Positions 1 through 64,000 are shown, counted from the first letter of the stretch. The stretch is DNA of 64,000 nt from Fodinisporobacter ferrooxydans (GCF_022818495.1 NZ_CP089291.1:4357501-4421500); one strand, 5' to 3'. The notes: generated from the letters alone by a model not told the origin. Program-made: numbers and translations.

Positions 1-799
1 CAACCCATAAAAAGCTGATCATTCCTAAAGCAAACAAGAAGTAACTTCCAACAACGCGGGGTGAAGACCAACCTTCCTTGAATCCCATGTTTAAAAAATA
101 TAGTAATGCAACTAAAGACGGTGAAAGTATTACGGCACCTAAATAATCAAACCGTTCTCGCTGTGGCGCTTTTTTATCCTTCGGGAGAAATAGAACGCCT
201 AAAGTCGTGCCAATGATTCCAATTGGTACATTGACATAAAATATCCAATGCCAACTGGAAAACGACAACAACAATCCTCCAATCGCAGGTCCCAGACTCA
301 GTCCGATTCCTTGTGCACTCGCCTGAATCCCGATGGCTTTCCCCCGGTCGGACGCCGGAGTTGCCGCTGTCACAATCGAAACGCTGTTTGCCTGCAGCAT
401 GGCAGCGCCTACTGCTTGGATCACTCGTGAAACCAAAAGAAAAGACAAGGAAAACGAAAGTCCGCATAACAGTGAACCGATGATGAATACGGTGAATCCT
501 AATGTATACATCCAACGTCTCCCCATAATATCTGCAATTCTCCCAAACGGAACAATCAATCCCGCCAATGTCAGCAAGTACACAAGACTTACCCATTCGA
601 CGATATGCATTCGGACAGAAAACTGCTTTTTGAGAACAGGCAATGCAATATTGATAATACTTGCATCGAGAGCAGCCATAAATGCACCAACGCAGACAGT
701 CCCTACAACAAACCAGTGATAATTGTTTCGATCACGCACCGTTTGCAGAGGAAGAAAATCAGATTGCCCTTTTGAGGAATGCTGTCTGAGATGAGACAT
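1..799 (-). CDS. MFS drug exporter, DHA2 (EmrB/QacA) type, 3' part cut by window edge
   Basis: Reading the minus strand from an ATG at 799 gives an uninterrupted frame of 266 codons that runs off the left edge, so the C-terminal half is missing. A GAGGATG ribosome site precedes it. After a polar tail of about 25 residues comes TM1 with AALDASIINIALP, then WVSLVYLLTLAGLIVPFGRIAD and the loop motif GRRWMY, and later WHWIFYVNVPIG. These are the hallmarks of 14-TM DHA2 proton-driven multidrug exporters. The substrate cannot be told. No regulator is visible on this side; the Nudix gene downstream in coordinates is read in the same direction but ends 117 bp away. Confidence 0.85.
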   Translation of the reverse strand, partial: MSHLRQHSSKGQSDFLPLQTVRDRNNYHWFVVGTVCVGAFMAALDASIINIALPVLKKQFSVRMHIVEWVSLVYLLTLAGLIVPFGRIADIMGRRWMYTLGFTVFIIGSLLCGLSFSLSFLLVSRVIQAVGAAMLQANSVSIVTAATPASDRGKAIGIQASAQGIGLSLGPAIGGLLLSFSSWHWIFYVNVPIGIIGTTLGVLFLPKDKKAPQRERFDYLGAVILSPSLVALLYFLNMGFKEGWSSPRVVGSYFLFALGMISFLWV

Positions 800-915
800 G
801 TGATCACATCCTCTTATATTCCTATTCTATTCGATACAAACATGCCGGACTCCGCGATTCCGGCGAAACAAAAATACCCCCTGCATGAAAGGAGGATATG
901 TTTGCCAATGATATG

Positions 916-1485
916 TTACAGATGTGTCGACACTCGAAATAAACTGTACCCGGTTAGCGGCACGATTGGATTCTGATCCACAATCAGCCCTTGATTTTTG
1001 CCATGAAAAGCCACATCGACAAGCCACCTCGTAAAGCCCGCGACATTCATATGTTCAATCTCCTGCAAACTAAAAAATCCGGCCGCGTCCACTTCCATTC
1101 CATCCGGACATGGCTCACCCTCTATGTATTCCATGGAAAAAGCAACATATAAATTATGAATATCACGAGGCAAATCACGGATCGCAACGACTTCTTTAAC
1201 CATTGCAGATACTCCCGACTCCTCCAGCACTTCACGAACAACTGTCTGCTCAATCGGCTCATGCTGTTCAATATAGCCTCCGGGATTTGTCCATAATCCT
1301 TTTCCTGGGTCGATCGCTCTTCTAACCAACAATACCTTGTTATCCTTCAATACTAACGCTCCGACGCCTATGCTATAATTTCCCCAAAAAACAAAATTAC
1401 ACTCGGGGCAGGCAATTCGATTATTGCCATCTATATCTCGTTTCACTAACAAATGACCACATGAGGAACAATATTTCACCTGCAT
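916..1485 (-). CDS. Nudix hydrolase with N-terminal zinc ribbon
   Basis: The protein is about 189 aa. The N-terminus carries a four-cysteine zinc ribbon (CSSCGH then CPECNF). A complete Nudix box follows around residues 78-100: GGYIEQHEPIEQ, then REVLEESGV, matching GX5EX7REUXEEXGU. This is the NudC/ADP-ribose pyrophosphatase-like architecture, so hydrolysis of a nucleoside diphosphate linked to another moiety is expected; the substrate is not determined. The ATG at 1485 is preferred over one 27 bases upstream because an AAAGGGGAG site lies before it, although the spacing is long. It stands alone between DedA and the exporter. Confidence 0.85.
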   Translation of the reverse strand: MQVKYCSSCGHLLVKRDIDGNNRIACPECNFVFWGNYSIGVGALVLKDNKVLLVRRAIDPGKGLWTNPGGYIEQHEPIEQTVVREVLEESGVSAMVKEVVAIRDLPRDIHNLYVAFSMEYIEGEPCPDGMEVDAAGFFSLQEIEHMNVAGFTRWLVDVAFHGKNQGLIVDQNPIVPLTGYSLFRVSTHL

Positions 1486-1590
1486 ATTGTTCTTTTCTCC
1501 CCTTTCATACAACGGAAACAGTAAAGCCTACAAATCGATCATACTATTTGCATCAGCAAAACACCATAACTATATAGATTTTTCCCAATC

Positions 1591-1617
1591 AAAAAGGACG
1601 AGAATAATGCCCCGTCC
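1591..1617 (-). terminator. Terminator after the DedA gene
   Basis: On the minus strand an imperfect hairpin (GGACGGGG / CTCGTCC arms) is followed by TTTTT. It sits 35 bp beyond the DedA stop codon. Confidence 0.6.
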
Positions 1618-1651
1618 ATGGAAGTACTTGCGTTTGCCGCAAATGAATTCA

Positions 1652-2239
1652 CTAAGATTTCTTTCGTTTTTTCCCTATGTAAATGGCGGCAGCTGCAACA
1701 ATTAGGATCAAAATCGGAACGATCAATTGATGAAGAATCAGATGATAGCGCTGCCAGGCGATTTCCACGTAACTCCCCAGCATGATGAATACAACACACC
1801 AAATCAAGGATCCGATTGCGTTATACACAGAAAACAACCAAAATGACATTCGATTAATGCCAGCCAAATACGCAGTAAGAACGCGAATTCCTGCGATGAA
1901 TTTACCGAAGAATACGACAATCCCCGTGTATTTTTGAAATTTTGCTTCTGCACTGTGAAACCTCTGTTCCGTAATGCCGACAAACTTGCCAAAACGCAAA
2001 ATAACAGAACGGCCCAAATAGCGGCCGATCATATAAGAAATCGTTGATCCGATTATGTTGCCTGCCAACGTTACAAGGAGTAAAGGAAGAAGAGAAAACG
2101 TTCCTTGCTGCCATTCGATACCTGACAGAGTAAGGATCGTTTCACCTGGAAAAGGCACCCCGATCATTTCAAGCAGCAATGTGAAAAAGATTCCCCAATA
2201 ACCAAATTGTTGAATGATATGTTGAATATTAAAGTGCAT
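1652..2239 (-). CDS. DedA family membrane protein
   Basis: This 195-aa protein of the DedA/SNARE-associated (VTT) family has the signature LLLEMIGVPFPGETILTLSG near the N-terminus and FFGKFIAGIRVLTAYLAG in the centre, with hydrophobic C-terminal segments. DedA proteins are linked to lipid-carrier (undecaprenyl phosphate) or phospholipid flipping and to membrane-potential maintenance; which of these applies is not visible here. The ATG at 2239 is chosen over the one 24 bases upstream because GGAGTGG lies 7 bases before it. The gene is monocistronic. Confidence 0.88.
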   Translation of the reverse strand: MHFNIQHIIQQFGYWGIFFTLLLEMIGVPFPGETILTLSGIEWQQGTFSLLPLLLVTLAGNIIGSTISYMIGRYLGRSVILRFGKFVGITEQRFHSAEAKFQKYTGIVVFFGKFIAGIRVLTAYLAGINRMSFWLFSVYNAIGSLIWCVVFIMLGSYVEIAWQRYHLILHQLIVPILILIVAAAAIYIGKKRKKS

Positions 2240-2483
2240 ATATCCACTCCATATTTCCATCATAGTGATTTCTATATTTAAAGAATGCCCAACAAAAAAG
2301 AATGTAATCCAAAAGGCAAAAGGAATGGCCCGTATATTCTGCTATTACGTTTCTTAAATTGCGATTCTTAAAAATAGTAGTTTCTACTACTAAACTCGCA
2401 CACGCAAAAAGAATCTTGCTGCATTTACTATATTAGAAATCCTTTTTGCCAGGATTTCAATAGTTATAAAGGAGGACAATTTT

Positions 2484-2759
2484 ATGTCTGATGGATTTAA
2501 CATTAGAAATACTCTCCGTTCTTTACGCATTGGCCAAACGGTAACAATTTTCACAACAGCCGGAGGTACGGGAGGCGGGGGATATACAGGAACGATTATT
2601 AACTTCAGTAGCGGCAGCATTTCTCTCTTATTGTCTGCATCTGCTGGCCCAACCGGCGTAACAGGCGCATTTGGTACACCAGGTGCTGCGGGTGCATTCG
2701 GTGCTGTTGTAACGATTCCTATCAATCAAATCACATCGATCACACAAAATGCTTTGTAA
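2484..2759 (+). CDS. Small Gly-rich protein with collagen-like insert (possible spore-surface protein)
   Basis: This 91-aa protein is preceded by a perfect AAAGGAGG site. Its framework is a short beta-rich domain: RIGQTVTIFTTAGG near the start, YTGTIINFSSGSISLLLS in the middle, VVTIPINQITSITQ at the end. Between the last two lies GPTGVTGAFGTPGAAGAFG, six Gly-X-Y triplets like those in exosporium collagen-like proteins. The next gene is a diverged copy of the same framework without the insert. I do not recognise a named family. A spore-coat or surface role is inferred only from composition and from the sporulating host. Confidence 0.7.
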   Translation: MSDGFNIRNTLRSLRIGQTVTIFTTAGGTGGGGYTGTIINFSSGSISLLLSASAGPTGVTGAFGTPGAAGAFGAVVTIPINQITSITQNAL

Positions 2760-2771
2760 TTGTTTTCAAGT

Positions 2772-2797
2772 GGGGGATTTTTATCCCCCTATTTCTT
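2772..2797 (+). terminator. Rho-independent terminator
   Basis: A GGGGGAT / ATCCCCC hairpin with a T4 loop is followed by TATTTCTTT. It separates the two tandem small genes, so they are at least partly independent units. Confidence 0.75.
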
Positions 2798-2827
2798 TAT
2801 AAAAAGGAAAGACAGGAACGATATGCC

Positions 2828-3070
2828 ATGAAACTAAATTTCAAAAATATTCCTCCCTCCATCCATCTTGGAGATACGATTACAGTATATACCACTGGCT
2901 ATGGACCCGGTGGTCAAGGAATTACCGGGATTGTATTAGGATATGATGAACACAATTTGTTTATCGGTGTCCGCATTTCACAGCAAACTTTCAATAGGGA
3001 AAGGCCAGTTGATGGAATAGCAACCATCCCATTCCGCCATATTACCACAATCATCCAGAAGATCAAGTAA
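2828..3070 (+). CDS. Small paralogue of the preceding protein
   Basis: This 80-aa protein shares the framework of its upstream neighbour: HLGDTITVYTTGYGPGG (compare RIGQTVTIFTTAGGTGG), GITGIVLGYDEHNLFIG, and a C-terminal IATIPFRHITTIIQ (compare VVTIPINQITSITQ). The collagen-like stretch is replaced by a polar segment. The shared pattern suggests a small beta-barrel domain (LSm or SH3-like) duplicated in tandem. The ATG at 2828 follows AGGAACGAT. The function is unknown. Confidence 0.7.
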   Translation: MKLNFKNIPPSIHLGDTITVYTTGYGPGGQGITGIVLGYDEHNLFIGVRISQQTFNRERPVDGIATIPFRHITTIIQKIK

Positions 3071-3219
3071 GTTGGGCAAACTGTGCATCCAAGTATTCAG
3101 TTGCTCAGAAACGTTATCGGAATTTCGCGGGACTAGCCTTAATGATGTACGATCGTTTACAAATGCTTTTGGCGGGCAGCTACAACCTGTTCTCCCCCGT
3201 TTAAAACGTTTACATATGA

Positions 3220-3257
3220 TACCCGGTATATAAATCACCGGGTACCCTTAAATTTTT
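3220..3257 (+). terminator. Hairpin terminator between convergent genes
   Basis: TACCCGGT / ACCGGGTA arms with a 9-base loop are followed by AAATTTTTT. It separates the small-protein gene from the converging lyase gene. Confidence 0.6.
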
Positions 3258-3307
3258 TATGAAAGACAACTTGCAGATGAATTTTTCTATCGTATCTAAA
3301 TTTTTTA

Positions 3308-4213
3308 TTAAGAAACTACGGAAGTAACGACAGAAAATCCGGCTTGCACCAAGCTGTTATATATTTGTACTTTCTTTGCTTCGCTGGGCGGCAAAATTGG
3401 ACTGCGGGCTGGCCCGACTTTTCTTCCCAACATCTCAATCGCCACTTTTGCCAAATATGGCATATCCGGTCCTTCAATGGTCCTCCAAACAGGTAACAAC
3501 CGATTATGTAACGCCAACGCACCCGCATGATCGCCCGCTTTCACTTTGTTCCACAATTCGATCGTCGCCTCGGGAACGACTGCCAGCATACAAGTGATGG
3601 CACCGTCAACTCCCAAGCTAAACGCCGGATACAAAAGATCGTCGATGCCTGTAATAATTGTGACCTGGTCATGCAGCACATGCATCATATCTGCGATCTT
3701 ATGCATGTCACCGCCGCTTTGTTTGACTCCCTGAACCCAAGGAGCATTGTCGATGATTTCTTTCATGGCATGAACATCAATGGGAACCCAAGGAACCACA
3801 TTGTAAATTAAAATGGGAAGTTGCGTTGCATTGCCGATTCTTTGAAAATGCTGAACCAATCCGGCAGTACTAGGCGTCCACAAATAGTGAGGTGGCGTCA
3901 CCTGCAAAGATGTTACGCCTGCTTCCTTGGCAGCTTGTGATTTTCGGATGGCCTCAGATGTCGTATCTGCAATAATTCCGCCGATCACAGGCACTCGATC
4001 TCGCACTTGTTCGACAACCGTCTTGCAAAGCGTATACACTTCCTTTTCCGAAAATCCGGCTCCTTCCCCCGTACTTCCGCCAATACAAATCCCGTGAACC
4101 CCGGCTTGAATCAGATACTCGGTTTCTTCCTGGATTGCTTTGACATCTAATTCTTCTTCCGCAGTAAATGCTGTGACCATTGGCGGGATTATTCCAAAAG
4201 CGTTTAATTTCAT
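3308..4213 (-). CDS. DapA/NAL-superfamily lyase, copy 1
   Basis: This ~301-aa TIM-barrel protein is of the dihydrodipicolinate synthase/N-acetylneuraminate lyase family. The GSTGEG motif (pyruvate carboxylate binding), YNVVPW (catalytic Tyr) and QGVKQSGGD (Schiff-base Lys) are present. Such enzymes cleave or dehydrate 2-keto-3-deoxy acids through a Lys-pyruvate imine. Its place beside a second copy, a FadR-type GntR regulator and a sugar-acid MFS transporter points to catabolism rather than lysine synthesis. The ATG at 4213 is chosen because GAGGTGA lies just upstream. The gap to the upstream copy is 34 bp, so they are one operon. The exact substrate cannot be read. Confidence 0.85.
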   Translation of the reverse strand: MKLNAFGIIPPMVTAFTAEEELDVKAIQEETEYLIQAGVHGICIGGSTGEGAGFSEKEVYTLCKTVVEQVRDRVPVIGGIIADTTSEAIRKSQAAKEAGVTSLQVTPPHYLWTPSTAGLVQHFQRIGNATQLPILIYNVVPWVPIDVHAMKEIIDNAPWVQGVKQSGGDMHKIADMMHVLHDQVTIITGIDDLLYPAFSLGVDGAITCMLAVVPEATIELWNKVKAGDHAGALALHNRLLPVWRTIEGPDMPYLAKVAIEMLGRKVGPARSPILPPSEAKKVQIYNSLVQAGFSVVTSVVS

Positions 4214-4247
4214 GGGAATCACCTCAGATTTAGAAGTTTTTAATGGG

Positions 4248-5135
4248 TTAGAGCACATCTGCTTCGATCAGTTTGTTTCGGATAAATTCTATTTCCTCAT
4301 CGGTTGGAGCTTGTATAGGGCTTCTCGTGCGACCCGCGGGTCTTCCTAATTGACGAATGGCTTCTTTTATTTTTCCTTGGAAGTTTGGACCTTGAATCGC
4401 TTGATATACAGGCAACAGCCTTTGATGGATTTCTTCCGCTGTTGTAAAATCCCCATTTAAAAAGGCAGTCCACTGTTGAACCAAGAGCTCTGGAACTATG
4501 GCTGATGGGGCAACGATGGATCCTTTCGCACCAATCACATAGGTTGGATACAATAAATCATCTACAGCGCTGCTAACCAAAATCCGCTCCCCACATGTCT
4601 TGACCATTTGCGCAAGCCCATGAATATCGCCGCCGCTTTGCTTAATGGCAACAATCTGTGGAATTTCTGCTAATTTTTCTAGCTGCTGCGGCGTGATTAA
4701 ATTATGTGGGACGACGTTATACACGACAATCGGCAAATCCAATTTTTCGCCAATTCGTTGATAGAATTCAAAATTTCCGCTATCACTTGGTTTATTTACA
4801 TGGTAATGAACCGGCGTGATCATCAGTGCATCCACACCGGTTGACTTGGCGATTTCGGCTGTTCGGATTGCTTCTCTCGTGGAATTCCGAATCACGCCTG
4901 CTACTACAGGGATTTTGCCATTGACTTCTTGCACCGCCAATTGACACAGCCGTCCGACTTCATCATCTGACAAAACGGCTCCTTCCCCCGTTGAACCGCC
5001 GACACTGATGCCATCGACACCTGTGCTGACAAGATACCGGACTTGCTCGACAAACGTTTTTTCATCGACATCTTCGTCTTCGGTAAACGGTGTTACCGTT
5101 GTTGCAATAATTCCCGCCAAACTTACTGTATACAT
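4248..5135 (-). CDS. DapA/NAL-superfamily lyase, copy 2
   Basis: This 295-aa paralogue of its neighbour keeps GGSTGEGAVLSDDE, YNVVPH and VAIKQSGGD, the last holding the imine-forming lysine. The two proteins share length and motif order but differ clearly through the barrel and C-terminus, as expected for an old duplication with divided roles, for example dehydratase and aldolase, or two stereoisomers. A GGGAGGGG ribosome site precedes the ATG at 5135. The C-terminal end LGRPAGRTRSPIQAPT corresponds to LGRKVGPARSPILPPS in copy 1. Confidence 0.85.
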   Translation of the reverse strand: MYTVSLAGIIATTVTPFTEDEDVDEKTFVEQVRYLVSTGVDGISVGGSTGEGAVLSDDEVGRLCQLAVQEVNGKIPVVAGVIRNSTREAIRTAEIAKSTGVDALMITPVHYHVNKPSDSGNFEFYQRIGEKLDLPIVVYNVVPHNLITPQQLEKLAEIPQIVAIKQSGGDIHGLAQMVKTCGERILVSSAVDDLLYPTYVIGAKGSIVAPSAIVPELLVQQWTAFLNGDFTTAEEIHQRLLPVYQAIQGPNFQGKIKEAIRQLGRPAGRTRSPIQAPTDEEIEFIRNKLIEADVL

Positions 5136-5195
5136 GTAAACCCCTCCCTTTGAGCTTGCTAGTTTTTGAAAATTCCCCTTTTTTAAAAAAGTAAT

Positions 5196-5510
5196 TTAGA
5201 AAACTTCCGAATTTTCGTTGCTTAATGTTTCATATAAAACTTGATAAACTTTATAACACAGCCAAGCTCCGCCATCGACCTCACCGACAACTCTCTTCCC
5301 GATCCAGCTGGCCCGGCCTGTCTTTGGCAGCATTTCCCGCGTTTGCAGAGCTCCTTGCTCTGCAGCATCTACAGCGGCCCGAAGTGCATCTAAGCCGGAA
5401 CTTCCAGCTTGCACCTTTTTTGAATAGGCTTGACAAGCAGGAATAAAAGCATCCAACACGGTCCGGTCTCCCAATTCAGCCTCCCCTCGCTTTTTAATTT
5501 CTTCAATCAT
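5196..5510 (-). pseudogene. Truncated DhaL (dihydroxyacetone kinase L-subunit-like) remnant
   Basis: The 104 codons match only the C-terminal half of DhaL proteins (normally about 200 aa). AELGDRTVLDAFIPA and the nucleotide-loop GRASWIGKRVVGEVDGGA are typical. The N-terminal half with the Asp residues that hold the two magnesium ions is absent, and the next gene upstream ends only about 50 bp away, so it was deleted. Without it ATP cannot be held, so the product should be inactive. No DhaK subunit is nearby. It probably once phosphorylated a product of this sugar-acid island. Confidence 0.75.
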
Positions 5511-5561
5511 GACTCGTCAACAAATTGATCGGGTTGGTTCAAAATTTTTTTCAAACGGCAA

Positions 5562-6305
5562 TCACCCAATTCTTTTCGAAGTCGGAGAAGTTTCTTTCCC
5601 CTCTTTTTGTACCGCATCTAATAGACCTGATTTCGAGATTTCCAGATGCTGCACCATGTGATCCTTTGCCAAATCCGGATTGTGCTCACGAATGTATTTT
5701 AGTATCTCATCATGTTGACTGACCGCTTTCATTGCTTCTTTTGGGATCGAAAATACCTTTTTCCGATAATCTGTCAAAAACATTTTGGTCATATTATGGA
5801 GGTTTTGCAGCAATGGATTCTGTGCAGCTTCAAAAATCAAATCATGAAACGCCTCATCACCTAATGTGATTTTCAAGGGGTTTCCTTCAATGATGTACTG
5901 CACAAAGTCATTGTGGCATTTCTCCAATTTCTGTATTTGTTCATCTGTTCCACGTTGCGCAGCAAGAAACGCTGCGATTGGTTCGATCGCCAATCGCACC
6001 TCGATAAGGTGGAAAATTTCCGGTTGATATCGGTTGAACCAATTCAGAAATTCAGACGGTACAAAGCTTTCTTGTTTGATTACGTATGACCCTTTTGTCG
6101 GGCGAATCTCAATAATTCCCACAGCCTCAAGAATACGTAAAGCTTCACGAATGGAAGAACGGCTCACTTCCAATATCTGAGCAAGTTCACGCTCATTTGG
6201 AAGTTTACCGCTATCGTCAACACCTCCGTTTTTAATAAAATCTTTAATTCTCTCAACCGTTAATTCGACAACTGATTCACGACCTGCCAATGCGAAAGCC
6301 CTCAT
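5562..6305 (-). CDS. GntR regulator, FadR subfamily
   Basis: This 247-aa protein has an N-terminal winged helix, with LPNERELAQILEVSRSSIREALRILEAVGIIEIRPTKGSYV around residues 40-80, and a C-terminal helical FCD domain with the metal and ligand residues (DEAFHDLIFEAAQNPLL, then QHDEILKYIREHN). FCD regulators of sugar-acid genes usually repress until the acid or its keto-deoxy product binds. Its gene precedes the lyase genes in the same direction and is divergent from the MFS gene, with two matching operator-like sites between. No strong ribosome site is seen before the ATG at 6305. Confidence 0.85.
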   Translation of the reverse strand: MRAFALAGRESVVELTVERIKDFIKNGGVDDSGKLPNERELAQILEVSRSSIREALRILEAVGIIEIRPTKGSYVIKQESFVPSEFLNWFNRYQPEIFHLIEVRLAIEPIAAFLAAQRGTDEQIQKLEKCHNDFVQYIIEGNPLKITLGDEAFHDLIFEAAQNPLLQNLHNMTKMFLTDYRKKVFSIPKEAMKAVSQHDEILKYIREHNPDLAKDHMVQHLEISKSGLLDAVQKEGKETSPTSKRIG

Positions 6306-6338
6306 TTCTTCTAAGTCAATTTTAAAATCATCAAGTTA

Positions 6339-6349
6339 TGGTATGACCA
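6339..6349. promoter_or_regulatory. Putative GntR/FadR-type operator 1
   Basis: TGGTATGACCA is a near-palindrome of the TGGTnnnACCA type bound by FadR-subfamily regulators. It lies 34 bp upstream of the gntR start, in a good place for autorepression. Confidence 0.5.
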
Positions 6350-6537
6350 CGATTGGATATATCTTCATAATACCCCTCCGAATGATTAAGTCAATTTCCA
6401 AAAAATAAAGAAAAAATGAATATTATTACATAAATTAAATATAAATACCTAAATTTATTGAATTTTATATGTTTATGGCTTATTTTAGCTAAAAATTAAA
6501 ACTTGATATTTTTTGTATGCGGTTTCATCATTAGTGA

Positions 6538-6548
6538 TAGTCAGACCA
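6538..6548. promoter_or_regulatory. Putative GntR/FadR-type operator 2
   Basis: TAGTCAGACCA shares T-GT--GACCA with operator 1 and lies about 150 bp before the MFS start. The intervening 390-bp intergenic region is very AT-rich and holds no gene that I can support. Confidence 0.4.
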
Positions 6549-6696
6549 TATAAACAAATGCGTCAGAGAGAAAATTTTATCGATGATCAAAGGAAGGTGA
6601 TCATATCAGCGTATTGCAAGTAAAATAAAATATCCACTGTCCTCCTCATGTGTCAAGAAAGCTCTCAGAATATTGAGATTGGAAGGAGCAAAGAGT

Positions 6697-8028
6697 ATGC
6701 ATAACATGGCACCACACACAGAAATGGAGTTTACAAACCGCTCGTTAATACGTCCCCGCGGGAAGAATTTACGTTGGGTAATTGTTGCGATCATTACTTT
6801 ATTATCCATTGCAAACTATCTGGACCGTGGAAATCTCTCAGTGGCTGCTCCTCTTATTATGAAAGATTTACATATAAACGCTGCAGCCATGGGGGTTATA
6901 CTTTCTTCCTTCGTTTGGCCCTATGCCATTATGAATTTGCCTTCTGGCTGGGCAGTCGATCGATTTGGCGCCAAGATCTTAATGTCGGCCGCCGTCGGCT
7001 TTTGGTCTGTGGTAGCTATTGCGACCGGATTCATGAGAACGGTCGGGGCATTTATTATTGCCAGGGTGCTGCTTGGCGTCGGCGAATCCGCAATGTTCCC
7101 GGCAGCTATCAAAGCAACCAACGCTTGGTTTCCGCAAAACGAAAAAGGTACAGCTACTAGTATTTTCATTGCCGGAACACAGGTAGGTTTAGCTATATCG
7201 CCCATTTTATCAACTGCATTAATGTTAGCTTTTGGTTGGCCGGCCATGTTTGTGATTATCGGGGCATTAGGATTTTTAGTACTGATCGGCTGGATCGCTC
7301 TTTATAGGGAGCCTGAGTTACATAAACGATTAAGCCTTGAAGAATTTCAATATATTCAGAGCTATTCCGGTTTAGCAGAAACATCAAATACCAATACCGA
7401 TACACCAATAACATTTCTGCAATGGTTAAAACTTTTTAGATATTTACCGACTTGGGCTATGATCATTGGAGATTTTGCTTTACAATATTTGTTTTGGTTT
7501 TACATTGCATGGTTGCCCACATATCTGGAAAAAACACAACACTTCTCCATATCGAACACAGGACTTGTCGCTTCCCTTCCTTTTATCGCCGGAACACTCG
7601 GGGTTTTAATCGGCGGACGCATCTCTGACCGATTTATTGCAAAAGGAATGACACGTTTGGACGGCAGACGGCACACCATCGCTTTAGGTGCTGTGTTAAC
7701 GGCCGCTGCTCTTCTAATTACAGCATTTGTTCATTCGCCGACAATTGCAGTCACACTACTTACGATCGGCATGTTCACGTACAGCTTATGTTCTGCACCG
7801 ATATGGGCGTTAGCGACAGATGTCGTAAAAACCAAGAAGTATGTGGCATCCATTGGCAGTATTCAAAACTTTGGCGGATTTTTAGGCGGCGCATTTGCAC
7901 CGATCATAACGGGAATTCTCGTCGCATCATTAGGTGGATTTACAATCGCTTTACTTGTTACAGGGATTTTGGCTCTTGTTTCCGCCATTATGTATGGGCT
8001 TGTTTTAAAAAAGACGATTCCTTTGTAA
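6697..8028 (+). CDS. MFS sugar-acid transporter (ACS family, hexuronate/galactonate type)
   Basis: This 443-aa, 12-TM protein belongs to the anion:cation symporter family. RWVIVAIITLLSIANYLDRGNLS in TM1, the GWAVDRFGAK loop and GVGESAMFPAAIKATNAWFP in TM4-5 are diagnostic of ExuT/DgoT/GarP-like transporters of sugar acids. The ATG at 6697 has GAAGGAG 8 bases upstream; an ATG 24 bases earlier has none. It is divergent from the GntR/lyase operon and shares its regulatory region, so it most likely imports the acid that the lyases degrade. A terminator follows. Confidence 0.87.
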   Translation: MHNMAPHTEMEFTNRSLIRPRGKNLRWVIVAIITLLSIANYLDRGNLSVAAPLIMKDLHINAAAMGVILSSFVWPYAIMNLPSGWAVDRFGAKILMSAAVGFWSVVAIATGFMRTVGAFIIARVLLGVGESAMFPAAIKATNAWFPQNEKGTATSIFIAGTQVGLAISPILSTALMLAFGWPAMFVIIGALGFLVLIGWIALYREPELHKRLSLEEFQYIQSYSGLAETSNTNTDTPITFLQWLKLFRYLPTWAMIIGDFALQYLFWFYIAWLPTYLEKTQHFSISNTGLVASLPFIAGTLGVLIGGRISDRFIAKGMTRLDGRRHTIALGAVLTAAALLITAFVHSPTIAVTLLTIGMFTYSLCSAPIWALATDVVKTKKYVASIGSIQNFGGFLGGAFAPIITGILVASLGGFTIALLVTGILALVSAIMYGLVLKKTIPL

Positions 8029-8064
8029 AAAATCAAGATAACTATCAAAAATAAGATCCTTAAA

Positions 8065-8115
8065 AAGATCCCTAAAAAACTCTGTGTTTCGATTTTTGGG
8101 GATCTTGTATTTTTT
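8065..8115 (+). terminator. Terminator of the MFS gene
   Basis: AAGATCCCTAAAAA pairs imperfectly with TTTTTGGGGATCTT and is followed by GTATTTTTT. The next 280 bases, up to the DnaA boxes, show no supported feature. Confidence 0.65.
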
Positions 8116-8391
8116 ATGCATAGAATAAACTTTTTTAATTACAACTTTTAGCCGAGTTGAAAGGCATAACTTTTCATCCAGTTTCAAAAAATTCTGCCAA
8201 CCATTTCACCTATCCGCATCCTATTCCTCCTGAAAAGTCCCGTTAGTTTCTTTCCCATTCAACGGATTGCAAATTACATCTGTATGATTGTCCTTTCCGT
8301 AGTTCCTTGCCCGTTTTTGCGTCTTGACCGCAATCCTTTTGAAATGGATGAAAATAAAAATTTATCGACGAAATTCGACAAAATAAAATGT

Positions 8392-8511
8392 TGTGCATAA
8401 CTTTATCCACAATTTCCACAGCAGATTTGGATTGTTTAATTAAGGACCATTAGAGAAATAGATAAATAATGCACAACTTATCAACACGTTAATCACAATT
8501 CGTGTGAATAA
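8392..8511. promoter_or_regulatory. DnaA-box cluster upstream of sda
   Basis: Three boxes match TTATNCACA perfectly: 8392-8400 (reverse, TTATGCACA), 8403-8411 (forward, TTATCCACA) and 8503-8511 (reverse, TTATTCACA). Three more have one mismatch: 8467-8475, 8478-8486 and 8489-8497. They sit 90-210 bp upstream of sda. In Bacillus subtilis DnaA binds boxes at the sda promoter and activates it, coupling sporulation to replication. The same control is inferred here. Confidence 0.8.
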
Positions 8512-8602
8512 CTAGGTGGCTTGTTTCGTGGACAACCCATTGCTACCATAGAATTATCAGAAAACCTGCTAAAACTAAACTACTGAATTGAAGGTGACAA
8601 AT

Positions 8603-8734
8603 ATGCAATTATCAAATGATTTACTTTTGGAGGCATACGAGTTATCGGTAGATTTAAAATTGGAAGACAGCTTTATACAATTGCTTTTCGAAGAAATTAA
8701 ACGACGCGGATTAGATTCAAAGACCTGCAATTAA
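8603..8734 (+). CDS. sda: Sda, replication-linked inhibitor of sporulation kinases
   Basis: This 43-aa protein folds as the Sda helical hairpin: LSNDLLLEAYELSVDLKLED, then SFIQLLFEEIKRRGL, closely following the known Sda pattern (LSDELLIESY, then FIELIENEIKRRSL). Sda binds the dimerisation domain of histidine kinase KinA and blocks Spo0A phosphorylation when replication is initiating or stalled. AAGGTGA lies 6 bases before the ATG. The DnaA-box cluster directly upstream is the expected regulatory partner, which strengthens the call. The C-terminus is slightly different from that of Bacillus subtilis Sda and ends after a short polar tail. Confidence 0.85.
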   Translation: MQLSNDLLLEAYELSVDLKLEDSFIQLLFEEIKRRGLDSKTCN

Positions 8735-8820
8735 ATGGAATTCACCAAACTACTTTCGACAAATTTCTAGTGCAAGAAAGCCCCTTTATTCTTTCCGCTA
8801 TGTTAAATAAGGAAAAATAG

Positions 8821-8859
8821 AAAAATTCCTTTCCAAAATGAAACGGGAAGGAATTTTTT
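8821..8859. terminator. Bidirectional terminator
   Basis: AAAAATTCCTT... pairs with ...AAGGAATTTTTT around a loop, with T-runs on both strands. It serves sda and the converging MFS gene. Confidence 0.8.
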
Positions 8860-8867
8860 ATGCTCAT

Positions 8868-10052
8868 TTAAACACGAATCAAAAGCAACAAAATACCCGC
8901 AATAGCTGCCAGCATTCCTCCGGTTGCAAAGGCAACAGAAGGACCGAATGTCTCCCACAGGACACCTGCCAGTATGCTTGCAGGCAAAGCGGCAAGACCC
9001 GTAACTGCACTGTATGTACCCATCGCGATGCCCCGTTGTGTTTCTGCAACGATATCTGCAATATATGCCTTTTGTATGCCTTCTGTGGCGGCATAATAGA
9101 ATCCGTAAACGGCAAATAACACCCAAACCCAAGATGCACGATGTATCATGCCAAATCCAAAATAGATACATGCAAAGATAAAAAATCCGCTGACCAAAAC
9201 CGGGCGACGCCCGAAACGATCGGAAAGCACTCCCAAAGGTGTAGAAAAGATGCTGCATACGACATTAAACAGCAAATAGGCAAGTGGGATTACACTTGGT
9301 GTCATGCCTACATTTTGTGCCCGCAAAACAAGAAATGCGTCGGAAAAGTTGCCAATGGTAAATAACGTTGAGATAAACGTAAACACCATAAACGGTCTCC
9401 CTAAACTTTGAAAACCAAATTTCGGCAATCCTCTGGCACTATGTATCTCTTTTTTTTCTTCTGCCAAGAAAAAGACCAAAATAAGAACTGCCAAAACGCC
9501 CGGAATTGCAGAAGCCCAAAACACAGCACGATATTTTCCGGGAAATGCGTCGAGAATCCAAAATGCCGCCAATGGTCCTAAAGCCGCACCCAGTGTATCC
9601 ATGGAACGCCTGAAGCCGAACGCCTTTCCTCTTTCTTCTTTGTTTGTCGCATCTGCCAAAAATGCATCCCTTGGTGCTCCTCGCATTCCTTTGCCAAGAC
9701 GATCCGCAAAGCGTATGGCAAGGACTTGCCCCCAAGAAGCAGACAATGCAAATAGAGGCTTAACAAGATTGGATACGCCATATCCTGCTATCATCAGCGG
9801 CTTGCGTCTTCCAATCCGGTCGGAAAACCATCCGGAAAACAATTTTAAAATACTTGCCGTACTTTCCGCAATTCCTTCAATCAAGCCAACGGTTCCCACT
9901 TGCACATGGAGAACAGCCGTTAAAAAAAGCGGCAAAATGGGAACGATCATTTGACTGGAAAGGTCCGTAAACAAACTGACCATTGCAATGAAAAAAATAG
10001 CCGAATTCATTCCCAAGATCCTCTTTTTTGGGGATTTTGATTCAGCTCCCAT
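8868..10052 (-). CDS. MFS transporter (YfkF/TCR-like multidrug type)
   Basis: This 394-aa, 12-TM transporter has SAIFFIAMVSLFTDLSSQMI in TM1, the loop GWFSDRIGRRKPLM between TM2 and TM3, and RFADRLGKGMRGAPRDAFLAD in TM4-5, with the mirror loop GVLSDRFGRRPVLV in the second half. It resembles the bacterial MFS subgroup with a conserved GAPRDA motif, whose members export drugs or small metabolites; the substrate is unknown. The ATG at 10052 is chosen because GGCAGG lies before it and the upstream 14 codons lack a ribosome site. Confidence 0.8.
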   Translation of the reverse strand: MGAESKSPKKRILGMNSAIFFIAMVSLFTDLSSQMIVPILPLFLTAVLHVQVGTVGLIEGIAESTASILKLFSGWFSDRIGRRKPLMIAGYGVSNLVKPLFALSASWGQVLAIRFADRLGKGMRGAPRDAFLADATNKEERGKAFGFRRSMDTLGAALGPLAAFWILDAFPGKYRAVFWASAIPGVLAVLILVFFLAEEKKEIHSARGLPKFGFQSLGRPFMVFTFISTLFTIGNFSDAFLVLRAQNVGMTPSVIPLAYLLFNVVCSIFSTPLGVLSDRFGRRPVLVSGFFIFACIYFGFGMIHRASWVWVLFAVYGFYYAATEGIQKAYIADIVAETQRGIAMGTYSAVTGLAALPASILAGVLWETFGPSVAFATGGMLAAIAGILLLLIRV

Positions 10053-10083
10053 TGTATTACCTGCCTTTCCTTTTTCTTTATAG

Positions 10084-10097
10084 TGCGTGTTCAAAAA
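10084..10097. repeat. Solo end of the MITE-like element found in parE-parC
   Basis: TGCGTGTTCAAAAA matches the terminal repeat of the element at 41468-41620 and is preceded, as there, by TTATAG. Only one end is recognisable, so this is a decayed or solo copy, just upstream of the MFS gene. Confidence 0.4.
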
Positions 10098-10222
10098 ATA
10101 TAAATTTTAGAGGCCGATAGTAAAATTGCCCCACATATAATAAAAATGACTGTACGTTATATATGAAAGTTCAAATGAAGAAGAAAGGATTTTTTCAGCA
10201 TTTTCATGCGATTCATATGAAA

Positions 10223-10250
10223 AAGCGACATCGTAGAAACGATGCCGCTT
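10223..10250 (-). terminator. Hairpin terminator left from a lost gene
   Basis: The arms AAGCGGCATCGT / ACGATGTCGCTT read on the minus strand are followed by TTTTTC. It lies 150 bp downstream of the flavin-reductase remnant and probably ended that transcript. Confidence 0.55.
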
Positions 10251-10400
10251 GCAACCACTTGCGGATTGTCTTGGGAGACGTGAATGGCTGCAAAATTATT
10301 GTGTCCCATTTTTTTACATATAAACATGCATTTGCATCCTTAACGATAGTCACCGGTTCCAAGTGGATGACGCGAGTTATCTACTTGCCAGGTATCTATC

Positions 10401-10541
10401 CTATTTGGCTTGGACCCAATCGATAAACTTCTGCACTACATCGTCCAAGAATGCCAATGTGGGTTCATCAACCAGGCGCCCCGACACATCAAACTTTTGG
10501 CCGGCAAAATTTATTAAGGAATCTCCACAAACACAAACCAT
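10401..10541 (-). pseudogene. C-terminal remnant of NADPH-dependent FMN reductase
   Basis: The 46 codons encode DSLINFAGQKFD, then GRLVDEPTLAFLDDVVQKF and IDWVQAK, the usual C-terminus of flavodoxin-like NADPH-dependent FMN/azo-reductases (normally about 180 aa). The flavin-binding N-terminal three quarters is absent and no ribosome site precedes the first ATG. It is read as a deletion remnant. The family call rests on a short match and should be tested by search. Confidence 0.5.
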
Positions 10542-10730
10542 ATAAGTATATTACTTTTTTCACTTACTTTTATCAAGTTATCGAAAGGAATGGGGCAAAG
10601 CATCAAGCAAGTCACAGAAAAAAGGCTGCGTATGGCAATGTGCCCAGCAACCTCCGATTCACGTTAGTGTGCTCGACTGCTATCATTTGAATGAATCGAT
10701 TCCTACACAAAATGTCAGGGAGATGACGTA

Positions 10731-10883
10731 TTGATCTGTAATGAATGTCAACGAAAATTAAGAAAAAAACGTTTAAATGAATATCCCGAAAATTGGTCGT
10801 CATTCATGTTTTGCAAACGTTGTGGAGACTCAAGGATTGATTTAAACAGACGAAAACTGAAATCCTTAACGAGAGGAAATTAA
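10731..10883 (+). CDS. Small zinc-ribbon-like protein
   Basis: An open frame of 50 codons starts with TTG (10731), 8 bases after GGGAG. It encodes CNEC near the start and CKRCGD in the middle, two CxxC pairs 26 residues apart, with a basic linker and a basic C-terminus rich in Arg and Lys. The spacing suits a zinc ribbon. I recognise no named family. A nucleic-acid-binding role is only inferred from the composition. The TTG start lowers confidence. Confidence 0.45.
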   Translation: MICNECQRKLRKKRLNEYPENWSSFMFCKRCGDSRIDLNRRKLKSLTRGN

Positions 10884-10987
10884 GCAAAATTTGCTCGAGT
10901 GTGGTAGAGTAATATATGTTCATTTGCTAGAATGACAGAATCGATTGCTTGATTTGCTGAAATATTTAGTGGAAGGTAGGGAATCTT

Positions 10988-11074
10988 GTGTTTGGATTGA
11001 TGACTGCATTATTTCTCGTAGCGTTTGGTTCCATTGCAGCTTTAACATTTCGCGCATTTAAAGGCGACATTTAG
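10988..11074 (+). CDS. Single-TM micropeptide
   Basis: A frame of 28 codons starts with GTG after AGGTAGGGAA and ends directly before a strong terminator. It encodes one hydrophobic helix (MTALFLVAFGSIAALTF) and a short basic tail, typical of small membrane peptides of Bacillota. The terminator 7 bases after the stop shows that a plus-strand transcript ends here, which supports a real gene. The function is unknown. Confidence 0.5.
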   Translation: MFGLMTALFLVAFGSIAALTFRAFKGDI

Positions 11075-11080
11075 TTTAGC

Positions 11081-11108
11081 AAGCCCTTCCTTGCCGGAAG
11101 GGCTTTTT
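11081..11108 (+). terminator. Rho-independent terminator
   Basis: A perfect 10-bp stem, AAGCCCTTCC / GGAAGGGCTT, is followed by TTT. It ends the micropeptide transcript and faces the converging dehydrogenase gene. Confidence 0.85.
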
Positions 11109-11120
11109 ACTTTTTTTATT

Positions 11121-12065
11121 TTATTTTTCAGACAAATCTTTTTTCAACCATTCGATCAATTCCCGCTCACGAGCCTGATTCATTGTTTGGGAGAATTCCG
11201 GACTCCATCGATAGAATCCTTCGCCGCTCTTCTGTCCATACTTCCCTTCTTCGACCAAGCGGCGCATCAGGGATAACGAACCCTGTTCCGTACTCAAATC
11301 CGGGAAGAGATAACTGGAGATCGAATGAAATACGTCCAATCCACCCATATCTGCCGTCATGAACGGACCGGTGACAGGGAGTCTGCGGCCAATGCTGTAG
11401 CGAACTGCCGCATCGATATCTTCCATTGTAGCAACACCTTGTTCCAGAATGTATTGTGCTTCTCGGAATAACGCATACTGCAAGCGGTTTCCGATGGAAC
11501 CCAAAATATCTTTTTTCAAGACGATCGGTTTTTTGTTCATGCGATTCAATTGTTGCAACGCTCGCTCTACCGTCTGGTCTGACGTTTGTTCGCCTCTTAC
11601 GATTTCAACAAGGGGAATCAAATGTGCCGGGTTCCAAAAATGAGTGACGACCGTTCTTGCTTTGTGAACCGTATGCAAGGCAATATCTGTCGGACTTAAT
11701 CCTGATGTATTGCTTGCTAAAATCACATCCGGCGAACACGTGTCATCCAGATTCCGGAACCACTCTTGCTTGAGCGGCAGATTTTCCGGAATTGCTTCAA
11801 TAATAAATGTAGCGTCTTGTATACACGCTTCCAGGGAAAGCGTAAACGTGACACGAGCGGCCGTTTTTTCTGCTTCTTCTTGCTTTATCACTTCATAGTC
11901 CTGCAAAATTCTCAACTTCTCCAACATTCCTTGCTGCCCGCGGGCAATATCCGCCGAGTCACTTCCCCACACGGTTGGTGCAAGCCCCGCCATTGCTGCC
12001 GTTAAGGCGATCGAATGCCCCATGGTGCCTGCACCGATGATTGCGAGTGTTTCACTCATTGCCAT
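11121..12065 (-). CDS. 3-hydroxyacyl-CoA dehydrogenase-like oxidoreductase
   Basis: This 314-aa protein has a Rossmann N-terminus (IIGAGTMGHSIALTAAMAG), the catalytic region SNTSGLSP and HFWNPAHLIPLVEIVRG, and the C-terminal helical domain with FMTADMGGLDVFHSI. The HFWNPAHLIPLVE form is typical of the L-gulonate 3-dehydrogenase/lambda-crystallin and carnitine dehydrogenase branch rather than fatty-acid beta-oxidation, so oxidation of a 3-hydroxy acid to a 3-keto acid is expected. The ATG at 12065 has GAAGGAG 8 bases before it. It lies 20 bp behind the SDR gene in the same operon, downstream of the HpsN-like island. Confidence 0.8.
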   Translation of the reverse strand: MAMSETLAIIGAGTMGHSIALTAAMAGLAPTVWGSDSADIARGQQGMLEKLRILQDYEVIKQEEAEKTAARVTFTLSLEACIQDATFIIEAIPENLPLKQEWFRNLDDTCSPDVILASNTSGLSPTDIALHTVHKARTVVTHFWNPAHLIPLVEIVRGEQTSDQTVERALQQLNRMNKKPIVLKKDILGSIGNRLQYALFREAQYILEQGVATMEDIDAAVRYSIGRRLPVTGPFMTADMGGLDVFHSISSYLFPDLSTEQGSLSLMRRLVEEGKYGQKSGEGFYRWSPEFSQTMNQARERELIEWLKKDLSEK

Positions 12066-12085
12066 ACTCTCAACTCCTTCTCTTT

Positions 12086-12847
12086 TTAAATAGCCGTCCA
12101 ACCGCCGTCTACTTTGATTGTTTCACCTGTAATAAAATTGGCCAAATCGGAAGCAAGGAACAGTACGGCTCCGGTAACATCTGACGGTTGCGCCAATTTG
12201 CCCAAAGGAATTCTTTGTATCACATCATTGAAAAATTCCTGATCCTGCAACATCGTTCTTGTCAACTCTGTTTCGATGAATGTGGGCGCAACCGCATTGA
12301 CTTTGATATTATAGGGAGCCCATTCCACAGATAACGCTTTCGTTAGTTGTACTGCTCCGCCTTTGCTTGAGCAATACGCAGTCCGATTCTTATAGCCTAC
12401 AAAAGCCATCTGGGAAACGATGTTGATGATTTTCCCACGGCCTTGCGCAATCATATGCTTCCCGGCACGCTGAGCGCAGAAGAAAGTCCCTTTTAGATTG
12501 GTATCCAAAATGCGATCCCAATCGTCTTCGGTTACTTCCAATGCAGGCTTTGGAATATTGATTCCGGCATTATTGATTAAAACATCGAGTCCATTCATAC
12601 AGGCGGCCGCTTCCTCTATCATGTTGGAAATGCTTTCTACTTTTTGCATGTCTGCTATTATATAGAAAGAATCCGGTTGGTATTGTCTCATTTCTTCCAC
12701 AGCCGTCTGTAAAGCCGTTTCCTCGCGCCCGGTAATGGCCACCTTCGCCCCAAGTCTGGCAAATGCCAGCGCGATATCTCGCCCGATCCCTTTGCTGCCG
12801 CCTGTTACAATTACTTTTTGATCCTTCAATTCAGAAAAATAAGTCAT
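12086..12847 (-). CDS. SDR family NAD(P)-dependent oxidoreductase
   Basis: This 253-aa classical short-chain dehydrogenase has TGGSKGIG (cofactor binding), NNAGINIP, the catalytic YCSSK, and the C-terminal GETIKVDGGWTAI. It resembles FabG, gluconate 5-dehydrogenase and the HpsO/HpsP-type dehydrogenases of dihydroxypropanesulfonate catabolism, and the family alone cannot separate these. GAGGGGAA precedes the ATG. It follows the MFS/HpsN-like transcription unit, behind a terminator, and is tightly linked to the 3-hydroxyacyl-CoA dehydrogenase-like gene. Confidence 0.82.
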   Translation of the reverse strand: MTYFSELKDQKVIVTGGSKGIGRDIALAFARLGAKVAITGREETALQTAVEEMRQYQPDSFYIIADMQKVESISNMIEEAAACMNGLDVLINNAGINIPKPALEVTEDDWDRILDTNLKGTFFCAQRAGKHMIAQGRGKIINIVSQMAFVGYKNRTAYCSSKGGAVQLTKALSVEWAPYNIKVNAVAPTFIETELTRTMLQDQEFFNDVIQRIPLGKLAQPSDVTGAVLFLASDLANFITGETIKVDGGWTAI

Positions 12848-12914
12848 GCATTCCCCTCAATTCTTGTAAAGATATTTCTATTGTGAACCAAATTACACAA
12901 GTATTCAATGAAGG

Positions 12915-12939
12915 AAAAAACCCCGGGATCATGCCGGGG
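12915..12939 (-). terminator. Terminator after the HpsN-like/MFS operon
   Basis: On the minus strand CCCCGG / CCGGGG arms are followed by TTTTTT. It lies 15 bp beyond the MFS stop codon, so the SDR pair downstream either has its own promoter or depends on readthrough. Confidence 0.8.
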
Positions 12940-12954
12940 CGATTCTGCTATAAA

Positions 12955-14265
12955 TTAGGAATGTATGGTAATTCCTTGTTTTTTATGAAACCGTTCCATC
13001 GCCTGTCGATCATCATGTACCCGGTATAAGATCAAGAAGAGGACAGTACATACCAAGGTGACTCCGCCAGCAGTCAAAATCGCTGGTGTAAAGCTTTTGT
13101 AATGTTGGAGCACAATTCCCATTAAAAGCGGTGAGAGAATACCGCCGATGTTGCCGATGAAATTTACAAAACCGCTGACAAAACCGGCACCTTTTTTTCC
13201 GCCAATTTCAGCCGGGGTTGACCATTGCGGACCTAGGATTCCCATGACAAATGCATATCCCAAGGACATCGCGGTTACAGACATATAAATATTGGAAATC
13301 GATGGTGTTATAAAAAGCATGATCGTCCCCAAGATCAAACCAAGCGCAATCACGAGTCTTCGCACATTGACTGAATTAAATCCGGCATTGACCAAACGGC
13401 GGACAATCGCACCTGCTCCAAGCACCGTAATCAATCCAAACAGGTACGGTTCCATTGCCAGATACCCCATTTCTTTTAGGGACACATGATATTTTTGCAT
13501 CAGATACGTTGGATACCAGGTTAAGAACATAAAGTTTACAAAATCAAGACCAAAATTTGATATACCGACTGCCCATAAGGATGGACGTTTCATAAGTTCG
13601 AAATATAATCCCTTTGGTGCGGGGCTGTTATCAACTTCTACTTGATCATGTTGGATCCATTCCAACTCATCTTTTGCCACACCCCGATGGTCTTTCGGGT
13701 CATCCTTAGCGTAAAAGTAAAAGATAGTGCCTAATAACGCAGCAATTAATCCCGTCAGGATAAATGTCATTTTCCATCCCCATTGAATGAGGATAAATGA
13801 AACGATCGGCGGCGCCACTGCAGCACCGATGACGAGTCCAAGATTCTGCAAAGACATCGCTTGTGAATATTCGACCCGTGGGAACCAACGGCTAAGCAAT
13901 ACAGACGCTGCCGGCCATGTAATCGCTTCCCCGATGCCGAAAGGAATACGGAACCAAATCCAAGCCGCATAGGAACCAGCGGTAGTCGTCAGGATCAAAA
14001 TGATACACCAAACCCACATGCCGTAAAAGTATGTCCGGCGCGGGCGTAACCAGTTGGCAATCATGCCTGCAGGAATTTGAGCAATTGCATACGCCCAGGA
14101 AAATGCGCTAAAGATCACGCCAAGTTGTATAGGTGAAAGATGAAATTCTTTTGAAATCACCGGTGCAGCTACGGAAATATTCGTACGATCCAAATAGGAG
14201 ACCGTACTGATCAAGAACACTAAAAACATGACGACCCAACGAACTCTTGTCGATGTCGTTTTCAT
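12955..14265 (-). CDS. MFS transporter, ACS family, linked to HpsN-like enzyme
   Basis: This 436-aa, 12-TM anion:cation symporter has RWVVMFLVFLISTVSYLDRTN in TM1, GMIANWLRPRRTYFYG in the loop and GEAITWPAASVLLSRWFP in TM4-5. These are motifs of transporters for organic anions such as hexuronates, tartrate and sulfonates (HpsU of dihydroxypropanesulfonate users is an MFS protein). It starts 41 bp after the HpsN-like gene and ends before a terminator, so it is co-transcribed with that gene and probably imports its substrate. A GGGGG site precedes the ATG. Confidence 0.85.
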   Translation of the reverse strand: MKTTSTRVRWVVMFLVFLISTVSYLDRTNISVAAPVISKEFHLSPIQLGVIFSAFSWAYAIAQIPAGMIANWLRPRRTYFYGMWVWCIILILTTTAGSYAAWIWFRIPFGIGEAITWPAASVLLSRWFPRVEYSQAMSLQNLGLVIGAAVAPPIVSFILIQWGWKMTFILTGLIAALLGTIFYFYAKDDPKDHRGVAKDELEWIQHDQVEVDNSPAPKGLYFELMKRPSLWAVGISNFGLDFVNFMFLTWYPTYLMQKYHVSLKEMGYLAMEPYLFGLITVLGAGAIVRRLVNAGFNSVNVRRLVIALGLILGTIMLFITPSISNIYMSVTAMSLGYAFVMGILGPQWSTPAEIGGKKGAGFVSGFVNFIGNIGGILSPLLMGIVLQHYKSFTPAILTAGGVTLVCTVLFLILYRVHDDRQAMERFHKKQGITIHS

Positions 14266-14306
14266 TCGTTTACCCCCTTGAAAGTATTTTCTACCATTTG
14301 GAAAAT

Positions 14307-15596
14307 CTATACATTCGCTGAGGTTTTTCCATAGCGGCGGACACGCAGCAGCGCTTGTTCTCTATGGCCGGCAAAGTTCTCCAATGCACAGAGACGAGCC
14401 GCATACTCACCGATCCTTGCGCTAGCTTCCGGCGTACATTTTTGATAGGTGCAAGTCTTGATAAACTTGCCGACCCAAAGTCCGCCGGTATAACGGGCCG
14501 CTCCTTTTGTCGGCAGTGTATGGTTCGTACCGATCACTTTGTCGCCATATGCGACGTTCGTTTCCGGACCAAGAAAGAGCGCACCGAAGTTCGTCATGTT
14601 GTTCAAGAAATACTGTGGATCTTTTGTCAATACTTCTACGTGTTCGAACGCCAGTTTATCCGCTTCGGCAACAGCTTCCGCTTCATCTGCCACGAGGAGG
14701 ATGATGCCGTTTTCTTCCCATGCGACCCGCGCAACATCAGCTGTAGGCAGTGTCTGCAATTGACGCTCAATTTCTTTCAATGTTTCTTGCGCAAGAGTTT
14801 CTGATGTGGTGATCAACGCGCCTGGTGATGTGGGTCCGTGCTCTGCCTGGCCAAGGATATCGCAAGCAACCATTTCCGCATCTGCTGTTTCATCGGCGAT
14901 TACCAAAGTCTCCGTCGGACCAGCCAACAGATCAATGCCCACACGCCCAAACAACTGGCGTTTCGCCTCTGCTACATACGCATTGCCCGGACCTACAATC
15001 ATGTCAACAGGCGCAATGGTTTCTGTTCCCAATGCCATGGCGGCCATCGCCTGCACACCGCCAAGGATGTAAATTTCATCTGCACCCGCAAATGCCATTG
15101 CGCAAACCGTTGCTGCAGGAATTTGTCCGTTGATCGGCGGTGTACAAGCAATGACACGTTTTACGCCTGCCACTTTTGCTGTAAGGACACTCATATGGGC
15201 AGATGCGACCATTGGATAGCGTCCGCCTGGGATATAACAACCGACGCTATTTACCGGAATATTCTTATGCCCGAGAGTAACACCTGGCTGCGTTTCTACT
15301 TCGATATCCCGGATTGCAGCACGCTGCTCCTCGGCAAAACGGCGAATTTGCGCTTGCGCAAACTTGATATCGTCAATTGTTTCTTCCGGCAGGGACTTGA
15401 TAATCTCCTGAATCTGTTCTTCTGATAAGCGAAAATTTTCCGGAGACCATCGATCTAGCTTTGCAGATAATTCCCGTACTGCAGCATCACCGTTTTTTGC
15501 TACTTGATCAAGGATCGTACGTACCGTTTCATAAACTTGCGCTTCCGATTTTGCGATTTCTTCTTGGCTTTTCCCTTTTTTTAAGAACTTTGCCAT
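14307..15596 (-). CDS. hpsN: HisD-family dehydrogenase, HpsN-like (sulfopropanediol 3-dehydrogenase type)
   Basis: This 429-aa member of the histidinol dehydrogenase family has [76 protein letters not shown] (metal ligands Gln and His), [10 protein letters not shown], and [17 protein letters not shown]. True HisD has GPNHVLPT with TARFSSPLS at the last site; the changes here are those of HpsN, which oxidises (R)-2,3-dihydroxypropane-1-sulfonate twice to (R)-sulfolactate. No his genes are near. The ATG at 15596 follows GGAGGATTCGATC. A LacI regulator and two operators lie upstream. The substrate is a strong hypothesis, not proven. Confidence 0.78.
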
Positions 15597-15618
15597 GATC
15601 GAATCCTCCTTTTTCATT

Positions 15619-15634
15619 TTGCATACGTATGCAA
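15619..15634. promoter_or_regulatory. LacI operator 1 (perfect 16-bp palindrome)
   Basis: TTGCATACGTATGCAA is a perfect palindrome with the central CG typical of LacI-family operators. It lies only 22 bp before the start of the HpsN-like gene, overlapping the leader, where binding would block transcription. Confidence 0.8.
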
Positions 15635-15760
15635 TTGTGAGTAAAATTTTTGTCCGATAGTTGTTAACTGTAGTTTCACTGCTTTCGCATGTAGTAATAC
15701 ATGTAGTAATACGTGTTTTACAGTTTCAAAAATCTTCTCTTTGTTTCCTTTCCAAAACCT

Positions 15761-15776
15761 TTGCATACGTATGCAA
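15761..15776. promoter_or_regulatory. LacI operator 2 (identical palindrome)
   Basis: This second exact copy of TTGCATACGTATGCAA is centred 142 bp from the first, a spacing that allows DNA looping. The 312-bp region between the HpsN-like gene and lacI also has a short direct repeat (ATGTAGTAATAC twice, about 15689-15714) and no other gene. Confidence 0.8.
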
Positions 15777-15946
15777 TTTTTCGATTTTTCTAAGAGGCAT
15801 TCAAAAATACCTCTTTCACATTTTGTTGCAAATTCCGCAAACGCATTCATAGATTTGATTGAAAAAAGAGGCTTATGACCTCTATACCGGAAATAATAAT
15901 ACATGTTCGAAATTCTGTCAAACATTTCGTTGCCTTATGCGTCGCC

Positions 15947-16951
15947 TTACGTTGTTCGCAATTGCACGGAATTCCGCGCAATCAGTCCTCCTTGTATCAA
16001 GCGATGTTGTGGCTCTTGTGCAGAATCATCGATTTCTTGTATGAGAATATCGATCGCCGCTTGGATCATAAAATCGACAGGCTGTTGCCAGGTAGTAAGG
16101 GAATACGGCGGCCACGCGGACATACCGATATCATCGAAGCCGATAATCGATACATCGTCCGGAACTTTGATACCCAATTGTTTAGCCGCATCAAGAGCGC
16201 CTAAAGCCATAATATCATTGGCGCAAAAAATTCCATCCGGCCGCTGCTCCATTTGCAACAGCCGCACTGCAGCCGCATACCCGCCATGATACGTATACTC
16301 CCCAAACTCCAACAGGGGTTCCAGATCTTTTTGCCGCAATGCTTCCCGAAACCCTTTTTCCCGATCTTTGCTCGTCGATGTATTGCGTTTGCCGGCAATA
16401 AAAGCGAGTCTTTGATGCCCGGTATTTAGGAAATGCTCCCCAATTTTGGTACCGCCGAGAATGTTGTCACAGCAAACAATGCTGCACGGGCAATCTTCTA
16501 TATAGCGATTAAATAATACGACCGGTATGTCATTTTCTAAAAAACGGGTGACGACAGAAGATGAAAGCAGCGCATCTGTAATGATTACACCATCGACGTT
16601 ATATTCGAGAAATTGTGATACTTCTTCGCCTTGTATATCTGTCGTATCCGTATTGACAAATAAAACATGATACCCTTTTGTTCGCAAACCATACGAGAAT
16701 TTGCCAAGTATCTCCGCGTAAAAAGGATTTTTCACATCGCCCATTGCAATCCCGATCATATTTGTCTTCTGCGTGATCAATCCCCTGGCGATGGCGTTCG
16801 GATGATATCCCAATTCGTTTGCTGCTTGCAACACTCGTCGGCGTGTTTTCTCGGAAACATTCGCACCTGGTGTAAATACCCGGGAGACGGTCGATTGGGA
16901 AACTCCGCTGAATTTGGCAACATCGGAAGCGTTTATGTTCTTTTTCCTCAT
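15947..16951 (-). CDS. LacI-family repressor of the HpsN-like island
   Basis: This 334-aa regulator has an N-terminal helix-turn-helix (NASDVAKFSGVSQSTVSRVF, residues 6-25), the hinge with GYHPNAIARGL, and a periplasmic-binding-protein-like sensor domain ending in LTTWQQPVDFMIQAAIDIL. AAGGAGG lies upstream of the ATG. It is transcribed in the same direction as the HpsN-like gene and sits right behind the two 16-bp palindromes, the obvious operators. The ligand is unknown; by position it should be the transported acid or sulfonate. Confidence 0.87.
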   Translation of the reverse strand: MRKKNINASDVAKFSGVSQSTVSRVFTPGANVSEKTRRRVLQAANELGYHPNAIARGLITQKTNMIGIAMGDVKNPFYAEILGKFSYGLRTKGYHVLFVNTDTTDIQGEEVSQFLEYNVDGVIITDALLSSSVVTRFLENDIPVVLFNRYIEDCPCSIVCCDNILGGTKIGEHFLNTGHQRLAFIAGKRNTSTSKDREKGFREALRQKDLEPLLEFGEYTYHGGYAAAVRLLQMEQRPDGIFCANDIMALGALDAAKQLGIKVPDDVSIIGFDDIGMSAWPPYSLTTWQQPVDFMIQAAIDILIQEIDDSAQEPQHRLIQGGLIARNSVQLRTT

Positions 16952-17278
16952 CCTGCTTTGCGGAACCCTCCTTCGATTCTCTTACTGGAAGATGCTGAAA
17001 TAGCATTGTCTGCTTTTAAATCGACTTATGGTAGAATCGATTGCACCGTTCCTATCTCCCAAGAATTATATCACAGGGAAAATTGTTTTTTTAAACAGAT
17101 CCAGGAATCGATGCATTTCCCGCAAAAACACATCGTAAACCGAAATAAACGACCGTTTCCCTGAAAAAATCAATGCTGCTACGATTTGAAAAATTAAATA
17201 AATTCATCAATACTTGAAATAGTATACTTGTAAGCCTTTTCCTAACAATTTTCTCCAAAATTTGAAAGGAGCACCTCA

Positions 17279-18721
17279 ATGACAACCCGATCTCAGGAAC
17301 AGTTGCTTGTTTACGGCCATTTCATCAATGGAAATTGGATCGATCCAAATGAAACGTTTGCAGTTTTAGATAAATACAATGGAAACGAGATTGCGCGTAT
17401 TGGAATCGCTTCCAGGCAAGCAGTCGATGATGCGATATCCAATGCGCTGCAAACGTTTCAAACGAAAACATTGACACCCGTGCAGCGTTATGAAATTTTA
17501 ATGCGGGCTGCTGAAATTTTTAAAGAACGAAAAGAAGAACTGGCATTGACAATGGTGCAGGAAGTCGGAAAAGTATTAAAAGATGCCCGTGGCGAGATTG
17601 ACCGGGGAATCCAGACGTTCATCGCTGCAGCAGAAGAAGCCAAACGGATTGCCGGCAAAGGAATTCCCCTTGGGCAACCGGGCAGCGAAAACAAAATGGC
17701 ATTTACCATCCGCGTTCCTGTCGGAGTCATCGGTGCCATCACACCTTTCAATTTCCCGTTTAACCTCGTGGCGCACAAAGTTGCTCCAGCGATTGCGGCA
17801 GGCAATACAATCGTTTTAAAACCGGCGGAATTAACGCCTTTGTCCGCATGCAAAATGGTTGAAATCCTGACAGAGGCAGGTCTTCCGGCCGGATTTCTCA
17901 ACGTTGTAAACGGCTTTGGCCATGAAACCGGCCAATATTTGTTGGAGGACGATCGGATTGCCATGTTTACATTTACCGGCAGCCCCAAAGTTGGCCGTCA
18001 TATTAAAAGTACAACGGGGATTCGGAAAGTTACTTTGGAATTAGGAAACAATTCACCGAATATCGTTCATAAGGATGTAAAGGATCTTGACCAGGCGGTT
18101 GATCTGTGTGTCACCCGCGGCTATATCAATGCCGGACAAGCTTGTATTTCCGTGCAGCGCATCTATGTCCATCAAGATATATTTGATGTGTTTGCAGAAA
18201 AGGCAGTGCAAAGAACGCAAGCATTGAATGTCGGCAATCCGGCGGATCCTACGATGGATGTAGGTCCCATGATTTCTGAAAAAGAAGCAAAACGTGCGGA
18301 AGAATGGATCGTTGAGGCTGTGCAGCAAGGAGCGAAAGTTGCTTGTGGCGGAAAACGGGAAGGTTCCATTTTGTATCCAACCGTTTTGGTCGATGTGGAG
18401 CCGCAAATGAAAGTCGTATGTGAAGAAGTGTTTGCACCTGTCATTACGCTCATACCTTACAGCGACATCGAGGAAGCATTCCGGATGGCAAACGAAACAC
18501 GCTTCGGCCTGCAAGTCGGTCTCTTTACATCCGATCTGCAATTGGCCATGCGGGCAACCCGGGAACTGCAGTTCGGCGGCGTGATCATCAACGATGTTTC
18601 CAGTTATCGCGCGGACGTCATGCCATATGGCGGAGTGAAGGACAGCGGCATCGGAAAAGAGGGTCCGCATGCCGCGATCGAAGAAATGACGGACGAACGC
18701 ATTGTCGTCATCAATCTGTAG
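17279..18721 (+). CDS. Aldehyde dehydrogenase (lactaldehyde/sulfolactaldehyde type)
   Basis: This 480-aa NAD(P)-dependent aldehyde dehydrogenase has GAITPFNFPFNLVAHK, FTGSPKVGRHI, LELGNNSPNIV (general-base Glu) and the nucleophile in NAGQACISVQR. LELGNN in place of the usual LELGGK marks the subgroup that holds lactaldehyde, glycolaldehyde and sulfolactaldehyde dehydrogenases. AAAGGAG precedes the ATG at 17279. It starts an operon with the iron alcohol dehydrogenase 13 bp downstream, so the pair can oxidise a primary alcohol to the acid. The 327 bp upstream, shared with lacI, hold no clear copy of the 16-bp operator. Confidence 0.85.
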   Translation: MTTRSQEQLLVYGHFINGNWIDPNETFAVLDKYNGNEIARIGIASRQAVDDAISNALQTFQTKTLTPVQRYEILMRAAEIFKERKEELALTMVQEVGKVLKDARGEIDRGIQTFIAAAEEAKRIAGKGIPLGQPGSENKMAFTIRVPVGVIGAITPFNFPFNLVAHKVAPAIAAGNTIVLKPAELTPLSACKMVEILTEAGLPAGFLNVVNGFGHETGQYLLEDDRIAMFTFTGSPKVGRHIKSTTGIRKVTLELGNNSPNIVHKDVKDLDQAVDLCVTRGYINAGQACISVQRIYVHQDIFDVFAEKAVQRTQALNVGNPADPTMDVGPMISEKEAKRAEEWIVEAVQQGAKVACGGKREGSILYPTVLVDVEPQMKVVCEEVFAPVITLIPYSDIEEAFRMANETRFGLQVGLFTSDLQLAMRATRELQFGGVIINDVSSYRADVMPYGGVKDSGIGKEGPHAAIEEMTDERIVVINL

Positions 18722-18734
18722 GAGGTTTTAACAC

Positions 18735-19937
18735 ATGCGCAATACTTGGGAATTTTTCTCGACGCAGCAAATCGTATTCGGCAATGGCGCCGTCCACCGC
18801 TTGCCGGCGATTATCGCCAAATTCAAAGCGAAACGAATCTTTTTGATTACAGACCCTGGAATCAAACATGCAGGGATTGCCGATCGGATCCTTTCCATTT
18901 TAAAAAGCCGTGATCTGGAAGTTGCCGTATACGATCAAGCGATTCCAGAACCGCCTGTGCAGACTGCGCTGGATTGTTACGAATTTGCCAAATCCCGAAT
19001 GGATACGGATCTCATCATCGGTCTCGGCGGCGGCAGCAGCATCGATCTGGCGAAAGTAACGGCGTTGTTGATGGCATACGGCGGGCATCCAACCGAGTAT
19101 TTCGGAGAAAATAAGGTACCAGGTCCCATCGCGCCGTTGATCGCCATCCCGACAACAGCGGGCACCGGTTCGGAAGTCACATCTGTTTCTGTGCTTGCAG
19201 ACACCGCAAACAACCTGAAAGTCGGCATATCCGACAACTATTTGCGGCCGGCAGTGGCTTTGTTGGATCCGGAATTGACAGTCGGATTGCCGCCATATGT
19301 GACCGCTTGTTCCGGAATCGATGCATTGGCGCATGCCGTTGAAGCATATACCGCGAAGAGTTATCCATACATCCAGGCAGAAGGAGATATCCTTTTCCAG
19401 GGAGCGCTTCCAATCAGCGATGCATTGGCGCTTGAAGCGATCGAATTGGTCGCAAAAAATTTGACATTGGCAGTACAACAAGGAAGCAACCTGGAAGCCA
19501 GAAAAAACATGTTGTTAGCCAGCCTCCTCGCCGGCATGGCGTTTTCCAATGCCGGAACTGCTCTTGCACACGCCCTCGCCTATCCGATCGGCGGCTTATG
19601 CAAGTCTCCGCATGGAGAATTGACAGGCTTATTGCTGCCGTATGTGATGGAATACAATGCTGCAGTAGAAACGGAGAAAATGATCAAAATCGCCCGTGCG
19701 TTTGATGTGCAATTGAACGGATTGGATCGCCATGATGCAGCGCTTTCTGCATCTCAAGCAGTTCTTCGGCTTGTAGAAGAAATCGGATTGCCGACACGCA
19801 TTTCACAAATTGGCATACAAGAAGCGGCGATTCCGGAAATCGCTGAAAAAACGTTGGGAATCTCCCGCCTCGTCCGGAACAACCCGCGTGTGCCGACGCA
19901 AAAAGGGTTGGAAGAACTGTTGCGAAGAGCTTTTTAA
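18735..19937 (+). CDS. Iron-containing alcohol dehydrogenase (group III)
   Basis: This 400-aa protein has GGGSSIDLAKVTALL, PTTAGTGSEVTSVSVL, GIDALAHAVEAYTAK, AGTALAHALAYPIGG and SPHGELTGLLLP; the last three carry the His ligands for iron. Family members reduce or oxidise short polyols and aldehydes (FucO, DhaT, methanol dehydrogenase). Coupled to the upstream aldehyde dehydrogenase it would take an alcohol such as propanediol or dihydroxypropanesulfonate to its aldehyde; I recall, not fully sure, that an alcohol dehydrogenase DhpA does this in a Desulfovibrio strain. AGGAGG precedes the ATG. A strong terminator follows. Confidence 0.85.
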   Translation: MRNTWEFFSTQQIVFGNGAVHRLPAIIAKFKAKRIFLITDPGIKHAGIADRILSILKSRDLEVAVYDQAIPEPPVQTALDCYEFAKSRMDTDLIIGLGGGSSIDLAKVTALLMAYGGHPTEYFGENKVPGPIAPLIAIPTTAGTGSEVTSVSVLADTANNLKVGISDNYLRPAVALLDPELTVGLPPYVTACSGIDALAHAVEAYTAKSYPYIQAEGDILFQGALPISDALALEAIELVAKNLTLAVQQGSNLEARKNMLLASLLAGMAFSNAGTALAHALAYPIGGLCKSPHGELTGLLLPYVMEYNAAVETEKMIKIARAFDVQLNGLDRHDAALSASQAVLRLVEEIGLPTRISQIGIQEAAIPEIAEKTLGISRLVRNNPRVPTQKGLEELLRRAF

Positions 19938-19982
19938 AAGCAAACGATAGTATAAATCAAGTATTAAGCAAGTATATAGCAA

Positions 19983-20026
19983 AAAAGCATCCTACTTTTC
20001 CATGTGAATAGTAGGATGCTTCTTTT
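19983..20026 (+). terminator. Rho-independent terminator
   Basis: AAGCATCCTACT / AGTAGGATGCTT, a perfect 12-bp stem, is followed by CTTTTTT. It ends the aldehyde/alcohol dehydrogenase operon. Confidence 0.9.
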
Positions 20027-20081
20027 TTATGCCTGCTTGCCACTGCGAGCTACTTTCGGTACAGTTCCACGATGTACACAT

Positions 20082-21599
20082 TTACCCGTGTGATGCAACT
20101 GTTTTTGCAGAAGGAGTGTTTGCTCCCGTATTTGCGTCCTGACTTGTCCCTGCATTATCAGTCAATGAATTTTTAGAAGCAGACTGTACAGACGGATTGG
20201 TTTTATTTGTATTCAGGGATCCTGATCCGTTTGTTTGCTTGGCGGAAGACGTTGGCATATTTGAACCTTGGGCAACTGTACCGCCTGAAGTTCCAGTTGC
20301 TGTTCTCGTCCCCGCAGCACTCGAATTTGACGATGCAGCAGGGGTTGCTTGATTCATTTTTGTTGCGGGAGATGTGGCTCCTTGCGTTGTTGCTTGCGAG
20401 CCATTCGTCGCCGGGCCGTTCGAACCCGAATCATTCGATACGGATATGGACACTGAATCGTTATTCGATGCTGAGCCATTATTCGGCACTGACCCATTCG
20501 CAAATGGATTCTTCACGCTTGCTCCACTTGCTGCCGCATCATTCGATGCGGGTGTTGCATTCGCTGGTTTTGAAACATCATTTGTTGACGGCTGTGGTGC
20601 TGCAGCAGGCACAGCCTGCGCTGCCGCCGTTTGTGCCGAATTGCCGCTATACATATTCCAGTAGGATTGTTCCGCGGCTGAAGCTGTTACCGTATCATGC
20701 ATTCCCAGTGCCTGGTGTACGAATTCGCGCGTTGCCAAAACATTCGGAATCAGAACATCGCCGCCTTGGGGCAAATATCGCTGCAGGATATCATTCATTG
20801 GCGGAACTTGCGCCAGCTTCATGTTGGAAATGTTGAGGCCATGCACAAGATACGCGATTTTCAGCATGTCGCTTCCGTTCATATTTGTTTGCACATAAGG
20901 AGCAAGTGCGTCCAGCATCTGCGGCAACTTCAAAAGACCGATCGTAGACTCCGATTTGACTGCCAATGCTTTCAAAAACTCCCGTTGGCGTTTTGTACGA
21001 TTAAAATCTCCCATGGCGTCATGGCGAAATCTTACATAGTTCAACGCTTGTGTTCCATCAAGATGCTGTTCTCCCTTTTTCAAATGAATGCTTGTTCCAT
21101 CTGTAGGGTCGTCGTAATTCATGTTTTCGTCGACATTGATATCAACGCCGCCCAGAATATCAACCATTTTTTTAAATCCTGCAAAGTTGGTTTCCACATA
21201 ATAATTGATCGGGATATCCAGAAAATTTTCTACCGTCTTTACCGCCAATTGGGGACCGCCAATCAAATTGCCGGCATTGATTTTTTCATATCCATTGCCG
21301 GGGATTTTCCACCATGTATCACGCATGACAGAAAACATCTGCGCTTGTTTCGTTTTCGGATCGACACTTAACACGATCATCGAATCCGAATTGGCCGCCT
21401 TTTCTCCAGGTCTTGCATCGCCGCCAATCAGTAAAATATTGACTCTCCCACCTGTCCAGGTTTCCGTTGCTCCATGTGCCGACGATTTCACTTGAATTGC
21501 TTTGGTAAAACGATACACATGGTACCCATAATATCCAACAATGCCAAGTATAGCCAAGCTCAAGACGGAAACAATCTTTACAGCCAATTTCTTTTTCAT
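20082..21599 (-). CDS. LytR-CpsA-Psr (LCP) family cell-wall polymer ligase with Ser/Ala/Asn-rich tail
   Basis: This 505-aa protein has one N-terminal TM helix (about residues 5-27) and an extracytoplasmic LCP domain: ILLIGGDARPGEKAANSDSM, MFSVMRDTW, YEKINAG, and LNYVRFRHDAMGDFNRTKRQ (Arg residues that hold the polyprenyl pyrophosphate). LCP enzymes transfer teichoic acids or other glycopolymers from lipid carrier to peptidoglycan. From about residue 330 the chain is low-complexity Ser/Ala/Asn/Thr/Gly, an unusually long wall-spanning tail of about 170 residues. The ATG at 21599 follows AAGGAAAGGA. It is monocistronic. Confidence 0.88.
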   Translation of the reverse strand: MKKKLAVKIVSVLSLAILGIVGYYGYHVYRFTKAIQVKSSAHGATETWTGGRVNILLIGGDARPGEKAANSDSMIVLSVDPKTKQAQMFSVMRDTWWKIPGNGYEKINAGNLIGGPQLAVKTVENFLDIPINYYVETNFAGFKKMVDILGGVDINVDENMNYDDPTDGTSIHLKKGEQHLDGTQALNYVRFRHDAMGDFNRTKRQREFLKALAVKSESTIGLLKLPQMLDALAPYVQTNMNGSDMLKIAYLVHGLNISNMKLAQVPPMNDILQRYLPQGGDVLIPNVLATREFVHQALGMHDTVTASAAEQSYWNMYSGNSAQTAAAQAVPAAAPQPSTNDVSKPANATPASNDAAASGASVKNPFANGSVPNNGSASNNDSVSISVSNDSGSNGPATNGSQATTQGATSPATKMNQATPAASSNSSAAGTRTATGTSGGTVAQGSNMPTSSAKQTNGSGSLNTNKTNPSVQSASKNSLTDNAGTSQDANTGANTPSAKTVASHG

Positions 21600-21669
21600 A
21601 GCGGATCCTTTCCTTGTTCGTTTTATGCAACTCAACAGTTCCTACTCAACAGTTCCTATAGTTCCAAAA

Positions 21670-21714
21670 TTCCATTAGAATTTCATTAGAATTTTCATTA
21701 GAATTTCATTAGAA
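21670..21714. repeat. Short tandem repeat CATTAGAATTT x4
   Basis: Four near-identical copies of TTCATTAGAATT (11-12 bp period) lie about 70 bp upstream of the LCP gene, next to a twofold ACTCAACAGTTCCT repeat. They could be iterated regulator sites or slippage products. Confidence 0.6.
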
Positions 21715-21757
21715 CACTTCCGCTGCATCCTGTATGTGCCCAAAAACAAACCTGTCA

Positions 21758-22429
21758 TTATTCCGTTAATAATGAATGCAGCTTGTAAAATACAAATCCA
21801 ACAACCATCGAGTCATCAATATACCCATACGGCAAAAGATAATCAGGAATCAAATCAATGGGTGAAATAAAATATAATATCGCAACCGCCAGCCATGCCC
21901 GATCTTGAACGGAAACGCTTTTGCCAAAAAGGAAACAATGATACATGATCTTAAGCCGCTCTAACATTTCACCAAAACCGCGCACCTGAGCCAATTTGCT
22001 TAAAAATCCGTCTTTTACTTGTGTCGAAACGTCATGGGACAAACAAGACCGATACAACTTTGTCAGGATTTGATAGAGCAAACGATAGTCGATTTCCGGC
22101 TCCGTAATCGGCTCCTTTGCACCATCTTCATTCGACACACGATCTACCGATTCATAAAATAAAAGGGCGGTCGCAGGATCATTGTTGGTGGAGTATTCCT
22201 GCAAGAGTCGATAGGCTTCCAAAAGCGACGGTGCTTCCAACGCTTGCGCAAGCAGTTCCGCCTCCGCGGCGGAAGGCATTTTCTTCCCGGTCATAATGCG
22301 GGAGAGTGCTGTTTTGTTTGTGGTAATTCTTCCATGTTGATTGATAAAGTCTACAAGTTCTTCTGCTGTCATGTTTTTTTGCTGCAAGAGTTCACGGATA
22401 CAAGAACCATATCGTTCCCATTCATTCAC
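21758..22429 (-). CDS. DUF1232 protein with N-terminal XRE-like domain
   Basis: This ~223-aa protein begins with a helix-turn-helix-like region (MTAEELVDFINQHG, then TNKTALSRIMTGKKMPS), a pattern of XRE regulators. The C-terminus is a DUF1232/YkvA domain (AWLAVAILYFISPIDLIPDYLLP) with two hydrophobic segments, normally found in small membrane proteins of unknown function. The fusion suggests a membrane-tethered DNA-binding or sensor protein, but this is inference. The start is a GTG at 22429 after GGTGATG. It is divergent from the M-box operon. Confidence 0.75.
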   Translation of the reverse strand: MNEWERYGSCIRELLQQKNMTAEELVDFINQHGRITTNKTALSRIMTGKKMPSAAEAELLAQALEAPSLLEAYRLLQEYSTNNDPATALLFYESVDRVSNEDGAKEPITEPEIDYRLLYQILTKLYRSCLSHDVSTQVKDGFLSKLAQVRGFGEMLERLKIMYHCFLFGKSVSVQDRAWLAVAILYFISPIDLIPDYLLPYGYIDDSMVVGFVFYKLHSLLTE

Positions 22430-22554
22430 AATTCATCACCATCTACTACTATAGCATGAAATCGTTTCGTATTTAATTGAAATAATTTCATAATACATAC
22501 AAAATTATCTTGACACTGTTCCCTTCTACGTGATATGGTTGCTCTGGAAAAATT

Positions 22555-22715
22555 AGTTCTTGTTAGGTGAGGCTTCTATACAAATACACGCCACTACCCA
22601 GAAACGTCGAAAGACGCCAATGGGTTGAACAGGTATTGCCGGATTAAGGCTTTACTTAATGTGGCTAAGCGAAAGCTTGACGTTGTGTAGTGCCAAAGCT
22701 CAACTAGGGGGATGT
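22555..22715 (+). ncRNA. M-box (ykoK) magnesium riboswitch
   Basis: The leader has the conserved M-box segments in order: GTTAGGTGAGGCTTCTATAC at the 5' end, CACGCCACTACCCAGAAACG, the loop CGAAAGACGCCAATGGGT, TGAACAGGTATTGCCGG, and the closing CGTTGTGTAGTGCC. M-boxes fold on Mg2+ and end transcription when it is plentiful. A TTGACA -35 element at 22510-22515 lies at a fitting distance, with a weak TATGGT -10. An expression-platform terminator follows before the MgtE-like gene. Confidence 0.92.
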
Positions 22716-22758
22716 TCAATATCGCTGCATATTTTTTATGCTTCCGTGATTCGTCATG

Positions 22759-22788
22759 TCCCCCTGAGATTGTTCAGGGGTTTTTTTG
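22759..22788 (+). terminator. Riboswitch expression-platform terminator
   Basis: CCCCTGA / TCAGGGG with a 6-base loop is followed by TTTTTTT. The GGGGG at about 22707-22711, at the 3' edge of the aptamer, can pair with the CCCC arm and form the antiterminator at low Mg2+. Confidence 0.85.
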
Positions 22789-22894
22789 TTTATCATGTGT
22801 TCGCTTTATACTGTTTTTGGAAATGATGGATAGCAGGACTTCATGAAATAAATTAGGGAGGGTACATTATAGTCAATTGTAGGAGGATGTGAAC

Positions 22895-24142
22895 ATGAAA
22901 TTTGGCACGACATTTTATTTGAGCAGAGTTGTCGGCAATACCATTTATACAAATGATCAAAAACCAATTGGCAAATTGTTGGATATGATTGTTGATCTGG
23001 ATTCCAGACGTCCCAAAGTTATCGCAATAAAAATCAAGAATAACGGCAGCATTCGGATCATCGATTTTTCAAACGTTTCGATCACAAAGAAGAATCAACA
23101 GTACCACATTCAATGCACTGCTTTGCATGACATGGAGCTTAGTAAGCTTCACACACTTTTTCTTGTAAAACATGTGCTGGATAAACAAATTGTGGACATG
23201 TATGGCAGAAAGGTTGTCAGGGTAAACGACTTGCGACTTGTCGTATTGTCAAATGGTACGTATACGGTCGCGGTCGATGTAGGATTTGAAGGTTTTTTAC
23301 GCAGGCTTGGCGTGGCCAAGCCACTGAAAGAGTTGTTGAAACCATTTCGAATTACCGTTCCCAGCAACTTATTGCTGTGGGATGAGGTCGAAGCGATCGA
23401 TTTTACAAATCGGGGAATCAAGCTCTCAAAAAGCTATGCCAAATTGTCCACTCTGCATCCTTCTGACTTGGCCGACATTTTAGAAGATTTGGATCGCTCC
23501 TCGCAACTCGCCATCTTCTCTTCCTTGGACGATGAGAAAGCGGCAGACGTGCTGGAAGAATTGGAAACGGAAGTACAAGTAAACGTACTGGAAAGCCTGT
23601 CTGTCGAAAAGGCAGCAGATATGCTGGAGAAAATGCCCGCCGATGAAGTTGCAGATATTTTGGAGGAGCTTGAAGCGGAGCGAGCAAACAAGATCTTAAT
23701 CGAGATGGAAAAAGAAGCGTCTGCTGAAGTTCGAGAACTCATGGGATATCCCGAAAAGAGTGTCGGAAGTTTAATGACAACCGATTTTATCTCGTTTCAT
23801 GAGACGATTACAGTACAGGAAGTGTTTGCTGAACTTAGAAGGATAAAGCCTGAACCAGACAGCGTGTATTATTTGTACGTGGTCGATCATGATGGCCGGC
23901 TCGCAGCGAATGTTTCCTTGCGGGACTTGGTGGTTGCCGAACCGGAACAACCTTTGCACAGGATTATGAATCGTGACGTGATTTCCGTATATGACGACGA
24001 CGACATGGACGAAATCGTCGAGAGGATCTCAAAATACAACTTGCTTGCGATTCCTGTCATCGATCGGACAAAAGTACTTGTTGGAACAGTCATCATCAAT
24101 GACGTGTTTTATGATTTCATCAAATCGAAACGGAGAAAATAG
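22895..24142 (+). CDS. Soluble MgtE-type magnesium sensor (PRC-barrel, MgtE_N, CBS pair) without transporter domain
   Basis: This 415-aa protein has two N-terminal PRC-barrel-like segments (about 1-165; PIGKLLDMIVDLDSRRPKVI is typical), then the MgtE superhelical N domain (about 185-285, repeats such as HPSDLADILEDL, AADVLEELE, AADMLEKMPADEVADILEEL), then two CBS domains (about 290-413). In MgtE these parts close the Mg2+ pore when Mg2+ is high. The pore domain is absent and the protein is soluble. The NRAMP-related transporter 19 bp downstream probably takes its place. The ATG at 22895 lies 8 bases after AGGAGG; the GTG two codons earlier is too close. Confidence 0.9.
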   Translation: MKFGTTFYLSRVVGNTIYTNDQKPIGKLLDMIVDLDSRRPKVIAIKIKNNGSIRIIDFSNVSITKKNQQYHIQCTALHDMELSKLHTLFLVKHVLDKQIVDMYGRKVVRVNDLRLVVLSNGTYTVAVDVGFEGFLRRLGVAKPLKELLKPFRITVPSNLLLWDEVEAIDFTNRGIKLSKSYAKLSTLHPSDLADILEDLDRSSQLAIFSSLDDEKAADVLEELETEVQVNVLESLSVEKAADMLEKMPADEVADILEELEAERANKILIEMEKEASAEVRELMGYPEKSVGSLMTTDFISFHETITVQEVFAELRRIKPEPDSVYYLYVVDHDGRLAANVSLRDLVVAEPEQPLHRIMNRDVISVYDDDDMDEIVERISKYNLLAIPVIDRTKVLVGTVIINDVFYDFIKSKRRK

Positions 24143-24161
24143 CCGGGAAGGAGGGACTGGC

Positions 24162-25403
24162 ATGAGAAAAAACCATAGCATGTGGTCAAAAATTCTGACT
24201 TTTATGGCCCTTCTTGGCCCTGGCATTATTACCGGAAGCGTGGATAATGATGCCGGCGGAATCACCACGTATTCGGCTGCAGGCGCCATGTACGGGTATA
24301 ATATGATTTGGACATTGATCCCGGCTTTTATCGTTCTTTTAATTGTGCAGGAAATGAACGCAAGGATGGGGATTGTCACAGGAAAAGGCCTTGCCGACCT
24401 GATCCGGGAAAATGCGGGCGTAAAAGTAACATTTTTTATTTTTATCGGCCTGTTATTTGCCGACATCAGCAATACAATGACAGAGTTCGCCGGAGTTGCG
24501 GGAAGTATGGAGGTATTTGGAGTCAGCAAATATATCGCCATCCCGCTCACTGCCATCGGCGTTTGGCTGCTTGTGGTGAAAGGCAATTATCAATTTGCGG
24601 AAAAAATATTTTTGATTTTCAGTGTTGCACTGCTGTCCTATATTTTCTCTGCATTAATGGGAAAGCCTCATTGGTCGGAAATTGGTTCCGCTGTGATTCA
24701 TCCACATGTACCGGTGAACTTTGATTCCATTTCGATGGTGATCGGATTAGTGGGAACAACGATTGCCCCGTGGATGCAGTTTTACATGCAATCGGCAGTG
24801 ATCGAAAAAGGATTGACTCCCGAGGATTATAAATACACCATATGGGATATTGTAGTTGGCTGTATTGCAACGGTTGTTGTAGCTTTCTTTATCATGGTTG
24901 CATGCGGCTCCACTCTTTTTGTCAATGGCCATGGTACACAGATTAATGATGCAAAAGATGCCGCTGTCGCTTTGAAACCATTCGCTGGTGCAATGGCCTC
25001 GCAAGTGTTTGCTTTTGGCCTCTTTATTGCTTCCATATTTTCAGCAACCATTTTGCCTGTTGCCACTGCATTCTATGTTTGTGAAGCGTTCGGTTTTGAA
25101 GCGGGAATCGAAAAAAAATGGAAAGAAGCGCCTCAATTCTATATTTTGTATACCATTATTTTGATTCTTTCCGCAAGCATCATACTGATCCCAAATGCGC
25201 CGCTGATTGCCATTACTTTGTGGTCGCAAAGAATCAATGGGATCCTTTTGCCGATCGTATTAATATGTATGATGCTTTTGGTGAACAACAAAGAGATTAT
25301 GGGCAAATTTACAAACAAGAAGTGGAACAATATCATCGGCTGGTTCACCATTTTTATTTTGGTTGTCTTATCGCTCGTCCTCGTTGTGTTATCTATTTTT
25401 TAG
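24162..25403 (+). CDS. NRAMP-related magnesium transporter (NRMT-like)
   Basis: This 413-aa membrane protein has the NRAMP fold. TM1 reads LGPGIITGSVDNDAGGITTY (residues 18-37), so the canonical DPGN is replaced by DAGG. TM6 reads TTIAPWMQFYMQ (199-210), so the canonical MPHN methionine that selects soft transition metals is alanine (A202). Loss of that methionine is the mark of NRMTs, which carry Mg2+ and Mn2+. Control by the M-box and pairing with an MgtE-type sensor both support Mg2+ as substrate. GGAAGGAGGG precedes the ATG; the longer frame from 23991 overlaps the sensor gene and is not used. Confidence 0.87.
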   Translation: MRKNHSMWSKILTFMALLGPGIITGSVDNDAGGITTYSAAGAMYGYNMIWTLIPAFIVLLIVQEMNARMGIVTGKGLADLIRENAGVKVTFFIFIGLLFADISNTMTEFAGVAGSMEVFGVSKYIAIPLTAIGVWLLVVKGNYQFAEKIFLIFSVALLSYIFSALMGKPHWSEIGSAVIHPHVPVNFDSISMVIGLVGTTIAPWMQFYMQSAVIEKGLTPEDYKYTIWDIVVGCIATVVVAFFIMVACGSTLFVNGHGTQINDAKDAAVALKPFAGAMASQVFAFGLFIASIFSATILPVATAFYVCEAFGFEAGIEKKWKEAPQFYILYTIILILSASIILIPNAPLIAITLWSQRINGILLPIVLICMMLLVNNKEIMGKFTNKKWNNIIGWFTIFILVVLSLVLVVLSIF

Positions 25404-25408
25404 AGAAG

Positions 25409-25452
25409 AAAATCCCCATTCACACCATACAGGGTTGAACGGGGATTTTTTT
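25409..25452. terminator. Bidirectional terminator
   Basis: AAAATCCCC / GGGGATTTTTTT arms, about 23-base loop. It lies between the Mg-transport operon and the converging hexuronate operon. Confidence 0.8.
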
Positions 25453-25465
25453 ATAGACTCATACA

Positions 25466-26107
25466 TCAACATTCAGCCGCTTTCGCTTTGTACGCTTGCG
25501 CTTTTTCCATAATACTGTCATAATTCCCGGTTTTCAACGCTTCTCTCGTCAAATCACCGCCAATTCCAACGGCGATAGCGCCTGCCGCAAACCATTCCTG
25601 TATGTTTTCCAGATTGACGCCGCCAGTGGGCATCAGGCTCGCTTGCGGAATCGGGCCTTTGATGGCGGAGATCATCTTCGGGCCTGCCATCTCTCCCGGA
25701 AACAACTTGATGATATCGGCGCCGCTTTCTAATGCTGCCACCACATCTTTGATTGTCATCACTCCCGGCATCACAGGCACTTGATAGCGATGGCAAACTT
25801 TTATGACTTCCTCATTCAAGTATGGTGTTACGACAAACTGCGCTCCGGCAAGAATGGCCAGCCTCGCCGTCTCAGCATCCAATACTGTGCCTGCTCCAAT
25901 CACTACTTCATCGTCGTCCGCATACTGCTCTGCCAATCTCTCAATGCAACGGAGCGCTTGCGGGACTGTAAACGTAATCTCAATCGCCTTGACCCCGCCT
26001 TGGATGCAGGAATTCGCAAACTGTTCCACCTGCTCTGCAGAATTCCCCCGCAATACGGCGACAACCTTCTGATTGGCAATCTGATTCAAAACATGCCATT
26101 TTTTCAC
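25466..26107 (-). CDS. kdgA: 2-dehydro-3-deoxy-phosphogluconate (KDPG) aldolase
   Basis: This 213-aa Eda/KdgA-type aldolase splits KDPG to pyruvate and glyceraldehyde 3-phosphate. AIEITFTVPQA, VVIGAGTVLDAETA (catalytic Glu region), FVVTPYLNEEVI, PVMPGVMTIKDVVAALESGADIIKLFPGE (Schiff-base Lys in IIKLFP) and MPTGGVNLENI are all intact. It starts with GTG at 26107 behind AAGGAG and is the last gene of the kdgK-kdgA pair, 30 bp after kdgK. Together they end the hexuronate route whose first steps are uxaC, uxaB and uxaA. Confidence 0.93.
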   Translation of the reverse strand: MKKWHVLNQIANQKVVAVLRGNSAEQVEQFANSCIQGGVKAIEITFTVPQALRCIERLAEQYADDDEVVIGAGTVLDAETARLAILAGAQFVVTPYLNEEVIKVCHRYQVPVMPGVMTIKDVVAALESGADIIKLFPGEMAGPKMISAIKGPIPQASLMPTGGVNLENIQEWFAAGAIAVGIGGDLTREALKTGNYDSIMEKAQAYKAKAAEC

Positions 26108-26137
26108 GTTGGCTGCAACTCCTTATCATTTCAACGC

Positions 26138-27091
26138 TTAACGTTCCACTTCGGATCCTCGTGTGCCCATAAATGTTGCAAGTTCCTCAAATGTCGGCAA
26201 TCCTTCCATATCCCCATGGAATGTGACACAGCGAGCGCCAACGGCATTTGCCGCGTTTGCCGCTTTGTCCAAACTCAAGCCGCGCAGGACGGAAGACAAA
26301 AATCCTGCCGCAAATCCATCGCCGGCGCCAACCGTATCGACCACTCGGGCAACGGTATATCCGGGGATCGGAGTACCATGACCATTTTCAAACAGCATGC
26401 ACCCTTCTTCCCCCAGCTTGACAACGGTACAGGGCACACCCATTTCGATGATGCGTTTTATCCATTGTTCCCGCTCATCTGTGTCAAACAGCAGTTTCAA
26501 CTCTTCTTCACCAGGTAAAAAGTAATCGCAACGCGATGCGATTTCGAAAAGAACCTTGCGCGCCGCTTCGATTGACCACAGCTTCAGGCGAATGTTCGGA
26601 TCAAAACTGACCTTTGTCCCGTTGCGTTTGGCCATTTCCAGTGCCGCAAAGACTGTTTCCCGACAGCCGTCGCTAAGCGCAGGCGTGATCCCGGTAATAT
26701 GAAGGATTTTTGCTTCGGCAATGTAGGATTCATCCAAATCCCGAGGACTCATTTGGCTAAATGCCGAACCTCTGCGGTAATAATAGACATTCGGATTGCC
26801 TGTTGCTTTCAGCTCTTTCAACATGAGCGCAGTTGGATAGGACGGGTCAAATACCACCCTGGATGTATCCACACCTTCCCCACGTATTTTTTTTAGCATA
26901 TACATGCCAAAAGGGTCTTTTCCCAAACGGCTGAACCAGCCTACGGAAGCCCCAAGTCTTGCCGCCCCAATGGCAAAATTGGACTCGGCTCCCCCCATGG
27001 AGCGTATAAACACGCCCGCATCCTCAAGTGCGCCAATGTTCGGCGGCGTCAGCAATACCATGCTTTCTCCAAATGTAATCAGTTCTGGCAT
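26138..27091 (-). CDS. kdgK: 2-dehydro-3-deoxygluconate (KDG) kinase, PfkB family
   Basis: This 317-aa ribokinase-family protein phosphorylates KDG to KDPG. It has FGESMVLLTPP at the N-terminus, the substrate region MGGAESNFAIGAARLGA, SFDPNIRLKLWS, and the PfkB signature VDTVGAGDGFAAGFLSS, where Asp is the catalytic base. The ATG at 27091 is preferred over a GTG nine bases upstream, which lies only two bases from the AAGGAAG site. It precedes kdgA and follows uxaA in one run of minus-strand genes. Confidence 0.92.
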   Translation of the reverse strand: MPELITFGESMVLLTPPNIGALEDAGVFIRSMGGAESNFAIGAARLGASVGWFSRLGKDPFGMYMLKKIRGEGVDTSRVVFDPSYPTALMLKELKATGNPNVYYYRRGSAFSQMSPRDLDESYIAEAKILHITGITPALSDGCRETVFAALEMAKRNGTKVSFDPNIRLKLWSIEAARKVLFEIASRCDYFLPGEEELKLLFDTDEREQWIKRIIEMGVPCTVVKLGEEGCMLFENGHGTPIPGYTVARVVDTVGAGDGFAAGFLSSVLRGLSLDKAANAANAVGARCVTFHGDMEGLPTFEELATFMGTRGSEVER

Positions 27092-27132
27092 ATGATTCAC
27101 ACTTCCTTACGTTTGTTACAGGTTTACGTTTA

Positions 27133-28638
27133 TTACAAAATGACGCCATCTTTAAAAATCGCGATTTCCCGATATCCATTTTTTTCGTTGTTTGTAACTC
27201 TTTCACCGGATGCCACTTGCAAGACATATTCTAAGAAGTCCGCTTTCAATTGATTCATGGAAACTCCATCAATAAGCTGTCCGGCATTAAAGTCGATCCA
27301 ATTGGGTTTTCTTTCATATAACGCCGTGTTTGTGGAGATTTTGACAGTCGGGACAGGGCCGCCAAAAGGAGTTCCGCGACCGGTTGTAAATAACACAATG
27401 TGCGCACCTGCTGCCGTCAGGGCAGTTACCGAGACCAAATCATTTCCCGGCGCTTGCAGCAAATTCAACCCCTGTTTTTGTACGCGTTTGCCGTAGGAAG
27501 TCACATCGACGACTTGACTCGTTCCGCCCTTTTGTGTACAGCCTAGAGATTTTTCTTCTAATGTGGTGATGCCGCCTTCTTTATTTCCGGGTGACGGATT
27601 TTCATACACTTCCTGTCCATGCGACAGAAAGTATTCCTTAAACCCGTTGATTAACTGAACGGTATCTTCGAATACGGTTTCGGTTGCCGCACGGTTCATC
27701 AGAATCGTTTCCGCGCCGAACATCTCTGGCACTTCCGTTAAAATCGTCGTACCTCCATGACTTACAAGCAGATCGGAGAATGCGCCAACCAAAGGATTTG
27801 CCGTAATGCCTGAAAATCCATCCGACCCGCCGCATTTTAAACCGACTTTCAGTTTGCTGACGGGAACGGGTTGTCTGGAAAATGTCTCTGCGTATGCGAC
27901 CAATTCCTCCATCTGTGCCAGAGCGGCTTCGATCTCATCTTGCTCACTTTGTGCGGAGAGGAACTTCACCCGTCTAGGATCATATGCTCCTAACACTTTT
28001 TTAAATTCGGCGATATGGTTATTCTCGCATCCCAAGCCGATCACGAGAATTCCGGCGGCATTCGGATGATTGACCAAGCTTGAAAGAATCAATTGCGTAT
28101 GCTTTAAGTCGTCACCTAATTGGGAGCAGCCAAACGGGTGTGGAAAATGATACACGCCATCGAAAGAACGATCCTTGAATTGTTGATTCGCCATGCGTAC
28201 AACGGCTTCACATGTTTTATTGATGCAGCCGACCGTATTGATGACCCAAATCTCGTTTCGAATTCCGACTTCTCCATTGTCTCGCACAAACCCCATAAAC
28301 GTTCTTGGATTGATTGGAGAATCGGATTGTGCAGATGCCTGAGCCGGAGCAGACTCATAGGTATACTCCAGCACGCCTTTTAATCCGCTTTTCAGATTCT
28401 GCACATGAACCCAGGATCCCGGCATAATTCGTTGCAGAGATTTCCCGATGGAATACCCATATTTGATGACATCTTCGCCATTTGGAATCTCGCGAATCGC
28501 CATTTTATGTCCTTTGGGAATATTCTCTAATACTTCAATTTCGACGTTGTTAAAATGAATGTTTTCACCCATTGAAACATCCCGCAAAGCTACAAACACG
28601 TTATCCGATGGATGTATTTGAATAAAATCTTGATTCAT
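27133..28638 (-). CDS. uxaA: Altronate dehydratase
   Basis: This 501-aa UxaA converts D-altronate to 2-keto-3-deoxygluconate. The N-terminal SAF domain (about 1-95) is followed by a linker and the large C-terminal domain with RTFMGFVRDNGEVGIRNE, HPFGCSQLGDDL, LKVGLKCGGSDGFSGITANP and FTTGRGTPFGGPVPTVKIST. The length is normal for single-chain UxaA. It lies between uxaB and kdgK on the minus strand, so altronate produced by UxaB passes straight on to KDG. Confidence 0.93.
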   Translation of the reverse strand: MNQDFIQIHPSDNVFVALRDVSMGENIHFNNVEIEVLENIPKGHKMAIREIPNGEDVIKYGYSIGKSLQRIMPGSWVHVQNLKSGLKGVLEYTYESAPAQASAQSDSPINPRTFMGFVRDNGEVGIRNEIWVINTVGCINKTCEAVVRMANQQFKDRSFDGVYHFPHPFGCSQLGDDLKHTQLILSSLVNHPNAAGILVIGLGCENNHIAEFKKVLGAYDPRRVKFLSAQSEQDEIEAALAQMEELVAYAETFSRQPVPVSKLKVGLKCGGSDGFSGITANPLVGAFSDLLVSHGGTTILTEVPEMFGAETILMNRAATETVFEDTVQLINGFKEYFLSHGQEVYENPSPGNKEGGITTLEEKSLGCTQKGGTSQVVDVTSYGKRVQKQGLNLLQAPGNDLVSVTALTAAGAHIVLFTTGRGTPFGGPVPTVKISTNTALYERKPNWIDFNAGQLIDGVSMNQLKADFLEYVLQVASGERVTNNEKNGYREIAIFKDGVIL

Positions 28639-28729
28639 AATTTCGCACCTTCATTACAAAATTAACATGTCTGGCCGTTTTATGCCAATATTGTTTACTT
28701 GAATTCATAGACGGAATCGATCAGATTTC

Positions 28730-30220
28730 CTATAAAACAGCAGCGATATCAATGCCACCGTTTGCGATATGTTCCAGATGTGACAGAACAGCTTCTTTTA
28801 ATCCGGGAATCGCTAGTAAATCCATATCCCATAACGTTTCATTTGATAAAACTTTATCAACCAGTACGATCATGTTTTCACTATCGTTCCATGTATCATA
28901 AAAAAATTGCTGAACCTCTTTATTATCGCGGATCAAATATTCTCCTTGAATACAATTCCCTGTGAATTGTCCATCCTCCGCTCGAACACTTTTATAAAAA
29001 TAGATCAGGGAAGCCAAAGAGTACGCAATCGCGGCCGGTATGTCAGCAAACTTTTCTACATATTGAACAAGTGTGGGCAAGAGTCGTGTTTTAAACTTCG
29101 CTATGCTATTCAACGATATATCAAGCAAGTGATGTGGATTAAACGGGTTTCTAAAGCGATCGAGGACAGATGCGGCAAACTCGTTTTTCGTGCCGTCCGC
29201 GAACTGCAGGACAGGTAAAATCTCCTCATACATTCCCTTTTTTACAAATGCCTCGAAGTTTGGATCGCTCATCACCTCTTGGACTGTCTCTTTGCCGCTT
29301 AGAAACCCTGCCGGACAGATCAAAGTATGTGCTCCATTTAAAATTTTCACTTTCAATTCACGAAATGGCGTAACATCTCCCCAATGCACATGTAAACCGA
29401 CTTTGTGGAAGGGGAGTTTTTCTTGTATCCCATCATTTCCATCAAGCACAAATAAATGATACGGTTCACCGGCCGTCAGCAACTCATCCTCGTAGCCAAG
29501 TTCCTCTTGAAACGTTTCCGGATTATTTCGAGGAAACCCTGTCACAATACGATCCACCAATGTATTGCAGAAAAAATTATGGTCGACTACCCATTCCTTA
29601 AAACGACCCGGCAGCTTCCAATCTTCGGCAATTGCAAGCACCAAATCCCTTAGAACGTCCCCATTATCTTCAACGAGTTCACACGGGATAATGAACCAGC
29701 CCATGCTGGGATTCCCATTGCATACTTGAAATCTATGAAACATGCAAGCGGTAAGTTTCGCTGGAAATGAAACGGGAGATTGATCCGCATAAAAATTTTC
29801 TTGCATATACTTCAAACCTGATTCTGTAGTATTGGAAACTACCACTTCGATATTCGGGTCTGCGGCCGCATCCAAAACCTTTCCCCAATCTGCATATGGA
29901 TTGATTCCACGAGAAATGGAAGAGACGACTTCTCTTGTATCGACGACTTCCCCATTCTGTATTCCGCGTAAAGCGACTGTGTAAAGTCCATCTTGTGCAT
30001 TTAGTTTTGGCACAACCTTCCCATGCGGGGTCGGCTGCACTGCAACAATTCTGCCATTGAATACTTGATTTTTATTTAATTCATGGATCATCCAATCCAC
30101 AAATCCTCGCAAAAAATTCCCTTCGCCAAACTGCAGAACTTTTTCCGGAAGGCTTAGATAATCTACATTCGAAGAGAGAAGTTGGCCGGCAACAGCTAAC
30201 TCCCGATTCAACCTGTCCAT
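28730..30220 (-). CDS. uxaB: Tagaturonate reductase (altronate oxidoreductase)
   Basis: This 496-aa member of the mannitol dehydrogenase family reduces D-tagaturonate to D-altronate with NADH. It has VLQFGEGNFLRGFVDWMI (cofactor region), VVSNTTESGLKY, HNFFCNTLVDRIVTGFPR, and LKVKILNGAHTLICPAGFL with the catalytic Lys motif KxxxxNxxH. The ATG at 30220 lies behind GGAGG and replaces a start 72 bases upstream. The decayed dctM ends about 70 bp upstream in the same direction, so uxaB was probably once the gene after the transporter. Confidence 0.93.
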   Translation of the reverse strand: MDRLNRELAVAGQLLSSNVDYLSLPEKVLQFGEGNFLRGFVDWMIHELNKNQVFNGRIVAVQPTPHGKVVPKLNAQDGLYTVALRGIQNGEVVDTREVVSSISRGINPYADWGKVLDAAADPNIEVVVSNTTESGLKYMQENFYADQSPVSFPAKLTACMFHRFQVCNGNPSMGWFIIPCELVEDNGDVLRDLVLAIAEDWKLPGRFKEWVVDHNFFCNTLVDRIVTGFPRNNPETFQEELGYEDELLTAGEPYHLFVLDGNDGIQEKLPFHKVGLHVHWGDVTPFRELKVKILNGAHTLICPAGFLSGKETVQEVMSDPNFEAFVKKGMYEEILPVLQFADGTKNEFAASVLDRFRNPFNPHHLLDISLNSIAKFKTRLLPTLVQYVEKFADIPAAIAYSLASLIYFYKSVRAEDGQFTGNCIQGEYLIRDNKEVQQFFYDTWNDSENMIVLVDKVLSNETLWDMDLLAIPGLKEAVLSHLEHIANGGIDIAAVL

Positions 30221-30288
30221 GACATTTCCTCCAACTCCCGATTTTTCCACATTGAATCTGCCCGTTCCATCGATCTCCTGCACATGGA

Positions 30289-30930
30289 TCAATGTACAAA
30301 TAAATGTGGCAAAGCCATCGTAATCCCTGGGATATAGGTAATCCCAAGCAAAACAATCAATAAAATTCCCAAGAGCGGCAGCATCGCCTTAAAGCTTTGT
30401 TCCATGGAAATTCCGCCAATCGAGCAACCGACAAAAGGTTCGCTTCCGACCGGAGGGTGCAGCAAGCCAATCCCGAGATTTAACATGAGGATGATCCCAA
30501 ACTGTACTTAATGATCAATGCCGTTGTCAAACTCAAAAGGCCCTGAATAATGACGGAACGCCATTTTTCTTTTGGAATCGATTCTCCTTTTGGAAAATTC
30601 CGTTTAACCGCGATCACATAACTCGCGATCATCAATGCCAAACAAAGCACCACGCCTGGAATAATCCCAGCCATAAAGAGAGCGCTGATGGAAACGCCGC
30701 CTGCTGCCAATGAATACAAAATCAGATTGTGACTTGGCGGTACGATCACACCTTGAATGGATGCCGTACACGTTACAGCCACCGAGTAATCTTTGGCATA
30801 TCCTTTTTTCTCCATCATTGGAATCATAATCGAACCGATGGATGATGCATCGGCAACCGCCGATCCGGTGATTCCGCCAAAGAACATGCATGTCACCACG
30901 TTTTCATTTAAACCCCTCCTGAAATTCATA
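30289..30930 (-). pseudogene. dctM (TRAP transporter large permease) remnant with internal deletion
   Basis: Two fragments of a TRAP DctM subunit (normally about 430 aa) lie in different frames. The first (about 30510-30930) has MFFGGITGSAVADASSIGSI, MEKKGY, PPSHNLILYSLAAGG and LFMAGIIPG. It runs to LTTALIIKYS, where about 110 codons are missing. The second (30289-30500) resumes with LNLGIGLLHPPVGSEPFVGC and the usual C-terminus. The first 100 or so codons are also absent, and no DctP or DctQ is present. The change HPPVG for TPPVG is a minor further loss. It was probably a hexuronate importer of this regulon. Confidence 0.88.
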
Positions 30931-31107
30931 CACCTGAATTCGCTTTCAGTTTTCATTAAAAAAAATAACAACGTTTTCATTTATGATTCTATAGTATTCA
31001 TAAAATTTTATCAACATCCATTTTTATGATTTATTTTTTTATAGAAAACGTTTAAAATATATAGTATGAAAACGCTATTTTATTTATTTATGAAAACGTT
31101 TAAATGA
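30898..31107. promoter_or_regulatory. Array of five LacI-type operator half-sites
   Basis: Copies of ATGAAAACGTTT or close variants occur at 30898-30912 (reverse), 30970-30981 (reverse), 31044-31056, 31066-31075 (GAAAACGCT variant) and 31090-31107 (ATGAAAACGTTTAAATGA). The GAAAACG core with central CG is that of LacI-family operators. They lie between the divergent dctM remnant and lacI gene and probably serve both. Confidence 0.65.
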
Positions 31108-31149
31108 AATAAAGTCAAGATGTATTCAATGGTTGGAGGAAATAAATAA

Positions 31150-32142
31150 ATGAACGTGACGATCAAGGACATCGCTCGAATGGCCGGCGTTAGTTATTCC
31201 ACTGTTTCAAAAGCATTAAACGATAGTCCGCTTGTAAAAGAAAAGACAAAATCAAAGATTTTAAATATTGCAACACAATTAGGCTATCAACCAAATTTTG
31301 CAGCACAAAGCTTAGTCTCGAAAAAAAGCAATACGATCGGTGTTCTTTGGCCTACAGTGGAACGATTGGCGCTCTCGACACTTGCAACCCAAATCAATTC
31401 CAAACTTGAACAACATTCATACTCGATGATCCTTTCCATTAATCCAATTGATTCCGCCATTAAACTTTTTAATCGCTTTCAAGTGGATGCTATTCTCTTG
31501 TTCGATGAGGAACAACCGGAACAAAATACAGAAGTAACGTCATCCGTTGTACCAATTCTCTGTTACGGAGAATTAGGAGCTTCAAAATTCCCTACCATTA
31601 CGGTAGACCGCAGACAGGCAATTCTCAAGGCCGTTCAATATCTTACAAATTTAGGACATCGTCGAATTTCGTATATCGGAGACTTGTCCCGCAAGATCAA
31701 TCAACAAGAGAAATATATCGGATTCATGGAGGGGATTATGAAATACGGCTTGCTATCACACCCGCAAATGGCAACAGATTCACTAGGGTTAAGTTGGCAA
31801 GCAGGCTATCAAGCTGCAAAATCTTTACTTGAATCAGAATACCACCCAACTGCTGTCATCAGCGGAAGTTATGATCTAACCGTTGGAATTATCCGGGCGA
31901 TCCATGAAGCGAAACTGCAAATTCCGAATGATATTTCATTAATTAGTTATGACAACATTCCGCAAATGGAGAATCTGGAGATTCCTGTAACGGCAGTCGG
32001 TGCGCCAATTGAGAAGATTTCTGACAGTATTGTGGAATCATTGCTAACCATAATTGAACATCAAAACTTAGATGCGAAAAAGAGTTTTGTAGAAAGCGAG
32101 CTTTTTGAGCGCTCTTCCTGCTGCCCGCCAAAAGGTTTTTGA
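31150..32142 (+). CDS. LacI-family repressor 1 of the hexuronate regulon
   Basis: This 330-aa regulator has the N-terminal helix-turn-helix IKDIARMAGVSYSTVSKALN and hinge ATQLGYQPNFAAQSLVSKK, then a sugar-binding-protein-like sensor. The beginning of the second subdomain, HRRISYIGDLSRK, and VISYDNIPQMENL are normal. Its own promoter region carries the GAAAACG operators. Divergence from the uxaB/kdg operon suggests that it represses both directions; the inducer is most likely an aldonate or KDG. GGAGG precedes the ATG at 31150. Confidence 0.88.
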   Translation: MNVTIKDIARMAGVSYSTVSKALNDSPLVKEKTKSKILNIATQLGYQPNFAAQSLVSKKSNTIGVLWPTVERLALSTLATQINSKLEQHSYSMILSINPIDSAIKLFNRFQVDAILLFDEEQPEQNTEVTSSVVPILCYGELGASKFPTITVDRRQAILKAVQYLTNLGHRRISYIGDLSRKINQQEKYIGFMEGIMKYGLLSHPQMATDSLGLSWQAGYQAAKSLLESEYHPTAVISGSYDLTVGIIRAIHEAKLQIPNDISLISYDNIPQMENLEIPVTAVGAPIEKISDSIVESLLTIIEHQNLDAKKSFVESELFERSSCCPPKGF

Positions 32143-32200
32143 GGAAATTGTTTTTGGCATATTTATCCGCCATAAACCGCAAAACAGGTAATTGCCTGAT

Positions 32201-32238
32201 AAAGCCGATTTTTCCTTAATCAAGGAACGATCGGCTTT
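32201..32238 (+). terminator. Hairpin after lacI
   Basis: AAAGCCGAT / ATCGGCTTT arms around a 20-base loop with an internal TTCCTT/AAGGAA pair. A full T-run is absent, so termination may be weak. It shows that the DUF2087 frame before 32264 lies inside a hairpin and is unlikely to be translated. Confidence 0.5.
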
Positions 32239-32263
32239 CTTAGCCCCTCATAAAACGGCCAGG

Positions 32264-32578
32264 ATGATCGATGACCGCTACAATGTTACTCTGGAAGAAA
32301 ACGAAAAAATATTGAAGAAATACTTTCCTGAAAGTATCGATGGATCCTTAAAAACCTTCCCCTTAAAGGAAAAACATAAGCTGATTGTCCTCCGACAAAT
32401 CGCAAAGCGGTTTCAAAGTGAACAAACCTATAATGAGAAGGAAATCAATCAGATATTGAAACATGTATATGATGATTATGTCACATTGAGGAGATATTTA
32501 ATCGAATACGGTTTTTTAGATAGAAAGTCTGATGGAAACCAATATTGGCTAAAAAGTGATGCTGCAATAAAGGAGTAG
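32264..32578 (+). CDS. DUF2087 protein
   Basis: This 104-aa protein contains a DUF2087 domain: EKILKKYFPESIDGSLKTFPLKEKHK, then the characteristic YNEKEINQILKHVYDDYVTLRRYLIEYGFLDR. DUF2087 is a winged-helix-like domain found alone or joined to ArsR/MarR-type regulators, so a DNA-binding role is possible. The ATG at 32264 is chosen over a TTG at 32192 because the earlier part lies in a terminator hairpin; no clear ribosome site is seen. In many Bacillus genomes the next gene is a GIY-YIG protein, as here in broken form. Confidence 0.78.
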   Translation: MIDDRYNVTLEENEKILKKYFPESIDGSLKTFPLKEKHKLIVLRQIAKRFQSEQTYNEKEINQILKHVYDDYVTLRRYLIEYGFLDRKSDGNQYWLKSDAAIKE

Positions 32579-32584
32579 TTGAGC

Positions 32585-32770
32585 ATGAATCGTAAAAAAG
32601 AAATAAAACAACTTTATAAAGACTCGAATTCCGTTGCCGGCGTATATCAAATTTAAAACATCAAAAACCAGAAAATTATTATTGAAAGCACGATGAATAG
32701 GAATACATTAAACGGAAAACGATTTATGTTAAACATGTGTTCACACATGAAAAGGAGATATGAAATTTGA
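32585..32770 (+). pseudogene. GIY-YIG nuclease family gene, broken
   Basis: The frame from ATG 32585 reads KKEIKQLYKD, then VAGVYQI, and is stopped by TAA at 32654-32656 where the family has Lys. It continues in the same frame with NIKNQKIIIEST and TLNGKRFML, both standard for these small GIY-YIG proteins, and is then cut short against the MATE gene near 32750. Full-length relatives have about 100-120 aa. The TAA needs only one base change from AAA, so the gene is inactivated by a nonsense mutation plus a 3' deletion. Confidence 0.72.
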
Positions 32771-34176
32771 AATCACCCTTCGATAGAAACAAAAACGATA
32801 CGAATGCGCAGAGTAAGGGAATTGGCAGCCAACCCATATGGCGCACCATGTTCATGTTTCTTTTACCTTTGATTCTTAGCAATGCCCTGCAATCCATTGG
32901 TCAATTGGTCGGCAGTGTGATTGTCGGCCGTTGGCTTGGCGTAAATGCCTTGGCTGCAATTTCGGCCTTCTTTCCATTATTTTTTCTGCTCGTTTCTTTC
33001 ACCATCGGCGTAGGTTCAGGCAGTTCCATCTTGATCGGCCAAGCATATGGCGCACGTAATGAAGAGCGCTTAAAGGCAATTGTCGGGACAACGCTCACGT
33101 TTACATTCATTCTCGGAGTGGTATTGGCATTGATTGGCGGTCTGTTCACCTGGGATGTGCTGCGCCTAATAGGCACACCGGAAAATATCATTGCCGTCAG
33201 TGTTCACTATGCGCGAATCTTATTTTGGTCGATGCCGATTTTGTTTTTGTACTTTGCATATACCACCTTTATGCGTGGTACAGGTGATTCCAAGACACCC
33301 TTTTACTTTCTTATTGTCAGTACGGCGCTCAATGTAGGGCTGTTGCCGCTTTTGATCTTCGGCAAGCTGGGTCTCCCAAAATTCGGTATTTACGGGGCTG
33401 CCTACGCATCCGTGATATCAACCATACTGACATTTGCCGTAATGCTTGTCTACCTGGGAAAAATAAAACATCCGCTGCAATTTGATGCATCCGTTCGGCA
33501 ACACCTTCGGATGGATCTTGGATTGTTAAAATTGCTGCTGCGCCTTGGCATTCCATCAAGTATCAACATGATACTCGTATCATTATCGGAAATTGCCGTC
33601 ATCACATTCGTGAATCGTTTTGGATCCGATGCGACCGCAGCGTATGGCGCAGTGAATCAGGTGGCGAGTTATGTACAGATGCCGGCAATCAGTCTGGGCA
33701 TTACAGTCTCCATATTTGCCGCACAGTCGATCGGGGGGAATCAGTTTGACCGCCTCAAGCAAGTGATTCGGGCTGGAGTGCTGCTTAACTATATCATCGG
33801 CGGTGTATTAATCATACTTGTCTATGTGTTCTCGCAGGATATTCTATCATGGTTCCTCACGAGCAAACATACCCTTGATATCGCACATAGCCTGCTCATG
33901 ATCACACTGTGGAGTTACTTGATTTTTGGCCATGCGCAGATTATTACTGCTACCATGCGTGCGAGTGGAACTGTGCTCTGGCCAACTGTATTCAGCATTC
34001 TATCCATTTGGTGTGTGGAAGTTCCCGTGGCTTACGCACTCTCACATTTCAGCAGCCTTGGCATTCAAGGGATATGGGTTGGATATCCAGCTGCATTCAT
34101 CATCAGTCTATCTTTACAATATTCGTACTATCGATGGTCATGGAAGAAAAAGCGGATCGAACGACTCGTTCATTAA
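32767..34176 (+). CDS. MATE family multidrug/Na+ antiporter
   Basis: This 469-aa, 12-TM protein of the NorM/DinF superfamily starts with PIWRTMFMFLLPLILSNALQS and VGSVIVGRWLGVNALAAIS, and has GVGSGSSILIGQAYGARNEE and FMRGTGDSKTPF, all MATE signatures in order. It exports cationic drugs or metabolites driven by Na+ or H+. The start is a TTG at 32767 following AAAGGAG; an ATG inside the ribosome site at 32759 opens only an 8-codon frame. It is flanked by a broken gene and a long terminator, so it is probably monocistronic and recently placed inside the hexuronate cluster. Confidence 0.88.
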   Translation: MKSPFDRNKNDTNAQSKGIGSQPIWRTMFMFLLPLILSNALQSIGQLVGSVIVGRWLGVNALAAISAFFPLFFLLVSFTIGVGSGSSILIGQAYGARNEERLKAIVGTTLTFTFILGVVLALIGGLFTWDVLRLIGTPENIIAVSVHYARILFWSMPILFLYFAYTTFMRGTGDSKTPFYFLIVSTALNVGLLPLLIFGKLGLPKFGIYGAAYASVISTILTFAVMLVYLGKIKHPLQFDASVRQHLRMDLGLLKLLLRLGIPSSINMILVSLSEIAVITFVNRFGSDATAAYGAVNQVASYVQMPAISLGITVSIFAAQSIGGNQFDRLKQVIRAGVLLNYIIGGVLIILVYVFSQDILSWFLTSKHTLDIAHSLLMITLWSYLIFGHAQIITATMRASGTVLWPTVFSILSIWCVEVPVAYALSHFSSLGIQGIWVGYPAAFIISLSLQYSYYRWSWKKKRIERLVH

Positions 34177-34216
34177 CAAGGAAAATATTTCCGTACATAA
34201 AAGCTGGCTCCCATCC

Positions 34217-34266
34217 ATGATACTAAGACTGTTGAGGTAAAATTTCCTCAACAGCCTTAGTATCAT
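34217..34266. terminator. Long bidirectional terminator
   Basis: ATGATACTAAG-A-CTGTTGAGG pairs with CCTCAACAG-C-CTTAGTATCAT: a 21-bp stem with one mismatch around a short loop. It separates convergent genes. Confidence 0.85.
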
Positions 34267-34282
34267 ACACACTTCCTATGTT

Positions 34283-35284
34283 TTATTTTCGCTTGCAAAC
34301 AGAATCTCTTATGACAAGCTCCGTATTGATATACATTTTTTCTCCTTTATCGGTTTGCTTGTCCATTAATTCCAATAATTTTTCTCCGCCTTTTCTGCTT
34401 ACTTCTTCAATTGGCCTTTTTACGGTAGTCAATGCAGGTGTGGTATAATTCGAAAATCCGATATCATCAAACCCCATAATTGAAATATCATTTGGAACCG
34501 TGAGCCCATTTTCAAATGCCGCTTTCATAGCTCCCACAGCCATGTCGTCATTCGAACAAAATACGGCAGTCGGTACGTTTTGCAGAGATAAAAGCTGCTC
34601 CATTGCCCTATATCCACTTTCCATGTCATAGTTTCCTCTAACCATATATTCCTTCGTTACCGGTAATTTATGGTCAATAAAAGCTTTAAGAAAACCATCT
34701 CTTCTTTCCTTTGTCGATTTAAATCCTTCTTTCCCTTCAATAATGGCTATATTTCTATGTCCATTTTCGATTAAATATTTTACAGCTTTAAAAGACCCTA
34801 CTTGATCATCCGACAATATATTGATGATCGAATTTTCTTCCAATTCTCTGTTTAAAACAACTAGCGGTATTTTTTTTTGCAAAACAGAATAAATCAATGC
34901 ATTATCCTCATCACTTTGGCTCATTAAGATAATTCCATCAAACCTCTTGTCATTAATAGCCGAAAAATCGTTATATGCATCGATGCCTCTTACAACCAAA
35001 TTATAGTCCTCCGTTATGACACTATTGACTCCTCGAACCGTTTCGTAGAAAAAACTTGGTGATGTTCCTTGATTTATGGTAGTGAAAAACAGTCCGATCG
35101 TATACGATTTTTGTAGTACCAGACTTTTGGCATTATAATCCGGAACATAATTCAGTTGCTTTGCCAGAGCTTTTATTTTGTCTTTTGTCTCCTCTTTTAT
35201 GAGCGGACTGTCATTCAATGCCCGAGAAACCGTTGTATGTGATACGTTTGCCAATTTTGCTATATCTTTAATCGTTACGCCCAT
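34283..35284 (-). CDS. LacI-family repressor 2 of the hexuronate regulon
   Basis: This 333-aa regulator has IKDIAKLANVSHTTVSRALN (helix-turn-helix) and KQLNYVPDYNAKSLVLQKS (hinge), with a complete sensor domain ending in LTTVKRPIEEVSRKGGEKLLELM. GGAAGG 9 bases before the ATG at 35284 supports this start, nine codons inside the longest frame. It follows uxaC in coordinates and is transcribed after it on the same strand, behind a terminator. The twin TGTTnACGTGAACA sites upstream of uxaC are its likely operators. Confidence 0.87.
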   Translation of the reverse strand: MGVTIKDIAKLANVSHTTVSRALNDSPLIKEETKDKIKALAKQLNYVPDYNAKSLVLQKSYTIGLFFTTINQGTSPSFFYETVRGVNSVITEDYNLVVRGIDAYNDFSAINDKRFDGIILMSQSDEDNALIYSVLQKKIPLVVLNRELEENSIINILSDDQVGSFKAVKYLIENGHRNIAIIEGKEGFKSTKERRDGFLKAFIDHKLPVTKEYMVRGNYDMESGYRAMEQLLSLQNVPTAVFCSNDDMAVGAMKAAFENGLTVPNDISIMGFDDIGFSNYTTPALTTVKRPIEEVSRKGGEKLLELMDKQTDKGEKMYINTELVIRDSVCKRK

Positions 35285-35361
35285 GTAAGTACCTTCCTTT
35301 TTAACAAGCAACTGCCTTCAAGAACGCAAAAAATTTTATCCGATAGCTAACCTGAACGTAA

Positions 35362-35403
35362 ATAAGAACTCCCTCTTGACTGCGAATACGCGAGGGAGTT
35401 CAT
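35362..35403 (-). terminator. Terminator of uxaC
   Basis: GAACTCCCTC / GAGGGAGTTC stem, followed on the minus strand by TTATTT. It lies just after the uxaC stop. Confidence 0.75.
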
Positions 35404-35410
35404 TTTTTAG

Positions 35411-36811
35411 TTAAAACCCAAAATATTCCTTGGCGTTATTATAAGAAATCCCTTGAACGATACTTCCGAGAAGTTCCATATCATCTGGCGCTTCCCCATT
35501 CTCTACCCATTCTCCGATGACATTACAAACGAGTCTTCTGAAATATTCATGTCTTGTGTACGATAAGAAACTTCTGGAATCTGTTAACATTCCGATGAAA
35601 CGACTGAAAAGCCCAACATTTGCCAATGTCTTCATCTGTTCGATCATGCCGTCTTTTGTATCATTAAACCACCATGCAGATCCAAACTGTATTTTCCCCG
35701 GTATACCGTCACCCTGAAAGCTTCCCAGCATACTGGCAATTACTGAATAATCCTTTGGATTTACAGAATATAAAATGGTTTTAGGCAAAGCATTTTCAAC
35801 CTCTAAAGCGTCCAATAAACTGCAGAGCGGATACGCAATGCTGTTGTCATTGGTGCAATCATATCCCGTATCCGGCCCCAGTTTTTCATACATGCGGGTA
35901 TTGTTGTTGCGAAACGCATTGATATGAAATTGCATGGCCCAGCCTAGCTTCGAGTAGATTTTACCCAAGAATCGCAACGTAAATGTCTTATACTTCTGCT
36001 CCTCTTCGACACTTACTGCTTCGCCTGTTAAAGCTTTTGCAAAAATATTGGCAACTTCTTGTTTAGAGGCTTCTTTATACGGCACATAATCTAATGCATG
36101 ATCGGATACTCTGCATCCAACGGAGTGGAAGAAACTCGTTCTTGCTGCGAGCGCTTCCAAAAATTGATCATAGCTATTGATCGGTTCCCCAGATACTTGC
36201 CCAAGTTTTTCAACCCAAAGCACGAAGCCATTTCGATTGATTTCCAGTCCCTTGTCTGGTCGAAAAGCCGGGAGAACGGTTACATCAAAATCATTGTCTT
36301 CCTTGAGTTTTTTATGAAATTCCAGCGAATCAGTAGGATCATCCGTCGTACATACAACTTTAACATTCGAGTTTTTAATCAAATCCCTTGCAGCAAAACC
36401 TTCCTGGTTTAGTAATGCGTTGGCTTTTTCCCAAATGGCAGGAGCGGTCTCTTCATTTAAAATATCGTGGATGCCGAAAAATCTTTGAAGCTCTAAATGC
36501 GTCCAATTGTAAAGCGGATTCCCGATCGTCATAGGCACTGTTTTCGCCCATGCCATAAATTTATCATAGTCACTTGCATCCCCGGTAACGTAATTTTCAT
36601 CTATGCCGTTACTTCTCATGGCTCTCCATTTGTAGTGATCTCCGTACAACCATGCTTCCGTTATATTCTTGAATCGTTTATTTTCATATATTTCCTTCGG
36701 GCTTAAGTGGCAGTGATAGTCGATAATCGGCATATCTTTCGCATAATTGTTGTATAAGCGTATTGCTGTTTCGTTCGATAGCAAAAAGTTTTCATCCATA
36801 AACCGTTTCAT
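35411..36811 (-). CDS. uxaC: Glucuronate/galacturonate isomerase
   Basis: This 466-aa amidohydrolase-superfamily UxaC converts D-glucuronate to fructuronate and D-galacturonate to tagaturonate. It has PIIDYHCHLSPKEIYEN (metal-binding His-x-His), GDHYKWRAMRSNGI, TIGNPLYNWTHLELQRFFGI, FHINAFRNNNTRM, and GSAWWFNDTKDGM with LTDSRSFLSYTRHEYFRRL at the C-terminus. The length is normal. The ATG at 36811 after GGTGA fits better than one four codons earlier. Two palindromic operators lie about 45 and 110 bp upstream. Its product tagaturonate feeds UxaB. Confidence 0.95.
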   Translation of the reverse strand: MKRFMDENFLLSNETAIRLYNNYAKDMPIIDYHCHLSPKEIYENKRFKNITEAWLYGDHYKWRAMRSNGIDENYVTGDASDYDKFMAWAKTVPMTIGNPLYNWTHLELQRFFGIHDILNEETAPAIWEKANALLNQEGFAARDLIKNSNVKVVCTTDDPTDSLEFHKKLKEDNDFDVTVLPAFRPDKGLEINRNGFVLWVEKLGQVSGEPINSYDQFLEALAARTSFFHSVGCRVSDHALDYVPYKEASKQEVANIFAKALTGEAVSVEEEQKYKTFTLRFLGKIYSKLGWAMQFHINAFRNNNTRMYEKLGPDTGYDCTNDNSIAYPLCSLLDALEVENALPKTILYSVNPKDYSVIASMLGSFQGDGIPGKIQFGSAWWFNDTKDGMIEQMKTLANVGLFSRFIGMLTDSRSFLSYTRHEYFRRLVCNVIGEWVENGEAPDDMELLGSIVQGISYNNAKEYFGF

Positions 36812-36855
36812 AAAATTCACCATTCTTTCGCTTATTTGCTTAGTAAATCAATATA

Positions 36856-36869
36856 TGTTAACGTGAACA
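36856..36869. promoter_or_regulatory. LacI-type operator A upstream of uxaC
   Basis: TGTTAACGTGAACA is one base away from the perfect palindrome 53 bp further on. It lies 45 bp before the uxaC start. Confidence 0.75.
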
Positions 36870-36921
36870 ATATATTTTATTAATATAGTAATCAATTTAG
36901 AACGAAATGACAATATATTTT

Positions 36922-36935
36922 TGTTCACGTGAACA
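36922..36935. promoter_or_regulatory. LacI-type operator B upstream of uxaC
   Basis: TGTTCACGTGAACA is a perfect 14-bp palindrome with central CG. It is spaced 66 bp from operator A, about six helical turns. The remaining 290 bp to the DUF1641 gene hold a 7-bp inverted repeat CCTCTAC/GTAGAGG and a 29-codon frame at 37016 that I cannot assign. Confidence 0.8.
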
Positions 36936-37229
36936 TTTTTGAAACAAAAAAAAACCTCTACAATAGAAAGTACAAGCAAACGATTACTGTCCAATCCAAA
37001 GTAGAGGGTACATCATGCCAGGGACAAGAATACCTTATTTTCTCCCTTTGGTAAATAGATATAAATGGATAACAGCGAATTACTATAGAATATTTCTCTT
37101 GTGAAAAATATTGCAAAGTTATAAAGTCAGTCATATACTTTATAGAGTCATAGAATCTGGTAAACGAAGTATGATTTCATAATTCGATTGGACTCAAATC
37201 CTATTTTCAAAGTAAAGGGGAAATTGCAC

Positions 37230-37697
37230 ATGTCTGAAACATCTACGCTAGAAAAACCGGCGCAGAACGTATCTACTCTGGACAATACAAATACGGCTGC
37301 AGAGTCGAATGGAAATTTTATCACAGAGGATGTCCTGCTGGAACAATTATTGAAGCCAGAAGTACAAGAATCTCTGACTGTATTGATAGAAAGTCTGCCT
37401 AAATTGACAGAAATGGTGTCCTTTCTCACCAAAGCTTACGACTTGACGCAAATGATCGCTACGGATCGCGTACTGATCGAGGACTTTGCCGGCGGCATCC
37501 GTGAATTCATAAAACCAGTCGAAGGAAAAGTAAAAGAATTGGCAGCAGCCGCAATCGAAGCAAACGATCGAGCTCAGGCAGACCAATCCACCATCGGCGT
37601 GTTCGGTCTTTTGCGCATGCTAAAAGATCCGCAAGTACAGCAGACATTTCGCTTTGCACAAGCGTTCTTAAACGTTTTGTCGGAACAAAAAAAATAA
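37230..37697 (+). CDS. DUF1641 protein
   Basis: This 155-aa soluble helical protein of the DUF1641 family has a disordered Thr/Asn-rich N-terminus, then LLEQLLKPEVQESLTVLIESLPKLTEMVSF and FGLLRMLKDPQVQQTFRFAQAFLNVL, the family's two helical motifs. Its partner downstream is a type II NADH dehydrogenase, a frequent pairing; in other genomes DUF1641 sits by formate dehydrogenase. A helper role for a respiratory oxidoreductase is likely but not shown. The ATG at 37230 follows AAAGGGGAA; 14 upstream codons are dropped. Confidence 0.82.
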   Translation: MSETSTLEKPAQNVSTLDNTNTAAESNGNFITEDVLLEQLLKPEVQESLTVLIESLPKLTEMVSFLTKAYDLTQMIATDRVLIEDFAGGIREFIKPVEGKVKELAAAAIEANDRAQADQSTIGVFGLLRMLKDPQVQQTFRFAQAFLNVLSEQKK

Positions 37698-37748
37698 TAC
37701 AGGTGCAACAGATTAAAAGAGCAAGCAAATAATGAACGGAGGATATAC

Positions 37749-38930
37749 ATGGCAAAACATATACTCATTTTGGGCGGCGGATATGGCGGGTTGTTAAGCG
37801 CATTGACAGCACGCGAATACCTCACTGCCGACGAGGCTGCTATCACATTGGTGAATCGGGTTCCGTCACACCAAATCATTACGGAACTCCATCGGTTGGC
37901 TGCCGGCACCCTGTCAGAGAAAGCTGTAGCATTGCCATTGGATAAATTATTGCGCGGCAAAAACATAAACTTGAAAATTGGAACTGTGCAGGAAATTACG
38001 CCAAATGAGCATAGCGTATCCCTCGCTGACGGTTCGAAATTGACGTATGATTTACTTGTAGTCGCACTTGGCAGCGAAACGGCATTCTTTGGCATCCCGG
38101 GCCTTCAAGAGCATAGCTTTGTTTTAAAATCCATACACGATGCCAATCGCATCCGCGAACACATTGAAGCGCGAATCAAGGATTACAGCAAAACAAAAAA
38201 TAAAGCGGACGGTACGATTGTTGTCGGGGGCGGCGGTCTCACAGGCATTGAGCTGGTCGGTGAAATTGCAGATGTGCTGCCGCAGCTATGTCTGAAATAT
38301 GGGATCGACCGCAATGAAATTTCCCTGTTGAACGTAGAAGCAATGCCTTCCATTCTGACAGGTTTTGCACCCGAGTTGATTGCCCGTGCCCAATCGAGTT
38401 TGCAGGCTCGCGGCGTGCAATTTTTGACCGGCGTGCCGATTACACAGATGGAAGAGTCTCTCGTACATTTAAAAGATGGCACTGTCATTGAAACGAAGAC
38501 ATTGGTTTGGACAGGTGGCGTTCAGGGCAATCCCGTTGTAGCGAATTCCGGAATTGAAGTCAATCGCGGACGTGCTACGGTAAACGCCTATCTGCAATCT
38601 ACATCCCACAAAGACGTATTCTTGGCTGGCGACAGTGCGGTTGTGTTCGCTCCGGGAAGTGAACGTCCATACCCGCCTACCGCACAAATTTCCTGGCAAA
38701 TGGGTGAAACGGTCGGCTACAACATGTTTGCGTATCTCAAAGACAGCACAATGCAAGAGTTTCAACCGGTCTTTTCCGGAACATTGGCAAGCTTGGGCAG
38801 AAAAGATGCCATTGGAACAGTCGGTTCGAATCAAATCCGCCTCAAGGGCAAGCCAGCATCGCTCATGAAGGAAGCGAGCAATATGCGTTACTTGTCACAC
38901 ATTCGCGGCCTGTTTACATTGGCATACTAA
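37749..38930 (+). CDS. Type II NADH dehydrogenase (NDH-2-like)
   Basis: This 393-aa FAD-dependent NADH:quinone oxidoreductase has ILILGGGYGGLLSALTA (FAD) and TIVVGGGGLTGIELVGEIAD (NADH), TLVWTGGVQGNPVV, and VFLAGDSAVVFAPGSERPYPPTAQISWQMGE near the C-terminus, the quinone-site region. The C-terminal amphipathic helix seen in NDH-2 is short, and the protein ends at RGLFTLAY, so membrane contact may be weak. It is co-transcribed with DUF1641, 51 bp apart, with AACGGAGG 8 bases before the ATG. Confidence 0.87.
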   Translation: MAKHILILGGGYGGLLSALTAREYLTADEAAITLVNRVPSHQIITELHRLAAGTLSEKAVALPLDKLLRGKNINLKIGTVQEITPNEHSVSLADGSKLTYDLLVVALGSETAFFGIPGLQEHSFVLKSIHDANRIREHIEARIKDYSKTKNKADGTIVVGGGGLTGIELVGEIADVLPQLCLKYGIDRNEISLLNVEAMPSILTGFAPELIARAQSSLQARGVQFLTGVPITQMEESLVHLKDGTVIETKTLVWTGGVQGNPVVANSGIEVNRGRATVNAYLQSTSHKDVFLAGDSAVVFAPGSERPYPPTAQISWQMGETVGYNMFAYLKDSTMQEFQPVFSGTLASLGRKDAIGTVGSNQIRLKGKPASLMKEASNMRYLSHIRGLFTLAY

Positions 38931-38975
38931 ACAGCATGCCAAGCCTAACTTAAGTTTCGATAAACGTTTGCAAAA

Positions 38976-39021
38976 AGAAAGGGAGCGATTTGATGAAAAT
39001 CATTCGCTTACCCTCTCTTTT
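38976..39021 (+). terminator. Probable terminator of the NDH-2 operon
   Basis: AAAGGGAGCGA... pairs imperfectly with ...TCGCTTACCCTCTCTTT. It lies 50 bp after the NDH-2 stop and is followed by TTGG, so the T-run is short. Confidence 0.45.
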
Positions 39022-39120
39022 GGTAATACATATTACATTTGAAACTCCATTTGACTGAACTTCCTGCAAGAAATCAATCAGCCATAAGAAAGCATTCGAT
39101 CAGACATTCTTTACCTTTGT

Positions 39121-41373
39121 TTATATTCTTTCACTTTCTTTACCTTTCAATTTTCCGCCTTTTTGCCCTGGTTTTTTCACTTTGATAGAATGCAGGTCAA
39201 TATCATCGTTTTTCCAAGATATCGTTAGCGTTTCTCCCTTTTGCAGCATCCAGACTTCTGCGACGAATTCGGATTCTTGCAATTCGATGCCTTTTACACC
39301 TTTGCTTTGTTTCTTTTGGATCGAAAGACTTTCCGTTGCAAATTTTAAAGCGTTCGAGTGATTCGTAAGCAATACCACTTGTTCGCCATAACTGGATTGG
39401 ACGAGTTTTACAGACACGACTTCATCCCCGTCATCCAGTTTGGTTGCGGCAATGAAACTGCGGTTGCTGTCAAACTCCACACCCGCTACAACTTTCACCA
39501 TTCCACGCTTTGTCACAAACAACCATTGATTCGACAGGAGCTCTTCAACGCTTCCCATCCATACGACACTCTCGTCTTTGGAAATTTTAAAGATCGTATC
39601 CAACGGCACCCCTTTGTCCTTCATTTTGCCTTTTGGCAAACTCATTGTTTTCGTCTGACAAAAGTTCCCCTTGCTCGTAAGAAAGCCGACTTTGCCGATG
39701 TTGAGAGCTGAACAGGCAAACGAAAATTCTTTTTGGGTATCCTCCCCTGACCGTTTGTAGTTCGCAACATCGGTTGTTTTCACATACCCGAAGCGATCCA
39801 CTAATACAATCCATTCTTCTTCTTTGATTTCTTCCACATAGTCTGCCGTCTCAATATCCACGATTTCCGTTTTTCGCTTGCTCCCGAATTGTTTTTTGAT
39901 GGCTGTCAAATATTCTTTAATGGTTCCCAGCAACACATCTTCTTTTGTTACAATGTCTTCATACGATTGAATGTGTTTCAATGTTTCGTCCAATTCTTCG
40001 CTGACCTGATGGACTTCCAACTGAATCAAATTTTGCAGCCGCATGCCTAAAATGGCGTCCACCTGCCGTTCCGTGAAGGCAAGTTTTGCCGCTTCTTTTT
40101 CGGCGCGTTTGCTCTTAAACCGAATCCCTTCAATGGCGCCATGCATCAGGCAAGCGCGGACCATTTTTACATCGCGGCTTCCCCGCAGCACTTCGATGAT
40201 CGTATCGATCACATCAATCGCCCGCAATAAGCCAAGCAATACTTCTTGACGGTCTTTTGCCTTTGCCAGCAAATGATTGTATTTTTTGAGCGTAATTTCT
40301 CTCTGGAATTCCACAAAATAATGAATCATTTCCTTCAGCGTTGGGGTCATCGGCGCCCCATCGACAAGACACAGCATATTGACGGACAACGTATCTTCCA
40401 GTGGAGTTTTCTTGTACAGCTTATTCAAGAAGTTTTCGATGTTTACGCCCCGTTTGACTTCCAAAACAATGCGAATCCCATCTTTCGAAGATTCATCCCG
40501 TATATCGGACAATTCATCGAGCTTTCGATCTCTTGCCATTTCGTAAATTTTTTCAATATGCCGGCTCTTATTGCCCGACCAAGTAAACGGAACTTCCGTA
40601 ATCACAAGATTCGTTTTTCCATATCCCGTATCTTCCTCTTCAATCTTTGCCCGAATCCGAACGGTTCCTCTTCCTTTTTCATAGATGGATGAAAGCTCAC
40701 TCTTATTTGTAATGATGCCTCCCGTCGGAAAATCGGGTCCTTTCACATGCTTCATCAATTTCGCAAGCGAAACAGAAGGGTCTTTGATATATTCAATAAC
40801 CGCCTGGATCACTTCCGTCAAATTATGCGGCGGGATGTATGTTGCCATCCCGACTGCAATGCCGTCCGCACCGTTTACTAATAAATTGGGAAATTTGGCA
40901 GGAAGCACAACAGGCTCTTCGTCATAATTATCAAAGTTCGGTTGCGTATCCACGACATTGTACTTGATGTCCTGTAAAAGTTCGAGTGCGATCAGGGACA
41001 GCTTTGCTTCCGTGTACCGCATGGCCGCCGCGGAATCCCCATCGATCGAACCAAAATTTCCGTGCCCGTCAATCAATGGAGCCATCATGCTAAAATCTTG
41101 GGACAAACGGACAGCCGCATCATAAATGGCAGCATCGCCGTGTGGATGATACTTTGACATGGTTTCCCCGACAAACTTGGCACTTTTCCGATATGGACTG
41201 GATGGGTGCAAGCCCATTTCATGCATCGCATATAACACGCGCCGATGAACCGGCTTCAAGCCATCGCGCACATCCGGCAATGCCCGATCGACAATCACGC
41301 TCATGGCATAATCCACATAGGATTGTTTCATTTCATCCTGATACTCTACTGGTATAATCCGTTCAACCACCAT
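39121..41373 (-). CDS. parC: DNA topoisomerase IV subunit A
   Basis: This 750-aa type IIA topoisomerase A subunit relaxes and decatenates DNA. It has DYAMSVIVDRALPDVRDGLKPVHRR, the quinolone region with SKYHPHGDAAIYDA, and the catalytic tyrosine in AAMRYTEAKLS (Y120). The C-terminal domain (about 490-740) has beta-pinwheel repeats but no GyrA-box, which fits ParC. The Ser at the usual quinolone-resistance position is Ala (A81). It follows parE, with a MITE-like element between. The C-terminus is very Lys-rich (VKKPGQKGGKLKGKE). AGGATAGGAAAT lies before the ATG. Confidence 0.92.
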   Translation of the reverse strand: MVVERIIPVEYQDEMKQSYVDYAMSVIVDRALPDVRDGLKPVHRRVLYAMHEMGLHPSSPYRKSAKFVGETMSKYHPHGDAAIYDAAVRLSQDFSMMAPLIDGHGNFGSIDGDSAAAMRYTEAKLSLIALELLQDIKYNVVDTQPNFDNYDEEPVVLPAKFPNLLVNGADGIAVGMATYIPPHNLTEVIQAVIEYIKDPSVSLAKLMKHVKGPDFPTGGIITNKSELSSIYEKGRGTVRIRAKIEEEDTGYGKTNLVITEVPFTWSGNKSRHIEKIYEMARDRKLDELSDIRDESSKDGIRIVLEVKRGVNIENFLNKLYKKTPLEDTLSVNMLCLVDGAPMTPTLKEMIHYFVEFQREITLKKYNHLLAKAKDRQEVLLGLLRAIDVIDTIIEVLRGSRDVKMVRACLMHGAIEGIRFKSKRAEKEAAKLAFTERQVDAILGMRLQNLIQLEVHQVSEELDETLKHIQSYEDIVTKEDVLLGTIKEYLTAIKKQFGSKRKTEIVDIETADYVEEIKEEEWIVLVDRFGYVKTTDVANYKRSGEDTQKEFSFACSALNIGKVGFLTSKGNFCQTKTMSLPKGKMKDKGVPLDTIFKISKDESVVWMGSVEELLSNQWLFVTKRGMVKVVAGVEFDSNRSFIAATKLDDGDEVVSVKLVQSSYGEQVVLLTNHSNALKFATESLSIQKKQSKGVKGIELQESEFVAEVWMLQKGETLTISWKNDDIDLHSIKVKKPGQKGGKLKGKESERI

Positions 41374-41402
41374 TTCCTATCCTCTCTGTTCATTCGTATG
41401 TA

Positions 41403-41431
41403 TAAAAAGAAAGCAAGGGATCACGCCTTGC
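41403..41431 (-). terminator. Terminator-like hairpin between parE and parC
   Basis: On the minus strand GCAAGG / CCTTGC arms are followed by TTTCTTTTT. It implies that parC has its own promoter or depends on readthrough. Confidence 0.55.
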
Positions 41432-41467
41432 CGGGTTTCCTTCCGTTATCGATCCATCGCTTATAGA

Positions 41468-41620
41468 GGATGTTCAAAAAGTAGTCAAAACTCCACGGCG
41501 GATTGCTTTGCCGAATCCCAAAAAGGCTTACTCATGTACCAGACACGTACACTCCGTCGCCTTTTCGTGCTTCGGCTTCACACTCCTTGTGTCTTACTTA
41601 ACCACTTTTTGAACACGCAC
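41468..41620. mobile_element. MITE-like element (153 bp) inserted at the parE stop codon
   Basis: The element starts with GGATGTTCAAAAAGTAGT and ends with ACCACTTTTTGAACACGCA; the ends form an inverted repeat around GTTCAAAAAGT. It has no open frame and is GC-richer in the middle. The 8-bp CTTATAGA flanks it on both sides (41460-41467 and 41620-41627), a target-site duplication. The right copy includes the parE stop codon. One end of a related element lies at 10084-10097, also next to TTATAG. Confidence 0.8.
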
Positions 41621-43537
41621 TTATAGATCGATGTTTGCATACTTGGCATTTTGCGTAATAAACTCACGGCGAGGCGGAACTTTGCTGCCCATGAGAATAT
41701 TCGTGATATCATCCGCTTGCACCGCATCTTCAATACAGACTTGTTTGAGCAGGCGGGTCTTTGAATTCAAGGTTGTTTCCCATAATTGATCCGGGTTCAT
41801 TTCGCCCAACCCTTTATACCGTTGCAAGGCAAATTTCTTTTGACCGATTTTTTTCCGATATGCTTCCAGTTCCCGATCATCGTACAGATACGATACGTCT
41901 TTTCCGCTTGTCACCATGTATAAAGGCGGCATCCCGATATAGATGTATCCTTCATAAATCAATTCCGGCATATACCGGTAGAAGAATGTGAGCAGCAATG
42001 TCCGAATGTGACTTCCATCCACGTCAGCATCTGTTAAAATGACGATTTTGTGATACTTTGCCTTTCTGATATCAAAGTCATCGCCCAATCCCTCGCCGAA
42101 TCCGCATCCCAACGCAGTAATGAGCGATGCCACCTCGACATTCTCGATGATTTTCGCCAAGGTGCTTTTCTCTACATTCATGATCTTCCCTTTAATCGGC
42201 AAAATGGCTTGGGTTTTTCTGTCTCTTGCCAGTTTTGCGGTCCCTCCGGCGGAATCCCCTTCTACGATGTACAATTCGCATTCTTCCGGTTTTCTGCTTT
42301 GACAAGCGGCAAGTTTGCCATTGCTTGTCATCGTTGAAGCTTTCGCTAAAAACCCTTCCCGCGCTTTTTCTTCCACTTTTCGCAGCTTCAAGGATTTTAC
42401 GGCATTATCCAGAATGGTTTTCAATATTTCCAGATTGCGGTCAAAGAACAACGGCCCTTCTGTTGCTACAATTTCATCAACGGCTCCACGTACATCCGAG
42501 TTATTCAATTTTGTTTTCGTTTGCCCTTCATATTGTGGATTCGGATGCTTGACTAAAACGATTGCCGCAATGCCGTTGCGTACATCTTTTCCGTCAAAGT
42601 TATCATCTTTTTCTTTCAATACGCCTAGTTCTCTCGCGTATTGATTCAAAATACGGGTAAGTGCTGTCTTAAAGCCGCTGACATGATACCCGCCCTCAAT
42701 CGTATTGATGTTGTTGCAAAAGGATAGAATCGATTCCGTATACTCATTGGTATATTGAAATGCAATTTCAACCCCAATATCCGATGATTCTCCTGTCAGA
42801 TAGACAACATCTTTATGCAGCACATCTTTGGTTTTGTTCAACTCACGAATAAAGCCGGCAATACCATCCTTTTCATAAAACTGGACAGTCTCTCCGCTCG
42901 CTTCCTCCGTGAAGCCAAGCACCAAACCTTTGTTGAGATACGCCAACTCTTTCATGCGCTTTTTGATTATATCCGGTTTAAATTCCACCGTTTCAAAGAT
43001 CGCATCATCCGGCATAAATGTAACGGTTGTGCCCGTTTGATCCGTCTTTCCGACTGCCGGAAGCAAGCCTTTTTTCAACTCAACCACCGGATGCCCGCCG
43101 TTTTCAAAACGATCCCGATAGATCTTTCCTCCGCGATGGATCTCCACATTCATCCACTTGGATAGGGCATTCACGACAGATGCACCTACACCGTGCAGCC
43201 CCCCTGCTGTCTTATAGTTTATATTGTTGAATTTGCCTCCTGCATGCAGTACCGTATATACAATACGTGCAGCAGACATGCCCATTTTTGCATTCATTTC
43301 TACAGGAACGCCGCGCCCATTGTCTTGCACAGTCAACGAGCCATCTTTATTCAAGCGCACATCAATGCGCGTACAAAACCCTGCCAAATGCTCATCTACC
43401 GCATTGTCGATGATTTCCCAAACACAGTGATGAAGTCCCTTTGCATTGGTGCTGCCTACATACATCCCAGGCCGAACTCGCACGGCTTCCAAACCTTCCA
43501 ACACAACAATAGAATCGCCTGAATACTCTTGACTCAT
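41621..43537 (-). CDS. parE: DNA topoisomerase IV subunit B
   Basis: This 638-aa GHKL ATPase subunit has EIIDNAVDEHLAGF (Mg and ATP), DNGRGVPVEMN, GLHGVGASVVNALS, the TOPRIM motif EGDSAGGTAK and DADVDGSHIRTLLLTFFYR, and the C-terminal QRYKGLGEMNPDQLWETT. The length and the absence of the GyrB insertion fit ParE. The stop codon (TAA) lies in the 8-bp duplication produced by the MITE-like insertion, so the reading frame was not changed. It is followed by parC. Confidence 0.93.
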   Translation of the reverse strand: MSQEYSGDSIVVLEGLEAVRVRPGMYVGSTNAKGLHHCVWEIIDNAVDEHLAGFCTRIDVRLNKDGSLTVQDNGRGVPVEMNAKMGMSAARIVYTVLHAGGKFNNINYKTAGGLHGVGASVVNALSKWMNVEIHRGGKIYRDRFENGGHPVVELKKGLLPAVGKTDQTGTTVTFMPDDAIFETVEFKPDIIKKRMKELAYLNKGLVLGFTEEASGETVQFYEKDGIAGFIRELNKTKDVLHKDVVYLTGESSDIGVEIAFQYTNEYTESILSFCNNINTIEGGYHVSGFKTALTRILNQYARELGVLKEKDDNFDGKDVRNGIAAIVLVKHPNPQYEGQTKTKLNNSDVRGAVDEIVATEGPLFFDRNLEILKTILDNAVKSLKLRKVEEKAREGFLAKASTMTSNGKLAACQSRKPEECELYIVEGDSAGGTAKLARDRKTQAILPIKGKIMNVEKSTLAKIIENVEVASLITALGCGFGEGLGDDFDIRKAKYHKIVILTDADVDGSHIRTLLLTFFYRYMPELIYEGYIYIGMPPLYMVTSGKDVSYLYDDRELEAYRKKIGQKKFALQRYKGLGEMNPDQLWETTLNSKTRLLKQVCIEDAVQADDITNILMGSKVPPRREFITQNAKYANIDL

Positions 43538-43662
43538 ATGCGTATGACTCCTTTTTGCAATTGCTAAACTTCACAAAGACACTTTTCGTATCTGACTGAA
43601 TGGTAACAGTATACCAAACCTGATAGCGGAAAGTATTCATTCTATCAGCGTATAGTATACTA

Positions 43663-44334
43663 TTAAACTGTTTTCTTGATCCCGTGCAACAAAATATCAA
43701 CCATTTCCTGAATATCCGTTTTTTCATCACTTTCTTCTGGAAAGGCATGTGCAAAGAATAAATAGCCAAGCATCGTCGAAAAGATCGCACGCGTCACGGC
43801 ATGGATCGGAAGTTCTCGAAATTCCCCTGCCTGCATGCGTTCTTGCACGAATTGTCCGCCGAGAATTCGCGCTTGCCGAGCGATATTTTCAATCAGCGCT
43901 TCCATAATTTCCGGATGAATTTGCGCTTCCTGTAAAATGATTTTGATGCGCGGCCAGTTTTCGTTAAACAGTTGAAACCGATTTGCAAACAATTCTTCCA
44001 GGACAAGCGCAGCAGATTTTTCCGACTCGCCGATAATTCGCTTCGGATCTTTCAGAATCATGGGTGTTGCAAATTTGATAAACATCGGTGCGACAAGGGC
44101 ATAAAGCAAATCCTTTTTGGTTTTGAAATGACGAAAAATGGTACCTTCCGCTACCTCTGCCTTTTTGGCGATTTCACTCGTGGAACTTGCATGAAATCCT
44201 TTTTCCGCAAACAACTGAACTGCCGCTTGCAGAATCCGACGCTGTTTTTCCGTCATTTTCTGTTCGCTTTTTAGAGAATTCAACATCTCTTCAATGGTCG
44301 AGTCAAAAACATTCCGATTTTCGATAGGAATCAT
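43663..44334 (-). CDS. TetR-family regulator of the HlyD/ABC exporter
   Basis: This ~223-aa regulator has the TetR helix-turn-helix around residues 25-70: EKQRRILQAAVQLFAEKGFHASSTSEIAKKAEVAEGTIFRHFKTK is the family pattern (in pieces FAEKGFHASSTSEIAKKA and EGTIFRHF). The C-terminal half is the ligand domain. It is the last gene of the HlyD-ATPase-permease-TetR run. The start is uncertain: the ATG at 44334 follows GAGAGG closely, and an ATG at 44286 is also possible; longer frames overlap the permease. The palindrome TGAGTGATTACTCA before hlyD is its likely operator. Confidence 0.85.
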   Translation of the reverse strand: MIPIENRNVFDSTIEEMLNSLKSEQKMTEKQRRILQAAVQLFAEKGFHASSTSEIAKKAEVAEGTIFRHFKTKKDLLYALVAPMFIKFATPMILKDPKRIIGESEKSAALVLEELFANRFQLFNENWPRIKIILQEAQIHPEIMEALIENIARQARILGGQFVQERMQAGEFRELPIHAVTRAIFSTMLGYLFFAHAFPEESDEKTDIQEMVDILLHGIKKTV

Positions 44335-44383
44335 TCCTCTCAAGCTGAATACGTCTCCCGCAGTTCTGTTCGATTCCAGTTTC

Positions 44384-45535
44384 CTATTCCAGTTTCTTGC
44401 GAAACCGCATGATGGCGGCAAGACAAACCAATAAAGTAAATACGGACAATGACAAGGTTTCCCGCCACAGTATATCGATTCCAATTCCTTTCAAAAAAAT
44501 TCCCCGCAGAATTTGCAAAAAATACGTGAGCGGAATCAATCCGCCGATCCACTGTATGACAAGGGGCATCGTTTCCCGCGGGAACATGAAGCCGGACAGC
44601 AGGACACTCGGCAACAGAAACGCAAATGCCATTTGCATCGCCTGCAACTGCGTCTTGGCAATGGTAGAAATCAGGATTCCGATCGCCAATGTCGTCACGA
44701 GGAACAGTCCGCTTAAAGCAGTCAACAAACCGATGCTTCCTTTTACAGGAACGCCAAACCAAAGGATTCCCGTGGCCAATACGATCACGAACGAAAACAA
44801 ACCAATTCCAACATACGGCACTAATTTGCCGAGAATCAGCTCGCTTGGACGCACCGGAGTCACGATCAACTGCTCCATGGTTCCCCGTTCTTTCTCCCGG
44901 ACAAGGGCAAATGCTGTCAAAATGACCGTTACGTTTTGCATAATCAGTCCGATCAAAGCCGGGATATTAAAAATCAGACTTTTCATATTCGGATTATAAA
45001 GCACGCGGACTTCCGCCTGCAAAGGTATCCTTGACATGATCAATCCTTGCCCATTCCGTATATTTTTCTGCAGGACGATCGCTTTATTTTGCGTAATCAA
45101 CTGGGCATTGGAAACCGCTGTCCGTGCGGCATTCGGGTCTGTACCATCGACCAGAATCTGGATGGTAGCAGGTTCTCCCGTATCCAGCTTGTAACTATAG
45201 TCTTTGGGAATCACGATACCTACCTTGATTTTGCCTTGATCCATCAACGATTGCAAACTGTCATACCCTTCGACCGAATACAGCTGGTCAAAATACAGCG
45301 TATTTGTAAACTCTTTGATCAGTTCGCGGCTGTCTTGGGTTTTCGCCTGATCCCAGACACCTGTGGGCAGATGATTCACATCCGTATTGACCGCATATCC
45401 GAACAACAGGATCATAAAAATCGGCATGAAAATCGCAATCATCAGGCTTGCACGGTCTTTGCGGAGTTGCAGGAACTCTTTTTTTACAATGGCACGGAAA
45501 CGGGAAAATGAAAAACTCGCGAACGGCCTAGCCAT
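44384..45535 (-). CDS. ABC-2 type transporter permease (YhhJ/YbhR-like)
   Basis: This 383-aa permease has one N-terminal helix (IFMPIFMILLFGYAV), a large extracytoplasmic loop of about 140 residues, then five helices with LIVTPVRPSELILGKLVPYVGIG and the C-terminal FMFPRETMPLVIQWIGGLIPLTYFLQI. This is the YbhS/YhhJ type that exports drugs or cationic compounds together with a HlyD-like protein and an ABC ATPase. It overlaps the ATPase gene by 8 bp. GGGGGTGG precedes the ATG at 45535; the first 23 codons of the longest frame lie inside the ATPase gene and are dropped. Confidence 0.88.
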   Translation of the reverse strand: MARPFASFSFSRFRAIVKKEFLQLRKDRASLMIAIFMPIFMILLFGYAVNTDVNHLPTGVWDQAKTQDSRELIKEFTNTLYFDQLYSVEGYDSLQSLMDQGKIKVGIVIPKDYSYKLDTGEPATIQILVDGTDPNAARTAVSNAQLITQNKAIVLQKNIRNGQGLIMSRIPLQAEVRVLYNPNMKSLIFNIPALIGLIMQNVTVILTAFALVREKERGTMEQLIVTPVRPSELILGKLVPYVGIGLFSFVIVLATGILWFGVPVKGSIGLLTALSGLFLVTTLAIGILISTIAKTQLQAMQMAFAFLLPSVLLSGFMFPRETMPLVIQWIGGLIPLTYFLQILRGIFLKGIGIDILWRETLSLSVFTLLVCLAAIMRFRKKLE

Positions 45536-46301
45536 GTGTCGAGCCACCCCCAAGAAATTCCTGATTCTCCTGGGATTGCACCAACTGGACAAACAAATCA
45601 TCAAGTGTAGCCACTTGCGCTACTTCCTTCAATGCCTTTGGTGCGCCTGTTATAAGCAATTTTCCAAAAAAGATAAAACTGATCTGATCGCAAGTTTCCG
45701 CCTCATCCATATAATGTGTGCTCACCAACACGGTAATGCCTTGTCGCGCCAACTGCCGGATGACATTCCAAAACAAACGCCGGGAAACCGGGTCCACGCC
45801 GGCTGTCGGCTCATCCAATATGAGCAGATCAGGTTCATGCAAGAGCGCACAAGCAAGAGCCAAACGCTGCTTCCATCCTCCTGACAAAGATCCGGACACT
45901 TGTTTCTCTCTGCCGGCAAGACCGGCCATTGCAATCAATTCTTCTTTTCTTTGTTTTGCTTTTGCCCCATGCAGGCCATAAATTCCCGCATAGAAATCAA
46001 GATTTTCTTTCACAGTCAGTTCCTCATACAGGCTGAATTTTTGCGACATGTAGCCGATCTTGTGCTTGATCCTCTCCGACTCTGTCAAAATATCATACCC
46101 CAATACCTGTCCTTTTCCCGATGAAGGCGTCAGGATTCCGCTCAACATCCGGATCACAGTCGATTTTCCCGACCCATTGGGGCCCAAAAATCCAACGATG
46201 CTTCCTTTGGCAATGGTCAGCGAGATATTGTCGACAGCCAGCAGATGACCGAACCGTTTGGTCAAATGTTCACAAGCAATGACGGGTAACTCTATCATCA
46301 T
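45528..46301 (-). CDS. ABC transporter ATP-binding protein
   Basis: This 257-aa ATPase has a complete set of nucleotide motifs: Walker A GPNGSGKST, Q-loop YMSQKFSLY, signature SGSLSGGWKQRLALA, Walker B LLILDEPTAGVDP and the H-loop VSTHYMDEAE. The daunorubicin/YbhF subtype is indicated by the DEPTAGVDPVSRRLFW segment. It has a 4-bp ATGA overlap with hlyD and an 8-bp overlap with the permease gene, so translation of the three is coupled. Confidence 0.92.
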   Translation of the reverse strand: MMIELPVIACEHLTKRFGHLLAVDNISLTIAKGSIVGFLGPNGSGKSTVIRMLSGILTPSSGKGQVLGYDILTESERIKHKIGYMSQKFSLYEELTVKENLDFYAGIYGLHGAKAKQRKEELIAMAGLAGREKQVSGSLSGGWKQRLALACALLHEPDLLILDEPTAGVDPVSRRLFWNVIRQLARQGITVLVSTHYMDEAETCDQISFIFFGKLLITGAPKALKEVAQVATLDDLFVQLVQSQENQEFLGGGSTHG

Positions 46302-47485
46302 TTGCCCCCCGCTTTCGTGCCAACAAACCGGACATCTGCAGGCATGCCTGGCTTCAATCGATCCAAGCCGTTTGTCAATTGAATCGTGACAGCAAAGACC
46401 ATCTTCGTCCGTTCGTCTGGCGTTTGCACGTTTTTCGGTGTGAATTCTGCTGTGCTGGAAATTCGTGTCACCTTGCCCTGAAACATTTGGCTTGGATAGG
46501 CATCCACTGAGATAGACGCAGATTCTCCGACTTTCACCAGATTCAACTGCGCTTCCGGCACATATACAACAACTTTCAGATGGCCTGATTCCAAAAGTGT
46601 ATAAAGGGTCGCACCCGGTTGGACAACCTCTCTATTTTCAACATCTTTTCGCAGGATGATTCCGTCCGCCGGCGCAAGAATCGTTGTTTTGGACTCATTC
46701 AATTCTGCAAGATCCAATTGACTATTGGCCTGTTCCACGTTTGCCAACAGGCCTTGCAGAACATGTTCTGTGCTTCCTGCTTTCAATAAGTCAAGTTTCG
46801 CCTGTGCCGCCTGTACGTTCGCATTTGCTGACTTCTCATTGTCGATGTCAGACTGTACTGCGTGTTGTGATTGTGTAATTTGAACATCCAACGCCTGGAT
46901 TTGGGCATGTAAGTTGTCGACTTCTGTCTGTGCCTGATTGACAGCCTCCTGTACTGTGTCAACCTCTTGTTGTGACACAACATTTTGCTTATGCAGGGAA
47001 ACCATTCGTTGCAGGCGGTCCTGTTGATATTGCAATGTTTTGTTCGCTCCATCCCACTTGCTTTCCAATGCTTGCTTATTGGCTGCAAGCATTTGGACTT
47101 GATCGTCGGATACATGCACCTGATTTTGTGACGCTTCTCTCATCGCCTGTGCAGTTTCTACATTTGCCAATGCCTGACGGATTTCTTCCGTCCTGGCACC
47201 TGCCTTTTTATCATCCAATTGGGCCTGTGCCGCATCGACGGCAGCCTTGGCTGCCTCAACTCCTATTCGATACGAGCGATCATCCAGTTTGGCAAGGGGT
47301 TGTGACGCTTTTACAAAAGCTCCTTCGTTCACGATCATGGTTTGAATCGTTCCCGGAAGTTCACTTTGGATCGGCATCTCCGTTCCTTCAATCGTTCCCG
47401 AATAAACGGTGGAAACCTGTTTTTGTTGGCAACCTGCCAGAAGAAATGGAATCATCAGACCCAATATAAGTCCTGCTTGTTTCAT
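46298..47485 (-). CDS. HlyD/RND-type membrane-fusion lipoprotein
   Basis: This ~395-aa periplasmic-adaptor-family protein has an N-terminal signal ending in LLAGCQQKQ, a lipobox, so it is anchored in the outer leaflet of the cytoplasmic membrane. It has a biotinyl-lipoyl domain (VYSGTIEGTEMPIQSELPGTI), a long coiled-coil (about 75-265, with many Gln/Ala heptads) and a C-terminal barrel (VVVYVPEAQLNLVKVGE). In a Gram-positive it works with the ABC-2 exporter rather than an outer-membrane channel. Three ATGs lie within 21 bases (47506, 47497, 47485) and the true start is not decided. Confidence 0.87.
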   Translation of the reverse strand: MKQAGLILGLMIPFLLAGCQQKQVSTVYSGTIEGTEMPIQSELPGTIQTMIVNEGAFVKASQPLAKLDDRSYRIGVEAAKAAVDAAQAQLDDKKAGARTEEIRQALANVETAQAMREASQNQVHVSDDQVQMLAANKQALESKWDGANKTLQYQQDRLQRMVSLHKQNVVSQQEVDTVQEAVNQAQTEVDNLHAQIQALDVQITQSQHAVQSDIDNEKSANANVQAAQAKLDLLKAGSTEHVLQGLLANVEQANSQLDLAELNESKTTILAPADGIILRKDVENREVVQPGATLYTLLESGHLKVVVYVPEAQLNLVKVGESASISVDAYPSQMFQGKVTRISSTAEFTPKNVQTPDERTKMVFAVTIQLTNGLDRLKPGMPADVRFVGTKAGGK

Positions 47486-47510
47486 TTTCACTACCATCAA
47501 CTCCATAAAA

Positions 47511-47524
47511 TGAGTGATTACTCA
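47511..47524. promoter_or_regulatory. TetR-type operator upstream of hlyD
   Basis: TGAGTGATTACTCA is an almost perfect 14-bp palindrome (TGAGT / ACTCA arms). It lies directly before the hlyD coding region, where binding of the co-encoded TetR protein would shut off the operon. Confidence 0.75.
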
Positions 47525-47683
47525 CTTTTAAAATATAGAATTGGATCGTAAATGTAAACAGAAAAATTTGTGACATTTAATAAGGAGAACATGGCTGGAT
47601 TCATTCGAAACAAGGTTGGATTCATTCGAAAAAGATGGAACATTACAATCGAGGTTGGCTTAGAAGCTTATCGATACAAAATG

Positions 47684-47713
47684 AAAAGCTCCTTCTTTCG
47701 TAGCAAGGAGCTT
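47684..47713 (-). terminator. Terminator of the meta-cleavage operon
   Basis: AAGCTCCTT / AAGGAGCTT stem, followed on the minus strand by TTCATTTT. It lies 45 bp beyond the dioxygenase stop. Before it, at 47590-47633, a twofold direct repeat GGATTCATTCGAAA is seen. Confidence 0.75.
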
Positions 47714-47756
47714 CTATAAAAACAAATCCTGTTACTGTTTTGTCGGCATGCGCATG

Positions 47757-48608
47757 TCAAGCGCCTTGCTGTTCCAATCCCATATCCGCTTGGATCGATG
47801 AGTCGGCATTCGACTGAAATGTCATCACCACATTCCCGCTGCCGGAAGACTGTCCGTATGCCAGAAAATCCCCTCGGTATTCGCCATTCAACACACCCAG
47901 CAATAACGCCAGATGGCGCCCGCCGGACTCCACGCCTGCCGCCTTTGCATATTGAGAGAGCATTTCCCAGGCCAAATCAAGATTGCCGCTCGTCAAATAT
48001 TCAATAAATTGATGATCGAGGGCCTGCTCGGCTACTGTCGGCATTTTTTCAGGACCTCTCACAAGGTTGTGTGCGAGCGCTCCGCTGGAAACAAATACGG
48101 CTCGTTTTTCACTTTCCCGCAACACCTTTCCGATCACCTGTCCCCACTTGTATGTCTCTTCAAGCGTGGCTGCCCAGGTCACAGACAGATCAATCACCGG
48201 TATATCTTCATGCGGCACCAGATACCGGAGCGGCACGACCGTTCCATAATCCCAGACATACGTAGGATCATTGACTTTCACGACTTGCAGACCCGCTTGT
48301 TGGCCGGATTCAGCCAATAACGAGGCCAGTTGGGCGTCACCCGGATATCGGTACGGAACGTTTGAAACCAGCTCCGGGCACTCGAATGCAGTCAATATCC
48401 CTTGATGTGTGGGTGTAGCATCCACAAAGTGGTGAAATGATGACATCCAGTGTGTCGAAACGATCACGACAACATCCGGCTTTACGCCATACAAGCTTTC
48501 TTTTGTCTGTTTAAGCGCTTTCACCAATGGCTTTTGGAAATCAGCCACCTGCTCTTCATGACAGATCCTTGGCGCATGAACGGTTAAAACAGCAAGTTCC
48601 AGCGACAT
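47757..48608 (-). CDS. Class III (LigB-type) extradiol ring-cleavage dioxygenase
   Basis: This 283-aa protein opens a catechol-like ring next to the diol using Fe(II). The likely iron ligands are H11 (VHAP), H53 (STHWM) and E227 (VESGGRH), with catalytic H180 (SSGALAHN). YGTVVPLRYL and PYRYPGDAQLASLLAE are also like HpaD/MhpB-type class III enzymes. Class I enzymes such as DmpB or XylE are absent. The ring-cleavage product must be an aldehyde, because the operon supplies a semialdehyde dehydrogenase and no hydrolase. The ATG at 48608 follows GGGGGGAG. The substrate cannot be told. Confidence 0.85.
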   Translation of the reverse strand: MSLELAVLTVHAPRICHEEQVADFQKPLVKALKQTKESLYGVKPDVVVIVSTHWMSSFHHFVDATPTHQGILTAFECPELVSNVPYRYPGDAQLASLLAESGQQAGLQVVKVNDPTYVWDYGTVVPLRYLVPHEDIPVIDLSVTWAATLEETYKWGQVIGKVLRESEKRAVFVSSGALAHNLVRGPEKMPTVAEQALDHQFIEYLTSGNLDLAWEMLSQYAKAAGVESGGRHLALLLGVLNGEYRGDFLAYGQSSGSGNVVMTFQSNADSSIQADMGLEQQGA

Positions 48609-48662
48609 TGTAAAACTCCCCCCAATATGCTTTAAACTCCAGCACTCCACGTTCTGGTATTC

Positions 48663-48712
48663 GCATATGTAGCACCACATCTGCTAAAACACATATGCAG
48701 CGCTACATATGT
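48663..48712. promoter_or_regulatory. Operator-like inverted repeats inside the meta operon
   Basis: A 22-bp near-palindrome at 48691-48712 has arms ACATATGCAGC and GCTACATATGT (one mismatch), and a further half-site GCATATGTAGC lies at 48663-48673. It sits between the tautomerase and dioxygenase genes, so it could control an internal promoter for the dioxygenase. A related GCATATGTA lies near 55971, before the MFS gene. Confidence 0.6.
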
Positions 48713-48729
48713 AAAAATTTTACATGCAA

Positions 48730-48927
48730 CTACTTTCTATCCGGGTGATCCGATGCAGGAATCCCGCCGATTCCCCAATGGGTTTTCGGGATTTCTGTCA
48801 CAAGTACGCGAATCCGCTCCTTCGGCGAATCCAGTGTAACGGAAACCGTTTCCGTTACATTCTCAATCAACTTTTTAATCGTTTCTTCCGATCTGCCTTG
48901 CATAATTTGTATATTGATCACCGGCAT
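48730..48927 (-). CDS. dmpI: 4-oxalocrotonate tautomerase
   Basis: This 65-aa tautomerase has the catalytic N-terminal proline directly after the initiator Met (MPVINIQIMQGRSEETIKKL). It interconverts enol and keto forms of 2-hydroxymuconate. The ATG at 48927, behind GGGGGGAATTCGG, is the only start that leaves Pro at position 1, so the longer frame is wrong. The C-terminal GIGGIPASDH is normal. It lies between the decarboxylase and dioxygenase genes. Confidence 0.9.
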   Translation of the reverse strand: MPVINIQIMQGRSEETIKKLIENVTETVSVTLDSPKERIRVLVTEIPKTHWGIGGIPASDHPDRK

Positions 48928-48983
48928 CCGAATTCCCCCCAAATCCCTCTAAACCACTAAAGTTCCTCTAAATCACTAAATTC

Positions 48984-49769
48984 TTACTCATTTACGGTGA
49001 ATTGAACGGTTCCCAAACCGTCCAAAACAGCCGTTACAACATCCCCGATTGCCAACCGGTAGGCTTCTGACACGCCGCCGCTGAGAATGACATCGCCCGC
49101 CTTTACGGTTTGACCTTTACGTGCCAGCATATTGGCCAGCATCGCAATGGATTCTGCCGGATGACCCAATACGGCTGCACCTGCTGCCTGATCCTTCAGT
49201 TCTCCATTGATCCGAAGTGTCACACCTACGAGGTCCAGCTCCAAATCCCCTGGGCGAGTCAGTCGATCTCCAAATATCACCCGTGACGAAGAGGCGTTGT
49301 CAGCAATGACATCCGGCAACGTGAATTTAAAATTTTTGTACCGGCTGTCGATAATTTCAACTGCCGGCAGCACGTATTCGGCAGCTTCCAATACTTGCTC
49401 TTTGGTAATCCCCGGGCCTTTCAGATCTTTTCCCATGACAAACGCAATCTCTGCTTCCGCTTTGGGATGGATCAAATCCGCCATCGAGATCGAAGCATGG
49501 TTCGGCACTTGCATATAATCGAAAATGTATCCGTAAATCGGTTCTGCGACGTTCATTTGCCGCATTTTTGCCTGACTTGTCAATCCCATTTTTGGCCCGA
49601 CAATCCGGTGCCCCAAACCGCATTTGAGGGATACCAGCTCTTCCTGTATGCGGTAGCCATCTTCCACGGAAAGATGCGGATGATCCTGCGTAATCCGGAT
49701 CACTTCCCGCTTCTCCACTTCCGCCTGATGCAAACATTCTGCCAACGATTGATAATTGACTTCTGCCAT
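48984..49769 (-). CDS. dmpH: 4-oxalocrotonate decarboxylase
   Basis: This 261-aa member of the hydratase/decarboxylase (MhpD) family has GYRIQEELVSLKCGLGHRIVG, MGLTSQAKMRQMNVAEPIYG, KAEAEIAFVMGKDLKGP (metal-binding Glu pair) and VEIIDSRYKNFKF. It is separated from the hydratase in this operon by order and by the Arg-rich N-terminus, and is assigned as the decarboxylase by position just before the tautomerase, the dmp order. The ATG at 49769 follows GGAGGA; a TTG two codons earlier is less well spaced. It removes CO2 from 4-oxalocrotonate. Confidence 0.85.
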   Translation of the reverse strand: MAEVNYQSLAECLHQAEVEKREVIRITQDHPHLSVEDGYRIQEELVSLKCGLGHRIVGPKMGLTSQAKMRQMNVAEPIYGYIFDYMQVPNHASISMADLIHPKAEAEIAFVMGKDLKGPGITKEQVLEAAEYVLPAVEIIDSRYKNFKFTLPDVIADNASSSRVIFGDRLTRPGDLELDLVGVTLRINGELKDQAAGAAVLGHPAESIAMLANMLARKGQTVKAGDVILSGGVSEAYRLAIGDVVTAVLDGLGTVQFTVNE

Positions 49770-49783
49770 CGCCAAATCCTCCT

Positions 49784-50812
49784 CTAACGAACAGCCGCTT
49801 CCAGATTTCGCTTTGCAATCTCGGCAGCCACATCCACGATCATATCTTCTTGCCCGCCGACTACTTTTCGTTTGCCAAGTTCAATCAAAATATCGCGGGA
49901 ATCGATATTGAATGTTTTGGCTGCCCGCTTGGCATGGAGCAAGAAACTGGAATAGACGCCCGCATAGCCAAGGACAAGACTGTCGCGCGTAATTTCCTGG
50001 GGCGCTTGTAAAATTGGCGCAACGATCTCTTCCGCCAGATCCATCATTTTGTAAATATCGATGCCCGTGGCGATTCCCAATCGATCCAGCACGCTTACAA
50101 GCACTTCTGTCTGCGTGTTGCCGGCACCTGCCCCCAAGCAGCGAACACTGCCGTCAATTCTCGTGGCGCCCTCTTCGATTGCGACCAAAGTATTTGCCAT
50201 TGCTAATGATAAATTGTTGTGACCGTGAAAGCCGATATCAATCTGCAAATGCTGTTTCAGCGCGCGGATCCGCTCTCTGGCTTCATGCGGCAACAAAGCT
50301 CCCGCAGAATCCACCACATAGACGACGTCAGCCCCGTAGCTTTCCATCAGCTTTGCCTGCTCCACCAATGTTTCCGTTGGCGCCATATGTGACATCATCA
50401 AGAATCCAACCGTTTCCAGACCCAGTTCTTTCGATTTCGCGATATGCTGCGCAGAAACATCCGCTTCTGTCACATGTGTGGCAATCCGAGCCATTTTGAC
50501 TCCGAGGTTCGCCGCCTCTTTTAACTCTTCAATCGTACCGATTCCAGGCAGCAGCAAAATTGCAATTTTCGCTTGCTTGCACACGGCAACGGCTGCTTCA
50601 ATCAGCTCCATTTCATTCGTTCGGGACAATCCGTATTGCAGCGACGATCCTGCCAGACCATCCCCATGCGATACCTCGATATATGGCACATTTGCTTCAT
50701 CGAGCGCTTTCGCCACTCGTGTCACTTGATCGACCGTATACTGATGGGCAATGGCGTGACTGCCATCCCGCAATGCCACTTCTGTTATGAGTACATCCCG
50801 TTTGCTTGACAT
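49784..50812 (-). CDS. dmpG: 4-hydroxy-2-oxovalerate aldolase
   Basis: This 342-aa DmpG/BphI-type aldolase splits 4-hydroxy-2-oxovalerate to pyruvate and acetaldehyde. It has [14 protein letters not shown] (metal Asp and catalytic His), [43 protein letters not shown] (metal His pair) and [17 protein letters not shown]. Acetaldehyde is channelled to the dehydrogenase encoded just upstream, the usual DmpFG complex. The two genes are 25 bp apart. Confidence 0.93.
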
Positions 50813-50836
50813 GTTGCGAATCTCTCCTTTCTTCTT

Positions 50837-51721
50837 TTAACTCACGGCTTGTGCGAGCCTGTGCTTGGCAAACTCTTCCGCTACCTTGACTGCAGCGGCT
50901 GTCATAATGTCCAAATTCCCGGAATATTTGGGCAAATAATCCCCTGCACCTTCTACTTCGAGGAACACGGTGACTTTATTCCCGTCAAAAATCGGTTCGG
51001 TCCTCAGACGATAGCCCGGCACATAGGATTGCACCGTTTCTGCCATGGCGAAAATGGAGTTTGCAATGGCATCCTTGTCTAACCGTTCTTCTTCCACCAG
51101 AGCGTACACCGTATCGCGCATGAGAATGGGAGGCTCGGCAGGATTGAGGATGATAATTGCCTTACCTTTTTTTGCTCCGCCGATTTGTTCAATCCCGCGG
51201 GCCGTCGTTTGGGTAAACTCATCGATGTTGGCGCGGGTTCCCGGTCCTGCGCTTTTGCTGGAAATCGTCGCGACAATCTCCGCATACTTGACGGGACTGA
51301 TCCGGTGAATCGCATGTACGATAGGAATGGTCGCCTGGCCGCCGCACGTGATGAGATTGATATTCGCTTCCTCAATATGCGCTCCCAGGTTTACAGGCGG
51401 CACGACAAAGGATCCGACAGCGGCTGGCGTCAGATCGAGCGCCAGCTTTCCGGCTTCCCGCAGTGCCTTTGCATGGCGAATATGAGCTTTTGCGGATGTG
51501 GCGTCGAACACGATATCGGCAAGCTCCGGACGCTCCAAAAATCCCCTGATTCCTGTGTCGATCACTTCCAATCCGAGCTTTTTGGCACGCGCCAATCCAT
51601 CGGATTCGGGATCGATTCCAATCATTGTCGTCATTTCCAACACAGTCGAACACTGCAATTTCATCATTAAGTCAGTTCCTATATTTCCGGAGCCAAGAAC
51701 GGCTACTTTTACTTTTGACAT
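50837..51721 (-). CDS. dmpF: Acetaldehyde dehydrogenase (acylating)
   Basis: This 294-aa partner of the aldolase has [17 protein letters not shown] (NAD), [17 protein letters not shown] with the catalytic Cys, [18 protein letters not shown] and [24 protein letters not shown]. It turns acetaldehyde and CoA into acetyl-CoA. The ATG at 51721 is preferred; the longest frame adds five codons. The order hydratase-dehydrogenase-aldolase is the same as in dmp and bph operons. Confidence 0.93.
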
Positions 51722-51757
51722 GTTGATCACTCCCATCGGCGGATATTGTATCGGACA

Positions 51758-52552
51758 TCAACTCGAAAAACGAACACCTGCTTCTCCCAGATGTGCAAAA
51801 CGCGCCTGGAAGGAATCCCCCGGTTCTGCATTGATGGCAGCAGAAAGCGCTCCAGATAAAATGACTTCCCCTGCTTTTAGGGAAATGCCAAACTGCGCGA
51901 CGGCGTTCGCCAACCAGGCTACGCAGTTTGCCGGATGGCCCAAAGCGGCAGCTCCTGTCCCCGTATTCATGATTTGACCGTTTTTATAGAAAACCATTCC
52001 CATTTGTGCAAGATCCAGCTTGTCAACAGAAAGACGAGTATGTCCCAATACATACAAACCGGATGACGCGTTGTCTGCTATCGTATCTTGCAGCCGAATC
52101 TTCCAGTCTTGAATTCTGCTGTCTACGATTTCCAGAGCCGGCGCCACGTAATCGGTCGCCAATAAAACGTCCAAAGGGGTGACATCCGGTCCGGTCAAGT
52201 CTTTCTTTAATACAAAGGCGATTTCCGCTTCCACTTTCGGCTGCAGAACGCGTGAAAAAGGAATTTCCCCATTCGCATCGACCGCCATTTCATCAAGCAG
52301 ATGTCCATAATCCGGCTGGTCGACGCCTAATAATTTCTGCATGGCTAGTGAAGTCAGTCCGATTTTTTTCCCGACGATTCGTTGTCCTTGCTCCATTTTC
52401 CTTTGAATGGTGAGCAATTGAACCTGATATGCCTGCTGTACTGTGATTTCTCGATCCAGTTCCGTCAGGGGTGCGACACCCCTGCGGTCTGCTTCTGCCT
52501 TTGCCAGATGATCGGCAAATCGAATGGTTGTTTCGTCAAACATCTTTCCCAA
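51758..52552 (-). CDS. dmpE: 2-keto-4-pentenoate hydratase
   Basis: This 264-aa hydratase adds water to 2-hydroxypenta-2,4-dienoate to give 4-hydroxy-2-oxovalerate. It has RIVGKKIGLTSLAMQKLLGV, KVEAEIAFVLKKDLTG, YVAPALEIVDSRIQDW and DTIADNASSGLYVLG, in the MhpD/DmpE pattern. It is a paralogue of the decarboxylase gene two places downstream. The TTG at 52552 lies 8 bases after GGAGG; an ATG three codons later is an alternative. Gap to the dehydrogenase upstream is 35 bp. Confidence 0.88.
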   Translation of the reverse strand: MGKMFDETTIRFADHLAKAEADRRGVAPLTELDREITVQQAYQVQLLTIQRKMEQGQRIVGKKIGLTSLAMQKLLGVDQPDYGHLLDEMAVDANGEIPFSRVLQPKVEAEIAFVLKKDLTGPDVTPLDVLLATDYVAPALEIVDSRIQDWKIRLQDTIADNASSGLYVLGHTRLSVDKLDLAQMGMVFYKNGQIMNTGTGAAALGHPANCVAWLANAVAQFGISLKAGEVILSGALSAAINAEPGDSFQARFAHLGEAGVRFSS

Positions 52553-52587
52553 TGGTTCCCCCTCCAGTAACGGTTTCCTATAACCCT

Positions 52588-54069
52588 TTACAACTTAATG
52601 CAAATATTGGTTAGTTCGGAAAAGAATTCGAAACTGTGCATGCCGCCTTCACGGCCAATCCCGCTTTGCTTCATACCGCCAAACGGTGTGCGCAGATCAC
52701 GCAAAAACCAGGTGTTCACCCAGACGATTCCGGCTTCGATTTGGCCTGCTACGCGATGCGCCCGGCGCAAATCATTCGTCCAGATCGATGCGCTCAATCC
52801 ATAATGAGTATCATTCGCCTGTGCAATCACTTCTTCCTCCATATCAAAAGGAAGAATTGTCACAACAGGTCCAAATATTTCTTCGCGGACGACTCGACAA
52901 TTTCGATCTAATCCGGTAATAATAGTCGGCTCCAGATAGTATCCTTTCTCCAATCCTGCCGGGCGTTTGCCGCCTGTTTCGATCACTCCGCCTTCTTCAA
53001 TGGCCAATTCCAGATAACGATTGACGCGATGATAATGTTCCTCGCCGATCAGCGCTCCTACTTTTGTTTGCGGATCAAAAGGATCCCCTACGACCAGCTC
53101 TTTTGTTTTGGCAACAAATTTCTCCAGGAATTCCTCATAAATCGGACGTTCGACATAAATGCGGGATCCGCAGAGACATACTTCTCCCTGATTGATAAAA
53201 CTGGACTTGAGAGTTGTTTCAATGACTTCATCGATGTTGGAATCGGCAAAAATGATATTCGGATTTTTTCCGCCCAGTTCATAGGAGAGTCGTTTCAACG
53301 TCTTCGCAGCAGCTTCCATAATGATTTTTCCAGTCACTGTCTCACCGGTAAACGAGATTGCGTTTACATCCGGATGTTCTGTAAGGGCAGAACCGGCAGA
53401 ATTCGGACCAAAGCCATGAACGATGTTGACAACACCGTCCGGAACTCCTGCATCACGACAAATTTCTCCGAGCAGCGTTGCAGTCATAGGCGTGAGTTCT
53501 GCCGGCTTCATCACACAAGTGTTGCCTGCTGCCAGACAAGGCGCCAATTTCCATGTCAACAATAAGAGCGGCAAATTCCATGGGTTGATTAATCCGACCA
53601 CTCCGACAGGACGGCGAACGGAGTAATTGATCGCCACATCATCCGTTTGGTATGCTTCGGTTCCCACCGCTCTCATATAATCCGCAAAAAAATGAAAATT
53701 GTAAGCGGCCCGCGGGATATCCACACTGCCGGTCAGCCAATAGGGCTTCCCTGTATCCAACGATTCCAACGCCGCCAGTTCTTCTTTCCGTTCCAGAATC
53801 AGATCTCCGACTTTTCGCAAAATCCCGGCTCTTTCATGAGCGGTCATTTTCTTCCAAGGTCCCTGCAATGCTCGTCTTGCCGCTGCAACCGCCAAGTCAA
53901 TTTCTTCTTTCCCGCCCTCGGCGACTGTGCCGAGCACTTCTTCGGTGGCAGGATTGATATTTTCGAAAACGTTCCCATTGATGGAATCCATATAGTTTCC
54001 ATTAATGAAATGTAAACTGTCGATTGCTTTTCTTTTTGTCACCGTGATCTCTTGCTGTTCTGTCTGCAT
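52588..54069 (-). CDS. dmpC: 2-hydroxymuconic semialdehyde dehydrogenase
   Basis: This 493-aa aldehyde dehydrogenase has GLINPWNLPLLLLTWKLAP, ELTPMTATLLGEI, SFTGETVTGKIIM, YELGGKNPNIIFAD (Glu) and NQGEVCLCGSRIYV (catalytic Cys), then EIFGPVVTILPF and TPFGGMKQSGIGREGG. It oxidises the ring-cleavage semialdehyde to 2-hydroxymuconate. The ATG at 54069 lies behind GAGGAGGATCC and is better than one 12 codons earlier. It is the first enzyme gene of the operon. No hydrolase gene like dmpD follows it. Confidence 0.9.
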   Translation of the reverse strand: MQTEQQEITVTKRKAIDSLHFINGNYMDSINGNVFENINPATEEVLGTVAEGGKEEIDLAVAAARRALQGPWKKMTAHERAGILRKVGDLILERKEELAALESLDTGKPYWLTGSVDIPRAAYNFHFFADYMRAVGTEAYQTDDVAINYSVRRPVGVVGLINPWNLPLLLLTWKLAPCLAAGNTCVMKPAELTPMTATLLGEICRDAGVPDGVVNIVHGFGPNSAGSALTEHPDVNAISFTGETVTGKIIMEAAAKTLKRLSYELGGKNPNIIFADSNIDEVIETTLKSSFINQGEVCLCGSRIYVERPIYEEFLEKFVAKTKELVVGDPFDPQTKVGALIGEEHYHRVNRYLELAIEEGGVIETGGKRPAGLEKGYYLEPTIITGLDRNCRVVREEIFGPVVTILPFDMEEEVIAQANDTHYGLSASIWTNDLRRAHRVAGQIEAGIVWVNTWFLRDLRTPFGGMKQSGIGREGGMHSFEFFSELTNICIKL

Positions 54070-54396
54070 ATACTGGATCCTCCTCAACTTTTTCCAAATG
54101 TTCATTCCAAAGGGTAACTACCGGAATTTTTATGCAAAAAATCTCTTGCATTCATATTAGATTCCTATCGTTCACTATACAAGACCGTAGTTCTTATATA
54201 TGGAACATAACTGCGGTTTATCTGATTTTTTATTGTCTGATTATTGAGTTTACTGATTTTTGTTTTGTAGATTTGCGAAGCCTAGACTTTGACGAGTCGG
54301 AAAAGACAGGGCGCTTCATGGTTGTCTCCTGGTTGGGTTTGACCATACACCTGATCTTTCAATGTTCAATTTCCGAAAACGTGCCGTACTGCTGTG

Positions 54397-55653
54397 CTAC
54401 TCCATGGAGAGCGCATCTTTGCCGACATGCAATGCCATTACTTTTGCCGGCGCTGTTTCCTTCAGGCCGAACGCTACAAAACCGCTGATCAACGCTCCCG
54501 CAAACGCAATCCACAAAGGTGCCTGCAAACCAAAGGAGTCTGCCGCAAATCCGGCAATCGACGGAGCTATGGTTCCTCCGACAAGCTCTCCGACCAACTG
54601 TGTCATCGCAACGGCGGAAGCTGCATATTTGAAAGGCAAAGACTCGCCGGGGATCACAGCCATAAACAGCGGGAAGCACCCCTGCCCGACCGTCGTCAGG
54701 AAACCCAATAGCATCATCACCGCTACCGAACCATGAATGACCGCAAAACATAGCGGTGACAACGCCGCTATCAGGGAAAAAACGATGAGCGTCGGTTTTC
54801 TGCCGAATTTGTCGGAAATGGCCGGACCCACAAATCCCCATACAAACGATCCAAAGCCGATCGCCGCCATAATCAGCCCCATTTCTTCCGGCTTGAATTT
54901 GTCTACTGTCGTCAAATAAATCGGTGCGAATGTAGTAAATACAAACAGCCACGCCATGAAAAACGCTGAGATAATGGTACAAATCCAGGTATTGCGATTC
55001 CGATAAACGATTGTAAATTCCTTAAAACCGCTTCTTTCATGAACATGACCGTTGTCCGCAGATAGTTTCGGCTCTTTCATGTATTTGAACAAGATGAAAA
55101 ACATGATGATGCCCGGAATCCCGACAAGATAAAACGCACTGTGCCAGGAGTAACGGGTCGCAAAAGCGGTTACAAGAATCGGCGTCAAGGTTGCTCCGAT
55201 CAACCCGATTGAGCTTTGAACAAAACCGAGATTAAATCCGCGCCGTTCGGGAGATGAATCTGCGATCACGCTGGCTTGGGCGATGGGAAGCACAGGACCT
55301 TCCGACAATCCCATCAGTCCGCGAATCAAAACCATAGTAACGAAGGACTTTGTCAACCCGGACAAGAAAGAAAACAAGGAGAATAAAAGCGTAATCGGCA
55401 GCAATACTTTCTTGCGGGAACCGGATATGTCGGAAATGGAACCGAATACCCATCCGGAAATAGCCCAACAGATTGACAACATCGATACAATCAATCCGAT
55501 TTGGCCGTTATTCAGCTTCAGGTCAGGTGCAATAAACGGAAAAAGGAAAACAACGCTTAATCGTTCCATAAATACAAAACCAAAAGTAAAAAACATCATC
55601 AGAACGATTCCGTTTTCATAGCGAAAAAATGAACGTTTTGCATTTGTTTGCAT
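54397..55653 (-). CDS. MFS transporter, probable aromatic-acid importer
   Basis: This 418-aa, 12-TM MFS protein has TFGFVFMERLSVVFLFPFIAP in TM1, ISDISGSRKKVLLP in the first loop and GPAISDKFGRKPTLI in the second half. It precedes the meta-cleavage genes with a 327-bp gap (54070-54396) in which I see no other feature. By position it probably imports the aromatic substrate, though family alone would allow other organic acids. GGGGGAG lies 7 bases before the ATG. Confidence 0.78.
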   Translation of the reverse strand: MQTNAKRSFFRYENGIVLMMFFTFGFVFMERLSVVFLFPFIAPDLKLNNGQIGLIVSMLSICWAISGWVFGSISDISGSRKKVLLPITLLFSLFSFLSGLTKSFVTMVLIRGLMGLSEGPVLPIAQASVIADSSPERRGFNLGFVQSSIGLIGATLTPILVTAFATRYSWHSAFYLVGIPGIIMFFILFKYMKEPKLSADNGHVHERSGFKEFTIVYRNRNTWICTIISAFFMAWLFVFTTFAPIYLTTVDKFKPEEMGLIMAAIGFGSFVWGFVGPAISDKFGRKPTLIVFSLIAALSPLCFAVIHGSVAVMMLLGFLTTVGQGCFPLFMAVIPGESLPFKYAASAVAMTQLVGELVGGTIAPSIAGFAADSFGLQAPLWIAFAGALISGFVAFGLKETAPAKVMALHVGKDALSME

Positions 55654-55842
55654 GAATACTCCCCCTAAACCATTTTTCGATTTGTTTTGACTTGTTTTGG
55701 CTTTTGCGACACATGGAAATGCTGATGGAATGGTGCAAAATTGATCTTTGCCGATCGCATTGATCTTTGCTCACCGCAGCAGCAGGTAAACGCTTTCATA
55801 AATTAAAAACATCACACCTTTGGAAAGCAAGTATTCTTTCAC

Positions 55843-55884
55843 ACCAAATCAGTCATACCAAGTCGATCGTACCAAATCGATGTC
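55843..55884. repeat. Three 14-bp tandem repeats (iteron-like)
   Basis: The units ACCAAATCAGTCAT, ACCAAGTCGATCGT and ACCAAATCGATGTC share ACCAARTC. They lie between the divergent MFS and ilvA genes, about 190 bp before the MFS start. The rest of this 540-bp region (55654-56193) has a twofold TTGATCTTTGC and nothing more that I can assign. Confidence 0.5.
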
Positions 55885-56193
55885 TGTATCATTTCTTGAA
55901 CACCACCTTTCCGATTCAATCGTTCGAATATTCTTTTTGCTTTTGCTGTCATATTACCCCTTTCATGTTGCATATGTAAGTGTACTGTTCTTATATACGC
56001 AACAAATGGGTAAATTTTATAAAATTTGTCTCATCATTCTTCTTGATTTGCAGGATCGGAGTATGATTTGGCTTCTCTAAGTGTCCAACCCTCATACAAA
56101 ATCGAACTACTATGTTATGATAGAATTGTGAATCGGAAGCAAACGTATTGCGCCAAGATCGTAGTTTTTCTCATTAAATCAGGTATAGCAGTC

Positions 56194-57462
56194 ATGGAGG
56201 AATATAAGATTCTGATGAATAAAGTAAGTATGGAAGATATTATCGTAGCCAATCATGTACTAAAAGATGTGATTCGTCGAACCCCATTGCAAAAGAATAG
56301 TATTTTATCTGACCGTTATCATTGCAACGTGTATTTGAAACGGGAAGACCTTCAGGTTGTTCGTTCTTTTAAAATTAGAGGAGCTTATCATTTGATCCGC
56401 AATTTATCTGAAGAACAATGGAAAACCGGCGTAGTATGCGCCAGTGCGGGAAACCATGCACAAGGCGTCGCGTTTTCTTGTAATTTCCTGAAAATAAACG
56501 GAAAAATTTTTATGCCGTCTACAACCCCAAGGCAGAAAATCTCACAAGTGAAACTATTTGGCGGGCCCTATGTAGAAGTGATTCTGACAGGCGATACGTT
56601 TGATGATTCGTTTCATGAAGCGATGAAATATTGTACGGAACATCAAATGGTATTCGTCCACCCGTTTGACGATCCTGCCGTGATTGCAGGTCAAGGAACT
56701 GTGGGAATGGAAATCATGAACGAAATGGAAGAACCTGTCGATTTCGTATTTGGAAGTATTGGCGGGGGCGGTCTCATGTCTGGGGTCGGCACATACATTA
56801 AAGGAATCAGTCCTTCGACCCGGATCATCGGCGTCGAACCACAGGGAGCTCCGTCGATGCGGACATCTCTCGAAAAAAATGATGTCATTTCCCTGCCTGA
56901 TATTGACAAATTTGTTGACGGAGCCGCCGTAAAACAGGTGGGACAGCTCACAATGGAAATATGCAAAAAGGTGGTTGACGATATCATCCTGGTCCCGGAA
57001 GGAAAAGTTTGCTCGACAATTCTTGAACTTTATAATGAAAATGCGATCGTTGCGGAACCGGCGGGAGCACTTCCGATTGCCGCACTCGACTTTTATCAGG
57101 ATCAAATCAAAGGCAAAACCGTCGTTTGTATAATCAGCGGCGGCAATAACGATATTGACAGAATGCAGGAAATCAAGGAACGATCCTTAATCTATGAAGG
57201 ACTCAAACATTATTTTGTCGTGAATTTCCCGCAGCGGGCCGGAGCCTTACGGGAATTTTTGGATCATGTACTGGGAGAAAATGACGACATCACCCGTTTT
57301 GAGTATACGAAAAAGAACAACAAGGATAACGGGCCGGCCCTTGTCGGAATCGAACTCAAGAATAAAGATGATTACCAGCCGTTAATCGATCGAATGAATG
57401 CAAACGGGGTGCAATACATGGAAATTAATCATGATCCGTATCTGTTTCATCTCTTGATTTAA
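56194..57462 (+). CDS. ilvA: Threonine ammonia-lyase (threonine dehydratase, biosynthetic)
   Basis: This 422-aa PLP enzyme makes 2-oxobutanoate from threonine for isoleucine synthesis. It has VYLKREDLQVVRSFKIRGAY (PLP lysine), VCASAGNHAQGVAFS, FGSIGGGGLMSGVGTY and AEPAGALPIAALDF, and a C-terminal ACT-like domain (HYFVVNFPQRAGALREFLDH), here the shorter Bacillus-type. It matches Bacillus subtilis IlvA closely in order. The start is uncertain: ATG at 56194 with a weak site, or 56215 with GGAGG 13 bases upstream. No T-box leader is visible before it. Confidence 0.92.
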   Translation: MEEYKILMNKVSMEDIIVANHVLKDVIRRTPLQKNSILSDRYHCNVYLKREDLQVVRSFKIRGAYHLIRNLSEEQWKTGVVCASAGNHAQGVAFSCNFLKINGKIFMPSTTPRQKISQVKLFGGPYVEVILTGDTFDDSFHEAMKYCTEHQMVFVHPFDDPAVIAGQGTVGMEIMNEMEEPVDFVFGSIGGGGLMSGVGTYIKGISPSTRIIGVEPQGAPSMRTSLEKNDVISLPDIDKFVDGAAVKQVGQLTMEICKKVVDDIILVPEGKVCSTILELYNENAIVAEPAGALPIAALDFYQDQIKGKTVVCIISGGNNDIDRMQEIKERSLIYEGLKHYFVVNFPQRAGALREFLDHVLGENDDITRFEYTKKNNKDNGPALVGIELKNKDDYQPLIDRMNANGVQYMEINHDPYLFHLLI

Positions 57463-57505
57463 AAACCGGAAAATGGTTGTGTGCAGCAAAAAAAGTTGTA
57501 TTCAG

Positions 57506-57543
57506 CAAAAAAGGCATGCCAAACGGCATGCCATACCTTTTTT
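57506..57543 (+). terminator. Terminator of ilvA
   Basis: AAAAAGGCATGCC / GGCATGCC hairpin followed by CTTTTTT. It lies between convergent ilvA and the phzF-like gene. Confidence 0.8.
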
Positions 57544-57582
57544 CTGCCAAGCATTCATTTTTTTCCACCAAACATTCACTTT

Positions 57583-58368
57583 TTATATCAAGCATTCACA
57601 CTTGATAACGGTAACCGCTTGTCCTGCCATAAGAACCCTGTCTTCATTCAACTGAATTTTCAGTATGCCTCCGCGTTTCGAAGCTTGATACGCATAAAAC
57701 TCATTTTTCTGCAACTTTTTGCTCCAATAGGGTGCGAGACAACAGTGAGCCGAGCCGGTGACAGGATCTTCATTGACTCCTACTGCCGGAAAAAAACACC
57801 TGGAAATAAAGTCGAATTCATCCGATTTGCTTGTTACGAGTACCCCTCTTGTTTGGATCTTTTCCAACAAAGAAAAATTAGGATTCAGATTTTTGAGCAT
57901 GTCTTCGGATTCTATTTCAATTAAATAATCGAATCGATTTCGTCCCACGTAAATGGGATTTATCTGTAAAGCATCGATTAATTCCGCAGGATACCCGCAC
58001 TCGGCTGCAGGTTCCGCAGGGAAATTGAGTTGAATCCATGCGCCATCCTTTTTCGCCGTCAAACGGCCGCTCTTTGTATAAAAATTCGCTTGCCCGTCGA
58101 TTGGCAACACTTTCATTTCCCACAAAATATGAGCGCTCGCCAATGTTGCATGGCCACACAATTCAACCTCGGTGTTTGGCGTAAACCACCTCAGTGAATA
58201 ACCATCTTGATGCGGAAACAAAAACGCTGTTTCAGAAAGATTCATTTCTGCGGCGATGTTTTGCATTTGAACATCATCAAGCGGGTCAGGCGTTAAACAG
58301 ACAGCGGCCGGATTTCCTTTGAATGCTTTATCAGTGAAAGCATCAATCACATATATCGGCAGAGCCAT
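57583..58368 (-). CDS. PhzF family isomerase
   Basis: This 261-aa diaminopimelate-epimerase-fold protein has the PhzF pattern YVIDAFTDKAFKGNPAAVCL at the N-terminus with the acidic catalytic residue later in MNLSETAFL, LRWFTPNTEVELCGHATLASAHIL and GVNEDPVTGSAHCCLAPYW near the C-terminus. Outside phenazine clusters the substrates of these isomerases are unknown, and no phenazine gene is near. GGGAGGGG 6 bases before the ATG at 58368 fixes the start, nine codons inside the longest frame. Confidence 0.88.
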   Translation of the reverse strand: MALPIYVIDAFTDKAFKGNPAAVCLTPDPLDDVQMQNIAAEMNLSETAFLFPHQDGYSLRWFTPNTEVELCGHATLASAHILWEMKVLPIDGQANFYTKSGRLTAKKDGAWIQLNFPAEPAAECGYPAELIDALQINPIYVGRNRFDYLIEIESEDMLKNLNPNFSLLEKIQTRGVLVTSKSDEFDFISRCFFPAVGVNEDPVTGSAHCCLAPYWSKKLQKNEFYAYQASKRGGILKIQLNEDRVLMAGQAVTVIKCECLI

Positions 58369-58502
58369 GAATTCCCCTCCCAATTCCTCTTCCATACTTT
58401 TGGTATCATGGTTTCAAATACCGTTGCAAATGGAACATTCTTGCCGATTTGGCGGAGAATGCAGTTTTCTCAACTTAATTTTCTTAACTTCATTTTCTCC
58501 AC

Positions 58503-59003
58503 TTAATGGCTCAGTCCCGCACTTTGCTTTCCGGTAACGGTTTCAAGTTCAACGACATATAAGTTGATTTTTCCGATCGCCGGATATCCTTGTTGTTCGA
58601 ATTTCCAATTCGGGTCTCCGTACTTTTCCCATAGCCGGTCAAAAAACCATACTTTCTGAACCTCTTCTTCAATTTGCGAAATTTTCCCGTAAGCGATGAC
58701 ACTGGTATATACCAGGGCAGATTGACACGCGTATCGCTTTCCTGGGTGTACATCTCCCATTTCGCATATTTCGATGCAAACACGTGCATTCTCTTTTATA
58801 TTCTGTTGGAAATGGCTTTCTCTGAGATTCCCGGTATGAAGATAGAGCTTGGTTCCTTCTTCGTAAATATATACTAACGGAATCACGTAGGGGTATCCGT
58901 CTTCACCGACCGTCGCGACATGCGCGATTTTTCCTTTTTTCAAAAACGATAGCACATCTTCCTTTGCCATTTCACGTGCGGCATTGTGAATAATTCCTCT
59001 CAT
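58503..59003 (-). CDS. Pyridoxamine 5'-phosphate oxidase family flavoprotein (NimA-like)
   Basis: This 166-aa split-barrel FMN protein has LKKGKIAHVATVGEDGYPYVIPLVYIYEEGTKLYLHTG and VCIEICEMGD, typical of the PNPOx-like family that includes NimA nitroimidazole reductases and F420/heme-binding relatives. The true cofactor and substrate cannot be told. It begins with ATG at 59003 after GGTAACGGGTTAAAATG, a weak site. It is on the minus strand behind the MreB-like gene, with its own terminator between. Confidence 0.8.
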   Translation of the reverse strand: MRGIIHNAAREMAKEDVLSFLKKGKIAHVATVGEDGYPYVIPLVYIYEEGTKLYLHTGNLRESHFQQNIKENARVCIEICEMGDVHPGKRYACQSALVYTSVIAYGKISQIEEEVQKVWFFDRLWEKYGDPNWKFEQQGYPAIGKINLYVVELETVTGKQSAGLSH

Positions 59004-59155
59004 TTTAACCCGTTACCTCCATTTACCTTCATTTTATTTGTTCCTATCCATTATCCACCCGTTAGGTATTTCATGCAAAGAAAAATTCTATTACACCTGG
59101 TATTCCATTCCATTTTAAACCAAACGATGCATTTTGACATATCAAAACCAAAATA

Positions 59156-59182
59156 AAAAGCCTTTCCGGAGAAAGACTTTCG
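59156..59182 (-). terminator. Terminator of the MreB-like gene
   Basis: On the minus strand AAGTCTTTC / GAAAGGCTT arms are followed by TTTATTTT. Confidence 0.6.
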
Positions 59183-59187
59183 TATTA

Positions 59188-60189
59188 TCATGACTCTTGA
59201 TAGTTGCGCTTCAACCGTTTCCATGGAAGCTTGCCTGATTGCTTCGCCAAATCCGTCTGCAACAGTCCGCGAATGATACACGTATCCGGCTCATCGGCAA
59301 CGATCACCGGAATTTCCGTAGTTTTCAATATCATGGTTTGCAGATCGGTTGCTTTTGCACCGCCACCGACAAGGATCATTCCATGATCCAGTATATCTCC
59401 GACCAGTTCAGGCGGGGCAGCTTCCAACGAATGAAGGATCAGTGTGTGAATGGATTCATAATAGCGGTTAAAGAGCTCTTCAACCACACTGCGCGGGATG
59501 TTTAACGAATCAGGCAAACCAGTAGTTAAACTTCTTCCTCGCACCTCAAACTCCCGTGCATCTTTGTCTTCGCCATACATATGCTTTAATCTTTCAGCGG
59601 AACGTTGCCCAATCAGAAATTGGAACTGTTTTCTGGCCGTTTCAACCAGACCTTCATCAATGGAACGACTGCCTGTCCGCACCGATTTGCTTTGCACGAT
59701 GCCGCCCATTGATAATAACGATACTTCCGTTACTCCAGCTCCTAAATTTACAATCAAATAGCCTCTCGATGTATCCATTGGCAAACCAGCCCCAATCGCT
59801 GCGGCAATCGATGAATCAAACAATTCCACATGATTGGCTCCTGCCATTGCGCCTGCATCTTGTAAAGCTCTCTTTTCAATTTGTGTCATTTGCGAAGGAA
59901 TCGAAAGCGTGAGCGAAAACTTTTTGCCGAATGTTCGGCTGCGAAAGGTTGAAACCGCATGTTTCACGACTTCCCTGGCCGCTTCCATATCCTTAATGAT
60001 TCCTCCAACAACCGGAAACCCTACCTGAATCGAATGCGGATTTCTGCCCAACATCTGTTCCGCTTGATTCCCTACAATAAATTGCCCGGACTGATCACGG
60101 GCGACTACACTTGATTCGTTGATAAACTCCTTTTGTCCAGACATCCCGGCACGAAACTCACATGTACCTAAGTCCATTACAATTCTCAT
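59188..60189 (-). CDS. MreB-like bacterial actin, divergent
   Basis: This 333-aa protein has the actin/HSP70 ATPase fold of MreB: phosphate-1 DLGTCEFRAGM, connect-1 region LFDSSIAAAIGAGLPMDTS, phosphate-2 VNLGAGVTEVSLLSMGGIV, MreB-type VRTGSRSIDEGL and IGQRSAERLKHMYG, and adenosine motif ILVGGGAKATDLQTMI. Several canonical Gly/Thr residues differ (DLGTCEF for DLGTANT, NLGAGVT for DIGGGTT), so it is a paralogue of MreB, Mbl or MreBH rather than an ordinary MreB. It is not next to mreC or mreD and stands behind a ydaO riboswitch. It most likely shapes or remodels the cell wall. Confidence 0.82.
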   Translation of the reverse strand: MRIVMDLGTCEFRAGMSGQKEFINESSVVARDQSGQFIVGNQAEQMLGRNPHSIQVGFPVVGGIIKDMEAAREVVKHAVSTFRSRTFGKKFSLTLSIPSQMTQIEKRALQDAGAMAGANHVELFDSSIAAAIGAGLPMDTSRGYLIVNLGAGVTEVSLLSMGGIVQSKSVRTGSRSIDEGLVETARKQFQFLIGQRSAERLKHMYGEDKDAREFEVRGRSLTTGLPDSLNIPRSVVEELFNRYYESIHTLILHSLEAAPPELVGDILDHGMILVGGGAKATDLQTMILKTTEIPVIVADEPDTCIIRGLLQTDLAKQSGKLPWKRLKRNYQES

Positions 60190-60342
60190 CTATGTCCCAC
60201 CATTCTTAGCATCACGAATCTCAAAAAGGAAGACGTGTACTATGCGTCTACATGTGCTTCATCGGTTGTGGGCCGAATAGAGGACATACGAACCTTTCAA
60301 TCGAGCACAAAACTTCGTATTCAATTCACTTCATCCTTTCTT

Positions 60343-60450
60343 GACGCCTACGAGGTTAGTTGACGGATTCGGGTAGAAAGGTAACCCTGGACAAATGTCC
60401 TTCACCCCATAAAAAAATCCCCCGCCCGATGTGAATCGACTCGGCGTTTC
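60343..60450 (-). ncRNA. ydaO-yuaA class c-di-AMP riboswitch
   Basis: Read on the minus strand, the leader of the MreB-like gene has the ydaO consensus: AACGCCGAGTCGATT at the 5' side, GGGCGGGGGATTTTTTTATG and GGGGTGAAGGAC, then GGGTTACCTTTCTACCCGAA, TCCGTCAACTAACCTCG and the closing TAGGCGT. The aptamer binds two c-di-AMP molecules and usually turns the gene off. Between it and the ATG are about 150 bases with possible hairpins (TACGAA/TTCGTA and AGACG/CGTCT before TCCTTTTTG). Confidence 0.9.
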
Positions 60451-60655
60451 TTAAATATTTGCAATACAGTTTATAGATTTCGTTTACGAATCTAGTTTTT
60501 TGTAGGTCAAAACAAGTAGATTTTGGAGGCATGCGGGAATCAACGAAAGCATTTGCTTCATTGTTTCTGACTGTTCCTCATGTGACTTGAATTTTCAAAG
60601 ATTCTTATTTAAAATAATTATAAAGTTATAATCATTCAAAGGAGTGAACGTACAT

Positions 60656-61219
60656 ATGTATGATATTGCCATCATTGGTGCTGGGCCTGCGGGTTTAAGT
60701 GCAGGACTCTTTGCTGCAAAAGCAGGTAAAAAAACATTGGTTATCGATCACGACAAGAGCGTAACGAAACGGGCTTGGATTGAAAATCATTTTGGAGTGT
60801 TGGAGATTTCAGGACCCGATCTTTTGGAAGTAGGGAAAAAACAAGCAACGAAATTTGGTGCAGAATTGATTGAGGATGCTGTACTAAACCTCGCAAAAAC
60901 AACGACGGGATTCAAAGTTGAAACAGAAAAGCAAATCTATGAAGCGAAACATGTCGTTTTGGCAACAGGATTTTTAACGGATTTGGCAGAAAAAATAGGG
61001 ATTAAAACAAAACCGGGAACCGAGCCGCGAGTCAAAACAATCATCGATGTAGATGTCAATGGCAAGAGTAGTGTAGATGGAATTTGGGCGGCAGGAACTG
61101 TGGCGGGCGTGAGTGTACATACCATCATCACAGCGGGTGACGGTGCCAAGGTAGCGATCAACATCATTTCTGAACTAAACGGCGAACGCTATGTAGACCA
61201 CGACGTACTCAAAGCATAA
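60656..61219 (+). CDS. Short FAD-dependent oxidoreductase (TrxB-like N-terminal fold)
   Basis: This 187-aa protein has DIAIIGAGPAGLSAGLFAAKAGK (FAD binding) and the distal FAD motif in SSVDGIWAAGTVAGVS, with HTIITAGDGAKVAINI at the end. It lacks the whole central NADPH domain of thioredoxin reductase, including CxxC; it has no cysteine. Such short proteins exist as a stable group in Bacilli, so it is not taken as a pseudogene. A redox role on an unknown partner is inferred. AAAGGAG precedes the ATG at 60656; the GTG at 60644 overlaps that site. Confidence 0.78.
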   Translation: MYDIAIIGAGPAGLSAGLFAAKAGKKTLVIDHDKSVTKRAWIENHFGVLEISGPDLLEVGKKQATKFGAELIEDAVLNLAKTTTGFKVETEKQIYEAKHVVLATGFLTDLAEKIGIKTKPGTEPRVKTIIDVDVNGKSSVDGIWAAGTVAGVSVHTIITAGDGAKVAINIISELNGERYVDHDVLKA

Positions 61220-61243
61220 ATCGGTTTACTCGTTCATTCATTG

Positions 61244-61290
61244 AAAAGGGGTTGCAATTGGCTTATTTCCGCCGTTTGCAGCCCTTTTTT
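61244..61290 (+). terminator. Terminator of the FAD oxidoreductase gene
   Basis: AAAAGGGGTTGCAA pairs with TTTGCAGCCCTTTTTT around a 17-base loop. The next 140 bases hold nothing that I can assign. Confidence 0.7.
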
Positions 61291-61430
61291 CAAATGAAAG
61301 ATGGAGTATCACGAAAGGAACGGCCCAAATGGCAAATCGGGCGAATCCAGTCACAAATATTCGAAGTGAACTTCCATCCACTTTGATAACAACAGATACC
61401 AGACAGGTTGTCTGTGTCTTATTCTTTTTG

Positions 61431-61639
61431 TCAAATGATATTAAGAGTCATTTTTCTTGTGGATTTGGGAAACGCTTCATCCAGTTTTTTTACGTCATCT
61501 TCTGATAATTGAATGATTCCCGCCGCAGCATTTTCCAATACGTGCTGTTCCGTCGATGCTTTCGGTATCGCGATGACATTTCCATCTCGAATGCACCATT
61601 CCGATTGCTCCTGATGAGTTTGATTCGCCGCTTTATTTC
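61431..61639 (-). pseudogene. Aldo-keto reductase C-terminal remnant
   Basis: The minus-strand frame ending at TGA 61433 encodes WCIRDGNVIAIPKASTEQHV, then LENAAAGIIQLSEDDVKKLD and EAFPKSTRKM, the classic AKR C-terminus with the NADPH-binding IPKAS. Upstream the match dissolves within 15 codons (NQTHQEQSE stands where QIAL is expected), and the nitronate monooxygenase gene begins its stop at 61644. So about three quarters of a 280-aa enzyme was deleted. Confidence 0.75.
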
Positions 61640-61643
61640 GTAT

Positions 61644-62609
61644 TTACTCTCCGAAAATCGCGTTCAGGCGCCTGCATCCTTCCTCAGCCTCGCAAATCAT
61701 CTCATCAAGCAGCTCCTTGACTGTAGGAACGCTGTTGATCAGGCCGACAACCTGTCCGGCCCAGCCGAACCCCTCTGCTTCCCTTCCATCATAAATATAG
61801 TTGCGATTCGCTTTCCCGCTAATCCTGTCCTTCAGATCTTCGTAGGTTGCTCCTTCTTGTTCACGCGCGATAATATCCAGGGTGTATTCTGATTTCAGCA
61901 CACGTCCCGGTGATCCCAATGTTTTTTTAATTATGACTGTGTCTGTCTCTTTTGCATGAAGAATCGCCTGTTTATATGCCTCGTTCGCATGAATGCACTC
62001 TTGTGTGGCAATAAAGCGCGTCCCCATTTCAATTCCTTCTGCCCCAAGTGCAAAAGCTGCCAATAACCCCCTCCCATCGCCAATCCCGCCGCTTGCCAAT
62101 ACCGGAATCGACACGGATTCGACTACACGGGGAATCAGCACCATCGTGCCGATATCGTCACGCCCTAGATGGCCGCCGCCTTCCTGCCCAACTGCCATCA
62201 CCGCGTCCGCTCCAAGCTCTTCCGCTTTTTGTGCCTGTCTGACACCTGCCACCAGTACGAGCGTGCGAATGTTTTCCCCTTTTAATCGTTCGAAAATCGG
62301 TTGCGGATTCGCTCCGGTTATGGAAATTACCGGGACTTTCTCCTCAACTGCAACTTCGAGTAACTCCTTGTATGATCCATCGTGCTTTCCGATAGCAAAA
62401 TTGACGCCGAAGGGCTGATCTGTCAACGCTCGAACTTTGCGGATTTCCTCGCGGACTTTTTCCGATGTTCCCAGTGTCATTGCAGTAATTTGCCCTAGCC
62501 CTCCCGCATTCGAGACAGCTGCAGCCAGTTCGGCATACGCGAGGTAAGCAAGCCCCCCCTGAACGATCGGATATTGAATGCCAAACATTTCAGTTACACG
62601 TGTTTTCAT
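61644..62609 (-). CDS. Nitronate monooxygenase / enoyl-ACP reductase-like FMN protein
   Basis: This 321-aa FMN TIM-barrel has YPIVQGGLAYLAYAELAAAVSNAGGLG, GVNFAIG, ISITGANP, GQEGGGHLGRDDIGTM with the catalytic His region, and LASGGIGDGRGLLAAFALGAEGIEMGTRF. It is the class that includes nitronate monooxygenase and FabK; the family is hard to split by sequence. The HxGxxD loop and length favour nitronate monooxygenase-type oxidation of alkyl nitronates. It is monocistronic, with the mmsA unit behind a terminator upstream. Confidence 0.83.
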   Translation of the reverse strand: MKTRVTEMFGIQYPIVQGGLAYLAYAELAAAVSNAGGLGQITAMTLGTSEKVREEIRKVRALTDQPFGVNFAIGKHDGSYKELLEVAVEEKVPVISITGANPQPIFERLKGENIRTLVLVAGVRQAQKAEELGADAVMAVGQEGGGHLGRDDIGTMVLIPRVVESVSIPVLASGGIGDGRGLLAAFALGAEGIEMGTRFIATQECIHANEAYKQAILHAKETDTVIIKKTLGSPGRVLKSEYTLDIIAREQEGATYEDLKDRISGKANRNYIYDGREAEGFGWAGQVVGLINSVPTVKELLDEMICEAEEGCRRLNAIFGE

Positions 62610-62786
62610 ATTCTCTCAGTCTCCAATTTTATTATTGTCTTTCGTTTTTTTGCAATAAATTCGGAAATTAAAAAGATAGCGGTTTCATTTAGGCTTAGTA
62701 TATGCATTTCGCCGTTGATTAGCAATATCAGATCATTCCCGCCCATGAAGCAACATGAGCTTGCGGAATACTGCCCGCCAGAATAC

Positions 62787-62826
62787 AAAAAAGACCCGTT
62801 ATTATACGGATAACGGGTCTTTTTTA
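62787..62826. terminator. Bidirectional terminator
   Basis: AAAAGACCCGTTAT / ATAACGGGTCTTTT with flanking T-runs on both strands. It ends the mmsA transcript. The 62610-62785 stretch before it contains no supported gene. Confidence 0.85.
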
Positions 62827-62885
62827 AAATTGGAAGTTTTCTATTATGCTTTCACGGGCGAACCGAATAAGCGAAATTGATCACA

Positions 62886-64000
62886 TTACCAGCGTGCCGT
62901 AACCATTTTCTTTCTGGTATAGAACTCCACACCGTCCGGACCGTTGGCATGCAGATCTCCATAGAAAGAGTTTTTCCAGCCGGAGAATGGGAAGAAGGCC
63001 ATTGGAGCGGGAACTCCCAAGTTGATCCCCAACATGCCTGCATCTATGGTTTCACGGAATTGGCGGACATGGCTGCCATCCTTTGTAAACAGACATGCGC
63101 CATTAGCGAATTTGGACTGGTTTGTCAATTCAATAGCTTCATCCAAGTTGTCCACACGGATAATCGACAGGACAGGGGCGAAAATTTCATCTGTCCAGAT
63201 TTGCATATCGGTTGTCACGTTTTCGAAAATGGTCGGTCCGACAAAGTATCCATTTGCATCACAAGCGGAATCTTTCCGTCCGTCACGTGCCAACAATGCG
63301 CCTTCCTTTTCCCCGATCTCAATGTACTTCACTGTTTTTTCCTTATGGGACTCGCGAATGACCGGCCCGAGGAATACACCTTCCTCAAGTCCGTTTCCGA
63401 TTTTGATGGTATCTGCAGCTTCCACCAGCTTTTGTACCAAGGGTTCCGCGACATCACCGACAGCCACAATGACGGAAGCTGCCATACAGCGTTCACCGGC
63501 GGAACCGAATGCCGCGTTGATGATCTGGTTCACCGCCAGATCCAGATCGGCATCCGGCATCACGATCGTATGGTTTTTTGCACCCGCCAATGCCTGTACC
63601 CGTTTGCCGTGTGCGGCACCTGTTTTGTACACATACTCCGCGACCGGTTGGGAACCGACAAAGGAAATCGCTTTTACATCCGGATGCTCCAACAATCCGT
63701 TGACCACATCATGTGCTCCGTGCACGATACTTAATACGCCATCCGGAAGTCCTGCTTCCTGAAACAATTCAGCCAGGCGATTGGCCAATAACGGTGTCCG
63801 CTCGGAAGGTTTCAATACAAATGTGTTGCCGCATGCAATCGCTAATGGGAACATCCAGCAAGGAACCATCATCGGGAAGTTGAATGGCGTAATCCCGCCG
63901 ACAACACCAACCGGATAACGATACATGCCGGATTCGATGTTTGTGGCAATATCCGGAAGCTGTTTTCCCATCATCAGCGTAGGAGCGCCGGCCGCAAACT
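62886..64000 (-). CDS. mmsA: Methylmalonate-semialdehyde dehydrogenase, 5' part cut by window edge
   Basis: The frame is open from 63998 to the stop at 62886 (371 codons of about 490). The first visible residues are [20 protein letters not shown], so the true start lies beyond the window. [51 protein letters not shown] with the catalytic Cys, and [16 protein letters not shown] are typical of CoA-acylating MmsA/IolA. It makes propanoyl-CoA or acetyl-CoA from methylmalonate or malonate semialdehyde (valine, inositol, beta-alanine catabolism). No iol gene is visible here to decide between the roles. Confidence 0.92.

Follow-up and report, generated by a model that had tools for sequence, protein, structure and literature searches.

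An M-box operon of Fodinisporobacter ferrooxydans pairs a pore-less MgtE-type protein with an NRMT-class transporter

A 64,000-nucleotide stretch of the Fodinisporobacter ferrooxydans genome (hereafter the window) contains a single compact transcription unit on the + strand, composed of an M-box riboswitch, a terminator and two genes, termed gene 1 and gene 2, which are separated by 19 nt. A candidate promoter (TTGACA-18-TATGGT, the second hexamer being preceded by TG) is located at 22510..22539 on the + strand and was assigned purely by its match to the consensus (10/12). A likely operon terminator (AATCCCCATTCACACC...GGGTTGAACGGGGATTTTTTT) at 25411..25452 on the + strand was recognized by eye in the sequence and was missed by the terminator scan.

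The riboswitch aptamer, an M-box (ykoK) Mg2+ riboswitch at 22552..22717 on the + strand, matches the full RF00380 covariance model (positions 1-169) with a score of 150.7 bits (gathering score 44, E 2.4e-34), and is the sole M-box found in the 4.86-Mb genome. A first-pass annotation of the locus had also placed an M-box ahead of the operon and began the region at 22555; the start is off by 3 nt and everything else in that observation holds. Between the riboswitch and gene 1 lies an intrinsic terminator composed of a hairpin and a T-run (22761..22787, + strand; CCCCTGAGATTGTTCAGGGG TTTTTTT; -12.8 kcal/mol). Free folding of positions 22700-22780 with ViennaRNA favours over this terminator a long candidate antiterminator (22702..22772, + strand; -25.6 kcal/mol), wherein AACUAGGGGGAUG pairs with CAUGUCCCCCUGAG. 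The expression platform, made up of the terminator (22761-22780) and the alternative pairing of AACUAGGGGGAUG, overlaps helix P1 of the aptamer. Specifically, AACUAG is both the 5′ part of the antiterminator and the 3′ strand of P1, where it pairs with UUAGUU, and therefore P1 closure and antitermination are in competition. The leader also folds better than shuffled sequences (z -3.4). From these sequence features we infer that terminator/antiterminator switching at this M-box would follow the OFF logic published for M-boxes.

Gene 1 (22895..24142, + strand), for which an alternative start is possible at an upstream GTG at 22889, encodes a 415-aa pore-less MgtE-type protein, here called the sensor. 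Pfam profiles identify a PRC-barrel domain (PF05239, residues 5-66, 33 bits versus a cut-off of 21.2), an MgtE_N domain (PF03448, residues 187-288, 98 bits) and a CBS pair (PF00571, residues 289-405, 57 bits). The TIGR00400 mgtE profile matches the protein below its cut-off and over positions 19-248 of 450 only, indicating that there is no membrane domain, and the Pfam search likewise finds no MgtE membrane domain (PF01769) in it. Because PF01769 is missing from both the protein and the whole genome, gene 1 is not an MgtE. These matches bear out the first-pass description of MgtE N and CBS domains joined to PRC barrels with no channel, Pfam naming the first of the barrels. Residues about 87-167 have no Pfam name; their position, their conservation and the beta-rich predicted structure suggest a second PRC-like domain. 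A PDB fold search for PRC domains gave none among the matches listed, the list being filled by CBS matches. Overall, the model begins with two N-terminal domains rich in beta structure, followed by a helical superhelix and the CBS pair, and it resembles the Mg2+-bound cytosolic domain of MgtE (2YVY) with Z 21.2 and rmsd 3.0 over 241 aligned residues.

Residues at the Mg2+ sites of Thermus thermophilus MgtE (TtMgtE), as assigned previously (PMC5882242), were located in the window sensor and among 79 sensors. The Mg4 aspartates D91 and D247 correspond to D250 (Asp in 77/79) and D403 (kept in 76/79), and the Mg6 aspartate D95 corresponds to D254, which is kept in every sensor. By entropy, D250, D403 and D254 rank 20, 21 and 7 among the 415 positions. 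The position of the Mg7 residue E59 is occupied by Asp in 58 of the 79. The Mg5 residue D226, which forms the bridge to the plug helix, is N382 in the window sensor and Asp in 19/79, and the ATP-stacking F227 of MgtE is replaced by Leu. The protein ends in a basic tail 12 residues past the D247 equivalent (median 13), and consequently the plug helix, which closes the pore in MgtE, is missing; the combination of Mg5 site and plug helix (D226/D250 of TtMgtE) is thus not found in the window sensor. Given the loss of this helix, the scarcity of Asp at the D226 position and the change of F227 to Leu, the sensor gate cannot operate exactly as that of MgtE does. The N domain and the CBS pair carry net charges of -21 and -10, and the two N-terminal domains +7 and +4. 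Because D91 and D95 sit in a repeated helical motif, their retention may alternatively be structural.

Many of the invariant positions lie in the second PRC-like domain. Nine of its residues (D96, Q98, R109, N111, D112, D128, R136, R137 and W162) are at least 95% conserved, and five in MgtE_N and six in the CBS pair reach this level. In divergent sensors Q98, R109 and N111 are altered while D112, D128 and W162 are unchanged, and in a sensor paired with a DUF1003 protein (see below) D128 and W162 are lost. At most, this pattern of conservation hints at contact between the domain and the partner protein.

Gene 2 (24162..25403, + strand) encodes a 413-aa protein that matches the Nramp profile PF01566 with 319 bits and whose nearest solved relative is EleNRMT (7QIA, E 4.5e-113). 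Its TM1 motif is D30-A31-G32-G33 and its TM6 motif is G-T-T-I-A202-P-W, so that the binding-site signature DxxG - TxxA/T given for NRMTs, which are NRAMP-related Mg2+ transporters, by Ramanadane et al. 2022 (PMC8806188) is present as D30..G33 and T199..A202. The combination of DxGG and GTT[IV]APW occurs in 77/77 relatives compared, and the model of one close relative (L017) superimposes on 7QIA with Z 53.0 and rmsd 2.4 over 388 aligned residues. The genome also has a separate MntH-like gene (L001), with DPGN and MPH. Our assignment agrees with the NRAMP-fold NRMT read earlier from A202 and DAGG. The same reading took these changes as those expected for Mg2+ transport, which stands as a class assignment and not as proof from the motif alone: an EcoDMT triple mutant with the NRMT residues gained no Mg2+ transport (PMC8806188), and an A. 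capsulatum NrmT with an adjoining fragment behaved as a Mn2+ importer, as described below. EleNRMT is an uncoupled Mg2+ transporter that moves no protons, and in the available text of the two studies Mg2+ transport is shown for EleNRMT and the Clostridium acetobutylicum homologues only (PMC8806188, PMC4072509). Judging by homology and the conserved site, the gene 2 product probably carries Mg2+ without proton coupling.

Counting adjacent MgtE_N-CBS and NRAMP genes, as the first-pass annotation had proposed, reveals a near-obligate association. A scan for NRMTs over 84,980 genomes yielded 80 loci from many phyla, and a sensor homologue adjoins the NRMT in all 80, upstream in 78 and downstream in two (L080, L081); at L077 the sensor is visible as a contig-end fragment only. 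The two genes mostly range from a 10-nt overlap to 24 nt apart, with four-nt overlaps in 14 cases, and the ORFs at the examined loci included no natural sensor-NRMT fusion. An M-box precedes the sensor in 19/80 loci. These 19 all belong to Bacillota, whose only loci with no M-box are L008, L013 and the truncated L026; outside this phylum the element is absent from every locus. Because the scan is biased to close relatives, 299 evenly drawn Bacillota genomes were searched as well. They hold 28 NRMTs scoring above 380 bits, each with an adjoining sensor, and 31 sensors (30 full-length, one split), of which 28 adjoin an NRMT. The three others comprise one at a contig end (G231), one next to an amino-acid permease (L149) and one under an M-box of its own, with no transporter (L150).

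The association also persists where the gene order is reversed. A divergent sensor group (31 genes, 277-302 bits) was found among 296 Bacteroidota genomes, and in 23/23 of these loci fetched a divergent NRAMP (NDAGG, GTTIAPW) lies upstream of the sensor, as it does, with GTTITPW, at an intermediate locus (L158). Plasmids of Citrobacter, Cellulomonas and Leifsonia carry the NRMT and then the sensor, and Rhodococcus has the order of the window. Sequence divergence of the two partners is uneven. Compared with the window, the sensors of four loci (L103-L106) are about 60% identical and their NRMTs 48-49%, and at many Omnitrophota loci the sensors are 25-30% and the NRMTs 65-68% identical, which could reflect re-pairing or uneven rates. 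Sensor and NRMT distances correlate with r 0.31 over 99 pairs (maximum 0.16 in 500 permutations); co-evolution was dropped as a reading of this value, which is confounded by kinship and uneven rates. On a Tsukamurella plasmid the sensor is followed by a DUF1003 membrane protein, with no NRMT in that slot, and hence NRMT is not the only partner of the sensor. One NRMT-like gene (L116) has no sensor within 1.5 kb.

The MgtE channel domain is absent from the window's genome, and thus no MgtE is available to the sensor as a target. The genome encodes one CorA, and its P-type ATPases all fall under the MgtA cut-off. Its second MgtE_N match (L086) was considered as an MgtE remnant and rejected, since its neighbours are flagellar export genes (fliI-, fliJ- and fliK-like) and it resembles a MotE-type protein. 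Among the 299 Bacillota genomes, 187 have the MgtE channel domain above cut-off, distributed as 3/28 of those bearing the pair or the sensor versus 184/271 of the others (Fisher p 3.7e-9, with kinship uncorrected). Two families (f18, f34) include some genomes with the pair and no MgtE and others with MgtE and no pair. MgtE also exceeds the cut-off in 6/47 NRMT genomes from several phyla, a figure that has no baseline for those phyla and includes several incomplete genomes. These counts cover pairs other than the divergent Bacteroidota group. We infer that the pair substitutes for MgtE in Bacillota and that the sensor is usually left with no MgtE as its target.

The explanation that best accounts for these observations, and which we hold to be fairly probable, is an nrmT-type operon of two genes for Mg2+ uptake, with the sensor damping the NRMT in trans. 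When Mg2+ is low, the aptamer would remain loose, permitting the antiterminator to form and both genes to be transcribed, whereas at high Mg2+ helix P1 would close, the terminator would form and transcription would stop. The NRMT would admit Mg2+ without proton coupling. Since transcriptional control alone cannot quickly stop a passive importer that has been induced through a riboswitch, a post-translational brake is to be expected. The soluble sensor, in which the cytosolic half of MgtE appears to stand on a base of two PRC domains, may provide it: Mg2+ would bridge the acidic N and CBS domains in the fashion of MgtE, for which gating by these domains is established, and the sensor would dock on the NRMT, with the invariant-rich second PRC-like domain as a possible contact, and damp import in the Mg2+-replete cell. 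A gate acting in trans had been offered as the simplest reading of the locus, and the linkage, the shared operon, the lack of a genomic MgtE and the retained Mg2+-site aspartates all favour it.

We also folded sensor and NRMT, the latter represented by the L017 relative, together with AlphaFold as a read-through fusion, using 29 paired and 68 unpaired rows (31 same-frame loci were found). The fusion has pTM 0.67 and mean pLDDT 86.2, and the sensor folded alone has pTM 0.64. Because the pLDDT of the linker (residues 416-430) is below 50 and no inter-domain error is given, we claim no interface between the two proteins.

The same arrangement might be expected if the MgtE-like protein were an assembly or stability partner that helps the NRMT to fold, to reach the membrane or to escape proteolysis, Mg2+ binding being secondary and import ungated. 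Tight linkage with close or overlapping genes suits any obligate partner, and both the missing plug helix and the many invariant residues in a PRC-like domain that MgtE lacks fit such a role. However, NrmT alone complements a Mg2+-transport mutant, the fragment being dispensable (PMC4072509), and EleNRMT has been purified and characterized by itself (PMC8806188), so NRMT folding does not depend on the partner. Moreover, an assembly partner would have no need to keep the Mg2+-site aspartates, and we regard this alternative as unlikely.

Also improbable, in our estimation, is that the MgtE-like protein acts elsewhere, as an Mg2+ buffer or chaperone or as a regulator of other transporters, and shares just the riboswitch with the NRMT. 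A chaperone role was named as an alternative by Shin et al. (PMC4072509), and both the M-box-controlled sensor at L150 and the sensor paired with DUF1003 are consistent with such independence. Nevertheless, the 299 Bacillota genomes contain no NRMT without a sensor, the linkage outlasts reversal of gene order, and the window's genome has no MgtE and one CorA.

Another consideration is the transported metal, since the pair might handle Mn2+ or another divalent ion instead of Mg2+. EleNRMT carries Mn2+ besides Mg2+ (PMC8806188), and the A. capsulatum NrmT with its adjoining fragment rescued a Mn2+ mutant and behaved as a Mn2+ importer (PMC4072509). The operon examined here is nonetheless under a Mg2+ riboswitch, the M-box-controlled C. 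acetobutylicum homologue restored growth dependent on Mg2+ and not on Mn2+, and the genome has its own MntH-like gene, making this reading very improbable. Against the proposed brake stand the activity of NrmT without the fragment and the co-expression of the A. capsulatum pair, which brought no gain in Mg2+ rescue (PMC4072509), though an inhibitory gate would not be expected to help and the transporter mainly carried Mn2+. Finally, that the adjacency reflects chance or mere inheritance with no functional link is scarcely credible, for although two unpaired sensors exist, the genes adjoin in 80/80 loci across many phyla and in both orders, and the uneven divergence at L103-L106 and the Omnitrophota loci suggests re-pairing.

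More tentatively, and with somewhat less than even confidence, we propose that the PRC-MgtE_N-CBS protein serves as a movable Mg2+-sensing brake, detached from MgtE and recruited to unrelated membrane proteins. Its partners would be NRMT clades, in either gene order and with what look like several re-pairing events, and DUF1003 proteins in certain Actinomycetota. Among Bacillota, the MgtE channel would then have given way to the sensor-NRMT pair, with docking shifted from the plug helix to a PRC domain. An NRMT provides uncoupled import of an ion that is plentiful on both sides of the cell membrane. Should the MgtE-like protein prove to be its brake, a channel gating module has been passed on to a carrier with a different fold and has become a subunit in its own right.

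Although the first-pass annotation considered this regulatory pairing little described, the available text of Shin et al. 2014 (PMC4072509) reports M-boxes 5′ of NrmT genes, and for most group members the layout of M-box, MgtE-like fragment and NrmT, for which it proposes cytoplasmic feedback or a chaperone role. The arrangement and the feedback hypothesis therefore both date from 2014, and the window locus, a pore-less homologue of the MgtE cytosolic region adjoining nrmT with an M-box upstream, is a further example. New by computation are the sensor-NRMT linkage counts, the reversed-order pairs, the MgtE exclusion, the Mg2+-site retention and the invariant-rich PRC-like domain. The near-obligate linkage, the exclusion and the kept aspartates sharpen the 2014 speculation into a clear prediction. 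In the open-access literature we found no paper linking PRC-barrel with MgtE, DUF1003 with magnesium, or “MgtE N-terminal domain-containing” with Nramp.

Several known systems resemble parts of this operon. The riboswitch shares its aptamer family and its terminator/antiterminator logic with the B. subtilis mgtE M-box, which controls an MgtE channel, whereas the M-box of the window controls a sensor plus an NRMT. EleNRMT of Eggerthella lenta (PMC8806188; 7QIA) has the same NRMT fold and binding-site signature, and is 44% identical to the co-folded relative at L017, but was studied without a sensor partner, and the available text of that report mentions no MgtE-like partner. The closest counterparts are the nrmT operons of C. 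acetobutylicum and its relatives (PMC4072509), which likewise comprise an M-box, a gene for an MgtE cytoplasmic-domain fragment and an NrmT gene, and for which the identical feedback proposal was made. In C. acetobutylicum, however, Ca_c0685 has its fragment split over two genes, while in the window it is one 415-aa gene, and the available text of that study discusses neither the PRC domains nor the retention of Mg2+ sites nor the exclusion of MgtE. With T. thermophilus MgtE (2YVX/2ZY9; 2YVY) the window sensor shares the N domain, the CBS pair, the Mg4 and Mg6 aspartates and the overall fold; it differs in having neither membrane domain nor plug helix, in not keeping the Mg5 and ATP-stacking residues, and in the addition of N-terminal PRC domains. 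Whereas MgtE unites sensor and pore in one chain, the operon described here divides them between two proteins, and a carrier with a different fold stands in for the pore.

On a conjugative Citrobacter plasmid (locus L182, 1-5227), the gene pair for the NRAMP-related Mg2+ transporter (NRMT) and the sensor, a pore-less PRC-MgtE_N-CBS protein, adjoins genes for a heavy-metal P-type ATPase and a regulator of the ArsR type; on a Cellulomonas plasmid (L183), the pair has the same two kinds of neighbor. The plasmid-borne pair of Alicyclobacillus fastidiosus (L010 and L187) is flanked by a recombinase and transposases, a position that is a sign of its mobility. An MgtC/SapB family gene, encoding a further Mg2+-related protein, stands 3′ of the pair in Leifsonia (L184, 3974-6050), and a NiCo riboswitch occurs directly 3′ of the NRMT gene at L018 (6321-6406).

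Sensor genes are also found without an NRMT neighbor. At one locus of the Bacillota sample (L150, 5761-7432), the Mg2+-responsive M-box is followed by a sensor gene only, with no transporter downstream; the same genome carries two further sensor-NRMT pairs. At another (L149, 6022-9408), where the M-box is absent, the gene 3′ of the sensor gene encodes an amino-acid permease, which has its superfamily fold in common with NRAMP. On a Tsukamurella plasmid (L185, 3980-5793), a DUF1003 membrane-protein gene takes the place of NRMT and overlaps the gene for a sensor homologue that has lost the PRC residues D128 and W162.

Within the window, a c-di-AMP riboswitch (RF00379, 86.2 bits; 60331-60456, minus strand) precedes an MreB/Mbl-like cell-shape gene (59188-60189, minus strand).

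The F. ferrooxydans genome also encodes an NRAMP relative (L003, G000:C1:4838511-4839524) that is classed as neither MntH nor NRMT. Its site is unusual, with DTDAGS in TM1 and GAVIMPW in TM6.
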